Below are positions 1 through 64,000 of a stretch of DNA of 64,000 bases, in pieces. The notes beneath the pieces are model-generated. The model saw only the letters and a list, made by a program, of their open reading frames with translations, did no database searches and was not told the DNA's origin. The position numbers and the translations under genes are program-made. This DNA is from Ralstonia pickettii DTP0602 (lineage in GTDB: Bacteria > Pseudomonadota > Gammaproteobacteria > Burkholderiales > Burkholderiaceae): assembly GCA_000471925.1 (NCBI GenBank), contig CP006668.1, forward strand, positions 372,001 to 436,000. Reading direction: 5' to 3'. Each line of letters starts with the position of its first letter. Positions within the stretch are counted from its first letter, which is position 1.

Positions 1-1
1 C

Positions 2-736
2 AACCTGATCCCGACCGATGCGGCCTATGTGCTGGCGGATACGGCAAGAGAAGTGCTCAAGACCATGGCCGACGGCATCCGCGCCACGCGCGAGGCCGCC
101 GGCTATTCGGCCGACCAGCTCAAGATCGGCTCGCTCTATTCACTGACGGTCCAGACCGTGCCCAAGATCGTGATCGGGCTGAAGCTGCGGCGCCCGGAGC
201 TGCAGACCGAACTCGTGCTGGGCTCCAATGCGGACCTGCTGCAAAAGCTCAAGCAAGGCTCGATCGACGCCACGCTGATGGCGGTGCCCGAGCCGGATCC
301 GGATATCGAATCGATCCCGCTGTTCGAGGACGATATCTTCTTTGCGGCGCCGGCCAACTCCCCTTATGCCTCGATGCCGGCGGTCGACCTGCGCGCCTGC
401 CGCGACGAACCATTTGTCGCGCTGAGCGAGGGTTTCGTCACCTATCATGGATTTGTCGAGGCGTTCCGGATCGCGGAGTTCACGCCGAATCTCGTCATGA
501 AGGTGGGCGATATCTTCTCGCTGATGAACCTGGTGGGCGGCGGCATCGGCTGCACGCTGCTGCCCGGCCGGGTCCGGGGCGTGTATTCGCGCAACGTGGC
601 GTTCGTGCCACTGACCGGCGAGTACGACATCAAGCAGAGCATCGGCCTGAGCTTCCTGCGCCGCCGCGAACGCGATCCCAACCTGCTGGCGCTGGCCGCG
701 GTGTGCCGCATGGCCATGCGCGAGACGGACCAATAG
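2..736 (+). CDS. LysR-family regulator, 5' end outside window (MdcR-like)
   Basis: This is the C-terminal part of a LysR-type transcription factor; the reading frame is open from base 2, so the DNA-binding helix-turn-helix lies left of the window. The first visible residues (NLIPTDAAYVLADTARE) match the linker that follows the LysR helix-turn-helix, and the rest is a periplasmic-binding-protein-like effector domain. It lies on the same strand as, and 135 bp before, the malonate decarboxylase operon. By position it is the likely activator of that operon, as MdcR is in other bacteria; this is inference. LysR regulators are more often divergent from their targets, so the tandem arrangement is slightly unusual. 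Confidence 0.85.
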   Translation, partial: NLIPTDAAYVLADTAREVLKTMADGIRATREAAGYSADQLKIGSLYSLTVQTVPKIVIGLKLRRPELQTELVLGSNADLLQKLKQGSIDATLMAVPEPDPDIESIPLFEDDIFFAAPANSPYASMPAVDLRACRDEPFVALSEGFVTYHGFVEAFRIAEFTPNLVMKVGDIFSLMNLVGGGIGCTLLPGRVRGVYSRNVAFVPLTGEYDIKQSIGLSFLRRRERDPNLLALAAVCRMAMRETDQ

Positions 737-822
737 GGCGCCGGGGCCGCTTCCAGCCTTGCTGCTGGCCTCGCTTCCGGCCAGCGTAACGGTTCTCCCC
801 CCGGCGTGATTGTTCGGTGACC

Positions 823-841
823 TCCACCTGTTTAAGGTGGA
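823..841. promoter_or_regulatory. Dyad before mdcA, candidate regulator site
   Basis: A perfect 6-bp inverted repeat, TCCACC and GGTGGA separated by seven AT-rich bases, lies 30 bp before the mdcA start. It could be a LysR-type operator or a small hairpin in the leader. Only the symmetry is seen; the function is inferred from position. Confidence 0.4.
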
Positions 842-871
842 CCCATCAGACAGACGTCAGCCGGAGATGCG

Positions 872-2530
872 ATGACCACCACCAGCACGGGCCGCCAATG
901 GAACACCCGCAGGGAAGCCAAGGCGCGCCGCAAGCAGAACGCCGCCGCGATCGCGCAGGGCAAGCTGGTCCCGACCAGCGATATCGTGCCCTTCCTGGAG
1001 GCCGTGCTGCTTCCGGGCGACCGCGTGGTGCTCGAGGGCAACAACCAGAAGCAGGCTGACTTCCTGTCGCGCTCGCTGGCGCAGGTCGATCCCGCGCGCG
1101 TGAACGCGCTGCACATGATCATTCCCAGCGTCAGCCGGGTCGAGCACCTGGACCTGTTCGAGCGCGGCATCGCGCGCAAGCTGGATTTCTCGTACGCCGG
1201 CGCGCAGAGCATCCGCATCTCGCAGTTCCTGGAAGACGGGCAGCTCGAAGTGGGTGCGATCCACACCTATATCGAACTCTATGCGCGGCTGTATGTGGAC
1301 CTGGTTCCCAACGTCGTGCTGATCGCCGGATACAAGGCCGATCGCGACGGCAATCTCTACACCGGCCCGAGCACCGAAGACACGCCGGCACTCGTCGAGG
1401 CCGCCGCCTTCCGCGACGGCCTGGTCATCGCGCAAGTCAACGAGATCGTCGACGACCCCGCCGGCCTGCCGCGCGTGGACGTGCCGGGCTCCTGGATCGA
1501 CTACGTGGTGCAAGCGGACAAGCCCTTCTTCTGCGAACCGCTGTTCACGCGCGACCCGCGCCTGATCAAGCCGGTCCACGTGCTGATGGCGATGATGGCG
1601 ATCCGCGGCATCTACGAGCGCCACCAGGTGCAGTCGCTCAACCACGGCATTGGCTTCAACACCGCGGCGATCGAACTGATCTTGCCTACCTATGGCGAGT
1701 CGCTGGGGCTGAAAGGCAAGATCTGCAAGTACTGGACCCTCAACCCGCATCCGACGCTGATCCCTGCCATCGAGACCGGCTGGGTCGAGAGCGTGCACAG
1801 CTTTGGCAGCGAACTGGGCATGGAGGCTTATGTTGCCGCAAGGCCGGATGTCTTCTTCACCGGTGCGGATGGTTCGATGCGCTCGAACCGTGCCTTCTGC
1901 CAGCTTGCCGGCCAGTACGCGGTGGACCTCTTCATCGGCTCGACCCTGCAGATCGACGGCGACGGCCACTCGTCCACGGTGACCCGCGGGCGCCTGTCGG
2001 GCTTTGGCGGCGCGCCCAACATGGGCCACCAGCCCGGCGGGCGCCGGCACCCGACGCCGGCCTGGCTGGACCTGATCGAGACCGACGATCCGCTCGCGCG
2101 CGGCCGCAAGCTGGTGGTGCAGATGGTCGAAACCTTCCAGGCAGGCGGCAAGCCCACCTTCGTGGAATCGATGGACGCGGTCGACGTCGCGCGCGAAAGC
2201 GGCATGCCGCTGGCGCCGGTGATGATCTACGGCGACGACGTCACGCACGTGCTGACCGAGGAGGGCATCGCCTACCTGTACAAGGCGCAATCGCTGGAAG
2301 AGCGGCGCCGGATGATCGCCGCGGTGGCCGGCGTCACGCCGATCGGCATGAAGCATGACCCCGCCACGACGCGCCGCATGCGCAGCGACGGCCTGATCGC
2401 GCTGCCTGAAGACCTGGGCGTGCAGCGCAGCCAGGCCACGCGCAGCCTGCTGGCCGCCAAGAGCATGGCCGACCTGGTGGACTGGTCCGGCGGCCTGTAC
2501 GCGCCGCCGGCCCGCTTCCGGAGCTGGTAA
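872..2530 (+). CDS. mdcA: Malonate decarboxylase alpha subunit (acetyl-ACP:malonate ACP transferase)
   Basis: MdcA swaps the acetyl group on the carrier protein MdcC for malonate, giving malonyl-ACP for decarboxylation. The 552 residues match the usual length of the family, and the N-terminal region (NTRREAKARRK, then LVPTSDIVPFLEA) and the GGAPNMGHQPGGRRH stretch are typical of MdcA. It is the first gene of a tight mdcABCDEGH operon; its stop TAA shares one base with the ATG of mdcB, so translation is probably coupled. The ATG at 872 follows a CCGGAGATGCG leader with a usable ribosome site. The cytoplasmic complex converts malonate to acetate and CO2 without free CoA esters. Confidence 0.95.
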   Translation: MTTTSTGRQWNTRREAKARRKQNAAAIAQGKLVPTSDIVPFLEAVLLPGDRVVLEGNNQKQADFLSRSLAQVDPARVNALHMIIPSVSRVEHLDLFERGIARKLDFSYAGAQSIRISQFLEDGQLEVGAIHTYIELYARLYVDLVPNVVLIAGYKADRDGNLYTGPSTEDTPALVEAAAFRDGLVIAQVNEIVDDPAGLPRVDVPGSWIDYVVQADKPFFCEPLFTRDPRLIKPVHVLMAMMAIRGIYERHQVQSLNHGIGFNTAAIELILPTYGESLGLKGKICKYWTLNPHPTLIPAIETGWVESVHSFGSELGMEAYVAARPDVFFTGADGSMRSNRAFCQLAGQYAVDLFIGSTLQIDGDGHSSTVTRGRLSGFGGAPNMGHQPGGRRHPTPAWLDLIETDDPLARGRKLVVQMVETFQAGGKPTFVESMDAVDVARESGMPLAPVMIYGDDVTHVLTEEGIAYLYKAQSLEERRRMIAAVAGVTPIGMKHDPATTRRMRSDGLIALPEDLGVQRSQATRSLLAAKSMADLVDWSGGLYAPPARFRSW

Positions 2531-3459
2531 TGGCGAGCGCAGCTGCAAGGATCCTGCATACGCCGGCACAGCCCTGGCACCAGCCTGCGGCCTCCACCCG
2601 CGCCCAGGCACTGGCTGGCCTGGCCGTCAGCGCGATTGTCGAGGAAGCACGCCTGTCGCCCAAGCCCGGCCTGGTCGACAGCCGCGGCAGCGGTGCGCAT
2701 ACCGACCTGACATTGCCGCTGATGCTGCGCTCTGCGCAGTCGCTGGAACCATCGTTCGTGGCCATGGCCGACGCCGGCCTGCAGGCGCCGCGCGTTGCGT
2801 ATGGGCTGCGCGAACGGCTGGGCGCACTCGGCCGCGAGGCCGAGGCCGTCATGCTGTCTGCCACCGGCGGCGTCAACACGCATCGCGGCGCGATCTGGTG
2901 CATCGGCTTGCTGGTCGGCGCCGCGGGACACGTCAGCGCTGCCGGGCACCGTGCCAGTGCCGCCGCGATCAGTGCTACAGCCGGCGCCATTGCCGCGCTG
3001 CCGGACCGTCACCGCCCCGCGGTGACCGGGAACAAGGGCGAGCTCGCGTGCCTGGCGTACGGGGTTGGCGGTGCGCGGGAGCAGGCACGGGCGGGTTTCC
3101 CGCACGTGATGCGGCTGGCGCTGCCGGCATTGCAGCGCAGCCGCGCGCGCGGCGACAGCGAATCCACGGCACGCCTCAATGCGCTGCTGGCGCTGATGAG
3201 CGCGCTGGACGATACCTGCGTGCTGGCGAGGTCCGGGCACAAGGGCCTGGGCTACATGCAGGCCGGTGCGAAGGCGGTACTCGCCGCCGGTGGCGCGGGC
3301 ACGGTGGCCGGACGGCGGCACCTGCGCAGCCTGGACGCCGGCATGCTGGCGCAGCGCGCCTCACCGGGCGGCGCGGCGGACCTGCTGGCCGCCACCATCT
3401 TTTTGGACCGGCTGTCGCACGACGACGATGCCGGCGGGCACGACTTCAGGGGACTGTGA
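2530..3459 (+). CDS. mdcB: Triphosphoribosyl-dephospho-CoA synthase
   Basis: MdcB (CitG family) makes 2'-(5''-triphosphoribosyl)-3'-dephospho-CoA from ATP and dephospho-CoA, the precursor of the MdcC prosthetic group. The 309-residue protein carries the CitG signatures LSPKPGLVDSRGSGAHTD (about residues 43-60) and GVNTHRGAIW (about 114-123). It overlaps mdcA by one base and mdcC by one base (TGATG). It acts with MdcG, which transfers the group to the apo carrier protein. Family assignment is firm. Confidence 0.93.
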   Translation: MASAAARILHTPAQPWHQPAASTRAQALAGLAVSAIVEEARLSPKPGLVDSRGSGAHTDLTLPLMLRSAQSLEPSFVAMADAGLQAPRVAYGLRERLGALGREAEAVMLSATGGVNTHRGAIWCIGLLVGAAGHVSAAGHRASAAAISATAGAIAALPDRHRPAVTGNKGELACLAYGVGGAREQARAGFPHVMRLALPALQRSRARGDSESTARLNALLALMSALDDTCVLARSGHKGLGYMQAGAKAVLAAGGAGTVAGRRHLRSLDAGMLAQRASPGGAADLLAATIFLDRLSHDDDAGGHDFRGL

Positions 3460-3779
3460 TGGAACAACTGCGATTTGAATTTCCGGCAGGGCAGCCTGCC
3501 GCTGGGCGCGTGCTGGTCGGCGTGGTGGGATCGGGCGACCTCGAGGTGCTGGTCGAGCCCGGCAGCGGCGGCGTGACCACAGTGGAGGTCACCACCTCGA
3601 TCAATGGCTATAGCCGCGTCTGGGATGCGCAGCTTTCGCGCGTCTTTGCCGCCGAGCCGCGGGCATCGATGCAGATCCGCATCCACGATTTCGGCGCGAC
3701 GCCGGGTGTGGTCGGCATGCGCCTGGCCGAAGCCTTTGAGGCGCTGGGGGGCGTACAGCAACCAGGAGAGGGGTCATGA
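3459..3779 (+). CDS. mdcC: Malonate decarboxylase acyl carrier protein (delta subunit)
   Basis: This 106-residue protein is the acyl carrier of malonate decarboxylase. The prosthetic phosphoribosyl-dephospho-CoA is attached to a serine in the motif VVGSGDLEVLVEP; here it falls at Ser25, the same position reported for the Klebsiella protein. Its ATG overlaps the mdcB stop, and its own TGA overlaps the mdcD ATG (ATGA), so it is translationally coupled on both sides. An open frame extends upstream, but the length and the coupling favour this start. Confidence 0.95.
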   Translation: MEQLRFEFPAGQPAAGRVLVGVVGSGDLEVLVEPGSGGVTTVEVTTSINGYSRVWDAQLSRVFAAEPRASMQIRIHDFGATPGVVGMRLAEAFEALGGVQQPGEGS

Positions 3780-4627
3780 GCACCGAGGCACTGCTGGCGC
3801 GCAACAGCTTTATCGAACTGGGGGCACGCGAGCGCGCGCGCGTGCTGCTCGACGCGGGCACCTTCCGCGAACTGGCCGGCCCGTTCGACGGCCTGCAATC
3901 ACCATGGCTGCCGCCGCAGGGCGTGGTGCCCCAGAGCGATGATGGCGTGGTGGTTGCCAAGGGACGCATCGACGGGATGCCGGTGGTGGTGCTGGCGATT
4001 GAAGGCGCGTTCCAGGGCGGCAGCCTCGGCGAAGTCGGCGGCGCCAAGATCGCCGGCGCGCTCGAGCTCGCGGCCGAGGATAATCGCCGCGGCGAACCGA
4101 CGCGCGCGGTGCTGCTGCTGGAAACCGGCGGCGTGCGCCTGCAGGAAGCCAATCTGGGCCTCGCCGCAATTGCCGATATCCACGCCGCGATCGTCGACCT
4201 GCGGCGCTACCAGCCCGTGGTGGGTGTGATCGCGGGGCAGGTGGGGTGCTTTGGCGGCATGTCGATCGCCGCCGGGCTGTGTACCGCGCTGGTGATGACG
4301 CAGGAAGGGCGCCTGGGCCTGAACGGCCCGGCCGTGATCGAGCAGGAGGCGGGCATTGCCGAGTATGACTCGCGCGACCGGCCCTTTATCTGGAGCTTTA
4401 CCGGCGGCACGCAGCGCGTTGCCAGCGGCTTTGCGGATATTTACGTCGATGACGACTGCGACGCCATGCGCAGCGAAGTCGCCACACTGGTGCGCGGCCC
4501 CGTTGCCGCCAGCCATCGCAGCGAGCGCTACGCGCAGTACCTGGCCGCGCTGCAAGACTATGACGCCAGCGTCCAGCCGACACCGGCGGGGGTGCAAGAC
4601 CTGTTTCAATGGGAGAACGACGCATGA
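3776..4627 (+). CDS. mdcD: Malonate decarboxylase beta subunit
   Basis: MdcD and MdcE form the carboxy-lyase that decarboxylates malonyl-ACP to acetyl-ACP. This 283-residue protein has the crotonase/carboxyltransferase fold typical of acyl-CoA carboxylase subunits, with glycine-rich segments such as GAFQGGSLGEVGGAKIAGAL and LLLETGGVRLQEAN. It starts inside the mdcC stop codon and ends four bases into mdcE, typical of an operon producing a stoichiometric complex. Confidence 0.95.
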   Translation: MSTEALLARNSFIELGARERARVLLDAGTFRELAGPFDGLQSPWLPPQGVVPQSDDGVVVAKGRIDGMPVVVLAIEGAFQGGSLGEVGGAKIAGALELAAEDNRRGEPTRAVLLLETGGVRLQEANLGLAAIADIHAAIVDLRRYQPVVGVIAGQVGCFGGMSIAAGLCTALVMTQEGRLGLNGPAVIEQEAGIAEYDSRDRPFIWSFTGGTQRVASGFADIYVDDDCDAMRSEVATLVRGPVAASHRSERYAQYLAALQDYDASVQPTPAGVQDLFQWENDA

Positions 4628-5460
4628 ACGCACAACTCCATCCCGCGCCTGGACGCGAAATCAGCCGCGGCGCACGATGGCTGCAGGCGCTGGCGCCGAC
4701 GGCGTCGTACCTGCCTGGCTTCCCGGACTCGGTGGCAGTTGCGGACGGCGAACTGGCCGGCGGAGCGGTGCGCTGGATCGCGCTCGTGCCGGATGCGACC
4801 AGCCGCTTCCCGCGTGCGCGCAACGGCGAGGCCGGCCTGCTTGAAGGCTGGTCGCTGGCGCGCGCGGTGCGCGAGGTGATCGAAGCGGATCGCAACGCGC
4901 AGGTCAAGCGCGCAATCGTGGCGATCGTCGATACGCCCAGCCAGGCGTATGGCCGGCGCGAAGAAGCGCTCGGCATCCACCAGTCACTGGCCGGCGCCGT
5001 GGCCGCCTATGCCGACGCGCGCCTGGCCGGCCATCCGGTGGTGGCGCTGATCGTCGGGCGCGCCATGTCGGGGGCCTTCCTTGCGCACGGCTACCAGGCC
5101 AACCGCATCATCGCGCTCGATGACAAGGGCGTGCTGGTGCATGCGATGGGCAAGGAAGCCGCCGCCAGGATCACCATGCGCACGGTCGAGGACCTCGAAG
5201 CGCTGGCATCGACCGTGCCGCCGATGGCCTATGACATCGAGAACTTCGCCACGCTGGGCATCCTGTGGCGGCTCATTGATGTGGAATCGGCCAGCGAACC
5301 AATGGCGGCGGATGTGCACCTGGCCCGCGACACCATCCTCTCCGCGCTGGCGGATATCCAGCGCGATCAGGCGCACGACCTGTCGAGCCGGCGCGCGGGG
5401 GCCAACCGCAAGGCGTCGGCCGACGTGCGCGCCTGCCTGACGCGGCAATGGCAGGCCTGA
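4624..5460 (+). CDS. mdcE: Malonate decarboxylase gamma subunit
   Basis: MdcE is the second carboxyltransferase-fold subunit and partners MdcD. The motif VVALIVGRAMSGAFLAHGYQ, followed by ALDDKGVLVHAMGKEAAARIT, is characteristic. An in-frame ATG exists at 4609, but the start at 4624 overlaps the mdcD stop as ATGA, follows a GGGAGAACGACGC ribosome site, and gives 278 residues, the normal family length. The 3' end overlaps mdcG by 13 bp. Confidence 0.94.
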   Translation: MNAQLHPAPGREISRGARWLQALAPTASYLPGFPDSVAVADGELAGGAVRWIALVPDATSRFPRARNGEAGLLEGWSLARAVREVIEADRNAQVKRAIVAIVDTPSQAYGRREEALGIHQSLAGAVAAYADARLAGHPVVALIVGRAMSGAFLAHGYQANRIIALDDKGVLVHAMGKEAAARITMRTVEDLEALASTVPPMAYDIENFATLGILWRLIDVESASEPMAADVHLARDTILSALADIQRDQAHDLSSRRAGANRKASADVRACLTRQWQA

Positions 5461-6095
5461 ACGCCGCCACGCTGGCACCGCATGACCTGGTCTGGCTGGC
5501 CGATCCTGCCACCAGCCTCGACCGGGATGCCTTGCCGGACTGGGTCTCGCTGACAGCGCTGCGCGAGATGCCGGTGGTGGTGCGTCGCGATGGCTGCCGC
5601 ATCGGTGAGATTCCCGTCGGGCTGCGCGGCCGCACGCGCTCGGAACGCTATGGCACCTGGGTCGCGCCCTCGGCGATCTGCAAGATCGTTACGCCGATCG
5701 AGCTGGCCGCGCAGCGCACCTGGCGCCATCGACCGGAGCTGGCGACACTGCCGGCAATCGTCGCGCTCGAGGCTATCGCAGACTGGCTCGACGCAGCGGA
5801 TATCCGGTGGGGCGTGACCGGCAGTGCAGGCTTCTCGCTTGCCTGTGCGCACAACGTGCTGCATGCCGACAGTGACCTCGACCTCGTTGTGCAAGCTGCG
5901 CAACCGCTGCCGGCCCGGCACGTGGAGCTGCTTGCCGAACTGCAGCGCGCCGCGCCGGCCAGGATCGACATCCAGGTTGCGACGCCGTTCGGCGGCTTCT
6001 CGTTGCTGGAGCGAGTGCGCAGCGGCGGCAAGGTGCTGCTGAAGACTGCGCACGGCCCGAGGATGACCGTCGATCCCTGGCAACCCGCGCCATGA
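5448..6095 (+). CDS. mdcG: Phosphoribosyl-dephospho-CoA transferase
   Basis: MdcG transfers the prosthetic group made by MdcB onto Ser25 of MdcC, releasing pyrophosphate. The 215-residue protein has a nucleotidyltransferase-like active site: a GS pair (VTGSAGF) followed by alternating aspartates DSDLDLV at residues 141, 143 and 145, expected to bind metal. It overlaps mdcE at its start and mdcH at its end (ATGA), so all seven genes are coupled. Confidence 0.92.
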   Translation: MAGLNAATLAPHDLVWLADPATSLDRDALPDWVSLTALREMPVVVRRDGCRIGEIPVGLRGRTRSERYGTWVAPSAICKIVTPIELAAQRTWRHRPELATLPAIVALEAIADWLDAADIRWGVTGSAGFSLACAHNVLHADSDLDLVVQAAQPLPARHVELLAELQRAAPARIDIQVATPFGGFSLLERVRSGGKVLLKTAHGPRMTVDPWQPAP

Positions 6096-7024
6096 ACATC
6101 CTGTTCACCTTTCCCGGCCAGGGCGCGCAGCGCCCGGGCATGCTGAAGGACCTGCCGGCGCATCCAGCGGTCGCAGCGGTGCTGGCGGAGGCGGAGGAGG
6201 TCCTGCAGGTAGCAGTAGCGGAGATGGATTCGCCGGCAAGCCTGCAATCCACGGTCTGGACGCAGCTTTGCCTGCTGACCGCAGGCGTGGCGATGACGCG
6301 CTGCCTGGCCGCGCATGAGGCCAGCGCGGATGCAGTTGCCGGCCTGTCCATCGGCGCCTACGCGGCAGCGGTGAGCGCAGGGGTGCTGTCTTTCGCCGAT
6401 GCGCTCAGGCTGGTGCGGCTGCGCGGCGAACTGATGGCACAGGCCTACCCACAGGGCTACGGCATGACGGCCATCATCGGCCTGGACCGAAGCCGGCTCG
6501 AACCGCTGGTCGCGCAAGTCTGCTCGCCGCAGCAACCGGTGTACCTGGCCAACTTCAATGCGCCGACCCAGATCGTGATCGCGGGCAAGCTGTCGGCACT
6601 GGCAGAAGTATCGGCGCTCGCCCTCGCGGCCAGTGCGCAGGCCGCAAAGCCCGTGGCCATCCACGTCCCGTCGCACTGTCCGTTGCTCGATGACGCTGCG
6701 CAGACACTGGGCGATGCCATGCAAGACGTACCGCTGTCGCCGCCCACGCTGCGCTACTTCAGCGCCAGCAAGGCACGCGAACTGCGCGATCCCCGCAAGA
6801 TCGCCGAGGACCTCGTGCAGAACATGGCCACCCCTGTGCGCTGGCATGAAACCATGCTGCTGGTCCGTGCCAATGGTGCGAGGCTGGTGGTGGAAGCGCC
6901 GCCGGGCGACGTGCTGACACGGCTGGCGCAGCCGGTGTTTGCCGATGGCATGGCGCTGGCGTGCGACCGGACCCGGGTGGATTCGATCGCGGCGATCATG
7001 CGGCGCGAGCGGCGAGAGAGTTAG
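6092..7024 (+). CDS. mdcH: Malonyl-CoA:ACP transacylase of malonate decarboxylase
   Basis: MdcH loads malonate from malonyl-CoA onto MdcC, priming the catalytic cycle. It is a FabD-like acyltransferase: FTFPGQGAQ at the N-terminus, and the nucleophile in GLSIG with Ser86, where most FabD proteins have GHSxG. The 310-residue length is normal. It is the last gene of the operon; the next gene is convergent and ends 19 bp away. No malonate transporter (madLM or mdcF type) is visible inside the window, so uptake must be encoded elsewhere, or left of base 1. Confidence 0.93.
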   Translation: MNILFTFPGQGAQRPGMLKDLPAHPAVAAVLAEAEEVLQVAVAEMDSPASLQSTVWTQLCLLTAGVAMTRCLAAHEASADAVAGLSIGAYAAAVSAGVLSFADALRLVRLRGELMAQAYPQGYGMTAIIGLDRSRLEPLVAQVCSPQQPVYLANFNAPTQIVIAGKLSALAEVSALALAASAQAAKPVAIHVPSHCPLLDDAAQTLGDAMQDVPLSPPTLRYFSASKARELRDPRKIAEDLVQNMATPVRWHETMLLVRANGARLVVEAPPGDVLTRLAQPVFADGMALACDRTRVDSIAAIMRRERRES

Positions 7025-7042
7025 GGTTCTCCGGACGAGCCC

Positions 7043-7702
7043 TTACTTGCGCGCTTTCCCGCGCACCGTCTTCTTCGCACTCCCGGCTCTTGCCGCTTCC
7101 TTGTCCGGCAGCGCACCGCCGCCATGCAACTGTTCCAGCCACGACATCGCATCGACGTACGACAGGAACTGGTGCAGGTAGCCCGGCGACATCTCGCGCA
7201 TCAGCGACAGCGAGCGATGTACCAGGTGGTTCGAGTTGAGCGGGCCGGCATGCTCCGGCACGTGCTCCAGCGACTGGCGCAGCTGCCGGTCGACGCTGAC
7301 CCTGGCCCAGGTATCGCGGAAATAATCGACCAGCTCCGGTTCGACCGGGGCGGGGCGCCGCGGCAGGGGCGTGCGCGTTGCGGGAGCGCTTTGCGCGGGC
7401 TGCGCATGGGCCTGCATATGCCCGACCAGGCCGGCAAGCATGCCGGCAGCAGGCTTGCGTGGGAGCACGGCGCTGCTGGCGTGGACGCCTTCGCACGCGG
7501 CGCTCTCCATCGTCTTGCCATAGGCCTCGACCAGGCTGGCCAGCCGGTCGTCCAGCAGGCGCCGCGCGGCGCCGCTGTGGCCGGCCGCGCGCCGGGCCAG
7601 CGCTTCGATAAAGCGGAAGCGCACCGGGTCGAGCCGGTCGGCGCCGCGCTCGCGCCAGGCCTCGAGCGTTGCGCGGACGTCGCCGTTCTTGCCGCTATCC
7701 AT
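7043..7702 (-). CDS. DUF2894 protein of a motor-like module
   Basis: This 219-residue soluble protein has a helical N-terminal part (ARREATLEAW-like, with RFRFIEALARRAAGH), a proline-rich middle and a C-terminal part (YFRDTWARVSVDRQLRQSL, then NSNHLVHRSLSLMREMSPGYL) characteristic of DUF2894. No signal peptide or membrane segment is seen. Its start overlaps the end of the OmpA-like gene by 8 bp, and it is the last gene of a four-gene minus-strand operon (DUF3348, DUF802, OmpA/MotB-like, DUF2894). Its role is unknown; the constant company of a MotAB-like pair suggests a cytoplasmic effector or assembly factor (inference). Confidence 0.75.
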   Translation of the reverse strand: MDSGKNGDVRATLEAWRERGADRLDPVRFRFIEALARRAAGHSGAARRLLDDRLASLVEAYGKTMESAACEGVHASSAVLPRKPAAGMLAGLVGHMQAHAQPAQSAPATRTPLPRRPAPVEPELVDYFRDTWARVSVDRQLRQSLEHVPEHAGPLNSNHLVHRSLSLMREMSPGYLHQFLSYVDAMSWLEQLHGGGALPDKEAARAGSAKKTVRGKARK

Positions 7703-8342
7703 TGCGCTTGGCGGTGCCCGTGGTCACCCGCGGGATCGGCGCGATTTCCACGCGACGGTTGCGGGCCCGGCTTTCGGCGTCGGCGTTCGGCGTCACCGGC
7801 TGCTGCGAGCCGAAGGCCGCCGAGAACACCGACGCGGCCGGCACGCCGGCATCGATCAATGCGCGGGTCACGGTCAGTGCGCGCTGCGCGGACAGTTCCC
7901 AGTTGTCGGCGAAGCGGCGGTTGCCTTCGCGTACCTGCTGGTCGTCGGTGAAGCCGCTGACCATCAGGATCTCGTCGCGGCTGCGCAGGTAGGCCGACAG
8001 CGGCGCGGCCAGGCTGCGGAGCACTTCGCGGCCTTGGGGCTGCAACTGGTCGGAGTTGAGCGAGAACAGCACACTGCCGTTGATGCCGATGCGCCCGTTG
8101 ACCAGCGTCACCCGGCCGGCGGCGAGCGGTCCGGCCAACGCCTTCTCCAGCGTCTCGCGGCGCTGCGCTTCCTCCTGCCGCTGCCTGACCTCGTCTTCCA
8201 GCCTCGCCGTCAGTTCGAGCTGCACGCCGATCACGCCCAGCAGGATCAGCACGAAGGCGCCCAGCAGCACCGACATCAGGTCGCCGAAGACGGCCCACGC
8301 CGGTACGGTCGGCTCCACGCCGGCGTCGAAGTCGTCCCTCAT
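7695..8342 (-). CDS. MotB/ZorB-like protein with OmpA peptidoglycan-binding domain
   Basis: The 215-residue protein has one N-terminal membrane helix (about residues 15-42, WAVFGDLMSVLLGAFVLILL) with a single acidic residue, Asp21, placed as is the proton-carrying Asp of MotB, TolR and ZorB. A short coiled linker (LEDEVRQRQEEAQRRETLEKAL) leads to an OmpA/MotB domain with the GFTDD and RNRRVEI motifs that bind peptidoglycan. It overlaps DUF802 by four bases and DUF2894 by eight. Its partner is the channel protein encoded upstream. The prediction is a stator-type inner-membrane subunit anchored to the cell wall. Confidence 0.85.
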   Translation of the reverse strand: MRDDFDAGVEPTVPAWAVFGDLMSVLLGAFVLILLGVIGVQLELTARLEDEVRQRQEEAQRRETLEKALAGPLAAGRVTLVNGRIGINGSVLFSLNSDQLQPQGREVLRSLAAPLSAYLRSRDEILMVSGFTDDQQVREGNRRFADNWELSAQRALTVTRALIDAGVPAASVFSAAFGSQQPVTPNADAESRARNRRVEIAPIPRVTTGTAKRNG

Positions 8343-11300
8343 GCCGCCTCTGCGCGGGATGCGCCCTGGCCGCCGAGTTGCTGCAGGTCTTCAAGGATCT
8401 GCTTCTGCGACATCATGCTGAGGTCGACCACTTCGCGGGCCTGCGCCACGTAATAGGCGAGTTGCTCGTCGCTGCGTACCATCGACTTGTCGAGCGCGGC
8501 CTCGATGCGCTGCAGGTGGCCCATCAGCTTGTCGTTCGAATCGCTGAAGAGCTGCACCGCCACGCCGAAGGCCTCGCCCAGGCTGGCCACCTCGACGGCA
8601 CTGCCCGTGACCTGCGCGGCGACTGCGGCGAGCTTGTCGGCTTCGGCTTCGACCTTGTCGGTGAAGCGGGTGCCGACCCGGTCGAGCAGGTCGGCGGTGG
8701 TGCCGACCAGCTTGTCGACCGCGGTGCGTTGCTCGGTGGAGGCGTGGTTGACGGCGTCGAGCAGCGTGCCCAGCGTCTCCAGCATGCGGCTGCGTTCTTC
8801 CAGCATGGCGTTGTCGCGGGCCATGCCGTCGGTGAGCTTCTGGCGCAGTTCGGCGATGACCTCGGCCGCGGCCTTGGGCGCTTCGGTGGCTGCCTGCACC
8901 AGGCGCGAGACCTCGGCGATGGTGCTGCTGGCGTGCGCCTGCGTTTGCGTGGAGATGTCGCGTGCGGTCTGCGCAAGCGTGTCGCAGATCTCCTGCTGGC
9001 GGCTGGTGGTGTGGGCGCCGGCCTGCTCCCATTCCTGGCGCAGCGACGCGGCCATGGCAGCGAGCGAGCCGGTCCATGCGGTAAGCCGCCGCTCATCCTT
9101 GGCGGCCAGTTCCGCCTGCATCGCGGCGGCGGCCTTCGGGGCCTCCGCGGCGGCCTGCACCAGGCGGTCGATTTCGGCGATGGTGCCGCTGGCGTGTGCC
9201 TGCGTTTGCGTCGAGATATCGCGTGCAGTCTGGGCCAGCGCTTCGCAGATCTCCTGCTGGCGGCTGGCGGTGCTGGTGCCTGCCTGCTCCCATTCCTGGC
9301 GCAGCGATGCGGCCATGGCAGCGAGCGAGCCGGTCCACGCGGTGAGCCGCTGCTCGTCCTTGGCGGCCAGTTCCGCCTGCATCGCGGCGGCGGCCTTCGG
9401 GGCCTCCGCTGCTAACTGCACCAGGCGGTCGATCTCGGCGATGGTGCTGCTGGCGTGCGCCTGCGTTTGCGTGGAGATGTCGCGTGCGGTCTGCGCGAGG
9501 GTTGCGCAGATCTCTTGCTGGCGGGTCGCGGTGTGCGCGCCGGCCTGCTCCCATTCCGAGCGCAGCGCCGATGCCATGGCGCCGAGCGACTCCGTCCACG
9601 CCGCCAGCCGCTGCTGGTCCTGCGCGGCTAGTTCCGCCTGCAACGCTGCCGCGGCCATCGGGGCCTCCGCTGCTACCTGCACCAGGCGGTCGATCTCGGC
9701 GATGGTGCTGCTGGCGTGCGCCTGTGTTTGCGTGGAGATTTCGCGCGCGGTCTGCGTGAGTGCGGCGCAGATCTCCCGTTGCCGGCCAGCCGTGTGCGCG
9801 CCGGCCTGCTCCCATTCCGTGCGCAGCGCCGATGCCATGGCGCCGAGCGAGTCGGTCCACGCCGCCAGCCGCTGCTCATCCTTGGCGGCCAGTTCCGCCT
9901 GCATCGCCGCGGCGGCCTTCGGGGCTTCCGCGGCGGCCTGCACCAGGCGGTCGATCTCGGCGAGGGTGCCGCTGGCGTGCGTTTGTGCCTGGGCGGCGAT
10001 GTCGTTCGCGGTTTTGGCGAGCGTCTCGCAGATTTCCCGCTGGCGGGTCGCGGTATGCGCGCTTGCCTGCTGCCATTCCTGGCGCAGCGATGCCGCCATC
10101 GCGCCCAGGACTTCAGTCCAGGCCGCCAGGCGCTGCTCGTCCCGCGCCGCCAGTTGTGCCTGCAAGCCGGCATGCGACTGGTCCACGGCCTGGACCAGCG
10201 CGGTGGACTGCTGTGCAAAGGCGGCCGTGGCGCTGGCCAGCGCCTGCTGGTTGTCGCCGGCGAGCTTCTCGCTGGCGCGCTCCTGCCGGCCCAGCGCTTC
10301 GGTCCATGCTGCCGCGGTGCTGGCCGCCGCCGCGTCCACCCGTGTGGCGACGCCGTCCAGCAGGCCGGCCGAGCGTTGGTCGAAGGTCTGAGCAAATCCA
10401 TCCAGCGTGGTGCGCAGGTCGTTGGCGATCGCCTCGCTGGTACGCTGTTGTCCGGCCAGCGCCTGGTTCCAGATATCGGCCACGTTGGTGGTCGTGGTCT
10501 CGAAGCGCGCCGATACACCGTCCAGGTGCTGCTGCACGGCCTGCGTCACGGTCTCGCGCAAGGACGCGGTTTCCTGTGCCAGGCCCGCCATGGTGGCATC
10601 CACGGCCGGCTGGATCGCTGCGCTGGCCGCGCGGGCGCTGTCGGCGATGCTGTCCTTCAGCGATTGTTCGACGGAAGACGCCAGGCGCGTGTATGCCACT
10701 TCGGTCTTGCCGTGGAAGGCGTCCTGGCTGGCGGCGAGCCGCTCGGTCAGCGCCAGGTTCTGCTGCTCCATCGCGGTCATCATGGCTTGCAGCCGGTCGA
10801 CCAGCGCGGGCATCACGTCAGCCTGGCGCTGCAGCAGCCGGAAGGCTTCTTCACGCTGGTGGCCGCGCGAGTAGGGGCGCAAGGCCGTGGCGATGCGGGC
10901 GTCGAGGCTCTGCGCGGCCTGGATCCGCTCGCGCCGGCACAGCGCGGCCAGCAGCCCCAGCATTGCCGACGTGGCCACGCCCGCGACCGAGGTACCGAAG
11001 GCAAAGCCCAGGCCCTTGACCGGTGCCGCCATCGACGCGCGGATCGCCTGCAGGTCGGTTGCGCTTTCCAGCGCGAGCCCCGTGCCGCGCAGCGTCGCCA
11101 CCATGCCCAGGAAGGTGCCCAGCATGCCCAGCAACACCAGCAGGCCGACCAGGTAGGGCGTCAGCGCCGGGCCGGGCAGGGCGACGCGATCGCCCTCGAT
11201 GCGCAGGCGCACGGCATCGCGCAGGCTGGGGTGCAGGCGCTCCAGCCAGCTGGCGAGGTTCGCCGGCGCTTCGGAAAGGCTGGAGAGGGCTTGCGACAGG

Positions 11301-11476
11301 GTGGAAGTGGCCTGCCGATAGCGTTGCAGCTCGTGCGCGCCCGCCAGGTAGCAGCCGCCGATCAGCAGCGTGACGACCAGCGCCAGGGCGTTCGAGCCCG
11401 CATAGCTGGCGCCGATCCAGCCCACGACGGCCAAGCCTGCCAGGAAAGCAACAATATGGATGAGGTATCGGGTCAT
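8339..11476 (-). CDS. DUF802 protein: MotA/TolQ/ZorA-like channel with very long coiled tail
   Basis: The 1,045-residue protein has four predicted membrane helices (about residues 5-25, 30-48, 107-128 and 155-180). The last two carry the MotA/TolQ/ExbB pattern: LVGLLVLLGMLGTFLGMV and GLGFAFGTSVAGVATSAML. Residues from about 190 to the end are alanine/glutamine-rich helices, predicted as a coiled coil that projects into the cytoplasm. Residues 439-873 are five tandem 87-residue repeats. An open frame extends 77 codons upstream, but it is arginine/proline-rich and overlaps the preceding gene; ATG 11476 starts directly before the first membrane helix. The family is uncharacterised; the layout resembles ZorA of the Zorya defence system. 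Confidence 0.85.
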   Translation of the reverse strand: MTRYLIHIVAFLAGLAVVGWIGASYAGSNALALVVTLLIGGCYLAGAHELQRYRQATSTLSQALSSLSEAPANLASWLERLHPSLRDAVRLRIEGDRVALPGPALTPYLVGLLVLLGMLGTFLGMVATLRGTGLALESATDLQAIRASMAAPVKGLGFAFGTSVAGVATSAMLGLLAALCRRERIQAAQSLDARIATALRPYSRGHQREEAFRLLQRQADVMPALVDRLQAMMTAMEQQNLALTERLAASQDAFHGKTEVAYTRLASSVEQSLKDSIADSARAASAAIQPAVDATMAGLAQETASLRETVTQAVQQHLDGVSARFETTTTNVADIWNQALAGQQRTSEAIANDLRTTLDGFAQTFDQRSAGLLDGVATRVDAAAASTAAAWTEALGRQERASEKLAGDNQQALASATAAFAQQSTALVQAVDQSHAGLQAQLAARDEQRLAAWTEVLGAMAASLRQEWQQASAHTATRQREICETLAKTANDIAAQAQTHASGTLAEIDRLVQAAAEAPKAAAAMQAELAAKDEQRLAAWTDSLGAMASALRTEWEQAGAHTAGRQREICAALTQTAREISTQTQAHASSTIAEIDRLVQVAAEAPMAAAALQAELAAQDQQRLAAWTESLGAMASALRSEWEQAGAHTATRQQEICATLAQTARDISTQTQAHASSTIAEIDRLVQLAAEAPKAAAAMQAELAAKDEQRLTAWTGSLAAMAASLRQEWEQAGTSTASRQQEICEALAQTARDISTQTQAHASGTIAEIDRLVQAAAEAPKAAAAMQAELAAKDERRLTAWTGSLAAMAASLRQEWEQAGAHTTSRQQEICDTLAQTARDISTQTQAHASSTIAEVSRLVQAATEAPKAAAEVIAELRQKLTDGMARDNAMLEERSRMLETLGTLLDAVNHASTEQRTAVDKLVGTTADLLDRVGTRFTDKVEAEADKLAAVAAQVTGSAVEVASLGEAFGVAVQLFSDSNDKLMGHLQRIEAALDKSMVRSDEQLAYYVAQAREVVDLSMMSQKQILEDLQQLGGQGASRAEAA
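8858..10162 (-). repeat. Five in-frame 261-bp tandem repeats in the DUF802 gene
   Basis: Five consecutive units of exactly 87 codons encode residues 439-873. Each starts with a QAELAAKDEQRLAAW-type segment and continues through LRQEWEQAGAHT, ICETLAQTARDIS and IAEIDRLVQAAAEAPKAAA. No unit has gained or lost a codon. Units differ by scattered substitutions, with the units nearest the 3' end most alike. The constant length suggests the coiled-coil register, and so the tail length, is under selection. Confidence 0.9.
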
Positions 11477-11486
11477 GATGTCCTGA

Positions 11487-12230
11487 TTAGCTGTCACGGA
11501 GCGCCGCGAGCAATCCTTCAATGGGCTGGAAGCGCAGGTCCAGCTCGGCGAGCAATACGCTCTGCATATCCTTGCGAAACACGGCCAGCCATGCGCCGGC
11601 CGTGACCGGTGCAGGTTGCCCCGCGGCCTGCGCCTCGGCGAGCGCCGCCGCTTCGGCCTGGCGCAGGCGCTGGAAGTGCGCCTCCAGCAGTGCCGGCACC
11701 GTTCCAAGCAGGCTCTGCTCGCGCGCCCCCAGTACGCGCTCCATCACGGTATCGACCATCGCCAGCTTCGCCATGCCGGGCGCGCGGCCCGACAGCGCGA
11801 TGCGCAGGCGGCCGCGCAGGTTGCCGATGGCGGTCTCCATCGACTGTTGCTGCGTCACATAGCGCTGGCGATAGACCGCGTAGTCGACCTGCGCCTCCAT
11901 CGGATCCGGTAGCGCGGACGGCCGGGCCGGCCCGCGCCGCCTGCCGGCGCCAGCACCATCTTCCCTGGCCGCATTGGCCAGCGCGGTGTGCACGCGGGCG
12001 CACTCGCGCTCCTCCTCGGTGCTGTCGGAGGCTTGTGCGTCCGGCGCCACGGCCGGCGGGCTGCCCTTCAGCGCCGCCGACAAGGCGATCGCGTCCGCCC
12101 AGCCCAGCCATTGGCTGAGCTGGCTCGACAGCGAGTTTCCGGGTTCGGGGACATCGGCGTCCGTCAGGCGAGCCAGCAGCCGGACCAGGGTCGGGCCGCT
12201 GAAACCTGTGCGCCGGGGGGCTTGCGACAT
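11487..12230 (-). CDS. DUF3348 protein, first gene of the motor-like module
   Basis: This 247-residue protein starts MSQAPRRTGFSGPTLVRLLARL and contains LSSQLSQWLGWADAIALSAAL, both typical of DUF3348. It is helical with no membrane segment. The stop codon is 10 bp before the DUF802 start, so the genes are co-transcribed. Function is unknown. The C-terminal half (ALLEAHFQRLRQAEAAALAEA) may form a coiled coil that contacts the DUF802 tail (inference). Confidence 0.75.
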   Translation of the reverse strand: MSQAPRRTGFSGPTLVRLLARLTDADVPEPGNSLSSQLSQWLGWADAIALSAALKGSPPAVAPDAQASDSTEEERECARVHTALANAAREDGAGAGRRRGPARPSALPDPMEAQVDYAVYRQRYVTQQQSMETAIGNLRGRLRIALSGRAPGMAKLAMVDTVMERVLGAREQSLLGTVPALLEAHFQRLRQAEAAALAEAQAAGQPAPVTAGAWLAVFRKDMQSVLLAELDLRFQPIEGLLAALRDS

Positions 12231-12361
12231 GCTGCGGGGTCGGAAAAATCCAGCAGTTTACACGCCCGCGGGGGGCAGTCGGCGGTTGTGGGGGGGAAGT
12301 CGCTGGCAGGGCGGGTACCGGGGAGCTGGCAGGAGGCGATGTTCGGCGAAGGATTCCGTCA

Positions 12362-12390
12362 TTGATGGCCTTGGTGTTCATATCTATCAT
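12362..12390 (+). promoter_or_regulatory. Candidate promoter of the AbiEi-like gene
   Basis: TTGATG (12362-12367) and TATCAT (12385-12390) are separated by exactly 17 bp, a good sigma-70 match. The expected transcription start falls at about 12397, the A of the first in-frame ATG-A-A codon pair, so the message may be leaderless; no Shine-Dalgarno sequence is seen before any candidate start. Confidence 0.5.
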
Positions 12391-12427
12391 ATGTTCATGA
12401 ATAGTGAACAGACGCTAAATATGAACA
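12375..12427. promoter_or_regulatory. Symmetrical four-box operator
   Basis: TGTTCA occurs at 12375-12380 and 12392-12397, and its reverse complement TGAACA at 12405-12410 and 12422-12427. The inner pair forms a perfect dyad with a 7-bp spacer. Each outer box lies exactly 17 bp from the inner box on its side. The array covers the -10 region and the start codons. AbiEi antitoxins are known to repress their own operons by binding inverted repeats, so autoregulation is the natural reading. Confidence 0.6.
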
Positions 12428-13464
12428 GTGAAGTGATCATAAGTGCTGTTAGTGTGGCGTTTGAGACGCTTAAGCGTTCCTCGGGCGTGGACGCCCATAT
12501 CGGTCCTGCTACCGACAGCACACAGGATTTTCCGGTGGTGCTGAAGCGGGGAACCATTGCCCAGAGCTACCAGGCGACATGGAAAACCACGATCGCCAGC
12601 ACCGCGGCGTTGACGCTTGTTCGCACGCGCTCTGAAGAAAAAGCGCCCGACCTGATCATCACGACCTATCTCAGTCCCTTCCTGGCCGAGCATTGCCGGG
12701 ACATCGGCCTGCAATTCATCGACACAGCAGGCAACGCTTATCTGGAGACCGCCGGTCTCTATGTCTACGTGAGCGGCGGACGGCCGGATACCACCCTGTT
12801 GCCGGCCAGGGCGCGTGGCACCGGTAACCCCACAGCCTTGCGCATGATCTTCGCGCTGCTCAACCGGCCGTCCCTGTTGCAGGCGACCTATCGCGAGATT
12901 GCACAAGCCAGTGACATTGCCCTCGGGTCTGTCGGCGGAGTTTTCAGGGAGCTCGCAGCGCGGGGTTTGCTGCTGGAGGAGCCGACGACAAAGCGCAGGC
13001 GGCTGACCGCGACTGACCGGCTCCTTGACGAGTGGGTCGCCAACTATCCCTCCATCCTGCGGCCCCGACTGCAAGTCGGCCGATATGAAGCGCCCGATCC
13101 TGACTGGTGGCGCGCGGCGTCCGAAATGGTTTCAGGAAATGCTTATTGGAGCGGAGACGTCGCCGCCGAGAAGATGACTGGGTTCCTGCAGGCGGAGACG
13201 CAAACCATGTATGTCGACGTAGAGCACAAGGGCTCGATCCTCAAGCACTTGATGCACAAGTACCGGTTGCGCCCTCAGCCAGACGGCGCGATCGAAATTC
13301 TCGATGCATTCTGGCCCGCGTCGATGGCCAATGCCGAGCCTGCTGGCATCGCGCCAGCGGTAGTTGTCTATGCGGACCTGATGGCCAGCCTTGATTCACG
13401 CAGTCTGGAAGCGGCCGGTGTGTTGCGCTCAGGCGTCATCCAGCATGCGCTTGATCAGTTCTGA
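12397..13464 (+). CDS. AbiEi-type antitoxin / winged-helix regulator
   Basis: The 355-residue protein resembles AbiEi_2 (type IV toxin-antitoxin) proteins. It has the core IGLQFIDTAGNAYLETAGLYVYVSG, a winged-helix segment TYREIAQASDIALGSVGGVF about residues 165-190, and a C-terminal domain ending in AAGVLRSGVIQHALDQF. In this type of system the antitoxin represses its own promoter and blocks a nucleotidyltransferase toxin, AbiEii. In-frame starts also exist at 12391 and 12421; 12397 is chosen because the predicted transcript begins there, but 12421 would leave the operator outside the gene. Base composition is lower in GC than the flanking genes, which suggests acquisition. Confidence 0.65.
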   Translation: MNSEQTLNMNSEVIISAVSVAFETLKRSSGVDAHIGPATDSTQDFPVVLKRGTIAQSYQATWKTTIASTAALTLVRTRSEEKAPDLIITTYLSPFLAEHCRDIGLQFIDTAGNAYLETAGLYVYVSGGRPDTTLLPARARGTGNPTALRMIFALLNRPSLLQATYREIAQASDIALGSVGGVFRELAARGLLLEEPTTKRRRLTATDRLLDEWVANYPSILRPRLQVGRYEAPDPDWWRAASEMVSGNAYWSGDVAAEKMTGFLQAETQTMYVDVEHKGSILKHLMHKYRLRPQPDGAIEILDAFWPASMANAEPAGIAPAVVVYADLMASLDSRSLEAAGVLRSGVIQHALDQF

Positions 13465-13876
13465 CCGACCGCTGGATCCTGCTGCCGTGGCGGTGGAAAC
13501 CTGGGCGGAGTTTGGCGAGATAGGCGCAGCGTTAGTGCGGCACGCAGGGTTTCGGGCAGCAGCGGACGCCCCACACCGGTTCTATTACGCTACGCTGATG
13601 CGCAACTATTCGGAGGCCGGGAACATCGATCGCGTCTTCGAACTCGACGAGGCTGTCTTTGCGGCGCTGGGGTACGATCCCGATGCGGCTGGCGTTCTGC
13701 TGCTTGGCGCGGATATCGCGAAGCTTGCGAAACGGGCCACATTGGCGCAATGCCGGGCTATTCTCGACCACCGGCTGGCCATGCATATGGCGCGGACACG
13801 GCCAAACGTCGAGGAGGGGAAGGCACTGGCTGATCATCGGTTGCTGGGGATTCTTGCCAGAGGCCTACGAGGATAG
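13445..13876 (+). CDS. Small partner of the AbiEi-like protein, possibly a toxin remnant
   Basis: The 143-residue protein overlaps the AbiEi-like gene by 20 bp. It has no signal peptide or membrane helix. Residues around AGVLLLGADIAKLAKRATL, followed by a helical end, are reminiscent of the C-terminal tail of AbiEii-type nucleotidyltransferases, but the GS and DxD catalytic motifs are absent. It may be a truncated toxin, or a distinct small partner. The start is uncertain: an earlier in-frame ATG lies at 13391, and no strong ribosome site is seen. Function is not recognised. Confidence 0.5.
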   Translation: MRLISSDRPLDPAAVAVETWAEFGEIGAALVRHAGFRAAADAPHRFYYATLMRNYSEAGNIDRVFELDEAVFAALGYDPDAAGVLLLGADIAKLAKRATLAQCRAILDHRLAMHMARTRPNVEEGKALADHRLLGILARGLRG

Positions 13877-13980
13877 ATAGTCCCGCGGGCACACCCGGCC
13901 TGGCCAAGGCCCGCACGGCTCAGCGCGCGCTGGGCTGTCTGGTTTGCGGCGGCCAGGGCTGAGCGGTAGGCACGGATAAA

Positions 13981-14008
13981 TCAAAATGGGCAGCGCCACG
14001 CGCTGCCC
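13981..14008 (-). terminator. Rho-independent terminator for the minus-strand GAF operon
   Basis: GGGCAGCGC and GCGCTGCCC (13988-13996 and 14000-14008) form a perfect 9-bp stem with a 3-base loop. On the minus strand the stem is followed by ATTTTGATTT, giving the expected U-rich tail. It lies 84 bp beyond the GAF gene stop. Confidence 0.75.
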
Positions 14009-14091
14009 GTTGCAATTACCTGGCCTGCTGTACCGGCACGGCCACCGCTGCAGCCGCCCGGATGATCGATTGGCTTTACCAGTCGCCGGGG

Positions 14092-14604
14092 TCAGCCTCG
14101 CGCCGCCAGCAAATCCCGTACCGCGGGCCCGGCCAGCGCCGCCAGCACGCGCAATGCCGCCAGCTCCGCCGCTGACCACTCCGCTCGGTCAGCCAGGTAG
14201 TTGAAGGTGCCGATCACCCACCCCCGGTGGCACAGGGGCACGTTCACCACGGCCGTGCAGCCGAGGCCGCGGATGACCTGCACATCGTCGAACACCGCCG
14301 CCAGCGCCGCGTCGCCCTCGCCAGTGAAGAGCTCGCCGCGTTCGAGCAACTGGCGCCGCCACGGGCTGTCGCCCTTCGACTTGCGCCCGCCGACCGGGTA
14401 CGCGGAGGTATCCGACGACCACAGGCGTTCGATCTGCGCCCGGCCGGCATGCCAGGCATTGATCGTCAGCAGGCCGGGCCCGATCGTCTGCAAGGTTGCC
14501 GCGCCGATCGCATCGAACGCGGCGGCGGGATCGCTGGCCTGCTGCAGCCGGTCGCACAGGACGTTGGCCTTGGCCACCAGCAGGGCCGTGCGCATATGGC
14601 TCAC
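14092..14604 (-). CDS. GAF-domain protein
   Basis: The 170-residue protein is a single GAF-like sensor domain: TIGPGLLTINAWHAGRAQIER, then GLGCTAVVNVPLCHRGWVIGTFNYL, then ALRVLAALAGPAVRDLL. No output domain is attached. The GTG at 14604 is preferred because a GGGGGA ribosome site sits about five bases before it. It begins immediately after the stop of the Bug protein gene, so they share a transcript. The ligand is unknown. Confidence 0.7.
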   Translation of the reverse strand: MSHMRTALLVAKANVLCDRLQQASDPAAAFDAIGAATLQTIGPGLLTINAWHAGRAQIERLWSSDTSAYPVGGRKSKGDSPWRRQLLERGELFTGEGDAALAAVFDDVQVIRGLGCTAVVNVPLCHRGWVIGTFNYLADRAEWSAAELAALRVLAALAGPAVRDLLAARG

Positions 14605-14605
14605 T

Positions 14606-15583
14606 TCATTCCCCCTTGATGCCGAGTTCGCGGATCAGCTTGCCGTAGCGGTCGGCATCGCGGTGCAGGATGGTGCCGAACTGCTGCGGGGTGGACGTCG
14701 CGGTCTCGACGCCGATGGCGTTCATCCTGGACTTGACCTCGGGCAGGGACATCACGGCGTTGATCTCGCGGTTCAGGCGCGCGGTCAGGTCCGCCGGCAT
14801 GCCCTTCGGACCGAAGGCGCCGTACCAGACCGCCAGTTCATAGCCGGGGACGGTCTCGGCCACGGTCGGCACATCGGGCAGCAACGGTGAGCGCTTGCTC
14901 TCGGTGACGGCTAGCAGGCGCAGCTTGCCGCCCTTCACGTGCGGCAGGGTCTGGGTGCCGGCGGAGAACAGCAGCTGGGTCTGGCCGGCCACGGTATCGA
15001 CCACGGCGGGCGCGCCGCCCTTGTAGGGCACGTGCAGCATCTGGATGCCGGCCATCTTCTCGAACAGCACCGCGCTCAGGTGGTTGGTCGAGCCGGGACC
15101 GGCGCTGGCGTAGGCGAGCTTGCCCGGGTTGGCCTTGGCGTAGGCGATCAGATCCTTGACGTTCTGCGCCGGCACCGACGGATGGACCACCATGGTGTTG
15201 GTCACGTAGGCCAGCAGACCCAGCGGCGTGAAATCCTCCACGCCGCGGAAGGGCATGTTTGGCATCAGCGCCGGGTTCATCGCGTGCGTGCTCATCGAGC
15301 CGACCAGCAGCGTGTAGCCGTCGGGTTTGGCGCGCGCGACCATGGCCGAGCCGATATTGCCGGACGCGCCCGGCTTGTTGTCCACGATCACCGGCTGGCC
15401 GAGCGAACGGGTCAGGTGTTCGGACAGCACGCGCGCCAGGATATCGGTCGAGCCGCCGGCCGCCCACGGCACGATCAGCGTGACCGGCTTCTGCGGCCAG
15501 GCATCGGCCGCAGAAGCCGCGCCGGTAAAGCACATCGCCAGCACGGCCATGCCGCCCAGCAGGGTCTTGGTGATCAACCGCAT
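14606..15583 (-). CDS. Bug/TctC-family periplasmic binding protein
   Basis: The 325-residue protein belongs to the Bordetella uptake gene family of solute-binding proteins. A signal peptide ends near ASAADAWPQKPVT, and the mature start WPQKPVTLIVPWAAGGSTDILAR is diagnostic. The ATG at 15583 follows a strong GAGGAGGAG ribosome site; longer open frame upstream is not needed. No TctA/TctB membrane partner is nearby, as is common for this expanded family. It lies between a gamma-glutamyltransferase gene and a GAF gene, so an amide or carboxylate ligand is possible (inference). Confidence 0.9.
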   Translation of the reverse strand: MRLITKTLLGGMAVLAMCFTGAASAADAWPQKPVTLIVPWAAGGSTDILARVLSEHLTRSLGQPVIVDNKPGASGNIGSAMVARAKPDGYTLLVGSMSTHAMNPALMPNMPFRGVEDFTPLGLLAYVTNTMVVHPSVPAQNVKDLIAYAKANPGKLAYASAGPGSTNHLSAVLFEKMAGIQMLHVPYKGGAPAVVDTVAGQTQLLFSAGTQTLPHVKGGKLRLLAVTESKRSPLLPDVPTVAETVPGYELAVWYGAFGPKGMPADLTARLNREINAVMSLPEVKSRMNAIGVETATSTPQQFGTILHRDADRYGKLIRELGIKGE

Positions 15584-15658
15584 TGTCTTACTCCTCCTCG
15601 TCCCGGGCGGGCGCACGATGCGGCCCGCCGCAATTCTCGTCAGTGGTCTCGTCAATCG

Positions 15659-17488
15659 TCAGCGCCCGACCGCATAGCCCTGCATGCCGCGCGGATTGGC
15701 GCCGGCGCGCAGCACCAGCCGGCCGCCGGCATCGAATTCGCGCGAGCAGGCCGACATGCGGCCCTCGGACCAGGGCTCGCCCACGCGCACTTCGTGTCCG
15801 CGTTCGCGCAGCGCCGCCAGGGTGCTTTCAGGGAAGCGCGATTCGACGCTGATGCGGTTGAGCACGGTCTGGCGCGGCCAGAACGATGCCGGGAAGTGGT
15901 CGATATGCCAGGCCGGCGCGTCGATCGCCTCCTGCAGGTTCATGCCGTGGACGGCGTGGCGCAGGAAGAATGCCAGCGACCACTGGTCCTGCTGGTCGCC
16001 GCCGGGCGTGCCGAACACCATGTAGGGCTCGCCGTCGCGCAGCGCCAGCGACGGCGACAGCGTGGTGCACGGCCGCTTGCCGGGCGCGAGGGTGTTGGGG
16101 AGGCCGGGCTCCAGCCAGGTCATCTGCAGGCGGGTATTGAGGGCAAAGCCGAGCGACGGGATGGTCGGGCTCGACGACAGCCAGCCGCCCGACGGCGTCG
16201 CCGCGACCATATTGCCGTGGCGGTCGATCACATCGATGTGGCAGGTATCGCCGACAAAGATCTCCTGCTCGGCCCATTCGGCCACCGGCGGCAGTTCGGC
16301 AAAGGTCGGCTCGCCCACGCCGAAGCGCACGTCGGCGCGCTGCAGCGTGCGCTCGGCCGCGGCCAGGTCGGGCAGGCGCGGCGCCATGCCGTTCACCGTG
16401 CCCGGGTCGAGCGACAACGCGGCACGCGTGCCGATGCGCCGCACGCGCGCCGCCAGGTAGCCATCATCGAGCAGCGCCGCCAGCGGGCTCTGTGCAAAAT
16501 GCGGATCACCGTACCAGGCCAGTCGGTCGGCCATGGCCAGCTTGGTGGCTTCGGCAATGCGGTGCACGAACTCGGGCGACTCCGGCGCATGCTGCTCCAG
16601 GCCGGCGTGGCGCAGCATGCCCAACTGCTGCAGGAACACCGGCCCCTGGCTCCAGATGCCGCACTTGGCCACGGTGTAGCGGCCGAAGTCCAGCGTGACG
16701 GGGGCCTCGATCTCCGGCGCCCAGTTGGCCATGTCGTCATAGCGCAGCAGCCCGGTGTGCTTGTCGCCGGTGGTGTCGCGCACCGGCGTGTTGCGGCAGT
16801 ACGCATCGATCTCCTGCGCGACGAAGCCGCGGTACCAGCAGTCCATCGCCGCATCGATCTGGCCGGTGCGGGTATCGCGGTGGCGCCGGGCCTCTTCGAC
16901 GATGCGGGTGTAGGTGGCGGCCAGCGCGGGCAGCGTGTGCAGGCTGCCGGGGCGCGGCACCTTGCCGTCCGGCAGCCACGTCTGTGCCGAGCTGTGCCAC
17001 TCGTCGCGGAACAGCGCCTGCACCGCCAGGATCGCGCGCGAGATGCGCGGCACCAGCGGGAAGCCTTCGCGGGCATAGCCGATGGCGGGCGCCAGCACGT
17101 CGGCCAGCGACCAGGTGCCGTGCTCGCGCAGCATCGTCAGCCACGCTCCGAAGGCGCCGGGCACGGCTGCCGGTATCAGGCCGATGCCGGGCACCAGGTC
17201 CAGGCCCATGGCGCGCAGCGCGTCCGGATCGGCCAGCGCCGGGGCCGGGCCCTGGCCGCAGACCGTGCGCATGGCGCGCTCGCGCTCGCTCCAGTAGACG
17301 ATCGGCACTTCGCCGCCGGGGCCGTTCAGGTGCGGCTCGACCACCTGCAGCACAAAGCCGGCGGCAACCGCGGCGTCGAAGGCATTGCCGCCGCGCTCCA
17401 GCACGCCCATGGCGGTCTGCGTGGCCAGCCAGTGCGTGGAGGCGGCGACGCCAAAGGTGCCAACGATCTCGGGACGGGTGGTGAACAT
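15659..17488 (-). CDS. Gamma-glutamyltransferase family protein
   Basis: The 609-residue protein has the Ntn-hydrolase fold of gamma-glutamyltranspeptidases. The expected autoprocessing nucleophile is Thr415 in the motif GDTCHIDVIDRHGNMV, followed by SLGFALNTRL and GKRPCTTLSPSLAL. No signal peptide is visible, so it is probably cytoplasmic and may act as an amide hydrolase rather than a glutathione enzyme (inference). The Bug gene begins 75 bp downstream. It is divergent from a LysR gene with clear operator symmetry between them. Confidence 0.85.
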   Translation of the reverse strand: MFTTRPEIVGTFGVAASTHWLATQTAMGVLERGGNAFDAAVAAGFVLQVVEPHLNGPGGEVPIVYWSERERAMRTVCGQGPAPALADPDALRAMGLDLVPGIGLIPAAVPGAFGAWLTMLREHGTWSLADVLAPAIGYAREGFPLVPRISRAILAVQALFRDEWHSSAQTWLPDGKVPRPGSLHTLPALAATYTRIVEEARRHRDTRTGQIDAAMDCWYRGFVAQEIDAYCRNTPVRDTTGDKHTGLLRYDDMANWAPEIEAPVTLDFGRYTVAKCGIWSQGPVFLQQLGMLRHAGLEQHAPESPEFVHRIAEATKLAMADRLAWYGDPHFAQSPLAALLDDGYLAARVRRIGTRAALSLDPGTVNGMAPRLPDLAAAERTLQRADVRFGVGEPTFAELPPVAEWAEQEIFVGDTCHIDVIDRHGNMVAATPSGGWLSSSPTIPSLGFALNTRLQMTWLEPGLPNTLAPGKRPCTTLSPSLALRDGEPYMVFGTPGGDQQDQWSLAFFLRHAVHGMNLQEAIDAPAWHIDHFPASFWPRQTVLNRISVESRFPESTLAALRERGHEVRVGEPWSEGRMSACSREFDAGGRLVLRAGANPRGMQGYAVGR

Positions 17489-17529
17489 GGATTGCAGCTC
17501 CTGTGATGCAGGCAGTATAGGATTGGCGA

Positions 17530-17579
17530 ATAACCATCAGCGCCTGATTAGTTATCGTGGTATTACCATCTGGTAATAC
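17530..17579. promoter_or_regulatory. Two dyads in the LysR / gamma-glutamyltransferase intergenic region
   Basis: GTATTACCA and TGGTAATAC (17560-17579) form a perfect 9-bp inverted repeat around TC, containing the LysR T-N11-A pattern. A second nested dyad lies beside it: ATAAC with GTTAT (17530-17534 and 17551-17555) outside ATCAG-CGC-CTGAT (17536-17548). A strong site plus a neighbouring weaker site is the usual recognition/activation pair for LysR proteins. Confidence 0.6.
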
Positions 17580-17606
17580 AACTCGCCCATTTTTGCAGGA
17601 AGCGCC

Positions 17607-18557
17607 GTGTCCATCGCCCCCGACAAGCTGGTCCACAACCTCGTGTCCCGCCTGCGCCTCAGGCACCTGCCGCTGCTGCTGGCGCTGGAGCGGCAGCGTT
17701 CGGTGTCGCGGGTGGCGGCCGAGCTGAACCTGTCGCAGCCGGCCGTCACCAAGACCCTGCGCGAGATCGAAGACATCTTCATGGTGCCGCTGTTCACCCG
17801 CACCCGGCGCGGCCTGGAGCCCACGCCCACCGGCCGCGCGGTGCTGGCGCACGCAAGGCTGACGCTGGCCGATGCCGATGCGCTGGGGCGCGAACTGGCG
17901 GCGATCGGGTCCGGGCTGTCGGGCCGGCTGCGCATCGGCGTGATCCCCTACATCAGCCGCAGCGTGCTCGACGCCGCCTGCACCTTCGGCCTGACGCAGA
18001 CACCGCGGGTCTCGGTGCTGGTACGCGAAGGCACCACCGACGAGTTGGTCAACGCGCTGCGCGAACACGAACTGGACTGCGTGGTGGCGCGCACCTTCTA
18101 TGCGCCGGGCGCGGATATTGCGCAGCAGCCGCTGTACCGCGAAGAACCGGCACTGGTCGTGCCCACCGCGGCCGCCGCCCGGCTGGCGCGCGGCCCGCTC
18201 GACTGGCGCCAGCTGGCCGAGCGCGACTGGATCCTGCCACCGCCCAACACGCCGATCCGGCGCACCATCAACACCATCTTTGCGGTGGCCGGGGTGGCGC
18301 AGCCAACGCCGATCGTCGAGACCTATTCGATCAAGACCATGGCCACGCTGATGCGCAAGCATCCGGCGGCGGCGACCATCGTGCCGAAGGCGGTCGCCAG
18401 CGAACTGGTCGATGCCAAGGGGGCGACGGCGCTGCCGCATGCGCTGAGCTGGGACCTGCCGCCGGTGGGGGTGATGTGGCGGCGGCAGGCGGTGGAGGAT
18501 GATGTGGTGGCGGCGCTGGTGGCTTGCCTGGGGGCGTTGCGGTGGGAGGGAGAGTGA
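17607..18557 (+). CDS. LysR-family regulator divergent from the gamma-glutamyltransferase gene
   Basis: A 316-residue LysR protein. The helix-turn-helix is LRHLPLLLALERQRSVSRVAAELNLSQPAVTKTLREIE about residues 18-55; the rest is an effector-binding domain (RLRIGVIPYISRSVLDAA onward). It resembles GbpR/CbbR-like members in its N-terminus (inference). Its target is probably the divergent gamma-glutamyltransferase-Bug-GAF operon, given the paired dyads between them. Confidence 0.9.
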   Translation: MSIAPDKLVHNLVSRLRLRHLPLLLALERQRSVSRVAAELNLSQPAVTKTLREIEDIFMVPLFTRTRRGLEPTPTGRAVLAHARLTLADADALGRELAAIGSGLSGRLRIGVIPYISRSVLDAACTFGLTQTPRVSVLVREGTTDELVNALREHELDCVVARTFYAPGADIAQQPLYREEPALVVPTAAAARLARGPLDWRQLAERDWILPPPNTPIRRTINTIFAVAGVAQPTPIVETYSIKTMATLMRKHPAAATIVPKAVASELVDAKGATALPHALSWDLPPVGVMWRRQAVEDDVVAALVACLGALRWEGE

Positions 18558-18749
18558 GCCGGCTGGCCGCTGACGCCATGCCCATCCCACACATCGCGCG
18601 CGTCCCCAGCCGCGCGGCGGCTCCGACACATTCAGCCTGTACCAGGACCTCATAGGGTTTCTCCCGAAATCCCTTCGTATCCGCTTGTTTTGATTGCGGT
18701 TTAGGCCCGCGCCAGCGTCCCGCTGGCCGCTGGGGCCCCCTTTCTGCCC

Positions 18750-18801
18750 TTGACCAAACGTTTGCAGCGCCGATAATGCAAAGACTTTGCAAACGTTTGC
18801 A
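18750..18801 (+). promoter_or_regulatory. Promoter with two LacI-type operators before the dioxygenase gene
   Basis: TTGACC (18750-18755) and GATAAT (18772-18777), 16 bp apart, look like a sigma-70 promoter. Two identical CAAACGTTTG palindromes lie at 18755-18764 and 18790-18799; the second extends to TGCAAACGTTTGCA (18788-18801). Centre spacing is 35 bp. One covers the -35/spacer and the other the start of the transcript, a classic repressor layout. The central CG is typical of LacI-family sites. Confidence 0.75.
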
Positions 18802-18817
18802 GTGAGGCAAGAAAAAC

Positions 18818-19756
18818 ATGGAAACTTCCTTTGAGACGCAGCAAGCGTCGCCAGGCCTGTGCCCCGCACTGATCGAAGACGAGCATTCGGTAACCCGCAT
18901 CGTCGAAGCCGCCATGGCCAACACGTCCGACCCGCGCCTGCGCTTCGTCATGGGCTCGCTGGTTCGGCACCTGCACGGCTTCCTGCGCGAAGCGCGGCTG
19001 ACCGACGCGGAATTCGAGTTCGCGCTGGAGTTCCTGGCCCGCCTTGGCCACGCCACGCATGCCAGCCACAACGAGGTCGTGCTGGCGGCCGACGTGCTGG
19101 GCCTGTCGACGCTGGTGACCGTGATGAACAACAGCACCAGGGACGGGCGCACGCCCGGTGCGTTGCTCGGCCCGTTCTATCGCGCCAACGCCCCGCGCTA
19201 TGCCTGTGGCGACTGCGTGGTGCAGGACGACGCGCCGGGCTTGCCGCTGCTGGTCTGCGGTACCGTGCGCGCCACTGACGGCACGCCGCTCGCCGGCGCG
19301 CTGGTCGAGATCTGGCAGGCATCGCCGGTAGGCCTGTACGACAACCAGGACCCGAACCAGCCCGACCGCAACCTGCGCGGCTGCTTCCATACCGACGAGA
19401 ACGGCAACTACCACTTCCGCACGGTGCGCCCCGCCGGCTATCCGGTGCCGACCGACGGACCGGTGGGCACGTTGCTGGCCGCGCAGCAGCGCCATCCGTA
19501 CCGGCCCGCGCATATCCACTTCATCGTCGCGGCGCCGGGGTACCGCACGCTCGTGACCCAGGTGTTCGCCGACGAGGCGGACAAGCTCGAGTCCGATGTC
19601 ACGTTCGGCGTGCATCGGCTGCTGGTGGGCAACCTGCGGCTGCACGACCACGGCCGCAGCGACTGGGGCGACGTGGCGGCGCCGTTCTACACGCTGCAGT
19701 TCGATTTCACGCTGGAGCCGGGCCAGCAGACCTTCCCGAAGCCGCCGATCGACTGA
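18818..19756 (+). CDS. Intradiol ring-cleavage dioxygenase (hydroxyquinol/catechol type)
   Basis: The enzyme opens a 1,2-dihydroxylated aromatic ring between the hydroxyls with O2. The 312-residue protein has an N-terminal helical dimer domain with LGPFYRANAPRY and a C-terminal iron-binding beta sandwich. Expected Fe(III) ligands are Tyr174 (GLYDNQD), Tyr208 (RPAGYPVP), His232 and His234 (RPAHIHF), with the same spacing as in catechol 1,2-dioxygenase. The length and N-terminal domain favour the hydroxyquinol branch; substrate is inferred. It is the first gene after the LacI-controlled promoter. Confidence 0.88.
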   Translation: METSFETQQASPGLCPALIEDEHSVTRIVEAAMANTSDPRLRFVMGSLVRHLHGFLREARLTDAEFEFALEFLARLGHATHASHNEVVLAADVLGLSTLVTVMNNSTRDGRTPGALLGPFYRANAPRYACGDCVVQDDAPGLPLLVCGTVRATDGTPLAGALVEIWQASPVGLYDNQDPNQPDRNLRGCFHTDENGNYHFRTVRPAGYPVPTDGPVGTLLAAQQRHPYRPAHIHFIVAAPGYRTLVTQVFADEADKLESDVTFGVHRLLVGNLRLHDHGRSDWGDVAAPFYTLQFDFTLEPGQQTFPKPPID

Positions 19757-19799
19757 CGGCTTCCTCGACCTCCACCCACGCATTTCGACATCGAAAACC

Positions 19800-20549
19800 A
19801 TGAGCGCATCCTCTCTTTCCGGCAAGGTTGCCGTGATCCTCGGCGGCACCGGCGGCATCGGCTTCGCCGCCGGTGAAACGCTGGCCCGCCTTGGCGCAAG
19901 CATCGTCCTGACCGGGCGCGACGCCGAGAAGGCGGCCAGCGCCGCGGCCGCGCTGCCGGCCGGCAACCATCTCGCCGCCGTGGCGGAGATTGCCGACAGC
20001 GCCTCGCTGCGCGCGCTGGCCGACAAGGTCAGCCACCTCTACGGCCGCGCCGATATCCTGGTGAACACCGCGGGCTTTACGCGGGCGATCCCGCATGCCG
20101 ACCTCGACGCGCTGGACGATGCCCTGATCGACGAACTATTTGCCGTCAACTGGCGCGGCCAGTTCGCAGCGATCCGCGCCTTTGCGCCGCACCTGCGCGC
20201 CAATGGCGACGGGCTGGTGGTCAATGTCGGCTCAATCGCTGGCCGTACGGGTCAGGGCAGCAACGTCGCGTACTGCGCGGCCAAGGCCGGGCTCGATGTC
20301 ATGGCGATGTCGCTCGGGCGCGCGCTGGCGCCGCAGATCCGCGTGCTGAACGTCTCGCCGGGCGTGGTCGATACCGCCTTCGTGCCGGGGCGCGACAGCA
20401 GTTTCAACGAGCGCGCCGCGAAATCGACGCCGCTCAAGCGCATCGGCACTGCGCAGGATGTGGCCGATGCCATCGCCGCCTGCGCCACCTCGCTGCGCTT
20501 TGCCACCGGCACCACCATCGTCGTCGACGGTGGCCGCCAGCTCGGATAA
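19800..20549 (+). CDS. Short-chain dehydrogenase/reductase
   Basis: A 249-residue SDR with the nucleotide motif GGTGGIGFAAG near residues 15-25, NTAG-type motif (VNTAGFTR), and the catalytic Ser...Tyr-x-x-x-Lys in VGSIAGRTGQGSNVAYCAAKAG. The open frame extends upstream over the dioxygenase end, but ATG 19800 gives the standard SDR N-terminus. It lies 43 bp after the dioxygenase gene. Its substrate is unknown. Confidence 0.85.
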   Translation: MSASSLSGKVAVILGGTGGIGFAAGETLARLGASIVLTGRDAEKAASAAAALPAGNHLAAVAEIADSASLRALADKVSHLYGRADILVNTAGFTRAIPHADLDALDDALIDELFAVNWRGQFAAIRAFAPHLRANGDGLVVNVGSIAGRTGQGSNVAYCAAKAGLDVMAMSLGRALAPQIRVLNVSPGVVDTAFVPGRDSSFNERAAKSTPLKRIGTAQDVADAIAACATSLRFATGTTIVVDGGRQLG

Positions 20550-20585
20550 GCCACGCCTTTCCTTTTCCATCACCACCCATCGCTC

Positions 20586-21470
20586 ATGCACGCACGCAAG
20601 ACCATCATCACCTGCGCGGTGACCGGCAACATCACCACCCCCGAGCAGCATCCCGGCCTGCCCGTCACGCCGGCGCAGATCGCCGACGCCGCGCTGGAAG
20701 CCGCCGAAGCCGGCGCGGCCGCCGCCCACATCCACGTGCGCGATCCCGAAACGGGCCGCCCGTCGATGTCGCTCGAGTACTACGCCGATGTCATCGACCG
20801 CATCCGCGCACGCAACCGCGCGCTGATCATCAACCTCACCACCGGCCCCGGCGGCCGCTTCGTGCCGAGCGAGGACGAGCCGCGCGTGGCGGCGCCGGGC
20901 ACGACGCTGCTGCCTCCGGCCAGGCGGGTCGAACACATCACCGCGCTGCGGCCCGACGTGTGTTCGCTAGACCTGAACACCATGAACTCTGGCGGCGACG
21001 TCGTGATCAATACGCCCGCCAACGTGCGCAAGATGGCCGCGGCGATCCGTGCCGCGGGCGTCATGCCGGAGCTGGAGATCTTCGATTCCGGCGACCTCAA
21101 CATGGCGCTCGACTTTATCCGCGAGGGCGTGCTGGATGGCCCCGGGCTGTGGACCTTCGTGCTGGGCGTCAAGTACGGTTTTGCGCCTACCCCTGAGACC
21201 ATTTTCTATGCCCGCAGCATGCTGCCCGCCGGCGCGCACTGGTCGGCCTTCGGCATCGGCCGCGCGGAGTTCCCGATCGTCGCGCAGGCGTGGCTGGCCG
21301 GCGGACATGTGCGCGTCGGGCTGGAAGACAACATCTACCTGGAGAAGGGCGTGCTGGCGCCGAGCAACGCCGCATTGGTCGCCAAGGCGCGCGACATCGT
21401 CAGGTCGCTTGGCGGCGAGCTTGCCTCGTCGGCCGATGCCCGTCGCACGCTCGGCCTGCGCGAAGCCTGA
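20586..21470 (+). CDS. Beta-keto acid cleavage enzyme (BKACE, DUF849)
   Basis: BKACE enzymes condense a beta-keto acid with acetyl-CoA to give acetoacetyl-CoA and a shortened CoA ester or acid. The 294-residue TIM-barrel protein shows the zinc-binding HIHVRD motif (His48, His50), the SLDLNTMN region and a late acidic ligand in VGLEDNIY (Glu247). Lying directly after a ring-cleavage dioxygenase, it could act on maleylacetate or 3-oxoadipate, both beta-keto acids. That is inference from context, not shown by sequence alone. Confidence 0.88.
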   Translation: MHARKTIITCAVTGNITTPEQHPGLPVTPAQIADAALEAAEAGAAAAHIHVRDPETGRPSMSLEYYADVIDRIRARNRALIINLTTGPGGRFVPSEDEPRVAAPGTTLLPPARRVEHITALRPDVCSLDLNTMNSGGDVVINTPANVRKMAAAIRAAGVMPELEIFDSGDLNMALDFIREGVLDGPGLWTFVLGVKYGFAPTPETIFYARSMLPAGAHWSAFGIGRAEFPIVAQAWLAGGHVRVGLEDNIYLEKGVLAPSNAALVAKARDIVRSLGGELASSADARRTLGLREA

Positions 21471-21508
21471 GTCCCTAACAGCATTGCAGATTTCAAACAG
21501 AAACCATC

Positions 21509-22486
21509 ATGAACACCATCCGAGTCACCCAGAAAGCCCCCGGCATCGATGCCCTGCAGCTTGAGCTGCTCGGCGTGCCGCGCCCTGAAGCGGCAGCGGA
21601 CCAATGCATCATCGAAGTCGCCAGCGCCGGGGTCAACCCGAGCGACGTCAAGGCAACCCTTGGCCTGATGCCGCACGCCATCTGGCCGCGCACGCCGGGC
21701 CGCGACTATGCCGGCCTGGTGGTCGATGGCCCCGCCGGCCTGCTGGGCCTGCAGGTGTGGGGCAGCGGCGGCGAGCTCGGCATCCGCCGCGACGGCACGC
21801 ATGGCAAGTACCTGCGCATCGAGGCAGCGTCCGTGCGCGCCAAGCCGGCGTCGCTGTCGCTGCTGGAAGCCGGCGCCGTGGGCGTGCCGTTCATCACCGC
21901 CTATGAAGGCCTGCGCCGCGCGGGCATGCCGCAGGCCGGCAGCACCGTGCTGGTATGCGGCGGCAACGGCAAGGTCGGCCAGGCCACCATCCAGATCGCC
22001 ACGGCGCTGGGCGCCCGCGTCTTTGCCGTGGAGCGCACCGCGGAGGCCTATCGTGGCCATGCCAGCGGCGACGTGCGCATGATCGATGCCAGCCGCGAAG
22101 CCATCGCCGCCGTGGTGCGCGAGGAGACCGGCGGCCACGGCGCGGATATCGTCTACAACACCGTCGGCAGCCCGTACTTCGAACAGGCCAACCAGGCGAT
22201 GGCGATCGGTGCGACGCAGATCTTTATCTCGACCATCGAGAAGCCGGTGCCGTTCGATATCTTTGCGTTCTATCGCGGCCAGCACACCTATGTGGGGGTC
22301 GACACGCTCGCGCTGGACAGCGGTGCCTGCGCACGCATCCTCGACCAGCTGGCGCCGATGTTTGCCGCCGGCAAGCTGCGGCCGTTCCCGGTGCTGGCCG
22401 ACTACACCTATTCGCTCGCAGAGGCCAAGGACGCCTATCGTGCCGTGCTGCAGGGTGCGACCGAACGCGTGGTGCTCAAGCCATGA
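21509..22486 (+). CDS. MDR-family quinone oxidoreductase / enoyl reductase-like protein
   Basis: A 325-residue medium-chain reductase without structural zinc cysteines. It has the GroES-like N-terminus (VASAGVNPSDVKATLG, GRDYAGLVV) and the NAD(P)H motif VCGGNGKVGQATIQIA. Its last codon overlaps the following cupin gene (ATGA). In this cluster it could reduce an unsaturated ring-cleavage product such as maleylacetate (inference). Confidence 0.82.
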   Translation: MNTIRVTQKAPGIDALQLELLGVPRPEAAADQCIIEVASAGVNPSDVKATLGLMPHAIWPRTPGRDYAGLVVDGPAGLLGLQVWGSGGELGIRRDGTHGKYLRIEAASVRAKPASLSLLEAGAVGVPFITAYEGLRRAGMPQAGSTVLVCGGNGKVGQATIQIATALGARVFAVERTAEAYRGHASGDVRMIDASREAIAAVVREETGGHGADIVYNTVGSPYFEQANQAMAIGATQIFISTIEKPVPFDIFAFYRGQHTYVGVDTLALDSGACARILDQLAPMFAAGKLRPFPVLADYTYSLAEAKDAYRAVLQGATERVVLKP

Positions 22487-22824
22487 ATACGACCCGGTTT
22501 GCACAGGCGCCGGCCTACTATCCGGCCAACCACGAAGGCATGCATTGCCTGCGGCTGCAGGGGCATGAAGCCGGGCCATCCGATGCGCTGTGGCTGGGTG
22601 TGTCGGTACTGCTGCCGGGCGGCCATACGTCGATGGATGCCTCGCCCGTGGAAAAGCATTACGTCGTGCTCGAAGGCGAGGTCTGCATCCGCACGCCGGA
22701 AGGCACCGTGACGCTGGGCCAGTTCGATTCGGTGCGGCTCGCGCCGGGCGAGGCGCGGCAGGTGTCGAACCCGGGCAACCGGCCGGCGATGCTGTTGCTG
22801 GCGATGCCGTATCCCAGGGGCTGA
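22483..22824 (+). CDS. Small cupin-domain protein
   Basis: A 113-residue single-domain cupin with VSVLLPGGHTS and VEKHYVVLEGEV (motif 1) and LGQFDSVRLAPGEARQVSN (motif 2). The frame is open far upstream, but the start at 22483 overlaps the reductase stop and fits family length. It may isomerise or stabilise a pathway intermediate, or act as a sensor; function is not defined. An eight-T run follows shortly after the gene, without a clear stem. Confidence 0.78.
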   Translation: MNTTRFAQAPAYYPANHEGMHCLRLQGHEAGPSDALWLGVSVLLPGGHTSMDASPVEKHYVVLEGEVCIRTPEGTVTLGQFDSVRLAPGEARQVSNPGNRPAMLLLAMPYPRG

Positions 22825-22842
22825 TTTTTTTTGGGTCGCTTT

Positions 22843-22856
22843 TGCAAACGATTGCA
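22843..22856. promoter_or_regulatory. LacI-type operator before the porin gene
   Basis: TGCAAACGATTGCA matches the operator before the dioxygenase gene at 13 of 14 bases. It lies 60 bp before the porin start, so the porin and the Bug protein probably form a second transcript under the same repressor. Confidence 0.7.
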
Positions 22857-22915
22857 GGACGGGAAGGCGGGCGGCCCATGCACAACAAGACCACCACAAG
22901 AAGCAGGGGAGACAA

Positions 22916-24022
22916 ATGACATCCGTTCCGAAGCGCAGCAGCGTCCTGCTGCTGGCCACGGTCGCGGCCGGCTGGGTCGGCGAGGCCGGCGCGCAGTCTT
23001 CAGTGACGCTGTACGGGCGCCTCAATACGGCGCTGGAGTATTCGTACGCCAACACGGCCACCGACGGCATCAAGCTGGGCGGCACCGGCCGGCTGACCAA
23101 CAACCGCTCCGTCTTCGGCATGCGCGGCGAGGAAGGACTGGGCGGCAGCCTGAAGGCGATCTGGCAGATCGAAAGCAACGTTTCGCTCGACACCGGCCAG
23201 GGCCAGATCGCGGGCCGCAACTCGCGCATCGGGCTGCAGGGGGATGCCGGCACGTTCTTCATGGGCCACTGGCAAACGCCCTATACCGAGGCGACCGCGG
23301 GCTATGACCCGTACTACCCGACCACCGCCGGCTATATGGCGCTGATCGGCAATGGCTCCACGTCCAGCTCGGACAACGTCCAGGACACCAGTTCGTTCGA
23401 CCGCCGGCAGAAGAACCTTGTCGTCTACAAGACGCCGTCGCTGGCCGGCTTCAGCGGCGCCGCGGCGTGGGGCGTGAACGAGGAGAGGACCAGCGTACCG
23501 CGCAACCCGGGGCTCTATTCGTTTTCCGCGGCTTATGACAATGGGCCGCTCAACATTGCGCTGGCCTATGAAATCCACCAGCACTACCAGACCGCCGGCC
23601 GCAAGGACGATGCGATGAAGGCGGGCGTGTCCTACAAGTTTCCGAGCACTACCGTCGCGTTGCTCTATGAACGGCTCCACTACCGCACCGCCACGGGCGA
23701 CCTGACCCGCAACGGCTACTACGCCTCGCTGGTGCAGAAGCTCGGCCCGGGCAGCGTGCGCGTCGGCTTTGCGCTGGCGAGCAACGGTGCTGGCAATGCG
23801 ACGGAAACGGTCGGCTTCTTCCGCAGCGGCGCGGAGACGGGCGCCACGCAGGTCACCGTCGGCTACGACTATCCGTTGTCAAAGCGTACCGCGCTGTTTG
23901 CGTACTACAGCCGCATCAACAACAAGCGCAACGCGATCTATGACTTTGCCATCAACGAGCTTGGCGTGAGCGCCGGCGCCGACCCGCAGACCTTCGCGCT
24001 CGGCATGCGGCATTTCTTCTGA
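22916..24022 (+). CDS. Outer-membrane porin (Burkholderia type, Porin_4)
   Basis: The 368-residue protein has a signal peptide ending GEAGAQSSVTLYGRLNTALEY and the typical features of trimeric beta-proteobacterial porins: FGMRGEEGLGGSLKAIWQIE, a repeated beta-strand pattern and a terminal GMRHFF with C-terminal phenylalanine for outer-membrane insertion. A GGGGAGAC ribosome site precedes the ATG. Its place in the LacI cluster suggests substrate-linked uptake across the outer membrane. Confidence 0.92.
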   Translation: MTSVPKRSSVLLLATVAAGWVGEAGAQSSVTLYGRLNTALEYSYANTATDGIKLGGTGRLTNNRSVFGMRGEEGLGGSLKAIWQIESNVSLDTGQGQIAGRNSRIGLQGDAGTFFMGHWQTPYTEATAGYDPYYPTTAGYMALIGNGSTSSSDNVQDTSSFDRRQKNLVVYKTPSLAGFSGAAAWGVNEERTSVPRNPGLYSFSAAYDNGPLNIALAYEIHQHYQTAGRKDDAMKAGVSYKFPSTTVALLYERLHYRTATGDLTRNGYYASLVQKLGPGSVRVGFALASNGAGNATETVGFFRSGAETGATQVTVGYDYPLSKRTALFAYYSRINNKRNAIYDFAINELGVSAGADPQTFALGMRHFF

Positions 24023-24109
24023 GGCGTGGCGGCGCGCCCGGCAGGGGCGTGCCGCCCTGATCGGCGATGCGCGACGTTCGCGCTCGCTTCGGCAGTGAGG
24101 AGACATAAC

Positions 24110-25093
24110 ATGATTCGATCCATCCAAGGCGCCGTGCTGGCCCTGACCTCGTCGTTCATGCTGGCGGCCGCTCCCGCCGCCAGCGCGCAACCGCAGTACC
24201 CCAGCAAGCCGATCCGGCTGGTGGTGCCGTTCTCGGCAGGCAGCGCCACCGACATCCTGGCGCGCATTATCGGCAGCAAGATGGGCGAGGGCGGGACCTA
24301 CCAGGTGATCGTCGACAACCGGCCCGGCGCCGGCGGCACGGTCGGTGCCACCGGCGTGGCCAAGGCGGCGCCGGACGGCTACACCCTGATCCTGGTGTCG
24401 GTCGGGCATGCGATCAATGCCACGCTGTATCCCAAGCTCTCCTATGACACGGTGAAGGACTTCACGCCGGTCTCGATGGTGGCAACCGTGCCCAATGTGC
24501 TGGTGGTCAACGCCGCCAGCAAGTACAAGTCCGTGCGGGACGTCGTGGCGGCCGCCAGGGCAACGCCGGGCGCGCTGAACTTCGACTCCGCGGGTTCCGG
24601 CAGTTCCACCCACCTCAGCGGCGAGATGTTCAAGATGCAGGCGGGCATCGACATCACCCATATCCCGTACAAGGGCACCGGCGAAGCGCTGACGGATGTC
24701 ATGGCCGGCCGCGGCGACATGATGTTCGCGCCCACCGTATCGGCCATGCCATTTGTGAAGCAGGGCAAGCTGCGCGCGCTGGCGGTGACCACGGCCAGGC
24801 GAGCCAGCGCGCTGCCGGATATCCCGACTGTCGCGGAGTCCGGTTTCCCCGGCTTTGCGTTCGATTCCTGGTTCGGCGTACTGGCCCCTGCCGGCACACC
24901 GAAGGAAATCGTCGACGCACTCAATGCCGAGATCGGCAAGGCACTGGCGGCGCCTGACGTGCGCGAGCGCCTGGCCGCGCAGGGCGCCGAGCCGAAGCGC
25001 TCGTCACCACAGGAATTTGCGGCCTATATCCAGTCGGAGATCGGCAAGCTTGCGCCGGTGGTGCGGCAATCCGGGGTGCAGGCTGGCCAGTAG
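24110..25093 (+). CDS. Bug/TctC-family periplasmic binding protein
   Basis: The 327-residue solute-binding protein has a signal peptide ending AASAQPQYPSKPI and the family motif PIRLVVPFSAGSATDILARI. ATG 24110 follows GAGGAGA; an upstream in-frame start would add a non-signal-like extension. It follows the porin by 87 bp and likely binds the substrate of the catabolic cluster in the periplasm. No TctAB partner is nearby. Confidence 0.9.
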   Translation: MIRSIQGAVLALTSSFMLAAAPAASAQPQYPSKPIRLVVPFSAGSATDILARIIGSKMGEGGTYQVIVDNRPGAGGTVGATGVAKAAPDGYTLILVSVGHAINATLYPKLSYDTVKDFTPVSMVATVPNVLVVNAASKYKSVRDVVAAARATPGALNFDSAGSGSSTHLSGEMFKMQAGIDITHIPYKGTGEALTDVMAGRGDMMFAPTVSAMPFVKQGKLRALAVTTARRASALPDIPTVAESGFPGFAFDSWFGVLAPAGTPKEIVDALNAEIGKALAAPDVRERLAAQGAEPKRSSPQEFAAYIQSEIGKLAPVVRQSGVQAGQ

Positions 25094-25149
25094 CGGCAAG
25101 CGGCGGCGGTGGAGCAAAACGCAGGGGGCAAGGGTGGGGCTGGCTTAAA

Positions 25150-26235
25150 ATGGCGTATTCCAATCCCCCCTGGGCCGCCGCCCAGCCACCTGCCGCCATG
25201 CCCGAGCGCAAGCGCCTCACCCTCAAAGACCTGGCTGCCGAGATCGACGTGCATTACTCGACCGTCTCGCGAGTGATGAACCCGGCCACGCGGCACCTGG
25301 TGGCGGAAGAGGTGGCGGCACGCATCCTGGAAGTTGCCGAAGCGCGCGGCTTCCGCCCCAATCGCATCGCGGCGGGCTTGCGTACCCAGCGCTCCGGACT
25401 GGTGGGCGTGGTGCTGCCCGACATCGCCAACCCCGTGTTCCCGCCGATCCTGGCCGGGATCGAATCCGTGCTGGCCCAGCAAGGCTACGTGCCGATCGTG
25501 GTCAATGCCGGCACCGACAAGACCCGCCAGCGCTTCGTGATCGACCAGATGCTGGGACGGCAGGTTGAAGGGCTGGTGCTGGCCACCGCGGAACGGGAGG
25601 ATCCGATCCTCGACTACTGCCTGAAACAGCATATCCCGGTGGTCATGGTCAACCGGGGCGAAGGTACCGGCGGGGTCTCGTGCGTGGTGAGCGACAACCT
25701 GCTGGCCATGCGGCAGACGGTCGACCACCTGGTCGGGCTGGGCCATCGCCATATCGGGCATATTGCCGGGCCGGCGTCGCTGTCCACCGGCTATCTGCGT
25801 CGCGAAGGTTTTATCCAGGCGGTCAAGCGGCACCGGCTGCGCCGCGGTGAATGGCAGGTGGTGGAAGCGGCCAGCTATTCGCGCGAAGCCGGGCGGATTG
25901 CCTGTGAGCAACTCTTCGAGGCATTCCCCGGGATGACCGCCATCGCTGCCGGCAACGACCTGGTGGCGATGGGCTGCTACGACTTCCTGCGTGAACGTGG
26001 CTTGCGTTGTCCCGATGACGTTTCGATCGTGGGGCATAACGACATGCCATTCGTCGACGCGCTGACGCCGCCGCTGACGACGGTGCGGATTGCCGTGCAC
26101 GAGATGGGCGAGGAAGCGGCCAGGCTACTGCTGCGCAAGATCGAGAAGCCGGCGTCGGATGCCGTGACGGTGCAATTGACGCCGGAGCTGATCGTGCGCG
26201 GCTCTACGGCGAAGCCGGGTTCACGCGTGGTCTGA
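25150..26235 (+). CDS. LacI-family repressor of the dioxygenase-BKACE cluster
   Basis: A 361-residue LacI/GalR protein. The helix-turn-helix is LTLKDLAAEIDVHYSTVSRVMNP at about residues 23-45 and is followed by the hinge and a sugar-binding-like core (SGLVGVVLPDIANPVFP). It ends the cluster, and TGCAAACG-type operators lie before the dioxygenase and porin genes, so it is the obvious regulator. A second start at 25198 is possible. The final 15 bases overlap the convergent Rof-like gene. Confidence 0.88.
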   Translation: MAYSNPPWAAAQPPAAMPERKRLTLKDLAAEIDVHYSTVSRVMNPATRHLVAEEVAARILEVAEARGFRPNRIAAGLRTQRSGLVGVVLPDIANPVFPPILAGIESVLAQQGYVPIVVNAGTDKTRQRFVIDQMLGRQVEGLVLATAEREDPILDYCLKQHIPVVMVNRGEGTGGVSCVVSDNLLAMRQTVDHLVGLGHRHIGHIAGPASLSTGYLRREGFIQAVKRHRLRRGEWQVVEAASYSREAGRIACEQLFEAFPGMTAIAAGNDLVAMGCYDFLRERGLRCPDDVSIVGHNDMPFVDALTPPLTTVRIAVHEMGEEAARLLLRKIEKPASDAVTVQLTPELIVRGSTAKPGSRVV

Positions 26236-26499
26236 GCCTGTAGCGCAGAAGAAGTCAGTCAACCTGTTGCCGTCGACTTCGACCAGCTGATCGAGGCGCA
26301 AGGTCTCGCCCGAGCTGAGCGAGAGATACTCAGCGCCATCCCGGCTGTACACGTCATGGATGATCGCAGTGCGTTGCCGCAATGCGCCATCGTCGTCGTG
26401 GAAGCTGATGGACGCCGGCCTGCGTACGGTCGCGAGCGCCTCAAGCACATCATGGAACTCGCAGCTGATCGGGTTGTAGTGGGTGGCATTGCTGCTCAT
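26221..26499 (-). CDS. Rho-binding antiterminator, Rof/YaeO-like
   Basis: The 92-residue protein matches the Rof fold: NPISCEFHDVLEALATVRRPASISF, then RQRTAIIHDVYSRDGAEYLSL and ETLRLDQLVEVDG. Rof binds transcription termination factor Rho and lowers its activity. The start at 26499 follows a GGAGCC ribosome site and aligns with the family start; the longer frame upstream is arginine-rich and not convincing. Its 3' end overlaps the convergent lacI-type gene by 15 bp. Confidence 0.7.
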   Translation of the reverse strand: MSSNATHYNPISCEFHDVLEALATVRRPASISFHDDDGALRQRTAIIHDVYSRDGAEYLSLSSGETLRLDQLVEVDGNRLTDFFCATGSDHA

Positions 26500-26599
26500 G
26501 ATCGTGGCTCCAGCCGGTTGCTCCGCGACTCGCCATCGAACGAGTCGCGATAGTTGGATTGGTGGCTCTCGCGAAGGCTTCGTGCGCCGGGACAACACC

Positions 26600-27061
26600 T
26601 CATTCCTCGGCCTTCACGGAGTCGACGAGATTGTCGCGTAGCGTGGCGACTGCCTTCTGGATGCCCGCGAACTCGTCCGGTGTCAGCCCGGTTGCTTCGG
26701 CGAGGCCGGTTTCCAGGCGTTTTTCGCGCAGCCGCCGGCCGCTCTTGGTCAGCGTGACCCGCACCTGGCGCTCGTCCTCGGGATCGCGCTGTCGCTCGAC
26801 ATAGCCCATCGCCTCCAGCTTCTTCAGGATCGGGGTGAGGGTGTTCGATTCGAGAAACAGCTTCTCGCCCAGGCTGCCGACGGTCTGATGGTCTTGCTCC
26901 CATAGCGCCACGATGGTGATGTATTGCGTATAGGTCAACCCAAGCTGCTCCAGGATTGGCTTGTATGCCTTGCCGAACGCCAGGTTGGCGGAATAGACGG
27001 CAAAACACAGGAAGTCGGAGAGCGTCGGGTTCGCGGCGGCCGCCTTGTCGGTCGATTTCAT
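26600..27061 (-). CDS. ohrR: OhrR-type MarR regulator
   Basis: A 153-residue MarR protein that senses organic peroxides through an N-terminal cysteine, here Cys19 in SDFLCFAVYSANLAFGKAY. The winged helix is HQTVGSLGEKLFLESNTLTPILKKLE, and the wing is RDPEDERQVRVTLT. The ATG at 27061 follows AGAGGAAG. A palindrome half-site related to two others in the region overlaps its promoter, indicating autoregulation. ohr and the small repeat-peptide gene lie upstream on the same strand with their own sites. Confidence 0.88.
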   Translation of the reverse strand: MKSTDKAAAANPTLSDFLCFAVYSANLAFGKAYKPILEQLGLTYTQYITIVALWEQDHQTVGSLGEKLFLESNTLTPILKKLEAMGYVERQRDPEDERQVRVTLTKSGRRLREKRLETGLAEATGLTPDEFAGIQKAVATLRDNLVDSVKAEE

Positions 27062-27111
27062 GGGCTTCCTCTCTGGGCAAAGGCTGGTGGGTTCGCAAGA
27101 GCCCATTATAG

Positions 27112-27138
27112 ATCGGATGCGATTTTATCGGAGGTGTA
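27112..27138. promoter_or_regulatory. OhrR-like operator before ohrR
   Basis: A good half-site ATCGGATGCGATT (27112-27124) is followed after one base by a degenerate second half. It has the same 13-1-13 architecture as the sites before the repeat-peptide gene and before ohr. It is 51 bp before the ohrR start. Confidence 0.55.
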
Positions 27139-27255
27139 CTAAATTACTGCGGCGATGCCGCGTGCCGCTCTGCGCGCCAGTGCCGGCCGGGCCACCACCC
27201 GTTCAGGGGCGGTGGCATACGGCGTGGGCCCGGTAGCGCTGCCATTGCCGAGCCA

Positions 27256-27510
27256 TCAGCCGTGGGCCCCATCGTAGTACGGGCTGCGGGCATCGTGGAC
27301 GGAGCGCGCACCGTCGGTGTAAGTGTCGTGCACGCCGCTCACCGAACGCGCGCCGTCAAAGTACGGGTTCCGCGCGCTGGTGACCGAACGGGCACCGTCC
27401 GTGAACGGGTCGCGCGCGCCCGCTTGGGAGATTCCGGCGGCCTGCGCACTGGCAGCGGCGGCAAGCAGTGCGACGGTGAAGACAAAACGCTTGGCGATGT
27501 TGGCGGTCAT
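27256..27510 (-). CDS. Small secreted protein with DGARSV repeats
   Basis: The 84-residue protein has a signal peptide (MTANIAKRFVFTVALLAAA, cleavage after AQA) followed by about four 14-residue units of the form ARDPFTDGARSVTS. It has no cysteine and is rich in Asp, Gly, Arg and Tyr/Phe. An AAGGAAA ribosome site supports the start. A paralogue lies at 49964-50197. The gene sits between ohrR and ohr on the same strand and has a perfect 31-bp palindrome upstream, so it is probably induced by organic peroxides. Function is unknown; possibilities include a modified secreted peptide (inference). Confidence 0.7.
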   Translation of the reverse strand: MTANIAKRFVFTVALLAAAASAQAAGISQAGARDPFTDGARSVTSARNPYFDGARSVSGVHDTYTDGARSVHDARSPYYDGAHG

Positions 27511-27575
27511 GATGGTTTCCTTCAGGTTCGTGTCAAGTTGTGCGCGGCCGGGGCCGCGCGGAAGAGCTTGTTGCG

Positions 27576-27606
27576 TGATCGTATGCGATTTAATCGCATA
27601 CGATCA
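27576..27606. promoter_or_regulatory. Perfect 31-bp palindrome, OhrR-like operator
   Basis: The 15-base arm TGATCGTATGCGATT is followed by one T and its exact reverse complement. It is the strongest of three related sites in the region and lies 66 bp before the repeat-peptide start. Confidence 0.7.
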
Positions 27607-27655
27607 ATTTGCAAATGTCAAAGAAGCTGGTCGATGTTCAGGGCCAGGCAGTACA

Positions 27656-28090
27656 TCACGCGGTGACTACGTTCAGGGCCACGTCGATATTGCCTCGCGT
27701 CGCCTTCGAGTACGGGCAGATTTCATCGGCGGCGTGCGCGATGGCCGTCGCCACGTCGTGCGCGACGCCCGGCAAGCGGACATTGAAGCGCGCCTGCAGG
27801 AAGTACTCCTTTCCGGTCTGGCCCAGGTCGACCTCGATTTCGACGGACAGGTCAGGCGGAAGCGTCACCTTCTTCTCCTTGGCCACGAGCCCGATCGCGG
27901 CGATGTAACAGGCCGACCATGCCCCGGCGAACAGTTGCTCCGCAGTCGGGTGCGACTGGATGCCGGCAAAGACGTGGGCCGGCTCGGCGCTGCCGGGCGA
28001 CGAGAGTTTGATGTCAACGCTGTCGCGGCCAGCGTCGCTCAGCGTGGTGTGGGTTTTGCCGGTCAGGAGGACTTTGTCGATCTTGCTCAT
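27656..28090 (-). CDS. ohr: Organic hydroperoxide resistance protein (Ohr/OsmC family)
   Basis: Ohr reduces organic hydroperoxides with two redox cysteines. The 144-residue protein has both: Cys61 in FAGAWSACYIAAIG and Cys125 in CPYSKATRGNIDV. The N-terminal DKVLLTGKTHTTLS and the overall length fit. It is on the same strand as ohrR, with an operator-like palindrome before its start. Ohr proteins receive electrons from lipoylated proteins. Confidence 0.9.
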   Translation of the reverse strand: MSKIDKVLLTGKTHTTLSDAGRDSVDIKLSSPGSAEPAHVFAGIQSHPTAEQLFAGAWSACYIAAIGLVAKEKKVTLPPDLSVEIEVDLGQTGKEYFLQARFNVRLPGVAHDVATAIAHAADEICPYSKATRGNIDVALNVVTA

Positions 28091-28126
28091 GGATGATCCT
28101 TAAAGGTGGTTGAGTCGTTTATTTAT

Positions 28127-28153
28127 ATCGCGTGAGATTAAATCGGATGCGAT
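28127..28153. promoter_or_regulatory. OhrR-like operator before ohr
   Basis: ATCGCGTGAGATT, one A, then AATCGGATGCGAT: the same 13-1-13 design as the perfect palindrome at 27576-27606, with a few mismatches. It is 37 bp before the ohr start. Confidence 0.65.
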
Positions 28154-28351
28154 GGAATGAATGATGGTGCATGAGCGGATCGATGTCAAGGAGAAAAACG
28201 CAGGCAAGTTGTAACAGGCTCAACGGCTCATCCAAGACGGCAGGAGGTGGCGGCGGAAGCATCCCCGTCCGGCGGAAGTAGAATTCCCGGATGTTCCCCA
28301 CCCAGGTCGGACCGCGTCACCTGACCCTGATCCGTTGCCGATCCCCGAGCC

Positions 28352-29233
28352 ATGCGAATTCCACCGATGAAGGCAATCGTCGCCTTCGAAAGCGTTGCCA
28401 GGACAAAAAGCGTCAGCCGGGCGTCGGAGGAGTTGGGCCTGACGGCGTCCGCCGTCAGCCATCAGATCAGCAATCTCGAGGACGCGATCGGGCAGGCGCT
28501 CTTCTTCCGGCAGGGACGTGGCCTGGTCCTGACGCCGGTGGGCGAGCAGTACCTGCGCGACATCACCGGGGCGCTGGCGGAACTGAACCGCGCGACCGAG
28601 CGCGCTTCCAGCCAGTCCGACGTCCAGATCCTGCGCGTGCATTCGAGCCCGAGCTTCGGCCTGATGTGGCTGCTGCCGCGGCTGGAATCGTTCCAGGCAG
28701 ACAACGGAGACATCCAGCTGAACCTGTCCTGCTCGTACGAGGACGTCTCCTTCACGAGCGGGTACTACGACGTCGACATCCGCCACGGCTATGCCCACTG
28801 GCGTGACCTGCAGGTCAGGACGCTGCGCAAGGAGACGATTACCCCGCTGGCCTCGCCGGCCTACCTCGCCAGGCATGCGATCCAGTCGCCGGCCGATCTG
28901 CTGGCGCAGCGCCTGATCTATTCGGAGACGCCGCTGGTCCAATGGCAGCAGTGGTTCCCCCGCTTCGGTGTCCCCACCGACCGCAAGACGTTCGATTTCA
29001 CCTTCGATCGCTCCTACATGTCGCTGGAGACGGCCGCCCTGGGACTCGGCGTGGCCCTCGAAAGCACGCTGCTGGCGTCGGTCCTGATCCGCAAGGGGGC
29101 GCTCGTGCCGGTGTTCGATGCATCCCATGCAGTCGAGGTCGGCAGCCACCATCTGGTCTATCCGGCACAGAACGCCGACCTTCCGCGCGTCGAGCGGTTT
29201 CTGGCCTGGGTGGAGCGGCAGTTGCCCGGCTGA
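28352..29233 (+). CDS. LysR-family regulator, GcvA-like
   Basis: A 293-residue LysR protein. Helix-turn-helix at about residues 8-40 (FESVARTKSVSRASEELGLTASAVSHQISNLED) and effector domain with SSPSFGLMWLLPRLESF and the GcvA-like DVDIRHGYAHW region. It lies in the same direction 180 bp before the SDR gene and may regulate the SDR-MFS-transketolase genes (inference). Confidence 0.88.
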   Translation: MRIPPMKAIVAFESVARTKSVSRASEELGLTASAVSHQISNLEDAIGQALFFRQGRGLVLTPVGEQYLRDITGALAELNRATERASSQSDVQILRVHSSPSFGLMWLLPRLESFQADNGDIQLNLSCSYEDVSFTSGYYDVDIRHGYAHWRDLQVRTLRKETITPLASPAYLARHAIQSPADLLAQRLIYSETPLVQWQQWFPRFGVPTDRKTFDFTFDRSYMSLETAALGLGVALESTLLASVLIRKGALVPVFDASHAVEVGSHHLVYPAQNADLPRVERFLAWVERQLPG

Positions 29234-29312
29234 ATCCGTCCATAACGCGCCGCTTTCCGGCGCGAAGTGTCGTGTGAGGCGCGCATGAGCAGGCGCCGTG
29301 ACGCATGCTCAC

Positions 29313-29327
29313 CTGAAAATTTCTCAG
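29313..29327. promoter_or_regulatory. LysR-type dyad before the SDR gene
   Basis: CTGAAAATTTCTCAG is a nearly perfect inverted repeat that includes a T-N11-A pattern, 86 bp before the SDR start. Candidate site for the upstream LysR protein. Confidence 0.4.
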
Positions 29328-29413
29328 CAATACCTGAGCCAGACCGCGTTGATCGCAAAGCCTACAGCGACAAAACTTGACCCATCAAATCATCAACAGT
29401 CAGGAGACAAAAG

Positions 29414-30163
29414 ATGCTGGTCGAGAACAATGTCGTCATCATCACGGGGGCCGCTTCGCCGCGCGGCATCGGTAAGGCTGCGGCGAGGGCATTTGCCGCG
29501 CAGGGGGCCACGGTGGTCATCCTGGACCTGCGGCAGGAGGACGCCGAGGCGGCGGCGCGGGAACTGGGCGAGCAGCATTTCGGCCTGGCCTGCGACGTGA
29601 CCGACAAGGCGGCCTGCGAGCGGGCGGCGCAGGCGGTGGTGCAGCGTTATGGCCGCATCGACGCGTTGATCAACAACGCCGGCATCACCCAGCCGGTGCG
29701 CACGCTGGACATCCAGGCGGCCAACTTCGACGCCGTGGTCGACGTCAACCTGCGCGGCACCCTGTACATGTCGCAGGCGGTCCTGCCGCAGATGAAGGAG
29801 CAGAAGCGCGGCAGCATCGTGTGCATGTCATCGGTCTCCGCCCAGCGCGGCGGCGGCATCTTCGGCGGCCCGCACTACAGCGCCGCCAAGGCCGGCGTGC
29901 TGGGGCTGGCCCGTGCCATGGCGCGGGAGTTCGGACCCGATGGAATACGCGTCAATTCGATCACGCCCGGCCTGATCCAGACCGACATCACCGGCGACAA
30001 GCTCACCCCCGAGATGCGCGCCGACATCATCAAGGGCATCCCCCTGGGCCGCCTGGGCAACGCCGCCGACGTGGCTAACGCCTGCATCTTCCTGGCGAGC
30101 GACCTGTCCGCCTACCTGACCGGCATCACGCTCGACGTCAACGGCGGCATGCTGATCCACTAA
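29414..30163 (+). CDS. Short-chain dehydrogenase/reductase, sugar-alcohol or sugar-acid type
   Basis: A classic 249-residue SDR: GAASPRGIGKAAAR cofactor motif, NNAG (INNAGITQ), catalytic Ser and YSAAK (HYSAAKAG), and the C-terminal GG-containing VNGGMLIH. An AGGAGACAAAAG ribosome site precedes the ATG. It is the first gene before an MFS carrier and a split transketolase, so a polyol or sugar-acid oxidation is plausible. The substrate cannot be read from sequence. Confidence 0.88.
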   Translation: MLVENNVVIITGAASPRGIGKAAARAFAAQGATVVILDLRQEDAEAAARELGEQHFGLACDVTDKAACERAAQAVVQRYGRIDALINNAGITQPVRTLDIQAANFDAVVDVNLRGTLYMSQAVLPQMKEQKRGSIVCMSSVSAQRGGGIFGGPHYSAAKAGVLGLARAMAREFGPDGIRVNSITPGLIQTDITGDKLTPEMRADIIKGIPLGRLGNAADVANACIFLASDLSAYLTGITLDVNGGMLIH

Positions 30164-30247
30164 TCTTCCTGATAAGCCGCCCACAGAGGCGGGCCACCAC
30201 AAATGCCGTTGCGCCATACCCGCGGCGCACATGGCAGGAGACAACCG

Positions 30248-31576
30248 ATGAAAACCAAATACGCGCCTTCGCCCATCGGCGGCGAAGCGATGCCGCACGC
30301 CGACGCGGCCACGTTCGAAACCCGGACCTACGCCAAGGTCGTGCGGCGCCTGATCCCGTTCCTGATGCTGTGCTACCTGGGCGCCTACCTGGACCGGGTC
30401 AACGTAGGCTTTGCCAAGCTGCAGATGCTGAGCGACCTGCAGTTCAGCGAAACCATCTACGGCCTCGGCGCCGGCATCTTCTTCCTTGGCTACTTCCTCT
30501 TTGAAGTGCCCAGCAACGTCATCCTCCACAAGGTCGGTGCCAAGCGGTGGCTAGCCCGGATCATGCTGACCTGGGCGGTGATTTCCGCCTGCTTCGCCTT
30601 TGTCAGCACGCCGACCCAGTTCTACATCCTGCGCTTCCTGCTCGGTGTGGCGGAGGCGGGCTTCGCGCCCGGCGTGATCCTGTACATGACGTACTGGTTC
30701 CCCTCGGAACGCCGCGCCAAGGCGCTGTCGATGTTCTTCATGGCGATCCCGCTGGCGGGCATCGTGGGCGGGCCGCTGTCGGGCTACATCATGCACGCCT
30801 TCCACGGCGTGGGCGACCTGGCCGGGTGGAAGTGGCTGTTCCTGATCGAGGCGCTGCCGTCGCTGTGCCTGGGCGTCGCCATCCTGTTCTACCTGGACAA
30901 CGGCATCGAGCAGGCGCACTGGCTCACCGATGCGGAGAAGGCGCTGCTCAAGCGCAATATCGAGGGCGACAACGCGCAGAAGGTGGTCCACGTGTCGATC
31001 CGGTCGTTCATGGGCGACCGCCGCCTGTGGCTGATGGCCGCGATCTACTTCTGCGTGGTGCTGGGCCAGTACGGGCTGACCTTCTGGCTGCCAACCATCA
31101 TCCGCAAGTCTGGCGTGGCCGATCCGCTGTGGGTGGGCATCTTTACCGCGCTGCCGTATCTGTGCGCCATCGTGGCGCTGCCGTTGGTCGGCATGAGCGC
31201 CGACCGCCAGCGTGAACGCCGCTTCCACCTGATCGTGCCGATGCTGGTCGCCGCGGCGGGCTTTGCGACCCTGCCGATGCTGGGCAGCGTCACCGCTTCG
31301 CTGATCTGCCTGTGCGTCGCCGCCGCCGGCATCCTGGCCTCGTCGTCGCAGTTCTGGGCTTTGCCGACCGCGCTGCTGGGCGGCATGTCCGCAGCGGCAG
31401 GGATCGCGGCGGTCAACTGCGTCGCCAACCTGGCCGGCTTCTTCTCGCCCGCCATCGTGGGTTGGCTCAACGACCTGACTGGCAAGTCCACCGCCGGTCT
31501 CATCTTTATCTCGGCCACGGTGGTGGCGGGCGCCATGCTCGTCTTCCTGGTGCCAGCCAAGGCGGTCAATCGCTGA
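30248..31576 (+). CDS. MFS transporter, anion:cation symporter (ACS) family
   Basis: The 442-residue protein has 12 predicted membrane helices. The first loop holds the ACS signature LGAYLDRVNVGFAKLQM; a second MFS half follows FMGDRRLWLMAAIYF. ATG 30248 follows GGAGACAACC; an earlier in-frame start would add a basic extension. ACS carriers import organic acids such as sugar acids, tartrate or phthalate. Its place between an SDR and transketolase genes suggests a sugar-derived acid or polyol substrate. Confidence 0.88.
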   Translation: MKTKYAPSPIGGEAMPHADAATFETRTYAKVVRRLIPFLMLCYLGAYLDRVNVGFAKLQMLSDLQFSETIYGLGAGIFFLGYFLFEVPSNVILHKVGAKRWLARIMLTWAVISACFAFVSTPTQFYILRFLLGVAEAGFAPGVILYMTYWFPSERRAKALSMFFMAIPLAGIVGGPLSGYIMHAFHGVGDLAGWKWLFLIEALPSLCLGVAILFYLDNGIEQAHWLTDAEKALLKRNIEGDNAQKVVHVSIRSFMGDRRLWLMAAIYFCVVLGQYGLTFWLPTIIRKSGVADPLWVGIFTALPYLCAIVALPLVGMSADRQRERRFHLIVPMLVAAAGFATLPMLGSVTASLICLCVAAAGILASSSQFWALPTALLGGMSAAAGIAAVNCVANLAGFFSPAIVGWLNDLTGKSTAGLIFISATVVAGAMLVFLVPAKAVNR

Positions 31577-31629
31577 GCGGCCGCGCCTTACCGATTGCCT
31601 CATCTTTCCAATTGATTGCAGGAGACACC

Positions 31630-32475
31630 ATGCAACACCAGACTTCCGACCAGGCCGTGACCCTGCGGGAACGCGCCTACCGGATCCGCCGCAATGCCCT
31701 GCTGATGGGCGAGGTCCAGGGCCAGGGCTATATCGGCCAGGCGCTCGATATCGCCGATGTGCTCGCGGTCGCCTACTTCGGTGCCATGCACTACCGCCCG
31801 GAAGACCCCAAGTGGGAGGGGCGCGACCGATTCCTGCTGTCGAATGGCCACTACGCGATTGCGCTGTACGCGGCACTGTTGGAGGCAGGCATCCTGCCCC
31901 CGGAAGAGCTGGAGACCTATGGCAGCGACGACAGCCGCCTGCCGATGTCGGGCATGGCCAGCTACACGCCGGGCATGGAGATGTCGGGCGGATCGCTCGG
32001 CCAGGGGCTGACCATCGCCGTTGGCCGTTGCCTGGGGCTCAAGCGCAAGGGCTCCGACGCCTTCGTCTACACGCTGTTCTCCGACGGCGAGCTGGACGAG
32101 GGCGCGATCTGGGAGGGCATCCTGTCCGCCAGCCATTGGAAGCTCGACAACCTGATCGCCGTGGTCGACGTCAACAACCAGCAGGCCGACGGCCCGTCGA
32201 CGCAGATCATGGCGTTCGAGCCGCTGCTGCCCAAGCTCGAAGCCTTCGGCTGGTTCACGCAGCGCGTGGACGGCAACGACATCGATGCCGTGGCAGAGGC
32301 CTTCCGCGCCGCCCGCGCCCATCCGGGCGCCCAGCCGCGCATGATCATCTGCGATACGCGCATGGGGTGCGGCGTGCCGTTCCTCGAACAGCGCGAGAAG
32401 AACCACTTTATCCGCGTGGATGCCGACGAATGGCAACTCGCACTGCAGGCCCTGGAAGCCGGGAGACAAGCATGA
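31630..32475 (+). CDS. Transketolase, N-terminal (TPP-binding) subunit
   Basis: A 281-residue split transketolase subunit. It carries the thiamine diphosphate site: RFLLSNGHYAIALYA, GGSLGQGLTIAVG, then FSDGELDEGAIWEG and VDVNNQQADGP. The open frame extends upstream into the MFS gene, but ATG 31630 with GGAGACACC gives the standard start. Its stop overlaps the next gene (ATGA), which encodes the second subunit, so they form a heteromeric enzyme. Confidence 0.9.
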   Translation: MQHQTSDQAVTLRERAYRIRRNALLMGEVQGQGYIGQALDIADVLAVAYFGAMHYRPEDPKWEGRDRFLLSNGHYAIALYAALLEAGILPPEELETYGSDDSRLPMSGMASYTPGMEMSGGSLGQGLTIAVGRCLGLKRKGSDAFVYTLFSDGELDEGAIWEGILSASHWKLDNLIAVVDVNNQQADGPSTQIMAFEPLLPKLEAFGWFTQRVDGNDIDAVAEAFRAARAHPGAQPRMIICDTRMGCGVPFLEQREKNHFIRVDADEWQLALQALEAGRQA

Positions 32476-33482
32476 GCAGCACCAATACGAACACCAACGC
32501 CAGGCCGAAGCTGAAGACCTCGGCGATGATCGCCTCCATCGCCGGCGAGGGGCAGGCCACCCGCTCGGCGCCGTTCGGGCACGCCCTGGTGGAACTGGGC
32601 CGGCAGAAGTCCAATGTCATCGGCATGACCGCCGACCTGGGCAAGTACACCGACCTGCATCTCTTTGCGAAGGCGTTTCCCGAGCGCTACTACCAGATGG
32701 GGATGGCCGAGCAACTGCTGATGGGCGCGGCCGCCGGCTTCGCGCACGAAGGCGCCCAGCCATTCGTCACGACGTATGCGGTGTTTGCCACGCGACGCGC
32801 CTATGACTTCATGCACCAGGCCATTGCCGAGGACAACCTCGACGTGAAGATTGTGTGCGCGTTGCCGGGGCTGACCACCGGATACGGCCCCAGCCACCAG
32901 GCCGCGGAGGATCTCGCGCTGATGCGTGCGATGCCCAATATGACCGTCATCGACCCGTGCGATGCCATCGATATCGAGCAGATGGTGCCGGCCATCGCCG
33001 CGCACAACGGCCCGGTGTATGCGCGCCTGCTGCGCGGCAACGTGCCGGTGGTGCTGGACGAATACGACTACAAGTTCGAACTGGGCAAGGCCAAGCTGCT
33101 GCGCGACGGCGCCGAGGTGCTGGTGATTTCATCCGGCATCATGACAATGAGGGCGCTGGAGGTGGCCAAGGCACTCGAAGCCGATCGCGTTGGCGTGGCG
33201 GTGCTGCACGTGCCGACCATCAAGCCGCTGGACACTGCAACGATCCTGCGCGAAGCGAAGCGATCGGGGCGCCTGGTGGTGGTGGCGGAAAACCACACCG
33301 TGATCGGTGGGCTGGGTGAGGCGGTGGCGACCACGCTGATGCAAGCCGGCGTCTCCGTGCCATTCCGGCAGGTCGGCTTGCCGGATGCCTTCCTGGATGC
33401 CGGTGCGTTGCCGACGCTGCATGACCGCTATGGCATCTCGGCGAATGTGATGGCGGGTTCGATCAAGCGTTGGCTCGCATAA
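32472..33482 (+). CDS. Transketolase, C-terminal subunit
   Basis: The 336-residue partner carries the pyrimidine-binding and C-terminal domains: GMTADLGKYTDLHLFAK, YYQMGMAEQLLMGAAAG, TTYAVFATRRAYDFMHQ and VVVAENHTVIGGLGEA. Split transketolases occur in housekeeping form in archaea, and in special bacterial pathways for unusual sugars, including apulose and sulfoquinovose. The reaction here is unknown; the SDR, carrier and downstream aldolase point to a dedicated sugar or sugar-acid route. Confidence 0.9.
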   Translation: MSSTNTNTNARPKLKTSAMIASIAGEGQATRSAPFGHALVELGRQKSNVIGMTADLGKYTDLHLFAKAFPERYYQMGMAEQLLMGAAAGFAHEGAQPFVTTYAVFATRRAYDFMHQAIAEDNLDVKIVCALPGLTTGYGPSHQAAEDLALMRAMPNMTVIDPCDAIDIEQMVPAIAAHNGPVYARLLRGNVPVVLDEYDYKFELGKAKLLRDGAEVLVISSGIMTMRALEVAKALEADRVGVAVLHVPTIKPLDTATILREAKRSGRLVVVAENHTVIGGLGEAVATTLMQAGVSVPFRQVGLPDAFLDAGALPTLHDRYGISANVMAGSIKRWLA

Positions 33483-33528
33483 ACAGCACTGCAGTTGGGG
33501 GCGGCTTTGGATCGGCGCGCCAATTACA

Positions 33529-34209
33529 TTATCCCTTGGCCAACCGCTTCAAGGCCCCCGCATCCACCAACTCGATCGCCCGGTATCGCCGCCGGATCAA
33601 TCCCGCGTCCTCCCACGCCTGCAGGTACTTGGCCACCGTCTGCCGCGACCGGTTGACCATATCGCCAAGGTGCTCCGCGCTGATGCGCACGACATGGTCG
33701 GTGCGATCGGCCAGTTGCAGCAGGCGCGCCGCCATCCGCGCATCGACCGGTGCCTGCTCCGCGCTCTCCGCATTGTCGAACGCCACGCGCAGGCGCGCGC
33801 AGATCTGCTGCACGATGAGCTGCATGCCTTCCGGATGCGCGGCCAGGATCCGGTGGAATTCGCGCCGGCCCAGCACCAGCAGCTCGGTGTTGCCCACCGC
33901 AAAGGCATCGTGCGTGCGCGGCTTGCCATCCAGCAGAGAGATCTCGCCGAACCACCGGCCGCGCCCGATCACCGAATACACCGACTCGCGCCCGCCGGTA
34001 CTGACGCGGCTCATGCGCACCCGGCCTGACAGCACCATGCAGAAATAGGTAGGCGGATCGCCGCGCGCAAAGATCATTTCGCCGTCACCAAAGCGCAGGC
34101 GGCGTGCGGCATTCGCCACGGCATCGAGCACGCCGGGCGGCGCGTTGCGCAGCCAGCCGCTTGCCAGCACGCTGCGCGGCAGCGTCCGGATTGGTTCCGA
34201 GCCTTTCAC
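33529..34209 (-). CDS. Crp/Fnr-family regulator
   Basis: A 226-residue protein with an N-terminal cyclic-nucleotide-binding-like domain (GEMIFARGDPPTYFCMVLSGRVRM, GRGRWFGEISLLDG) and a C-terminal winged helix (ISAEHLGDMVNRSRQTVAKYLQAWEDAGLI). No Fnr-type cysteine cluster is seen. It is divergent from the class II aldolase gene and probably regulates it. Confidence 0.87.
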   Translation of the reverse strand: MKGSEPIRTLPRSVLASGWLRNAPPGVLDAVANAARRLRFGDGEMIFARGDPPTYFCMVLSGRVRMSRVSTGGRESVYSVIGRGRWFGEISLLDGKPRTHDAFAVGNTELLVLGRREFHRILAAHPEGMQLIVQQICARLRVAFDNAESAEQAPVDARMAARLLQLADRTDHVVRISAEHLGDMVNRSRQTVAKYLQAWEDAGLIRRRYRAIELVDAGALKRLAKG

Positions 34210-34235
34210 ATCGCTCTCCCTGGTGGCGTCGAGAT

Positions 34236-34251
34236 TGTCAACTACTTAACA
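34236..34251. promoter_or_regulatory. Crp/Fnr-like half-symmetric site
   Basis: TGTCAA and TTAACA, four bases apart, form a 16-bp imperfect dyad in the divergent region between the Crp-type gene and the aldolase gene. The spacing resembles Fnr-type sites. Assignment is by position. Confidence 0.4.
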
Positions 34252-34320
34252 GACTTCGGCGCCGTGCGCCATGAGAATGCACCCGTTCAATGACTGACAT
34301 GCCCCCGCGGAGACACCTAG

Positions 34321-35091
34321 ATGGTCCAGATCCAGCTCGTCGATTCAGTAAGAGACCGCGTCTCCGACGCCGAATGGCAGATGCGCGTCGACCTGGCGGC
34401 CGCTTACCGCCTGGTCGCCCACTTCGGCTGGGACGACCTGATCTTCACCCATATCTCGGCACGGGTGCCGGATGCGCCCGACCAGTTCCTGATCAATCCC
34501 TACGGGATGATGTTCGACGAGATCACCGCCTCCAGCCTGGTGAAGGTCGACCATGAAGGGCAGCCCGTGCTGGCGACGCCGTATGACGTCAACCCCGCCG
34601 GCTTCATCATCCACAGCGCGGTGCACGAGGCGCGCCCCGAAGTCGGATGCGTGATGCACACGCATACGCCGCACGGCGTCGCGGTGTCCGCGCAGCAGGC
34701 GGGGCTGCTGCCGATCTCGCAGCAATCGATGTTCGCGCTGACCGGGCTGGCGTACCACGACTATGAAGGCGTGGCGCTGCGCCAGGACGAGAAGGCGCGG
34801 CTGGTGGCCGACCTGGGCCGCTGCAAGCAGATGATCCTGCGCAACCATGGCCTGCTGACGTGCGGCCGCACCGTCGCCGATGCCTTCCTGACCATGTACA
34901 CGCTGGAATCCGCCTGCCGCATCCAGATCCTGGCGCAGAGCGGCGGCTCGCCGTTGACCACGGTGCCGGAAGCCGCCGGCGCCAACATGGGCCAGCAGGC
35001 GCGCCAGGCCACCAAGGGCAAGGGCTCCAACCTCGCCTGGCCGGGCCTGCTGCGACGCCTGGACCGCATCAACCCCGACTACCGCAACTGA
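34321..35091 (+). CDS. Class II aldolase/adducin family protein
   Basis: A 256-residue zinc-dependent aldolase-fold protein. Expected metal ligands are His113 and His115 (MHTHTPHG) and His176 (RNHGLLT). LIFTHISARVPD and FLINPYGMMFDEI are family typical. Members cleave or epimerise phosphorylated or oxo sugar acids; some act on oxo-tetronates. It lies two bases before a hydroxyacid dehydrogenase gene, suggesting joint metabolism of a sugar acid. Confidence 0.87.
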   Translation: MVQIQLVDSVRDRVSDAEWQMRVDLAAAYRLVAHFGWDDLIFTHISARVPDAPDQFLINPYGMMFDEITASSLVKVDHEGQPVLATPYDVNPAGFIIHSAVHEARPEVGCVMHTHTPHGVAVSAQQAGLLPISQQSMFALTGLAYHDYEGVALRQDEKARLVADLGRCKQMILRNHGLLTCGRTVADAFLTMYTLESACRIQILAQSGGSPLTTVPEAAGANMGQQARQATKGKGSNLAWPGLLRRLDRINPDYRN

Positions 35092-35093
35092 CC

Positions 35094-36023
35094 ATGGCCA
35101 TCCTCGTCCACCTGCCGTCGTTCATGGCGGTCCCGATCACCGCGGCGCTGCGCGAAGCCGCGCCGGATATCACCGTGTGGAACGGCCGCGAGGCCGCGAT
35201 ACCGGAAGACGTCGAGGCCATCGTCGCCTGGGGGCTCAAGCCCGGCGTGCTGCCCGCCTACCCGAAGCTGCGGCTGGTCTGCGCCGCCACTGCGGGCGTC
35301 GACAAGCTGCTGGCCGCGCCCGACCTGCCCGACAGCATGCCGGTCACGCGCATCGTCGATCCCGGCCAGCAGGCCGGCATCGCCCACTACGTGCTGGCCA
35401 CCGCGCTGCGCCACACCCGCGACCTCGCCACCTACGCGGCGCAGCAACGCCGTGGCGAGTGGAAGCGCCATCCGGGCCGCGACCAGTCGCGCTGCCGCGT
35501 CGGCGTGCTGGGGCTGGGCGAGATCGGCAGCGAGGTGGCGCGCATGTTCGCCGCCATCGGCTACCCGGTCGGCGGCTGGAGCCGCAGCGCCAAGCACCTG
35601 CCCGGCGTGACCGACTACACCGGCGACGACGGCCTTGACGCGATGCTGGCGCAGAGCGACATCCTGGTCTGCACGCTGCCGCTGACCCCGCGGACCGATG
35701 GCATGCTCGACCGCCAGACACTGTCGCGGCTGCCAAAGGGTGCGTTCTTCATCAACGTCGGACGCGGCGAGCATGTGGTCGAGGCCGACCTGATCGCGCT
35801 GATCGACGAGGGACATCTCGCCGGCGCGGCGCTCGACGTGTTCGCCAAGGAACCGCCGTCGGCGGACGACCCGATCTGGAACTATCCCCGCATCGAAGCC
35901 ACGCCGCATATCGCGGCGGACCCGTCGTACGAGCTGGTGGCGCGGCAGTGCATCGAAAACCTGCGTCGCGCGCGGGACGGGCGGGCGCTGCTGAACCAGG
36001 TGGACCGGCAGGCCGGCTATTGA
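35094..36023 (+). CDS. Glyoxylate/hydroxypyruvate reductase A-like 2-hydroxyacid dehydrogenase
   Basis: A 309-residue D-2-hydroxyacid dehydrogenase of the GhrA group. NAD(P)H motif VGVLGLGEIGSEVA near residue 138, then the catalytic trio: Arg in NVGRGEHVV, Glu in DVFAKEPPS and His in ATPHIAADP. It probably reduces hydroxypyruvate or glyoxylate released by the preceding aldolase-family enzyme (inference). The frame is open upstream; ATG 35094 gives the family start. Confidence 0.9.
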   Translation: MAILVHLPSFMAVPITAALREAAPDITVWNGREAAIPEDVEAIVAWGLKPGVLPAYPKLRLVCAATAGVDKLLAAPDLPDSMPVTRIVDPGQQAGIAHYVLATALRHTRDLATYAAQQRRGEWKRHPGRDQSRCRVGVLGLGEIGSEVARMFAAIGYPVGGWSRSAKHLPGVTDYTGDDGLDAMLAQSDILVCTLPLTPRTDGMLDRQTLSRLPKGAFFINVGRGEHVVEADLIALIDEGHLAGAALDVFAKEPPSADDPIWNYPRIEATPHIAADPSYELVARQCIENLRRARDGRALLNQVDRQAGY

Positions 36024-36062
36024 CGGGCTGGCCGGGCCATCAGCGCGCGCGCTGCCAGCCCG

Positions 36063-36635
36063 TTACAGCGGCGCGGGCTGGGGCGCTGCAGCAGGCGTGG
36101 CCGCGGCGGGCTTCTTGTCGGCAGTGCCGCTGTACGCGAAGTACCTGGCCTTGGCACCCTTCGCCCAGTACGCCACCGTAAAGTGCTTGCTGTCGCGCCC
36201 GTAGAGCAGCTCCAGGCTGCCGTTGGCGGCCGCCCACTCGGCGTAGCCGTTCTCGGCCGCACCTTCGGTCTTGCGCAGGGAGGCATAGCGGTCGTCCAGC
36301 TTCTTGCGCACTTCATCCAGCGCCGACCGCTCAAACGTCATCGTCATCAGCACCACGGTGTCCTGGGCGTCGCAGTTCAGGATGACACGCGTCAGGCCTG
36401 GAAGGTGGAAGCGTTCCAGATGCCTGAGCTCCACCGTATCGCCACCGGCCCACTCGGATTTGCCGGTCCTGGCGTGATTCTGTGGCGGCGCCAGCCGCGA
36501 GCACCTGGCCTTGCCAAGCTCCAGTCCGAGCGGCGCCGCGGTATTGCCTGAGGCTTCGGGCTGGGTTGCAGGAGGTGCCGCGTGGGCGGCGAGGGATGTC
36601 AACAGGGCGGCGCAGAGTAGGGTGACCTTCTTCAT
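36063..36635 (-). CDS. Exported protein of unknown function
   Basis: The 190-residue protein starts with a signal peptide (MKKVTLLCAALLTSLAAHA) and ends with an Ala/Pro-rich tail. The body has a two-cysteine pattern (KARCSRLAPP and VILNCDAQDT) that could form a disulfide, plus an alpha/beta segment RSALDEVRKKLDDRYASL. No family was recognised. Upstream in-frame starts would place the signal peptide internally, so 36635 is chosen. Confidence 0.65.
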   Translation of the reverse strand: MKKVTLLCAALLTSLAAHAAPPATQPEASGNTAAPLGLELGKARCSRLAPPQNHARTGKSEWAGGDTVELRHLERFHLPGLTRVILNCDAQDTVVLMTMTFERSALDEVRKKLDDRYASLRKTEGAAENGYAEWAAANGSLELLYGRDSKHFTVAYWAKGAKARYFAYSGTADKKPAAATPAAAPQPAPL

Positions 36636-36942
36636 CTCGAGGCTGGCAAGTAAATTCACGGTGCTGGAACAGATTGTCACCGCGGATTCTACGGCCTTCC
36701 TGGCTGCGTCCTGCATTTGGAACGTTTGGGTGGGTCTCACACGCCGCGCGGGATAGCTTCTTGCTGGTCTACGGATTGGAGATTGCCCTGTCTGTCTGGG
36801 ATTACTCTTGCAATCGTGAGTCACCGCTGTGCGGCCGAAACTGGCAGGCAAGCGACCCTGGTCGGTCGCATCCTGCCCAGGTCTTGCACGGGACAATAGA
36901 CAAAAGCGGAAAGGATGTTCGCCTGGGATCCCGGCGAACGTA
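36636..36942. other. 307-bp region without a supported gene
   Basis: Short overlapping frames exist on both strands, but none shows a ribosome site with a protein-like composition. No hairpin or repeat was noticed. Base composition falls compared with the neighbouring catabolic genes, marking the start of the accessory stretch. Confidence 0.5.
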
Positions 36943-37107
36943 TTACTGGAAGATCAGCACGGTCCCAATGGCCAATACCGTCAGCAGCGTGCCCAGGCAT
37001 GCCACGTTCAGGGCTTTTGCCCGGCGCATGGGCCGGCAGATTGCCCACTCGGACTTACGGAATTCGGTCAGTCCACCTGAGTAAAGCTTTTCCCAACGCA
37101 TTTCCAT
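36943..37107 (-). CDS. Small single-pass membrane protein
   Basis: A 54-residue protein with a basic, tryptophan-containing N-terminus (MEMRWEKLYSGGLTEFRKSEW) and one C-terminal membrane helix (ACLGTLLTVLAIGTVLIF). GGGGGGCTG before the ATG may serve as ribosome site. Function unknown; it could still be a chance frame. Confidence 0.4.
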   Translation of the reverse strand: MEMRWEKLYSGGLTEFRKSEWAICRPMRRAKALNVACLGTLLTVLAIGTVLIFQ

Positions 37108-37256
37108 GGTCAGCCCCCCGTCATCCATAAGCCCATTCTTCAGGGTAGCGGGGGCCTTTGCAATAGGTAAAGCGGGTGAGATGGCAGGAGGGTGGACCGT
37201 GTCTGCGCACTAATCCATTTGGCTGATAGTCGAGTTGGTCGGCCCAGGACTGCCTG

Positions 37257-37685
37257 TCACAAGGCAATATGCATCAACGTCCCGACATCTTGCTGGTCGC
37301 GGCGGAATTCCTGCGAGGGGAGTACGGCCGGTGGCAAGTCTGAATCGCTGATTGGCATAAAGCCCAGGCGCGCGAAATAGCCGGCCGCGGTCTTTGTCTG
37401 CAGCACGATGGACTCGACGCCCTCCGGACGGACGGCTGCCACGATGGCGGAGATCAGAAGCTCGCCAAGACCTGCAGACCTTGCGCGTAGCGCAACAGCG
37501 AGTCCGCGAAGGACGCCGGTATTCTCATAGCGCTCCAAACCTGCGCAACCGAGAAGCCCCGCGTTGTCGCGGACTACCATGTATTGAGTGATATGTTCGC
37601 GCACCCCCGTGACGGACAGGGAGGAGGCGCGTAGGAGTGCTTCGATCTCCGGCCGGTCGGTCTCGGTGGCATAGTGAGGACGCAT
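37257..37685 (-). CDS. GNAT acetyltransferase, ArsN2-like
   Basis: The 142-residue protein has the GNAT acetyl-CoA-binding region (RGLAVALRARSAGLGELLISA, where the usual Q/RxxGxG is slightly altered to RSAGLG) and the C-terminal GYFARLGFMPI motif. The arrangement AGLLGCAGLERYENTGVLRGLAV and the closing VGTLMHIAL resemble ArsN2 arsinothricin N-acetyltransferases. No arsenic genes are nearby. The inner ATG at 37685 is preferred over a GTG at 37700 because a GAAGGA site lies between them. Confidence 0.7.
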   Translation of the reverse strand: MRPHYATETDRPEIEALLRASSLSVTGVREHITQYMVVRDNAGLLGCAGLERYENTGVLRGLAVALRARSAGLGELLISAIVAAVRPEGVESIVLQTKTAAGYFARLGFMPISDSDLPPAVLPSQEFRRDQQDVGTLMHIAL

Positions 37686-37939
37686 GGCGTGTTCCTTCAC
37701 GCTTAATTGGTCCTTCTATCCTACTTTTGTGGGGACCCTTCCGCCTGTAGGGATTGTTCTTAAGTAGATTTGCTACCTTATGCTGTCTTGCTTGCCTTAT
37801 GGGGATCTGGCACCTCATGCCGAGCGAGAACGCGAGCGATATGAAAGATGATGATGAGGCGCTGTGTCACGGCCCAGGTATTGGCCGTGGGGGGCGGGCA
37901 AGTGCGTTGCTAAGCCGACTGTGGAAAGGCCGGGCCCGT

Positions 37940-38311
37940 CTACCTCCAGACGAGTGTCGTTTCCTGCAGCAAGTGGCCAGGCAAGATGTAGTCGCCGTGC
38001 TCGATGGCCAGGCTTTCCAGTTCGCACAGGCTCTCCTCGGTCAGTGCATTCAGGTCGAATCTGCAGTAGAGGTACCGCTGTCTGAACGTGAGTTTTTCGC
38101 CCCGCAGCCCTCGGGCCAGGGCGTCAGCGGATTCGACGCAGATATGCTCGGAGGTTCGATACTGGACATCGACGCCACATTTTTGTCCAAGGCGTCCGAG
38201 CTCGAGCGCATCCTCCCACGCCGACTCATAGTCCAGTTCGACCGTGCCCTCTGCGCGTGCCTTGATGTACTCAACTGCACTGGCCCGATTGCGGGCGATG
38301 TATGCGCTCAT
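37940..38311 (-). CDS. Hypothetical cytoplasmic protein
   Basis: A 123-residue acidic protein with no signal peptide or membrane segment. It begins MSAYIARNRASAVEYIKARAEG and has cysteines in RLGQKCGVDV, SEHICVES and YLYCRFDLN. A GGAGA lies upstream of the ATG. No homologous family recognised; lower GC than the surroundings. Confidence 0.5.
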   Translation of the reverse strand: MSAYIARNRASAVEYIKARAEGTVELDYESAWEDALELGRLGQKCGVDVQYRTSEHICVESADALARGLRGEKLTFRQRYLYCRFDLNALTEESLCELESLAIEHGDYILPGHLLQETTLVWR

Positions 38312-38417
38312 GGGAAGTCTCCGCGATGGAGTCATCGCGCAAAAATATACCCGTAAGCAGGGATGTGACGCAAGCGGGTGAAGGCGACCATTGGGCGGTG
38401 GGCTCGGCGCGGCTCTA

Positions 38418-38567
38418 TTACCTGGCCACGTGGGCCAGGCGATTCCGCCAGTACCGAAGCGAGTGCTTCGCTTTGTGGAGCACCGGCTTGCGGTGGATTC
38501 CCACTCGGATGATAAGGGCGTAGAGCGCGATCAGCATCCCCAGGAAAGCAAGTGGCCAGATTGTCAT
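38418..38567 (-). CDS. Small membrane protein with strong ribosome site
   Basis: A 49-residue protein consisting of one N-terminal helix (MTIWPLAFLGMLIALYALII) and a basic cytoplasmic tail (HRKPVLHKAKHSLRYWRNRL). A textbook GGGAGG site lies five bases before the ATG, which supports expression. Function unknown. Confidence 0.55.
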   Translation of the reverse strand: MTIWPLAFLGMLIALYALIIRVGIHRKPVLHKAKHSLRYWRNRLAHVAR

Positions 38568-38649
38568 TGGACCTCCCTCGGACGACCCGAGTCCGTGTGG
38601 GCGCGTTCGAAGGGCCGCACTCCAGCTGCACCAAGTGTGTGGCCACACC

Positions 38650-39018
38650 TCATCGCATACCCCCTTTCATGCTCTCGGCTTCCATCGCGGCGTGCCATTC
38701 CTCATACGCCTCGATTGGCTCCATTTCCTGGTCGATGAACGCGGCAGCGCGTTCTGCGACGGAAAATGCATCAGGGGGGATGTCACCTTGGTTGTCATCC
38801 TCGGTACTTGGAGGCAACAACATGTCCTCGAGCATGCCGTGCAACTCGGGTGTATTCCATGGCTGGCCCAGCCTGGCCTTCCTTTTGAAGTAGTGACGGA
38901 TCTCCGAGTTTTGTTCTGCGGTAAGTGGAAGCCCTCGGAAAGTCGTGTCCTTGTTGTCATGAATCATATGCATCTCCCGAAGCAGTCTGCGCTTCCATTG
39001 GAGGTATTTAGAATCCAT
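38650..39018 (-). CDS. Hypothetical helical protein
   Basis: A 122-residue charged protein rich in Glu, Met and Arg: MDSKYLQWKRRLLREMHMIH at the start, and acidic C-terminal helices (AAFIDQEMEPIEAYEEWHAA). A longer start at 39048 is possible. No family recognised. Confidence 0.5.
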   Translation of the reverse strand: MDSKYLQWKRRLLREMHMIHDNKDTTFRGLPLTAEQNSEIRHYFKRKARLGQPWNTPELHGMLEDMLLPPSTEDDNQGDIPPDAFSVAERAAAFIDQEMEPIEAYEEWHAAMEAESMKGGMR

Positions 39019-39076
39019 GTGGAACGTCACCGGCTGCCTGGTTGGCAAGATCTTGCGTCCTCGTGCCCAAGCTTAC

Positions 39077-39214
39077 TCACTTCCGCTTCTTGGCGACATC
39101 ATCGTTCCCCACGCGAGACTGAACCGTGCTGAAGGGGGAAGCGGGTACCGACGGCTTCTTGGGTTGCTTCGGTTTCTTGGCTTCGCGATTGCCACGTAGT
39201 TGACTTTTGGCCAT
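39077..39214 (-). CDS. Small lysine/proline-rich protein
   Basis: A 45-residue very basic protein, beginning MAKSQLRGNREAKKPKQPKK and ending NDDVAKKRK. AGGAG lies eight bases before the ATG. Similar tiny proteins starting MAKSQLR-NREAKKPK occur in many proteobacteria, to my recollection, always without known function. The composition suggests nucleic-acid or ribosome contact (inference). Confidence 0.7.
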   Translation of the reverse strand: MAKSQLRGNREAKKPKQPKKPSVPASPFSTVQSRVGNDDVAKKRK

Positions 39215-39660
39215 GCTGGTACTCCTGGTCATTTGCTCCGCCGGACTGGCAATCTCAGCATACGCGCTAAATCTCCGACACAGGAGATATCTTTCCTGGG
39301 ACTCGGGTTGCGACGATTGCCGGCAAACCTCAAGCTATGTCCCGCAGAAAATGACCAAAATGCGGCAGGTTTGCGACGCCCGCAAAGTCGCCGTGGGAGC
39401 GGATCGACAACCCTGTTCAGGGAAACGAGCGCATACCGGGTCATAGCACGACATCGTTGTGGACGTTGAGTGCGCTCGCGCATCCTGGCGCCATATTGGA
39501 GCGTTCCGTCAGGCCCACGTTTGCACGCGGTGGCCAACTAGGCACATCAGGAACGCATCTCAGTGAGCCAACCACTTCGGCATGCTTGGTGGCAAGCCAG
39601 GCGGCCCGCTGTCCCGTTCACCAATGTACCCACTTGGGCGCCTCGCCTACGCGCCCTGAT
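39215..39660. other. 446-bp region without a supported gene
   Basis: Nothing recognisable is encoded. One plus-strand frame from about 39213 begins with a hydrophobic stretch (MLVLLVICSAGLAISAY) and could be a small membrane protein, but it has no good ribosome site and is antisense to the start of the lysine-rich gene. Confidence 0.4.
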
Positions 39661-39780
39661 GCGCTCACCGCTGGTCGTATCCTGGTTGTCGACGATAACC
39701 AGGACGCTGCCGAAAGCGCCAGGATGCTGGAGGAGCTCAGCCACCGTGGTGTGAGTCGCCGCGTGGCATGCCCAGGCGAC
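39661..39780 (+). pseudogene. Fragment of a response-regulator receiver domain
   Basis: About 36 codons read GRILVVDDNQDAAESARMLEEL, the first beta strand, acidic pocket and first helix of a CheY-like receiver as found at the end of hybrid histidine kinases. The similarity breaks after SHRGV and the frame stops soon after, with no kinase or further receiver sequence either side. A decayed remnant of a larger gene. Confidence 0.6.
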
Positions 39781-39835
39781 CAGAAGCCATCGCTCCCACT
39801 CAATGCTTGATGTCCCGAGCCGCTTGGCGTGTGCT

Positions 39836-40603
39836 TCAGCCAGCCAGCTCCCGGTGTAACGCCACGTATTCCTGCGCAAGCTTGTGGCGCGGATCCAGAT
39901 GGATCATGGGGGTGGCGTGCTGGTGCGATTCCCGGATCTTCACCGATGAAGACAGCCGCGATTCCAGTACCGGCAGGCCCTCGCTTACCAGTTCTTCGAC
40001 CAGTTTGATCGGCAGGCTGGCGCGCGGCTGGAACTGGTTGATGACGATTCCTTCGACCTGCAGCCCATCGTTGTGGTCCTGCTGGATTTCCTTCACGTTA
40101 TCCAGCAGCGTGTAGAGGGCACGGCGCGAGAAGTCATCGCAATCGAACGGGATCAGGCAGCGCTCCACGGCGATCAGTGCGGACCGGGTATAGAAATTCA
40201 GGGCCGGTGGCGTGTCGATGTAAATGGCGTCATAGATTGCTTCCAGCTCGAGCAGGGCATCGCGCAGCTTGTAGATCTTGTAGCGGGATTCGAGCTTGCC
40301 ATGGAGGGAATCCAGATCAGGATGCGCCGGCATCACATCCAGGTTCTCAAACGGCGTCGGGTGGACAAAGGACGTCAGGTCCACCGGCTTGAAGGTGTAG
40401 GTCAGGGAAGTTTCAAAGAAGTTCGCCACCGTCGGGCTTGCCTCTGCGGCCTTCGCGCCCAGCAGGTACTGGCTCGAGTTCCCTTGCGCATCCAGGTCGA
40501 TGACCAGGGTACGCAAGCCCTCGCTGGCGCTGATCGCCGCGAGATTGCATACGATAGTCGACTTGCCAACCCCACCCTTCTGATTGAATACGACGCGCCG
40601 CAT
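39836..40603 (-). CDS. ParA-family ATPase
   Basis: A 255-residue ParA/Soj-type ATPase. Deviant Walker A KGGVGKST at residues 9-16, Walker A' VIDLDAQGNSSQYLLG, Walker B IYIDTPPAL. The ATG at 40603 follows GAGGGG. No ParB partner or parS repeats are visible beside it, so it is an orphan, perhaps left from a plasmid or genomic island, or one that positions a non-DNA cargo. The neighbouring genes are small and unknown. Confidence 0.88.
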   Translation of the reverse strand: MRRVVFNQKGGVGKSTIVCNLAAISASEGLRTLVIDLDAQGNSSQYLLGAKAAEASPTVANFFETSLTYTFKPVDLTSFVHPTPFENLDVMPAHPDLDSLHGKLESRYKIYKLRDALLELEAIYDAIYIDTPPALNFYTRSALIAVERCLIPFDCDDFSRRALYTLLDNVKEIQQDHNDGLQVEGIVINQFQPRASLPIKLVEELVSEGLPVLESRLSSSVKIRESHQHATPMIHLDPRHKLAQEYVALHRELAG

Positions 40604-40782
40604 TTGCCCCTCTGGAGTAGATCGTTCCGAAGGCGCAAGCATACCTTAGCGAGGCGATGCGCGGCAGAAGTGGCCCGGGCAACGACAACGCGGGCAGGGA
40701 CAAGACCTCTGTCTCTCTTGGGGGGATAGTATCGTCGGCGAGCGATGATGGCGGGGTGCCACCATCGCTGATTCCGAACACC

Positions 40783-42113
40783 CTACCAGCTGAGTTTCGG
40801 GGTGATCAGGAAGTCGACGAGGAACGTGGTTCCGGTCATTGCGCCTGAGTTGTTCAGCCCGAAGATCCACCGCGGGGCGCCATCGGCAGTGGCGTCGTAG
40901 TCGATGAGGTCGGCGAGGGCCAGGCGGGTTCCTTTCCTGGGGACTATGTAACTCTGCGGATCGTTGAATGACAGCGTTATGACAATCAGTCGGCTGTTAT
41001 TGATCAGAAGAAAGTTGCTGATGGTTGGGTACTCCGGGGTTCCCTCCGTGAAGTAGGTCTCGAACCTGGCGCCAGGGTTCCAGATTCCGATTCGTTCAAG
41101 TCCTGAGATCACGAAGGAGTACCCCACCACGTCGCCAAGATCATTGACGCCAAGCGCCCAGGAGTGGGGCTCCGTGGGCAATGGCGGCAGAAGCGTCGTA
41201 TGTCCCGTGATGATGTTGTGACGATATGCCGTATAGATTCCGTTGAGGTAACGGTAGCCGACGACTGTCCCAAAGTTGTTGATCGTGGCAATGACGATAT
41301 TGCCTTCGAGGTTCAGGTTCAAAGGCCGGAGCTTGCCGTTGGCGTAGATGTATGGCGTGCCCTGTCCGTTGGCGTCAAATGAACCAATAATGGCAACGCC
41401 AAAATCATTGATGGTGAAGACCAGGCTGGAGATTTCACCGGGAGCCCGCGGAATCAGTTCAATGCTGTGTTCGCGGAAAAGTGCCGCCTGCGTTAAGCCT
41501 TGATTCGGGTCGGTGATGACATAGCCGCCGATGTTGCCAAGGTGCGATACGGCCGTGGGGAATGCCCCTGGGGAAAGCACCTTTATAGCGCCCCTCTCAT
41601 AGATTGCCAGGAAGCCGTTGAAGTCATTGTCATACACATTGCCAACGACCCTGTTGTTGTCGGTGATGCCGACAGGAATGAAAAGCGGGAAGAATCCCGA
41701 CGGCGCCAGGGCATCCAGGTTCAGATAGGCGTATCGGAAGCGGAAACCGGCTGCCGGTGGGAACTGCCCCAGTGACCTGCTCGTCGCCGTTGTTGCCTGG
41801 TCAACGCTGGCGGGCTGCGGAACCAGCACCTGGAACGTGGTTGGAGACCGTCTGGCCATCGCTTGATAGACAGCGGCGGGGACGTTCCTTGTTTGCCCGG
41901 CCAGGCATGGGTCAACAAGGCCATTGATCCCTTGCTTGTGGATCGCTTGAATGTCGTTGGCAACTTCATCCCGATTGCGGGTGGAGGCGTCAATGAATCG
42001 CGCGCCAGTCTGGGTGCGATAGACGCATCCAATCCTCGTGTCGGAGCTTTGACTGGTTTGGGCGTTCGCCGTCGAGGCTACGTAGCCGAGGTCAAGCGAA
42101 AGCACGCTGATAG
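40783..42113 (-). pseudogene. Exported HAF-like protein split by IS66, main part
   Basis: About 440 codons of an exported protein with repeated segments like ITDNNRVVGNVYDNDFNGFLA, INDFGVAIIGSFDANGQGT and VNDLGDVVGYSF, typical of HAF-type beta-propeller repeats. The frame runs into the left end of the IS66 element; a GTG at 42126 inside the element is the only local start and would give a damaged signal peptide. The missing first 12 codons lie beyond the element at 45080-45115. Rejoined, they encode a 452-residue secreted protein. Confidence 0.8.
42106..42113. repeat. Target-site duplication, left copy
   Basis: GCTGATAG immediately left of the element; the right flank has ACTGATAG (45080-45087). 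Seven of eight bases match, and eight is the usual length for IS66. Confidence 0.8.
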
Positions 42114-42138
42114 GTAAGCGCCTCACGAAGACCGTTCT
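42114..42138 (+). repeat. IS66 left inverted repeat
   Basis: Begins GTAAGCGCCTCACGAAG and matches the right end perfectly for 25 bases, with further scattered matches. Confidence 0.9.
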
Positions 42139-42197
42139 GGCGCACTGATTGAGGTCTTGGGTAATTTGGTGCCCACCAAATTATTGCGGACACCAAA

Positions 42198-42623
42198 GTG
42201 GACAAGACGTTGAGTGGGCGCCGTGCTGGCGGCGTGTACAAGCGGCCGAACTTCCCGGCCGAGTTCAAACGGCGGCTGGTCGAACAATCATTTGAGCCAG
42301 GCGCGTCGGTGGCGCTGGTCGCGCGCAGCAACGATATCAACGCGAACCTGCTGTTCAAGTGGCGGCGGCATTATCTGGACGGAGCTTACGGGTTGCCGAC
42401 GTCGGCTGAGGGCGTAGCGACGAAACAGGAGACAACGGTGCCGGCACTGTTGCCGGTGAGCATCGTCGCCGAGGCGGCCGCGCATACGCCGGCGGCGCCG
42501 CTCAGTGCAGCACAGCCGTCCGAGAATGTCTGCGAGATTGAATTCGACCGTGCGCGCTTGCGGATTCGCGGCGAGGTGGCGCCGGATATGCTGCGCCTGC
42601 TGATTCGCGAGCTGTCCCGATGA
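42198..42623 (+). CDS. tnpA: IS66 accessory protein TnpA
   Basis: A 141-residue IS66 Orf1 protein with a transposase-like helix-turn-helix (FPAEFKRRLVEQSFEPGASV, SNDINANLLFKWRRHY). It starts with GTG. The stop overlaps tnpB (ATGA). Required with TnpB for transposition in this family. Confidence 0.9.
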   Translation: MDKTLSGRRAGGVYKRPNFPAEFKRRLVEQSFEPGASVALVARSNDINANLLFKWRRHYLDGAYGLPTSAEGVATKQETTVPALLPVSIVAEAAAHTPAAPLSAAQPSENVCEIEFDRARLRIRGEVAPDMLRLLIRELSR

Positions 42624-42967
42624 TTGGCTTGCCGGCGGGCACGCGCATCTGGATGGCAGCGGGAGCGACCGACATGCGCTGCGGCTTCCATGGCCTGGCC
42701 GCGAAGGTGCAGACCGCGCTGCAGGAAAACCCGCTGGGTGGCCACGTGTTTATCTTCCGGGGCCGCCGAGGGGACCTGGTCAAGATTCTCTGGGCCACCA
42801 GTGACGGACTTTGGCTGCTCGCCAAGCGGCTCGAGCGCGGCCGTTTCGTCTGGCCTCAGGCCGACAGCGGCAAGATCCACCTGACACACGCGCAACTGTC
42901 GATGCTGCTCGAGGGGATCGACTGGCGGCAACCGCGCCGCACGGCCGAGCCGCTGTCGATGTTGTAA
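42620..42967 (+). CDS. tnpB: IS66 Orf2 protein TnpB
   Basis: The 115-residue TnpB has the conserved GTRIWMAAGATDMRCGFHGLA, GHVFIFRGRRGDLVKILW and LEGIDWRQPRR segments. Full length. Function in transposition is unclear but it is needed. Confidence 0.93.
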   Translation: MIGLPAGTRIWMAAGATDMRCGFHGLAAKVQTALQENPLGGHVFIFRGRRGDLVKILWATSDGLWLLAKRLERGRFVWPQADSGKIHLTHAQLSMLLEGIDWRQPRRTAEPLSML

Positions 42968-43009
42968 ACGCTGTTGTAAACGGCGCGGCACCTGCGTAAA
43001 CTGCGCGGC

Positions 43010-44584
43010 ATGCCGGATGCCAACGACCTTCCTGACGACATCGATGCCCTCAAAGCCATGTTGCTCGAGGCCCAGGCGTCGCTGTCGCGAATGCGGCAGG
43101 ATCTGGTCGAGCGCGATCTGGAAATCGAACAACTCAAGGCGCAGATCGAGAAGCTCAAGCGCATGCAGTTCGGTCGCAGATCTGAGCAACTGGACCGGGA
43201 GATTGCACGCCTGGAGACCCGGCTGGAGGACCTGACTGGCAGCCGCGGTGCGGCAGAGGTTCGCGAAGCGCCGGCAAGCGGCGAGAGCAAGGCGCCCAGC
43301 CATCAGCGCGCTTCGCGCGAAGCCCTGCCGGACCACCTGCCGCACGAGGAACAGGTGCTTGAGCCCGAGGCGAGTTGCCCCGAGTGCGGCGGCCAGATGC
43401 AACCGCTGGGCGAGGACGTGTCCGAACAGCTTGGCCGTATCGCGGCGGCGTTCAAGGTCATTCGCACCGTCCGGCGCAAGAAGATCTGCGCCTGCTGCCG
43501 GCACATCGCGCAGCCGGCGGCACCGAGCTTGCCGATCGAGCGCGGCATTGCCCACCCGAGCTTGCTCGCCGACATCCTCGTGGCCAAATATGCCGACCAT
43601 CAACCGCTGTACCGACAGTCGGCCATCGCCGCACGCGAGAACGTCACGCTGGACCCGGCCAGCATGGGCCGATGGGTCGGCATGTGCGAGGCATTGCTCG
43701 ATCCGCTGGTGCAGGCCTTGCGCCGCTACGTGATAGCCGGTACCAAGCTGCACGCCGACGACACGCCGATTCCCGTGCTTGCGCCTGGCAACAAGAAGAC
43801 GCGAACTGGCCGGCTGTGGGTCTATGTGCGCGACGATACCCGGGCAGGCTCGGCAGAACCGCCTGCGGTATGGTTCGCATATTCGCCCAACCGCAGGGGG
43901 GAGCATCCTCAGCGCCATCTGAGCGGATTTGGCGGCATTCTGCAGGCGGACGCATACGCCGGCTTCAACGAGTTGTTTGCAGACGGCTCGGTTCGCGAAG
44001 CGGCATGCCATGCGCATGCGCGACGCAAGTTCTACGACATTCACGTGCGCACGCCGTCCGAAACGACTGCCGAGGCACTGCGTTGTATCGGTGAGCTTTA
44101 CGCCATCGAGGCCGGCATCCGCGGCAAACCGCCGGCTGAGCGGCTGCGGGTGCGCCAGGAGAAAGCCCGCCCTCTGCTTGAGCGCTACGGCGCCTGGCTC
44201 AGGGCGAAACTGCAGACGTTGTCGGCAAAATCCGAGACGGCCAAGGCGATCCAATACACGCTCAACCAGTGGGATGCGCTGACGTTGTACTGCGACGACG
44301 GGACCGCCGAGATTGACAACAACATCGCCGAGAACGCGCTGCGCTGTGTCGCCCTGGGCCGCAAGAACTTCTTGTTTGCCGGTTCCGACAGCGGCGGCGA
44401 ACGGGCGGCGGCCATGTATTCGCTGGTCGCCTCGTGCAAGCTCAATGGCATCGACCCGCGCGCCTACCTGTGCCATGTGCTGACCGGCATTGCCGATCAC
44501 CCGATCAACCGCGTTGAAGAATTGCTGCCCTGGCGTGCCCACGCACACCTGCGGAACCTGCCCACCGCGCCGCCAGGCGCCTGA
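43010..44584 (+). CDS. tnpC: IS66 transposase TnpC
   Basis: The 524-residue DDE transposase has an N-terminal leucine-rich coiled coil, a zinc-finger-like part (CPECGGQM and CACCRHI), and the catalytic core with acidic residues at Asp250/251 (HADDTPI), Asp314 (QADAYAGF) and Glu441 (NNIAENALR). Full length, no frameshift. Confidence 0.93.
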   Translation: MPDANDLPDDIDALKAMLLEAQASLSRMRQDLVERDLEIEQLKAQIEKLKRMQFGRRSEQLDREIARLETRLEDLTGSRGAAEVREAPASGESKAPSHQRASREALPDHLPHEEQVLEPEASCPECGGQMQPLGEDVSEQLGRIAAAFKVIRTVRRKKICACCRHIAQPAAPSLPIERGIAHPSLLADILVAKYADHQPLYRQSAIAARENVTLDPASMGRWVGMCEALLDPLVQALRRYVIAGTKLHADDTPIPVLAPGNKKTRTGRLWVYVRDDTRAGSAEPPAVWFAYSPNRRGEHPQRHLSGFGGILQADAYAGFNELFADGSVREAACHAHARRKFYDIHVRTPSETTAEALRCIGELYAIEAGIRGKPPAERLRVRQEKARPLLERYGAWLRAKLQTLSAKSETAKAIQYTLNQWDALTLYCDDGTAEIDNNIAENALRCVALGRKNFLFAGSDSGGERAAAMYSLVASCKLNGIDPRAYLCHVLTGIADHPINRVEELLPWRAHAHLRNLPTAPPGA

Positions 44585-44662
44585 CCAACTGCTGCCGTCT
44601 GAATGACCCCGCTTCACGGCTCACGGCGTGGAAGCGCCCCCACTCGCCTGCACAAAACACTC

Positions 44663-45006
44663 CGTTACCCGGTAACGTGGCTGGGCGCCCGGCGAGCGAA
44701 GAAGTACGTGTCCCAATCAGGCGAGTCCGGATCGAGTCTGCGGACAATCGCGTCGTCAGCCCGCACGATCAACCGCTCCAGCATCTCTCGCTTCGTTACC
44801 GAGTAACGGCGCGCCAGGCGAGCAAGGGCAAAGTCCGCCTCCGTGGTCACCCACATGCTCAACCGACGCTCTCCGTTACCATCGTTGCCTGTCGTCACGC
44901 GCCTTGCTCGGTAGGCGGCTTGCCGCTGTGCCGTCGTTTGTGCCATCTCGCTTCTCCTTTGCGACCGTTACCCAGTAACGACCTCGCTGTGCGTTACTGG
45001 GTAACG
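44663..45006. promoter_or_regulatory. Four copies of a 15-bp palindrome around the passenger gene
   Basis: Sites at 44663-44677 (CGTTACCCGGTAACG, perfect), 44794-44808, 44966-44980 and 44992-45006 share the form CGTTAC-N3-GTAACG. The last two lie 26 bp apart between the passenger start and the right inverted repeat, as operators would. Confidence 0.75.
44665..44946 (-). CDS. IS66 passenger: small ribbon-helix-helix-like protein
   Basis: A 93-residue protein (MAQTTAQRQAAYRARR at the start, then NGERRLSMWVTTEADFALARLARRYSVTKREMLERLI) with the strand-helix-helix layout of RHH DNA-binding proteins. AAGGAG lies seven bases before the ATG. It faces the transposase genes. Two 15-bp palindromes precede it, one lies within it and one covers its stop codon, so it probably represses itself and perhaps the element. 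Small proteins of this type are known with some IS66 elements, to my recollection. Confidence 0.75.
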   Translation of the reverse strand: MAQTTAQRQAAYRARRVTTGNDGNGERRLSMWVTTEADFALARLARRYSVTKREMLERLIVRADDAIVRRLDPDSPDWDTYFFARRAPSHVTG

Positions 45007-45054
45007 GAACATCCTCAAAGCAGACAGCATCTCGTGATCTATGGGACAGGGGCA

Positions 45055-45079
45055 AGAACGGTCTTCGTGAGGCGCTTAC
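45055..45079 (-). repeat. IS66 right inverted repeat
   Basis: Reverse complement begins GTAAGCGCCTCACGAAG; the mate of 42114-42138. Confidence 0.9.
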
Positions 45080-45115
45080 ACTGATAGCACAGAGGATGAA
45101 TTTCTTCTTGTTCAT
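45080..45115 (-). pseudogene. First 12 codons of the IS66-split exported protein
   Basis: On the minus strand this reads ATG AAC AAG AAG AAA TTC and onward (MNKKKFILCAIS) with a GAAGGAA ribosome site before it. It joins in frame to VLSLDLGYVASTANA at 42105, restoring a complete signal peptide with an ANA cleavage site. Confidence 0.8.
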
Positions 45116-46090
45116 GGCATTCTTCCTTCGCGTTCTGATAACGCAACCCAGGATGCCCCGCTGGCGCTGAAGGCGAGCAGCCACTGATAACGCGCCGGCG
45201 TAATCGGGGCTCCTTGGGGGTATGAAGGCGTGGAGTGCCCAATGGAAGGGGCGACTCCACGCTGCCCGCTGAGTTGAAAAGCTCCGGCTCGCGCGGAAAG
45301 TGTTTCTCCCCTGAAGCTGTGTGGGACCCCGCGGAGTGCAACGCTTTTCGCTGATGTGCAGCGCCAGGTGAGATGTGTCGTTCAGTGTGGCGACGCAGCG
45401 TCCATGCGTACCGACACAGGTAACCCGGAAGCGCCATGTTATGAGGGACGATTTAGCTGCACACCGACGACGCGCCAGATTACTTCATCGTTATGCTGGT
45501 GTGCGGGCTGACCCGTACCCAGAGGGCCTGGAAGTACAGGGACTGGTATCGGGCCTTCCCCGATTCAATCTAGCACCCGATCAGATGCTTCTCAAATTCG
45601 ATTCGGGTCGCCTTGAGGGGCGGCACAATCTTTCACCCGTTTGAGTTTGATGGTTGTCCTCGCGCAGCAAAGAAGCTCAGCAGCCAAGGTAACGGCGAGC
45701 ACAACATTCGCGGGCTTTCGATCCCGCCATTCTCATCCTGGGCAACGTCTGGCCATCCTGCAGACGAACCTTTGCCGCACGTTGCGCCAAATGCAAGCAT
45801 GTGCTGATGAGCCCGCAGGCACGGCCGTGCCGATTCCTACACAGCATGGCATCCGTGCAGCCGTCGGTGGCGTTCAGTACCCCTGCATCCATTGCCTACG
45901 CGTTTACCCGGGGCGAAATTCGACGCCCCGTGTAAGAAGCAGGTAAGGGGAGCCCGTTAATTTATGCAGCACGGACTTCGGATGACGCCACGCATGGGCC
46001 TGTCGGAACGGCACGCCAGCGCGGACTAATCGCATCCGGCGCAGCATCGGCTGCAACCGCAATGCGAAGCATAAATGGCAGGAGACAGGA
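45116..46090. other. 975-bp region without a supported gene
   Basis: Promoter and leader of the IS-split exported gene should lie at the left edge. The remainder has only short frames with no ribosome site. One frame around 45438-45600 shows weak similarity to the start of SOS-associated peptidases (RFNLAPDQ), probably chance or decay. The leader of the DUF485 gene fills the right end (GGAGACAGG before 46091). Confidence 0.5.
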
Positions 46091-46396
46091 ATGAATGAAG
46101 ATCTGGTCAGGAGACTGAAGGCAAATCCCCGGTATCGCGAGCTGGTCCACAGGCGCTCAAGGCTTGGATGGACGTTGACCGCCGCCATGCTCGTCATCTA
46201 TTACGGCTACGTGCTGCTCATCGCCTTTGACAAGGAACTTCTTGCCGCGAAGATGGGAACCGGGGTGATGACGTGGGGCATGCCCATCGGCCTGTTCGTG
46301 ATCGTCTTTACCGTCGCCATCACCGGGTTCTACGTACGCCATGCCAACGGCGCCTACGATGAGCTGACAGAGCAGATCAAGCGGGAGGTCGCATGA
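46091..46396 (+). CDS. DUF485 membrane protein, partner of ActP
   Basis: The 101-residue YjcH-like protein has two membrane helices ([17 protein letters not shown] and [19 protein letters not shown]) and the N-terminal motif [14 protein letters not shown]. It overlaps the ActP gene by four bases, the standard pairing for acetate permease operons. It may assist folding or activity of the permease. Confidence 0.92.
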
Positions 46397-48054
46397 AGAC
46401 CCGTCACGCAATCCTCGCCTGTGCGGCGCTGCTGTTGTCGACGGCCGCGCTCGCGGCCGGTGGCGACCTTGGCCAGGCGGTGCGGCAGCCGACCAACTGG
46501 ACGGCAATCGGGATGTTCATGCTGTTCGTCATCGGCACGCTGTACATCACCAAGTGGGCGGCATCGAAGACCAAATCCGCCGCGGCGTTTTATACGGGTG
46601 GGGGCGGCATCACCGGCTTCCAGAACGGCCTGGCGATCGCCGGGGATTTCATGTCGGCGGCGTCATTTCTCGGCATTTCGGCTGCGGTCTACGCCAACGG
46701 CTATGACGGCCTGATCTATTCCATTGGCTTCCTTGTCGGCTGGCCGGTCATTACCTTCCTGATGGCGGAGCGGCTGCGCAACCTGGGCCGGTTCACCTTC
46801 GCCGACGTGGCGGCGTATCGCTTCAAGCAGGGGCCGGTGCGTGCATTCGCGGCGTCGGGCACGCTGGTGGTGGTGGCTTTCTACCTGATCGCGCAGATGG
46901 TGGGCGCGGGGCAACTGATTAAGCTGCTGTTCGGGCTGGAATACTGGATCGCCGTGGTCATCGTGGGCGGGCTCATGATGGTGTACGTGCTGTTCGGCGG
47001 CATGACGGCGACGACGTGGGTACAGATCATCAAGGCCTGCCTGCTGCTCGGCGGCGCTTCGTTCATGGCCTTCATGGTGCTGGCCCAGTTCCACTTCAGC
47101 CCCGAGGCCTTGTTCGCGAAAGCCGTCGAAGTCCACGCCAAGCAGGACTCCATCATGGGGCCGGGCAACTTCATCAAGGATCCCGTCTCGGCGATCTCGT
47201 TTGGCATTGCGCTGATGTTCGGTACGGCAGGCCTGCCGCACATCCTGATGCGCTTCTTCACCGTGCCCAACGCCAAGGAGGCGCGCAAGTCGGTGTTCTG
47301 GGCAACGACCTGGATCGGCTACTTCTATATCCTGACCTTCATCATCGGCTTTGGCGCGATCGTGCTGGTCGGAACCAACCCGAGCTTCCAGGATGCCAGC
47401 GGCAAGCTGCATGGCGGCGTCAATATGGCGGCCGTACATCTTGCCAGCGCGGTTGGCGGGAATGTGTTCCTCGGTTTCATCTCCGCCGTGGCGTTTGCAA
47501 CGATCCTGGCCGTCGTGGCCGGCCTGACCCTTGCCGGTGCATCAGCCGTGTCGCACGATCTCTATGCAACGGTATTCAAGAAGGGCAAGGCGACCAGTGC
47601 CGTTGAATTGCGTGTGTCGCGTATCACGACCGTGATTCTCGGCATGGTCGCGGTGGTCCTCGGCATTGTCTTCGAGAAGCAGAACATCGCGTTCATGGTA
47701 TCGCTTGCCTTCGCCGTGGCGGCGTCGGCCAACTTCCCGGTGCTGTTCATGTCGGTGCTGTGGAAGGGTTGCACCACCCGGGGCGCGACCGCGGGCGGCT
47801 TCCTGGGACTGTTGACGGCGGTGGTCCTGACCATCCTGTCGCAGGCGGTCTGGGTCGATGTGTTCCACTTCAAGGACGCGCCGTTCCCCTACACGTCCCC
47901 GGCATTGTTCTCGATGACGGCTGGCTTCCTCGGGATCTGGTTCTTCTCGATTACCGACAAGTCGAAGCGGGCGCTACTGGACAAGGCTGGCTTTGAAGCC
48001 CAGGAGTTGCGCTCCGAGACCGGTATCGGCGCTGTGGAGGCAGCAAGTCACTGA
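46393..48054 (+). CDS. actP: Acetate/cation symporter ActP
   Basis: A 553-residue sodium:solute symporter. Signal-like N-terminus ([21 protein letters not shown]), then about 13 helices including [24 protein letters not shown] and [18 protein letters not shown], diagnostic of ActP. It imports acetate and similar short acids. With malonate decarboxylase releasing acetate at the left end, and a Bug-rich neighbourhood, it fits a short-acid specialist. No acs gene is adjacent. Confidence 0.93.
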
Positions 48055-48186
48055 ACAGCGGTCTCGACGCATCTGGCTTGTGCCTGCCGCCGTTCAAGGA
48101 TGACTGGCGGTGGGCGCTTCTGGCCGGGAAGGGGGGTGGTCGGCGATTAGCCGGTTGGCCACCGTCGACCCTTCCCAGTTGTGCGT

Positions 48187-48906
48187 TTACCGAAGCTCGA
48201 AATCGGACAGGTCGATCCAGACCAGCGTGCGATCGCGATCCGGGCGCAGATCCGCGCCGCGCGGGTGGGCACGTCGCTGACGCGGGAAGCGGATGCCCTG
48301 GGCTTCAACGATGTCATAAACATACTGAGCCGCAGGTAGGCCGCCGGACACGTCAACCTGATAGTCGTGACGGCGAAGCAGGAAATCCGGACCGAAATAG
48401 AATTCCTGAACCGGACTGTGGGTGGCAATGGCAGGCGGAAACGTGGCACGCAGAACCCGCCAGGTCTCGCCGTCCTCGCTCCAGGGAGCGACCTCCTCGA
48501 CGGCAACGCCTGGCATGGCGAGCAGAAACGGCGTTGTCAGATAGGTCCACAGGGCATAGCCACTGAAATAGGCACGGTGCAGTGGATCCCAGTGTGTGTC
48601 CAGGCCGTGGCCGTCAAACGCTGTCTTTGGATTTTCCCGATCTGCGATGGTCGCGTTGTTGCCGTCCCGGATCACGACCCGGTTCGGAACGAACGTCATG
48701 ACGTGGTCGGATGCTCCGTAGGGAGTCACCGTCATCCATTCCTCCTGGGTCTTTGCGGTGACACGACGGGGGTTGTCGTCCGCGACCAGGCCTTTTGCCG
48801 GCCAAAGATCGCCTCCGGAGACGATGGTGGCGCTTACCGTCTGGAAAGCATTCCAGCGTTCAAGACCGCCATGTGCGGCAACAACCTGCTCCAGTAGATC
48901 GTTCAT
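48187..48906 (-). CDS. Conserved protein of unknown function downstream of HxlR
   Basis: The 239-residue protein has no signal peptide and begins MNDLLEQVVAAHGGLERWNAF, a start seen in lipoprotein-localisation-like beta-barrel proteins that lack export. Beta-rich middle (MTFVPNRVVIRDGNNATIA) and HDYQVDVSGGLPAAQYVYDI near the end. It starts 46 bp after the HxlR stop on the same strand and is probably its co-transcribed target. Function unknown. Confidence 0.65.
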   Translation of the reverse strand: MNDLLEQVVAAHGGLERWNAFQTVSATIVSGGDLWPAKGLVADDNPRRVTAKTQEEWMTVTPYGASDHVMTFVPNRVVIRDGNNATIADRENPKTAFDGHGLDTHWDPLHRAYFSGYALWTYLTTPFLLAMPGVAVEEVAPWSEDGETWRVLRATFPPAIATHSPVQEFYFGPDFLLRRHDYQVDVSGGLPAAQYVYDIVEAQGIRFPRQRRAHPRGADLRPDRDRTLVWIDLSDFELR

Positions 48907-48952
48907 ATCAAAGCTCCATCAGGCGGCGTGCCCGTTCATGAACCCTCGAACC

Positions 48953-49486
48953 TCACCGCTTGCCCTCCTTGAACGCAATCCGCCTCGCTTCCCGCTCGCG
49001 TTCAAAGCCCGGGCTCAGCGACAGCTCGAGATCGCTCCTGTCGACCGTTGTCCCGCACGCCGGGCACGCGCTGCCGGGCCCGACTTCGTGCCCACAGGCG
49101 CGATGGGTGACTTTCACGGCAAAATCTTCCCCCCGGCTCTTGCACCAGGTCTCGCCCCACACCCTGAGGGCCTGCACGACGGGGTAGAACGCGTTGCCCT
49201 TCGGGGTCAGCCGATATTCGTACCGCAGCGGCCGTTCGCTGTACGGATGGCGCTCGATGATGCCGTCCGCTTCCAGCGCCTTCAGGCGCGTGGCAAGCAT
49301 CTGCGGTGTCGCTTCGGTCTGGATCTGGATCTCCTCGAAGCGGGTGGCACCTAGGTACAGCTCGCGCAGGATCAGCACGCTCCATTTGTCGCCCACCACC
49401 TCCACGGATCGGGCGATCGGGCAGCTCGTGGTTACCGGTTTGGCGTTGCGTCGCACCTTTCCCTCCCAGTCGTCTATTGATTTCAT
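48953..49486 (-). CDS. HxlR-family regulator with C-terminal zinc-ribbon-like tail
   Basis: The 177-residue protein has an HxlR winged helix (TSCPIARSVEVVGDKWSVLILREL, TPQMLATRLKALEADGIIERH). The tail, after residue 110, has cysteines in the pattern CGHE...CPACGTT, which could bind zinc. The ATG at 49486 matches the usual family start; a longer form from 49516 is possible. Confidence 0.85.
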   Translation of the reverse strand: MKSIDDWEGKVRRNAKPVTTSCPIARSVEVVGDKWSVLILRELYLGATRFEEIQIQTEATPQMLATRLKALEADGIIERHPYSERPLRYEYRLTPKGNAFYPVVQALRVWGETWCKSRGEDFAVKVTHRACGHEVGPGSACPACGTTVDRSDLELSLSPGFEREREARRIAFKEGKR

Positions 49487-49963
49487 AGTAGCACGATCTG
49501 CCGCTAGGATATGCATTATGTGACTTATACTGCACCAGTGTCGCGAATTTTGGCCGAGTTAAAGCATGGCTGAGCGTCGGGCAGGTTGGCAACTATGATT
49601 GCCATATGTATTGAGATACTGAGGTGGGACGGATCCGCCCGAACTGACAGAGGACATTCCGAGCCCCGATCCTGCTGTGGCCGGTCCTTGAGCGCGCCGC
49701 GCTCCCGGCACTTTCCTGCATCCGGCGAGACCACACCGCCTTCCCCCGCCTCCTTCCGGCCTGCTCGCAAGGCCGGTTTCCTGCGCCTCTTTGTACCTCC
49801 TTGTATCGAGCCGGCGGCACGATACGTGCCCTCACACAAACGGCCTTTGCCCGCAATGGGCGAGATACATCGGTCTTCTTAAATGCGTCTGGCGGCACGG
49901 CGGCGCGCAAGCATAGCGATCCCCGGCCCGCAATACCCCACGCAATCTCTCCAGGAAACCAAT
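49487..49963. other. 477-bp region without a supported gene
   Basis: Holds the hxlR promoter at the left and the leader of the repeat-peptide gene at the right (CCAGGAAACC). Frames on both strands here are Arg/Pro-rich with no protein-like pattern. No strong palindrome was found, and no copy of the OhrR-like site. Confidence 0.5.
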
Positions 49964-50197
49964 ATGACTACCCAATTCACCAAGCGCATCGTCCTTGCCA
50001 TCGCCCTGGTTGCCGCCGCAGCGGGCGCCCAGGCCGGCAACGTGGGCGCGCGCGACCCGTACAGCGACGGCGCCCGTTCCGTGCAGGGCGCACGCGACCC
50101 GTTCACCGACGGTGCCCGCTCCGTGCAGGACGCTCGCGATCCGTTCACCGACGGCGCGCGCAACGTCGATCCCTACCTGGACGGCGCCCGCGCCTGA
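49964..50197 (+). CDS. Small secreted protein with DGARSV repeats, second copy
   Basis: The 77-residue protein has a signal peptide (MTTQFTKRIVLAIALVAAA, cleavage after AQA) and four repeats such as ARDPYSDGARSVQG, ARDPFTDGARSVQD and ARDPFTDGARNV, ending DPYLDGARA. It has no cysteine. AGGAAA precedes the ATG. It is a paralogue of 27256-27510 (same signal-peptide pattern and unit). Its TGA overlaps an ATG that opens a broken DUF692 gene, so the peptide may once have been the substrate of that enzyme family (inference). Confidence 0.7.
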   Translation: MTTQFTKRIVLAIALVAAAAGAQAGNVGARDPYSDGARSVQGARDPFTDGARSVQDARDPFTDGARNVDPYLDGARA

Positions 50198-50433
50198 TGT
50201 CCCACTTGCGCCGGCTCAAGGCCCTGGTCGACAAGACCGAGCCCCTCTATGTCTCCGAGCCCCTGAGCTGGTCTCGGATCGGCGGATTCAATTCGCACGA
50301 CCTGCTGCCGCTCCCCTATACCGAAGAGGCGCTGGATATCGTCTGCGCCAAATATCTCGATGGCGCAGGACGTGCTCGGCCGCGCCATGCTGTTCGAGAA
50401 CCCGACCAGCTATCTTGCCTTCGACGGCGGTGA
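50197..50433 (+). pseudogene. Broken DUF692 (multinuclear iron-dependent oxidase) gene fragment
   Basis: The first frame reads HLRRLKALVDKTEPLYVSEP, then LSWSRIGG and DLLPLPYTEEALDIVC, matching about residues 70-130 of DUF692/MNIO enzymes. Near 50360 the match moves to the next frame: AQDVLGRAMLFENPTSYLAF. Both the N-terminal part and all sequence after about residue 150, including most metal ligands, are missing. MNIO enzymes modify RiPP precursor peptides. The ATG overlaps the stop of the repeat-peptide gene (TGATG). Confidence 0.72.
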
Positions 50434-50601
50434 CGGAGTTGGTGCGCGGCGGCAAATGGCGTACGTAATCCCGGCTGGGCGCGGCGGTCGTCATATATAG
50501 CCGTCACGCCTGTCGCGACTGTAGCGCCTGCGCACCAATGGCTACAGGCGTTGATGATCGCCGCGATGGCGATCGACTTTCAGCAATGCCTGGCACTCAC
50601 G

Positions 50602-50645
50602 GCAACTGCGCCACCCGGGGAGCTTACTCCGGGTGGCGCAGTTGC
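50602..50645. terminator. Perfect 17-bp hairpin, possible terminator
   Basis: GCAACTGCGCCACCCGG (50602-50618) and its exact reverse complement (50629-50645) flank a 10-base loop. No T tract follows on either strand. It lies 27 bp beyond the DUF4148 stop, so it may protect the 3' end of that minus-strand message or act in both directions. Confidence 0.5.
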
Positions 50646-50672
50646 ACGTGGGCGCGCGTCGTTCTTGCCGGA

Positions 50673-50939
50673 TCAGCGCGCGGCGGCGTCTCCCTGGGCC
50701 GCCCGCAGGCTTTCATAAACGGCAAACCGGCGCTGGTATTCCGCGCTGTTGACATCGGGGCCGCGGTCGCCGCGCCAGTACTCGGCTAGGCCTGCGCGCG
50801 TCCAGGCTTCAAGGTCGGCACGCACTTCCGCGCGCGTCAGGGGTCGGGCTGCACCGCTGGCGTCGGCGGCATGTGCCGCGACCGCGAGCGTCGAGAAGAG
50901 CAGGGCAGCGGCGAGGGAAGAGATCGTGATGGGTTTCAT
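50673..50939 (-). CDS. DUF4148 exported protein
   Basis: An 88-residue secreted protein: signal peptide (MKPITISSLAAALLFSTLAV, AHA cleavage) and the DUF4148 core PLTRAEVRADLEAWTRAGL. Burkholderiales genomes hold many copies; function is unknown. AAGGACC precedes the ATG. Confidence 0.85.
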   Translation of the reverse strand: MKPITISSLAAALLFSTLAVAAHAADASGAARPLTRAEVRADLEAWTRAGLAEYWRGDRGPDVNSAEYQRRFAVYESLRAAQGDAAAR

Positions 50940-51333
50940 GTTGGTTTAGGTCCTTCTTGAGTTCTGCAGGGCATCCGGTACGATGGTTCAAGTGCGCACG
51001 GCGTTGATCACCCCATGGCATCTGAACCGCGTCCGGAGCTTGCATTTCACCGCTGCGGTGTATCCCCAATGTTTCCGCCAGGGGCGATGCTTGTATAACT
51101 GCTTGTCAATGCCGTTGCTTCACACATTGCGATACGCGAGCGGCGTGGGTTCGTCGCGCGGTGACGGTTTGGCGGCACATTTCCTGCCGTCGCCATGTAT
51201 CGATGTGTGTGCAGGCGGCATCCATACACAGACGCTTTCAAATCCACGCCCTCATGGAAACAGGGCGGATACACGCCCACCGTCAAATCGCTGCTGCCCT
51301 GAAGACGAGCCAAAAAAGACGATTGGAGGACCC
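50940..51333. other. 394-bp upstream region of the porin gene
   Basis: Contains divergent promoters for the DUF4148 and porin genes. No clear dyad or known riboswitch fold was recognised. A GGAGGA ribosome site ends the region. Confidence 0.45.
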
Positions 51334-52410
51334 ATGAAGAAGACATTCGCGGTAATCGCCGCATCCGTAGCTACCAATGCGGTGTATGCCCAGACCAGCG
51401 TCACCCTGTTCGGGATCGTCGATGCCGGCATCGAATACAACAGCAATGCAGGCGCCGGTGGCGACAACCTGTTCCGGATGAGTTCCGGCAACCAGTCCGG
51501 TTCGCGCTGGGGCCTGCGCGGCACGGAGGACCTGGGGGGCGGGCTGAAGGCTGTCTTCCTGCTGGAAAGTGGCTTCGACCTGGATACCGGCAACTCGGCC
51601 CAGGGCGGGCGCCTGTTCGGGCGCAATGCCTATGTCGGCGTGGAAAGCCCATATGGCGGTCTGCTGTTCGGACGGCAGCAGACCGCCTTGCGCGACTTCA
51701 ACAACCTGTATGATCCCGCCGCGACGGCCGACCGCTACGGCATCCTGGGGATCGCGCCTGAGTTTGGCGCGCGCGCGGACAATGCCGTCAAGTATGTCGG
51801 CAAGTTCGGCGACCTCACCGCATCGGCCTTCTACTCATTCCAGGCCAACGGCAACGAGGTAGCGGGCAGCAACGTATTCGGCCGCGAGTACGGCGCCTAC
51901 CTCAGCTACGCCAGCGGCCCGTTTTCGCTAGGCCTGGCCTATGACGATGCGCATGTCGGCACCCCGGCCAACCAGGCGCCGGTGCTGCGGCGCTATGCGG
52001 TGGCCGGCACGTATGCGGTGGGACCGGCCAAGGTGTTCGCCGGCTACCGGCTGGCCAAGGCCTTCGACGGCGCCATGTTGCCCGGCGCGCAAGCGGCCAA
52101 TGCCGGCTCGAACCTCTACTGGCTCGGCCTGTCGTACAAGCTGACGCCGGCGTTCACGCTGATGGGTGCGGCTTACTACCAGGATTTCCGCCATACCGGG
52201 TCGGACCCGTGGCAGTTCGTGGTGACGGGCGACTACACGTTCACCAAGCGCACCGATCTCTATGCGTCGGTGGCCTATGCGCTCAACAAGGAAAACTCGT
52301 ACCTGGGCGTTAACGGCTACAACAGCGGCACCGGCGCGAACGCCATCATCAACGTGCAGCCGGGCTCGAACCAGCTGGGCGCGGTGGTAGGCATCCGCCA
52401 CAGGTTCTGA
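51334..52410 (+). CDS. Outer-membrane porin (Burkholderia type)
   Basis: The 358-residue porin has a signal peptide (MKKTFAVIAASVATNAVYA), mature start QTSVTLFGIVDAGIEY, GLRGTEDLGGGLKAVFLLESGF and a terminal VGIRHRF. The frame extends upstream but the GGAGGA site and signal peptide fix the ATG at 51334. No catabolic gene accompanies it. Confidence 0.93.
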   Translation: MKKTFAVIAASVATNAVYAQTSVTLFGIVDAGIEYNSNAGAGGDNLFRMSSGNQSGSRWGLRGTEDLGGGLKAVFLLESGFDLDTGNSAQGGRLFGRNAYVGVESPYGGLLFGRQQTALRDFNNLYDPAATADRYGILGIAPEFGARADNAVKYVGKFGDLTASAFYSFQANGNEVAGSNVFGREYGAYLSYASGPFSLGLAYDDAHVGTPANQAPVLRRYAVAGTYAVGPAKVFAGYRLAKAFDGAMLPGAQAANAGSNLYWLGLSYKLTPAFTLMGAAYYQDFRHTGSDPWQFVVTGDYTFTKRTDLYASVAYALNKENSYLGVNGYNSGTGANAIINVQPGSNQLGAVVGIRHRF

Positions 52411-52506
52411 GGGCGCCAACCGGGCACGGAGAGAATGCTCTGGCAAATCGAACCCGAGGGTTGCACAATGGCCTGCATGCGTCCTGACTGACGCGAGGAG
52501 CTCGGC

Positions 52507-53094
52507 ATGAATCCCTCCAGGCTAATCGTCGTGGCCGCGCTGGCCGCGGCGGCCCTCCCGGTGATGGCACAACCCGAGACGCGCGTGGACGTGGCATCGG
52601 GCGTGGGTGCCACCATGGTGACCGGTACCGTCAAGGCCACGGCCACGGTGACGGCCATCGATGCTGCCACGCGCACCGTCACGCTCAAGAACAAGCAGGG
52701 CAAGCTCACCGATGTCCAGGTCGGCGACGACGTGCTCAACTTTGAGCAACTCCGTGTGGGCGATGTGGTCACGGTCGAATACAAGGAGGCTTTGTCGGTC
52801 AGCCTGAACCGGCAGACCGGCATGCGCTCCAGCATCGAACGCGAGACCGTGGACCGGGCGGCGCCCGGCGCCAAGCCCGGCGGCACGGTCGGGCGCGAGG
52901 TCACGGTCACCGCCGACGTGGTGGCTGTCAACCAAAAGACCGGCATGGTGACGCTCAAGGGGCCGAAGGGCAGGATGGTGGACGTCCATGTCCAGGATCC
53001 GGGGCAACTGAAGGCGGTTCGCCGCGGAGACCAGGTGCAGGCCGTCTACACCGAAGCGCTTGCGATCTCTGTCACGCCCGCGAAGTCGCGCTGA
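52507..53094 (+). CDS. Periplasmic protein with two DUF5666-like domains
   Basis: The 195-residue protein has a signal peptide (MNPSRLIVVAALAAAALPVMA) and two related small beta domains: VTAIDAATRTVTLKNKQGK...VGDDVLNFEQLRVGDVVTVEY, then VVAVNQKTGMVTLKGPKGR...VQDPGQLKAVRRGDQVQAVYT. Role unknown; perhaps metal or ligand binding. Confidence 0.7.
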   Translation: MNPSRLIVVAALAAAALPVMAQPETRVDVASGVGATMVTGTVKATATVTAIDAATRTVTLKNKQGKLTDVQVGDDVLNFEQLRVGDVVTVEYKEALSVSLNRQTGMRSSIERETVDRAAPGAKPGGTVGREVTVTADVVAVNQKTGMVTLKGPKGRMVDVHVQDPGQLKAVRRGDQVQAVYTEALAISVTPAKSR

Positions 53095-53303
53095 GGGGAG
53101 GGATGGCCATGCCAGCGGCGGCTTGAAGCCGCGGCTGGCGCAGATGGCATGGGTCTCTCGCGCCGCTTCTCCCTGGCTTCAGCGGGCAAACGTCGCCTTC
53201 ACCCACTCCCGCAGCAGCCTGGTCGCAGGACGCTCCACGGCACGCGCGCTGTAGACGAGGTCATACCCGAAGCTCTGGGCGCTGACGCGTTCGAGGCTTG
53301 CCG

Positions 53304-54227
53304 CTACTTCCCAAACTCACTGAACTTCGCCGCAAGGAACTCCACGAACAGCCGGATCCGCGACGACAGCTGGTGCCTCTGCTGGTAGACGGCATAGATG
53401 TCGGCTTCCGGCGTCGCGTACTGCGGCAGGACCTGCACCAGCCGCCCGCTGCGCAGGAAACGCTCGATGTCCCACTCGGCCCGCATCAGGATGCCGTGAC
53501 CTTCGAGCGCCCAGTTCACGGCGATCTCGCCGTCATTGGTGGTGAGATTGCCGCGCACGCGGACCGATTCCGTGCGCGCTTTCGCTCCCTTGCCGGTGGT
53601 CAGGCGCCAGACGCCGTAGGCGTCGCTGCCCTGGCGGATGCCGATGCAGTTGTGGCGGCGCAGGTCCGACGGTGTGTGCGGCGCGCCGTGGTCGCGCAGG
53701 TATTTGGGCGAGGCGCACAGCAGCCGCCGGTTCGGCGCCAGCCGCTTGGCCACGATGCGCGCGTCGGGCGGCGGGCCAAAACGGATGCAGACGTCGAACG
53801 CGTCTTCGGTCAGCGGCGGCGGGTCGGCGGACAGCTGCAACTGCACGTCGACCTCGGGGTAGGTGGTGACGTACTCCGAAATCACCGGCGCCACGTGCAT
53901 GCGCCCGAACCCGAGCGTGGCGTTGACCCGCAGCAGGCCACTCGGCCGGCCCTTGGAACGGGTCAGCAGCTGGTCGAGGTCGTCGATTTCGCTGAGGATG
54001 CGCCTGGCGTGCTCGAGGTAGACCTCGCCTTCGGGGGTCAGGCTCATGCGCCGTGTCGTGCGTGTCACCAGCGGCATGCCGATGCGCGACTCCATCTGCG
54101 CCAGGCGCTTGCTGACCGCCGCCGTGGTGATGCCGAGGTCTCGCGCCGCGGCGCTGAGGCTGCCTGCGGTGGCCACTGAGGTGAAGAATCCCAGCTCCGA
54201 TGGCTGGATACCCGGTGAGGAGGCCAT
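53304..54227 (-). CDS. LysR-family regulator divergent from tartrate genes
   Basis: The 307-residue LysR protein has its helix-turn-helix at about residues 12-45 (FFTSVATAGSLSAAARDLGITTAAVSKRLAQME) and belongs to the DmlR/AaeR-like group (RVNATLGFGRMHVAPVISEY). It is divergent from the tartrate dehydrogenase gene, like DmlR and TtuA. It probably activates that operon with the C4 acid as inducer (inference). Confidence 0.9.
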   Translation of the reverse strand: MASSPGIQPSELGFFTSVATAGSLSAAARDLGITTAAVSKRLAQMESRIGMPLVTRTTRRMSLTPEGEVYLEHARRILSEIDDLDQLLTRSKGRPSGLLRVNATLGFGRMHVAPVISEYVTTYPEVDVQLQLSADPPPLTEDAFDVCIRFGPPPDARIVAKRLAPNRRLLCASPKYLRDHGAPHTPSDLRRHNCIGIRQGSDAYGVWRLTTGKGAKARTESVRVRGNLTTNDGEIAVNWALEGHGILMRAEWDIERFLRSGRLVQVLPQYATPEADIYAVYQQRHQLSSRIRLFVEFLAAKFSEFGK

Positions 54228-54245
54228 TCCGATCTTTAATCTGAG

Positions 54246-54262
54246 GTTAACAATGCTTTAAC
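54246..54262. promoter_or_regulatory. LysR-type dyad between LysR and tartrate dehydrogenase genes
   Basis: GTTAA and TTAAC separated by seven bases make a perfect dyad with a T-N11-A core, 19 bp before the LysR start and 90 bp before the tartrate dehydrogenase start. Confidence 0.55.
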
Positions 54263-54351
54263 TTTACAAGCGATCCAATACCCTGTCCACGGCCCAGAAT
54301 CCGTCCCACGCACTCAAGCGCATTCAACGAGATTCTGACCAGGAGACAACC

Positions 54352-55440
54352 ATGAAGACTTACCGCATCGCAACTATCCCGGGCGACGGCATTGGCAAAG
54401 AGGTGGTGCCGGCCGGCCGCCAGGTGATGGAGGCCCTGGCGTCGGCAGGCGCTGACTTCCGCTTCGAGTTCGAGGACTTCGACTGGGGCGGCGACTACTA
54501 CCGCCAGCACGGCGTGATGATGCCCGCCGACGGCCTCGATGCGCTGCGCGACAAGGATGCGATCCTGTTCGGCTCGGCCGGCGACCCGCATATCCCCGAC
54601 CACATCACGTTGTGGGGCCTGCGCCTGAAGATCTGCCAGGGCTTCGACCAGTACGCCAACGTGCGCCCGACGCGCATCCTGCCGGGCATCGATGCCCCGC
54701 TCAAGCGCTGCGCCGCGGAAGACCTGAACTGGGTGATCGTGCGCGAGAACTCGGAAGGCGAATACTCGGGCGTGGGCGGCCGCGTGCATCAGGGCCATCC
54801 CATCGAAGCCGCCACCGACGTGTCGATGATGACCCGCGTCGGCGTGGAGCGCATCCTGCGCTTCGCCTTCAAGCTGGCCCAGTCGCGGCCGCGCAAGCTG
54901 CTGACCGTCATCACCAAGTCCAACGCGCAGCGCCATGCCATGGTGATGTGGGACGAGGTCGCGGTGCAGGTGGCCAAGGACTTCCCGGACGTCAAGTGGG
55001 ACAAGGAACTGGTCGATGCCGCCACGGCGCGCATGGTCAACCGCCCCGCGTCGCTGGACACCATCGTCGCCACCAACCTGCACGCCGACATCCTGAGCGA
55101 CCTGGCGGCGGCGCTGGCCGGCAGCCTGGGTATCGCGCCGACCGGCAATATCGATCCGGAACGCCGCTATCCGTCGATGTTCGAACCGATCCACGGCTCG
55201 GCCTTCGACATCATGGGCAAGGGCCTGGCCAACCCGGTCGGCACCTTCTGGTCGGTGGTCATGCTGCTGGAGCACCTCGGCGAGAACGAGGCGGCGCAGC
55301 GCGTGATGAAGGCCGTCGAAGCCGTCACAGCCAACCCCGCGCTGCATACCGGCGACCTGGGCGGCAAGGCCACCACGGCCGAAGTGACCAAGGCCGTGTG
55401 CGATCTGCTCGCCGCCGGCAAGCAGGTCAAGGCGGCCTGA
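54352..55440 (+). CDS. ttuC: Tartrate dehydrogenase/decarboxylase (D-malate dehydrogenase type)
   Basis: The 362-residue beta-decarboxylating dehydrogenase oxidises L- or meso-tartrate, decarboxylating to D-glycerate, or D-malate to pyruvate. It has IPGDGIGKEVVPAG, LWGLRLKICQGFDQYANVRP, VRENSEGEYSGVGG and the metal site DILSDLAAALAGSLG. The distinction between tartrate and D-malate is by context: the next genes take glycerate to pyruvate. AGGAGACAACC precedes the ATG. Confidence 0.87.
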   Translation: MKTYRIATIPGDGIGKEVVPAGRQVMEALASAGADFRFEFEDFDWGGDYYRQHGVMMPADGLDALRDKDAILFGSAGDPHIPDHITLWGLRLKICQGFDQYANVRPTRILPGIDAPLKRCAAEDLNWVIVRENSEGEYSGVGGRVHQGHPIEAATDVSMMTRVGVERILRFAFKLAQSRPRKLLTVITKSNAQRHAMVMWDEVAVQVAKDFPDVKWDKELVDAATARMVNRPASLDTIVATNLHADILSDLAAALAGSLGIAPTGNIDPERRYPSMFEPIHGSAFDIMGKGLANPVGTFWSVVMLLEHLGENEAAQRVMKAVEAVTANPALHTGDLGGKATTAEVTKAVCDLLAAGKQVKAA

Positions 55441-55587
55441 GCGCCAGCCTCGCCACTCTTCGCGCCCGGCGCCGGCCGGGCCGCACCCTGCGGGCCACCC
55501 CGGCCCGCATCGCCTTCCGGGCCAGGAAAGCAGCCGACCAGAGCTGCTCCGGGAGCGCTTTGCCTTACGACACAGCAGGAGACAGCA

Positions 55588-56946
55588 ATGATTCAACGGC
55601 TGCTTGGCAAGCTCTACGTCCAGGTACTGATCGGCGTGGGCGCCGGCGTTGCACTGGGCGTGTGGGCGCCCGATATCGGCAGTGACCTGAAGCCGCTTGG
55701 CGACGTGTTCATCAAGCTGATCAAGATGGTGTTCGCGCCGATTATCTTCGCGACCGTGGTGCTCGGCATCGCGCGCATGGAGAACATGAAGGAGCTCGGA
55801 CGCGTCGGCGTGCGGGCCCTGATTTACTTTGAGGTGCTGTCGACATTCGCGCTGGCCCTCGGGCTCGTGGTCGTCAACCTGGTCCAGCCGGGCCACGGCA
55901 TGAATATCGATCCCGCCCACCTCGACACCAAGGCGATCGCCAGCTACACGCACGCCGCGGAGAAGCCGCACACGTTCATCGATTTCCTGATGAACCTGGT
56001 GCCAACCAGCATCATCGACGCGCTGGCCAAGAACGACATCCTGCAGATCCTGGTGTTTGCCACGCTGTTCGGCATCGCGCTGTCGCATATCGGCGCGCGC
56101 GCCAAGCCGGTGGTGGACTTCCTCGACTCCTTTACCCACGGCATCTTCACGGTGGTGGGGATGATCATGCGTCTGGCGCCGATCGCGGCGTTCGGCGCCA
56201 TGGCCTTTACCGTCGGCAAGTACGGGCTGGGCTCGGTGGTCTCGCTGGGCAAGCTGATGGGCACCATGTACCTCACCTGCTTCCTGTTCGTGGTGATCGT
56301 GCTGGGTGGCGTGGCAAAGCTTTCCGGCTTCAGCCTTTGGAAATTCCTGAAGTACATCCGCGACGAACTGTTCACCGTGCTCGGCACCAGCTCGTCGGAA
56401 TCGGTGGTGCCGCAGCTGATGCGCAAGCTGGAAAACGCCGGCGTGTCCAAGCCGGTGGTGGGGCTGGTGGTGCCTTCCGGACTGACCTTCAACCCTGACG
56501 GACAGTGCATCTACTACACCATGGCGGCGATCTTTGTCGCCCAGGCGACCAACACGCCGCTGACCATGACGGACCAGCTGGTCGTGCTCGGCGTGCTGCT
56601 GCTGACGTCGAAGGGCTCGGCGGGCGTGACCGGCTCCGGGTTTATCACGCTGGCGGCGACGCTGGCATCGCTCGGCAAGATCCCTGTCGCCGGCATGGTG
56701 CTGCTGCTGGGTGTCGACCGCTTTATGTCGGAAGCGCGCGCCATCACCAACACGATCGGCAATGCGGTAGGCACGCTGGCGATTGCGCGCTGGGTGGGCG
56801 CAGTGGACCGCAAGCAGCTTGCGGATGCGCTGGACGGCAAGCTGGAAGAGGAAGGCGACACGGTGCCCGAGGGCCATCAGGACGCCTCCCCGATCGGCTC
56901 GCGCATTGCACGCGCCGCCGATGCCCACGCCACGCTGATGCACTAA
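55588..56946 (+). CDS. dctA: C4-dicarboxylate transporter DctA
   Basis: The 452-residue DAACS-family symporter has the signatures [34 protein letters not shown] (serine-rich re-entrant loop) and [15 protein letters not shown]. It brings malate, succinate or, here, probably tartrate in with H+ or Na+. It lies 147 bp after ttuC and 9 bp before the glycerate kinase gene. Confidence 0.93.
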
Positions 56947-56955
56947 GGGGGCGAC

Positions 56956-58244
56956 GTGACTACGCATCGTTCCGAAGCGGCCGCGTTGCTGCGGCGCATG
57001 TTCGACGCCGCCATCGCCGCGGCCCAGCCGGCCCGCACGCTGGCGCAGTACCTGCCCGCACCGCCGCGCGGCCGCACCATCGTCATCGGTGCCGGCAAGG
57101 CCTCGGCGGCGATGGCGAGCGCGCTGGAAGCGGCGTGGCCCGGCCCGCTCGAAGGCCTGGTCGTGACGCGCTACGGCTATGCCGTGCCTTGCTCGCGCAT
57201 CGAGATCGTGCAAGCCGCGCATCCCGTGCCGGACGATGCCGGGCTGGCTGCCGCACAACGCATGCTGCGGCTGGTGTCCGGCCTGGGCGAGGGCGACCTC
57301 GTCATCAGCCTGGTCTCCGGAGGCGGATCGTCGCTGCTTCCCCTTCCGCTGGCAGGCATCACGCTGGACGACAAGCAGCGCATCAACCGCGCGCTGCTCA
57401 AGTCCGGCGCGACGATCTCCGAGATGAACTGCGTGCGCCGGCACCTGTCCGCGATCAAGGGCGGACGGCTGGCCGCGGCATGCTATCCGGCGCAGGTGCT
57501 GAACCTGCTGATCTCCGATGTGCCGGGCGATGACCCGATCGATATCGCGTCCGGCCCGACGGTGCCCGATCCCACTACGCGTGCCGATGCGCTGGCCATC
57601 GTCAGGCGCTATGCGATCGACCTGCCTGCCCATGTACTGGCCGTGCTGGAGTCCGACGCCGCCGAGACGCTCAAGCCCGGCGACCCGCGGCTGGCACGGA
57701 TCCGCACCGAATTCATCGCCACGCCGCGGCTGGCGCTGGAAGCGGCGGCCCGCGTCGGCCGCGACGCCGGCTATGCGGTCCACGTGCTGGGCGACGCCAT
57801 CGAAGGCGAAGCCCGCGATGTCGGCACCGTCATGGGTGGCATCGCGCTGGCAGCGGCCCGGCATGGCGAACCGTTTGCCGCACCGTGCGTGCTGCTGTCC
57901 GGCGGCGAGACCACCGTGACCGTCCGTGGCACGGGGCGGGGCGGCCGCAACGTCGAGTTCCTGCTGTCGCTGGCGCTGACCCTGCGCGGCGAAGCCGGGG
58001 TCCATGCGATCGCCGGTGATACGGACGGTGTCGATGGCCAGGAAGAGATCGCCGGGGCCATGATCGGGCCCGACACGCTGGAGCGCGCCTGGCGCGCCGG
58101 CCTGCGGCCGCACGATGCGCTGGCCGCCAACGACGGCCACGGATTTTTCGAGGCGCTGGGCGATGCCGTGATAACCGGCCCCACGCTGACCAATGTCAAT
58201 GATTTTCGCGCGATCCTGTTGACGCGCGCTTCCGGAGCAAACGC

Positions 58245-58248
<4 letters not shown>
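56956..58248 (+). CDS. ttuD: Glycerate 2-kinase (TtuD/MOFRL family)
   Basis: The 430-residue protein is a class II glycerate kinase that forms 2-phosphoglycerate. It has IVIGAGKASAAMASALE, LVSGGGSSLLPLPLAGI and the MOFRL domain (LSGGETTVTVRGTGRGGRNVEF). The older name hydroxypyruvate reductase is used for TtuD in Agrobacterium. It starts with GTG after AAGGGGGCG and overlaps the pyruvate kinase start (ATGA). Confidence 0.9.
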
Positions 58249-60970
<2,722 letters not shown>

Positions 60971-61018
60971 GCATTTCGCTTTCGGCTTGCCATATAAATC
61001 AAATTCAGGAGACAAAGC

Positions 61019-62005
61019 ATGCGTGGTACTGAACTCGTGCGTCGCATTTCAACGCTGGCCGTGCTGGCCGCCGGCATCACCCTCAGCGGTGCCGGCCTGG
61101 CGCAAACCTGGCCGGCCAAGCCGATCACCCTGGTCGTGCCGTTTCCCTCGGGCGGCACCACCGACGTGCTGGCCCGCGCGCTGGGCGACCAGTTGTCGAA
61201 GAGCCTGGGCCAGCCCGTGATCGTGGAGAACCGCCCCGGCGCGGGCGCCACGTTGGGCGCGGACTACGTCGCCAAGAACAAGCCGGATGGCTACACGCTG
61301 CTGATGGGCGCGGTGCACCACACCATCGCCACCAGCGTCTACAAGAAGCTGCCATACAGCTTCCAGAAGGACCTGACGCCGATCGCCACGGTGGCTATGG
61401 TGCCCAATGTGCTGGTGATCAATGCCGCGAAAACGCCGGCGAAGTCTGTCAGCGAACTGGTGACGCTGGCCAAGACCGCGTCGCCGGAGTTCGCCTACGG
61501 TTCCAACGGCAACGGCACCGCGCAGCACCTGATCGGCACCCAGTTCCAGGCCGCTACCGGTGCAAAGCTGCTTCATGTGCCTTACAAGGGCAGCGGGCCG
61601 CTGACGACCGACCTGCTTGGCGGGCAGGTCACGATGTCGTTCGATACGCTGACGCCGGTGCTGCAGCACATCAAGTCCGGCAAGCTGCGTGCGCTGGCCG
61701 TCACCACGGCACGGCGCTCCAGCGTGCTGCCCGATGTGCCGACGCTGGAGGAAGCGGGGTTCAAGGGCTTTGATATCGGCACGTGGTTCGGCGTGCTGGC
61801 GCCGGCGGCGACGCCCGAGCCTGTGGTCAGCAAGCTGAACGCGGAGATCGTCAGGATCGTGAAGTCGCCCGACTTCCAGCAGAAGATGCTGGGCATCGGC
61901 GCCGAGCCGATGCCCAGCACGCCGCAGGAGTTCGCCAAGCGGATCAACGACGAAACGGTCAAGTTCGCCAAGCTGGTGAAGGACGGCAAGGTAACGATCG
62001 AGTGA
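61019..62005 (+). CDS. Bug/TctC-family periplasmic binding protein
   Basis: The 328-residue binding protein has a signal peptide ending GAGLAQTWPAKPIT and the family motif PITLVVPFPSGGTTDVLARAL. AGGAGACAAAGC precedes the ATG. It follows enolase by 48 bp and may bind the C4 or C3 acid of the operon, as chemosensor or transporter part (inference). Confidence 0.9.
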   Translation: MRGTELVRRISTLAVLAAGITLSGAGLAQTWPAKPITLVVPFPSGGTTDVLARALGDQLSKSLGQPVIVENRPGAGATLGADYVAKNKPDGYTLLMGAVHHTIATSVYKKLPYSFQKDLTPIATVAMVPNVLVINAAKTPAKSVSELVTLAKTASPEFAYGSNGNGTAQHLIGTQFQAATGAKLLHVPYKGSGPLTTDLLGGQVTMSFDTLTPVLQHIKSGKLRALAVTTARRSSVLPDVPTLEEAGFKGFDIGTWFGVLAPAATPEPVVSKLNAEIVRIVKSPDFQQKMLGIGAEPMPSTPQEFAKRINDETVKFAKLVKDGKVTIE

Positions 62006-62064
62006 TGTGGGAACCCCGGGGTGGCGATTGCGGTAAGCTTCAAGTGCATTCACCGCTCCAACCC

Positions 62065-62961
62065 ATGAACCACGACCGATCCATTGCCACCCAGATCGTT
62101 GCGCTGATCCAGTCTGAAGGCCTGCCCGTGGGCGCGCACCTGCCGGCGCAGATGCTGGCCGACAAGCTGCGCGTCTCGCGCTCGCCCGTCAATGAGGCGC
62201 TTGCGCTGCTGCATGAGAAGGGCGTGCTCACGCGCGAGAAGAACCGCGGCTTTTTCCTGGCCAGGCCCGTTGCCGCACCGGCCGCGGAACTGGCCTCGCA
62301 GCTCGGCCTGGCCGAGCCGGATGTGGCCGCCGCCGCCTACTTCCGGATCGCCGAAGACCTGCTGCAGGGCACGCTGGACACGCAAGTGTCGGAACAGCTC
62401 CTCAAGGCACGCTACGGCCTGACCACCACCCAGCTCAACACCGTGCTCAAGCGCATCGCGCAGGAGGGCTGGGCCGAGCGCAAACCGGGCTATGGCTGGG
62501 AGTTTTCGTCGATGCTGACCACGCCGAATTCGCTGCTGCAGTCCTACCGGCTGCGGCTGGCGCTGGAGCCGGCCGCGTTGCTGGAGCCCGGCTACCGGCT
62601 CGAGTCCCGCACCCTCGAGCGGCTGCGCGCCGCGGAGTTTCACCTGCTGAACGGCGGGATCGAGACCGACACGGCCGACCAGCTCCACGATCGCGGTGTG
62701 CGCTTCCATGAATCGCTGGTCGAGGCCTCGGGCAATCCCTTCTTCATCGATACCATCCGGCGCGTCAACCGGGTGCGCCGGCTGCTGTCCTACCGCTCAA
62801 TGCGCGACCGGGAACGCTATCCGGAACACGCGAAACAGCACCTGCACATTCTTGACCTGCTGGAGCGTGAGCGCAACGAAGAAGCAGCGCAGGCCATGCG
62901 CGAGCACCTCGAACACACGCTGACCGCGCTGGCGCAGATCAGCCGGCTCCTCGAACCCTAG
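62065..62961 (+). CDS. GntR-family regulator with two winged helices
   Basis: The 298-residue protein has an N-terminal GntR winged helix (MLADKLRVSRSPVNEALALLHEKGVL), a second winged-helix-like segment (LLKARYGLTTTQLNTVLKRIAQEGWAERKPGYG), then a helical FCD effector domain with HESLVEASGNPFF and HLHILDLLERERNEEAAQAM. Two DNA-binding modules in one chain are unusual for FCD proteins. A GTG at 62044 could add seven residues. It is 59 bp after the Bug gene and may regulate the operon. Confidence 0.85.
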   Translation: MNHDRSIATQIVALIQSEGLPVGAHLPAQMLADKLRVSRSPVNEALALLHEKGVLTREKNRGFFLARPVAAPAAELASQLGLAEPDVAAAAYFRIAEDLLQGTLDTQVSEQLLKARYGLTTTQLNTVLKRIAQEGWAERKPGYGWEFSSMLTTPNSLLQSYRLRLALEPAALLEPGYRLESRTLERLRAAEFHLLNGGIETDTADQLHDRGVRFHESLVEASGNPFFIDTIRRVNRVRRLLSYRSMRDRERYPEHAKQHLHILDLLERERNEEAAQAMREHLEHTLTALAQISRLLEP

Positions 62962-62997
62962 TACTGCCAGGCGCGCGATGCCGTTCCCGCCTCGGCG

Positions 62998-63999
62998 TCA
63001 GGCTGCGGACGGCGAGGCGCCCGTGCGGGTGTTCAGCAAGTCCAGCGCCACATCGACGATCATGTCCTCCTGCCCGCCCACCATGCGGCGGCGCCCCAGC
63101 TCCACCAACACATCGACGGTCTTCAGGCCGTAGCGCGCCGCAGCGACTTCGCTGTGGCGCAGGAAGCTGGAATACACCCCCGCATAGCCCAGCGCCAGCG
63201 TCTCGCGGTCGACCCGCACCGGGCGGTCCTGCAGCGGGCGCACCAGGTCGTCGGCGGCGTCCATCAGCTTGTACAGGTCGCAGCCATGATGCCAGCCCAT
63301 GCGCTCGGCCGCGGCGATAAAGACTTCGAGCGGCGCGTTGCCGGCGCCGGCGCCCATGCCCGCCAGGCTGGCGTCAATGCGGTCGCAGCCTTCTTCAACC
63401 GCCACGATGCTGTTGGCAACCCCTAGGCTCAGGTTGTGGTGGGCGTGCATGCCGGTCCGGGTCTCGGGCTTCAGCACGTCCTTGAAGGCGCGGAAGCGTT
63501 CGCGCACGTCCTGCATCGTCAGCGCGCCGCCGGAATCGACCACATAGCAGCAGGTCGCGCCGTAGCTTTCCATCAGCTTTGCCTGCTGCGCCAGGTGCTG
63601 CGGCGTGGTCATGTGGCTCATCATCAGGAAGCCCACGGCCTCCATGCCCAGCTCGCGCGCCGCCTCGATATGCTGGCGCGAGATATCGGCCTCGGTGCAA
63701 TGCGTGGCCACGCGCACGATGCGGGCGCCGGCATCGTAGGCGGCCTTGAGGTCGTGCACGGTGCCGATGCCGGGTAGCAGCAGCGTAGCGATCTTCGCAT
63801 TGCGCACCACGTCGGCCACCGCTTCGATCCATTCCAGGTCGGTATGCGCGCCGAAGCCGTAGTTGAAGCTCGAGCCCTGCAGCCCGTCGCCGTGGGCCAC
63901 TTCGATCGAATCGACGCCGGCCTCGTCGAGCGCGCGCGCGATCTGGCGAACCTGTTCCAGGCTGTACTGGTGGCGGATGGCATGGCTGCCGTCGCGCAG
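62998..63999 (-). CDS. 4-Hydroxy-2-oxovalerate aldolase, 5' end outside window
   Basis: This pyruvate aldolase of meta-cleavage pathways (DmpG/BphI/MhpE type) cleaves 4-hydroxy-2-oxovalerate to pyruvate and acetaldehyde, which is channelled to a partner dehydrogenase. The visible residues begin [17 protein letters not shown] and include [32 protein letters not shown] (metal-binding histidines) and [18 protein letters not shown]. The start codon lies right of the window. Confidence 0.9.
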
Positions 64000-64000
64000 C

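Follow-up and report, generated by a model that had tools for sequence, protein, structure and literature searches.

The operon described here occupies positions 7043-12230 of the analyzed stretch of 64,000 nucleotides (the window), which belongs to a 2.89-Mb contig within an 8.13-Mb genome. It comprises four genes, all on the minus strand, in the order DUF3348, zorA, zorB, and DUF2894. The junctions, in the same order, are a 10-nt gap, a 4-nt overlap, and an 8-nt overlap. An earlier note on this DNA had reported four coupled genes here, and their content and position are confirmed. The features are the following.

11487-12230, minus strand: DUF3348 gene, 247 aa, product predicted to be all-helical (Pfam, PADLOC, structure prediction)
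8339-11476, minus strand: zorA3, 1,045 aa, membrane channel subunit with a long cytoplasmic tail (PADLOC, PDB profile match)
10937-11176, minus strand: ZorA3 residues 101-180, channel core with T121, T162, and S163 (61 of 61 loci)
10358-10516, minus strand: first DUF802 repeat, ZorA3 residues 321-373 (Pfam)
10193-10351, minus strand: second DUF802 repeat, ZorA3 residues 376-428 (domain match)
8861-10165, minus strand: five tandem 87-residue units, ZorA3 tail residues 438-872 (repeat analysis)
8417-8476, minus strand: ZorA3 residues 1001-1020, a conserved segment near the C terminus of the tail (mean column identity, 0.96)
7695-8342, minus strand: zorB3, 215 aa, a single N-terminal membrane helix with Asp21, followed by an OmpA-like domain
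7755-8066, minus strand: OmpA-like domain of ZorB3, residues 93-196, presumed to bind peptidoglycan (Pfam and motif residues)
7043-7702, minus strand: DUF2894 gene, 219 aa (Pfam, PADLOC)

The Pfam matches to DUF3348 (PF11828; E = 5.7e-94), OmpA (E = 2.7e-18), and DUF2894 (PF11445; E = 4.8e-67) are well above cut-off. The closest named relative of the DUF3348 protein is that of C. necator A5-1, at 96% identity. Downstream, a malonate decarboxylase (mdc) cluster at 872-7024 converges on the DUF2894 gene, with 18 bases between the coding regions. On the other side, at 12421-13876 and divergent from the operon, are an AbiEi-type antitoxin gene (PF09952) and then a frame of 145 to 161 aa without a family. 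These two adjoin the operon in only 1 of 60 other loci (G020), and the PADLOC models gave no match to either.

All four products match PADLOC models for Zorya type III, with bit scores of 1,729.6 for ZorA3 (PDLC00650), 383.4 for ZorB3 (PDLC00651), 282.9 for ZorF3, and 322 for ZorG3. The type III system of Stenotrophomonas nitritireducens DSM 12575, as represented in PADLOC, has the same four genes, and we found no defining difference from type III; the window copy has a long ZorA tail (1,045 aa, with five 87-residue units). The operon is thus very probably a complete Zorya type III system on a Cupriavidus replicon, an ion-driven motor with a shaft. Against this identification, no NCBIfam ZorA model reaches its cut-off with the window protein, the best scoring 30 bits where 100 are required. 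PMC8565338 introduced the type III label and PMC11890865 uses it again; in the available text of both, it denotes ZorAB with two other partners replacing ZorC and ZorD. The ZorF and ZorG names are swapped between sources: in the available parts of PMC8565338, ZorF is the DUF3348 protein and ZorG the DUF2894 protein, and in PADLOC-DB v2, ZorF3 is DUF2894 and ZorG3 is DUF3348. The same text of PMC8565338 writes zorBC pairs where zorAB seems to be meant.

The earlier note had proposed a motor of the ZorAB type in which two other partners replace ZorC/D, with phage defense as a possible role, and this agrees with the definition in the sections seen of PMC8565338 and PMC11890865. It had also called the partners uncharacterized; they do take the place of ZorC/D, but they already bear the names ZorF and ZorG, and phage challenge of a relative of the system has been published (available text of PMC8565338). 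The kind of system is known and named, and its novelty is not upheld. Zorya types I and II share with the window operon the ZorA-ZorB motor pair, the ion-site Asp, the peptidoglycan anchor, and the long tail, but they carry ZorC/ZorD or ZorE where the window operon has two helical DUF proteins. No ZorC, ZorD, or ZorE is encoded with ZorAB here, the flanking genes being an acyltransferase (probably mdcH) and AbiEi. According to the part of PMC11890865 available, types I and II each keep their component sizes well conserved, whereas type III ZorA ranges from 557 to 1,220 aa in 61 loci.

Asp21 of ZorB and residues T121, T162, and S163 of ZorA are invariant in 61/61 loci, as are D133, R154, and N195-R197 of ZorB. 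The MotB-like subunit with a membrane Asp21 and an OmpA domain that had been noted before is borne out by these counts and by the OmpA match. The DUF802 domain had been taken for the channel; it covers just the two 53-residue tail repeats, residues 321-373 and 376-428. Judged from their sequences, ZorA3 and ZorB3 are assigned to the ion-driven 5:2 motor superfamily. A profile of ZorA3 residues 1-260 gave one credible match in the PDB, 8vvn_C (E = 7e-5, residues 111-195), a 696-aa protein that carries the annotation MotA/TolQ/ExbB channel protein. We take it to be the type I ZorA of Shewanella sp. ANA-3, because the text available from PMC11890865 numbers that protein to 696. A single-sequence PDB search with the whole window ZorA returned nothing at E = 0.01. 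The Pfam MotA_ExbB model did not match the window's own ZorA and gave weak matches in 14 of 22 aligned ZorA members (E values up to 1 allowed; best, 0.00092), so the link between MotA and ZorA rests on the PADLOC models and the 8vvn_C profile match.

The best PDB matches of the window ZorB include MotB and PomB, and the flagellar stators MotAB and PomAB have the channel superfamily and the OmpA-like anchor in common with ZorA3 and ZorB3. The operon could on that account be read as a flagellar-type stator (MotAB) or a TolQR/ExbBD-type energizer unrelated to defense, which we regard as extremely improbable. Unlike the stators, ZorA3 has a long tail, and the tail and both DUF partners are constant across loci. 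No flagellar, Ton, or Tol gene was found in the operon or in the nine neighboring frames scanned. The MotB models among the 25 matches listed all fall below cut-off (for example, PRK09041 with 49.6 against 277 bits), and flagellar MotAB was rejected as an identity. TolQR and ExbBD were rejected likewise: an ExbD/TolR-type second subunit is absent, the sole Pfam match of the second subunit being OmpA.

All 60 further loci examined resemble the window in holding these four genes within 6 kb, with order and strand unchanged (61/61), a conservation far beyond chance. Their surroundings vary. About 31 different neighborhoods flank the 61 loci, and 14 of the 26 Cupriavidus loci lie in one of them. 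The cassette is near-core yet relocating. Of 60 genomes of the genus, 51 carry DUF3348 (47 of the 54 good-quality ones); in the family sample the figure is 207 of 299 (205 of 292 of good quality; 11 of 25 genera). Seven genera (g9, g10, g11, g13, g20, g24, and g25) together have it in 77 of 82 genomes (G060-G195, two tables combined), another has it in four of eight (g7), and a genus with genomes of 1.7 to 2.2 Mb has it in none of 14 (g12). Outside the family its occurrence is sporadic, with 8 of 200 genomes in the order sample, three of these from the family itself and two very weak, and 8 of 369 in the class sample, own genome counted. Near-core presence is unusual for an accessory defense system and counts against the identification preferred here.

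Type I components are also met in the family: one ZorA1 model matches 4 of 150 genomes at E = 1e-30, and 12 of the ZorB1 matches listed reach 85 bits. One Cupriavidus genome (G035) has a type I ZorA match in addition to its type III operon. Genome G004, which lacks DUF3348, has on contig C54 a weakly ZorB3-like stretch interrupted by an internal stop, perhaps a copy that has decayed or is distant. Our literature searches, within the portion of the listings covered, found only two notes on the distribution of type III.

A tree of the concatenated Zor proteins (60 loci) shares 18 of 57 splits with the rpoB tree, and genera g1, g9, g11, g13, and g25 are not clades in it. Conflicting Zor splits with support of at least 95 number one each for g1, g11, family f4, and the operon's own family as a whole, with no others, so that good support for replacement by transfer is confined to a few places. 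Most supported splits of the single-gene trees are in agreement with the concatenated tree (26 of 29 for DUF3348 and 17 of 19 for DUF2894), from which it follows that the four genes mostly travel together. The earlier note had named broad vertical conservation with a housekeeping role as a finding that would tell against it. That finding is borne out by half: the operon is close to core in the genus and seven further genera of the family, but no housekeeping role was found, its tree departs from that of rpoB, and its location changes.

This distribution could reflect a resident envelope-surveillance or envelope-maintenance machine of the Burkholderiaceae, whose phage defense is a by-product of overexpression in E. 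coli. The 47 of 54 good genomes of the genus and the 77 of 82 from the seven other family genera, mostly with a single copy, are consistent with this explanation, as is the rarity of the system on mobile elements. None of 50,697 phage records matched, and of 72,556 plasmid records 27 did; the 25 of these listed are all at least 366 kb, and typing gave 20 as nonmobilizable and 7 as mobilizable. The available portion of PMC13064858 gives R. solanacearum as an example of a species in which type III Zorya is highly conserved, and the one CRISPRi phage screen that we found reported no effect (PMC12584637, available text). Absence of the whole system is nevertheless tolerated, as 11 of 12 genomes without DUF3348 likewise lack a ZorB3 match at E = 1e-20. 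The roughly 31 neighborhoods and the 18 of 57 shared rpoB splits are as for a cassette gained and replaced, and a type III copy protected E. coli (PMC8565338, text available). We therefore consider a resident envelope machine unlikely.

Identification of the operon as a Zorya type III system brings with it the few published observations on that type. In E. coli BL21-AI, the S. nitritireducens system reduced plating for one phage or more (available part of PMC8565338). In B. cenocepacia K56-2 infected with phage Bcep176, the available text of PMC12584637 reports that no predicted defense system, Zorya III among them, changed CRISPRi fitness, and that transcription shifted only in the first one or two Zorya III genes; among the reasons that its authors give for the null result are a lack of activity against this phage and a knock-down that was too short. 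For types I and II, peptidoglycan binding, the tail, and ion flow are all needed (PMC11890865, sections available). Beyond a definition, one phage test, and the CRISPRi screen, the literature text that we covered offers on type III a genus list, an example of a core genome, and the mention of a strain. Of the Zorya types it seems to have been studied least. With the system near-core in Cupriavidus, this genus offers a native host for asking whether it serves defense, envelope care, or both.

By analogy with the solved type I and II complexes, five ZorA3 subunits would surround two of ZorB3. As in those types, a phage would disturb the cell wall and the ZorB anchors would grip the peptidoglycan; ion flow would then rotate or twist ZorA, and the bundled ZorA tails would pass the motion into the cytoplasm. 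The DUF3348 and DUF2894 proteins are helical in structure models of low to moderate confidence, and neither has a recognized enzyme domain, including nuclease or helicase, by Pfam, PADLOC, or the structure models. Since neither has such a domain, the final blow might come from a host factor recruited by the DUF partners or from the motor itself, as an ion leak that halts the infected cell, two options that we leave unranked.

The tail of ZorA3 varies greatly in length. We measured it between two conserved anchors, D192 and L949 in the window numbering, in 100 loci (one of 101, G273, was dropped, as its N-terminal part was unmatched), and found lengths from 274 to 931 residues. Exactly 409 residues separate the anchors in 16 loci (14 belong to seven genera of the family, the other 2 to family f63), and these 16 tails align gap-free at 47% identity or more. 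Forty-nine of the 100 loci fall on 409 + 87n, with n from 0 to 6. The 409-residue form common in the family has one 87-residue unit and the window ZorA has five, within a natural series of one to seven. Lengths in genus g11 step by 80 instead (409, 489, 569, 649, and 729). The units of the window ZorA are tandem copies at the DNA level, with 75 to 89% nucleotide identity.

Under a fixed rule, a tandem repeat was found in 69 of the 100 tails, with primary unit lengths of 22, 29, 33, 51, 62, 69, 80, 87, 131, and 149 residues. All 10 lie near whole turns of a helix with 3.636 residues per turn (mean cosine, 0.962), a value reached by none of 5,000 random sets of unit lengths; at the heptad period of 3.5 the mean cosine is -0.33. 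The hydrophobic periodicity averaged over 61 tails peaks at 3.67. Our first list of units was partly hand-picked, and the analysis was repeated with the fixed rule and then on further tails. From 80 named loci, 31 were dropped as identical to a tail already counted and 3 as cut or unmatched, leaving 46, of which 32 have repeats; all eight of their unit lengths are in phase (cosine of at least 0.89). Two lengths, 98 and 102, are absent from the first list, and only 98 is new, 102 being twice 51 and an earlier best offset of one tail. The 46 tails are relatives of the first sample (none at 95% identity or above, 10 at 90 to 95%, and 36 below 90% or without sufficient alignment length), so the test is not fully independent, and unit lengths common to related species do not count as independent events.

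Net length differences follow the rule less closely. Of 40 distinct differences from 409, 29 are in phase at 3.636 (cosine above 0.5), leaving 11 out of phase. The majority of these combine several units (multiples of 87, 29, 33, or 11) and lose phase because the unit periods differ slightly from 3.636 and the drift adds up. The difference of 282 belongs to a tail with many 22-residue repeats, and those of 23 and 172 have no such explanation.

We infer that the rod is a continuous, nearly straight helical shaft in which angular register matters and is held while length does not and drifts. Helical rods and coiled coils generally keep their register, and as this is general knowledge, the whole-turn rule alone is no proof of rotation. 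The length differences may be neutral repeat slippage, the rule then reflecting helical rods that tolerate only in-register duplications, and we give this explanation an even chance. It accords with the tandem DNA copies in the window, with the single length held without indels by 16 loci of several genera, and with the general behavior of coiled coils. The period is specific, fitting 3.636 (mean cosine, 0.96) but not the heptad 3.5 (-0.33), which speaks against slippage alone; neutral slippage contradicts only a functional reading of the whole-turn rule and not the rule itself. That functional reading, which we advance tentatively and would not bet on, is of a phase-locked, twist-transmitting shaft with exact register and free length, the cassette being a quasi-core, relocating envelope guard of the Burkholderiaceae that would kill or stall the cell without a nuclease of its own. 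No paper on a shaft length rule turned up in the portion of the listings covered by our literature searches. The new detail here is that the repeat units of the shaft are whole helical turns; this and the near-core yet relocating distribution are worth carrying further. The natural series of one to seven units is a ready-made experiment on the function of the Zorya tail.

Conservation along ZorA3 is uneven, with mean column identities of 0.84 to 0.95 in the channel core, 0.61 to 0.87 in the rod, and 0.96 at residues 1001-1020. From this conservation we guess that the tail tip is where DUF3348 and/or DUF2894 are likely to dock; it stays a guess because a distance-correlation test of the tip against the two partners gave no specific link (partial correlations of 0.39 and 0.32, at the low end of 15 pairs). 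In most of 27 expanded tails that we chose for mapping, the repeat zone lies in the middle of the tail; it is nearer the membrane in three (G316, G126, and G144) and nearer the end in one (G414).
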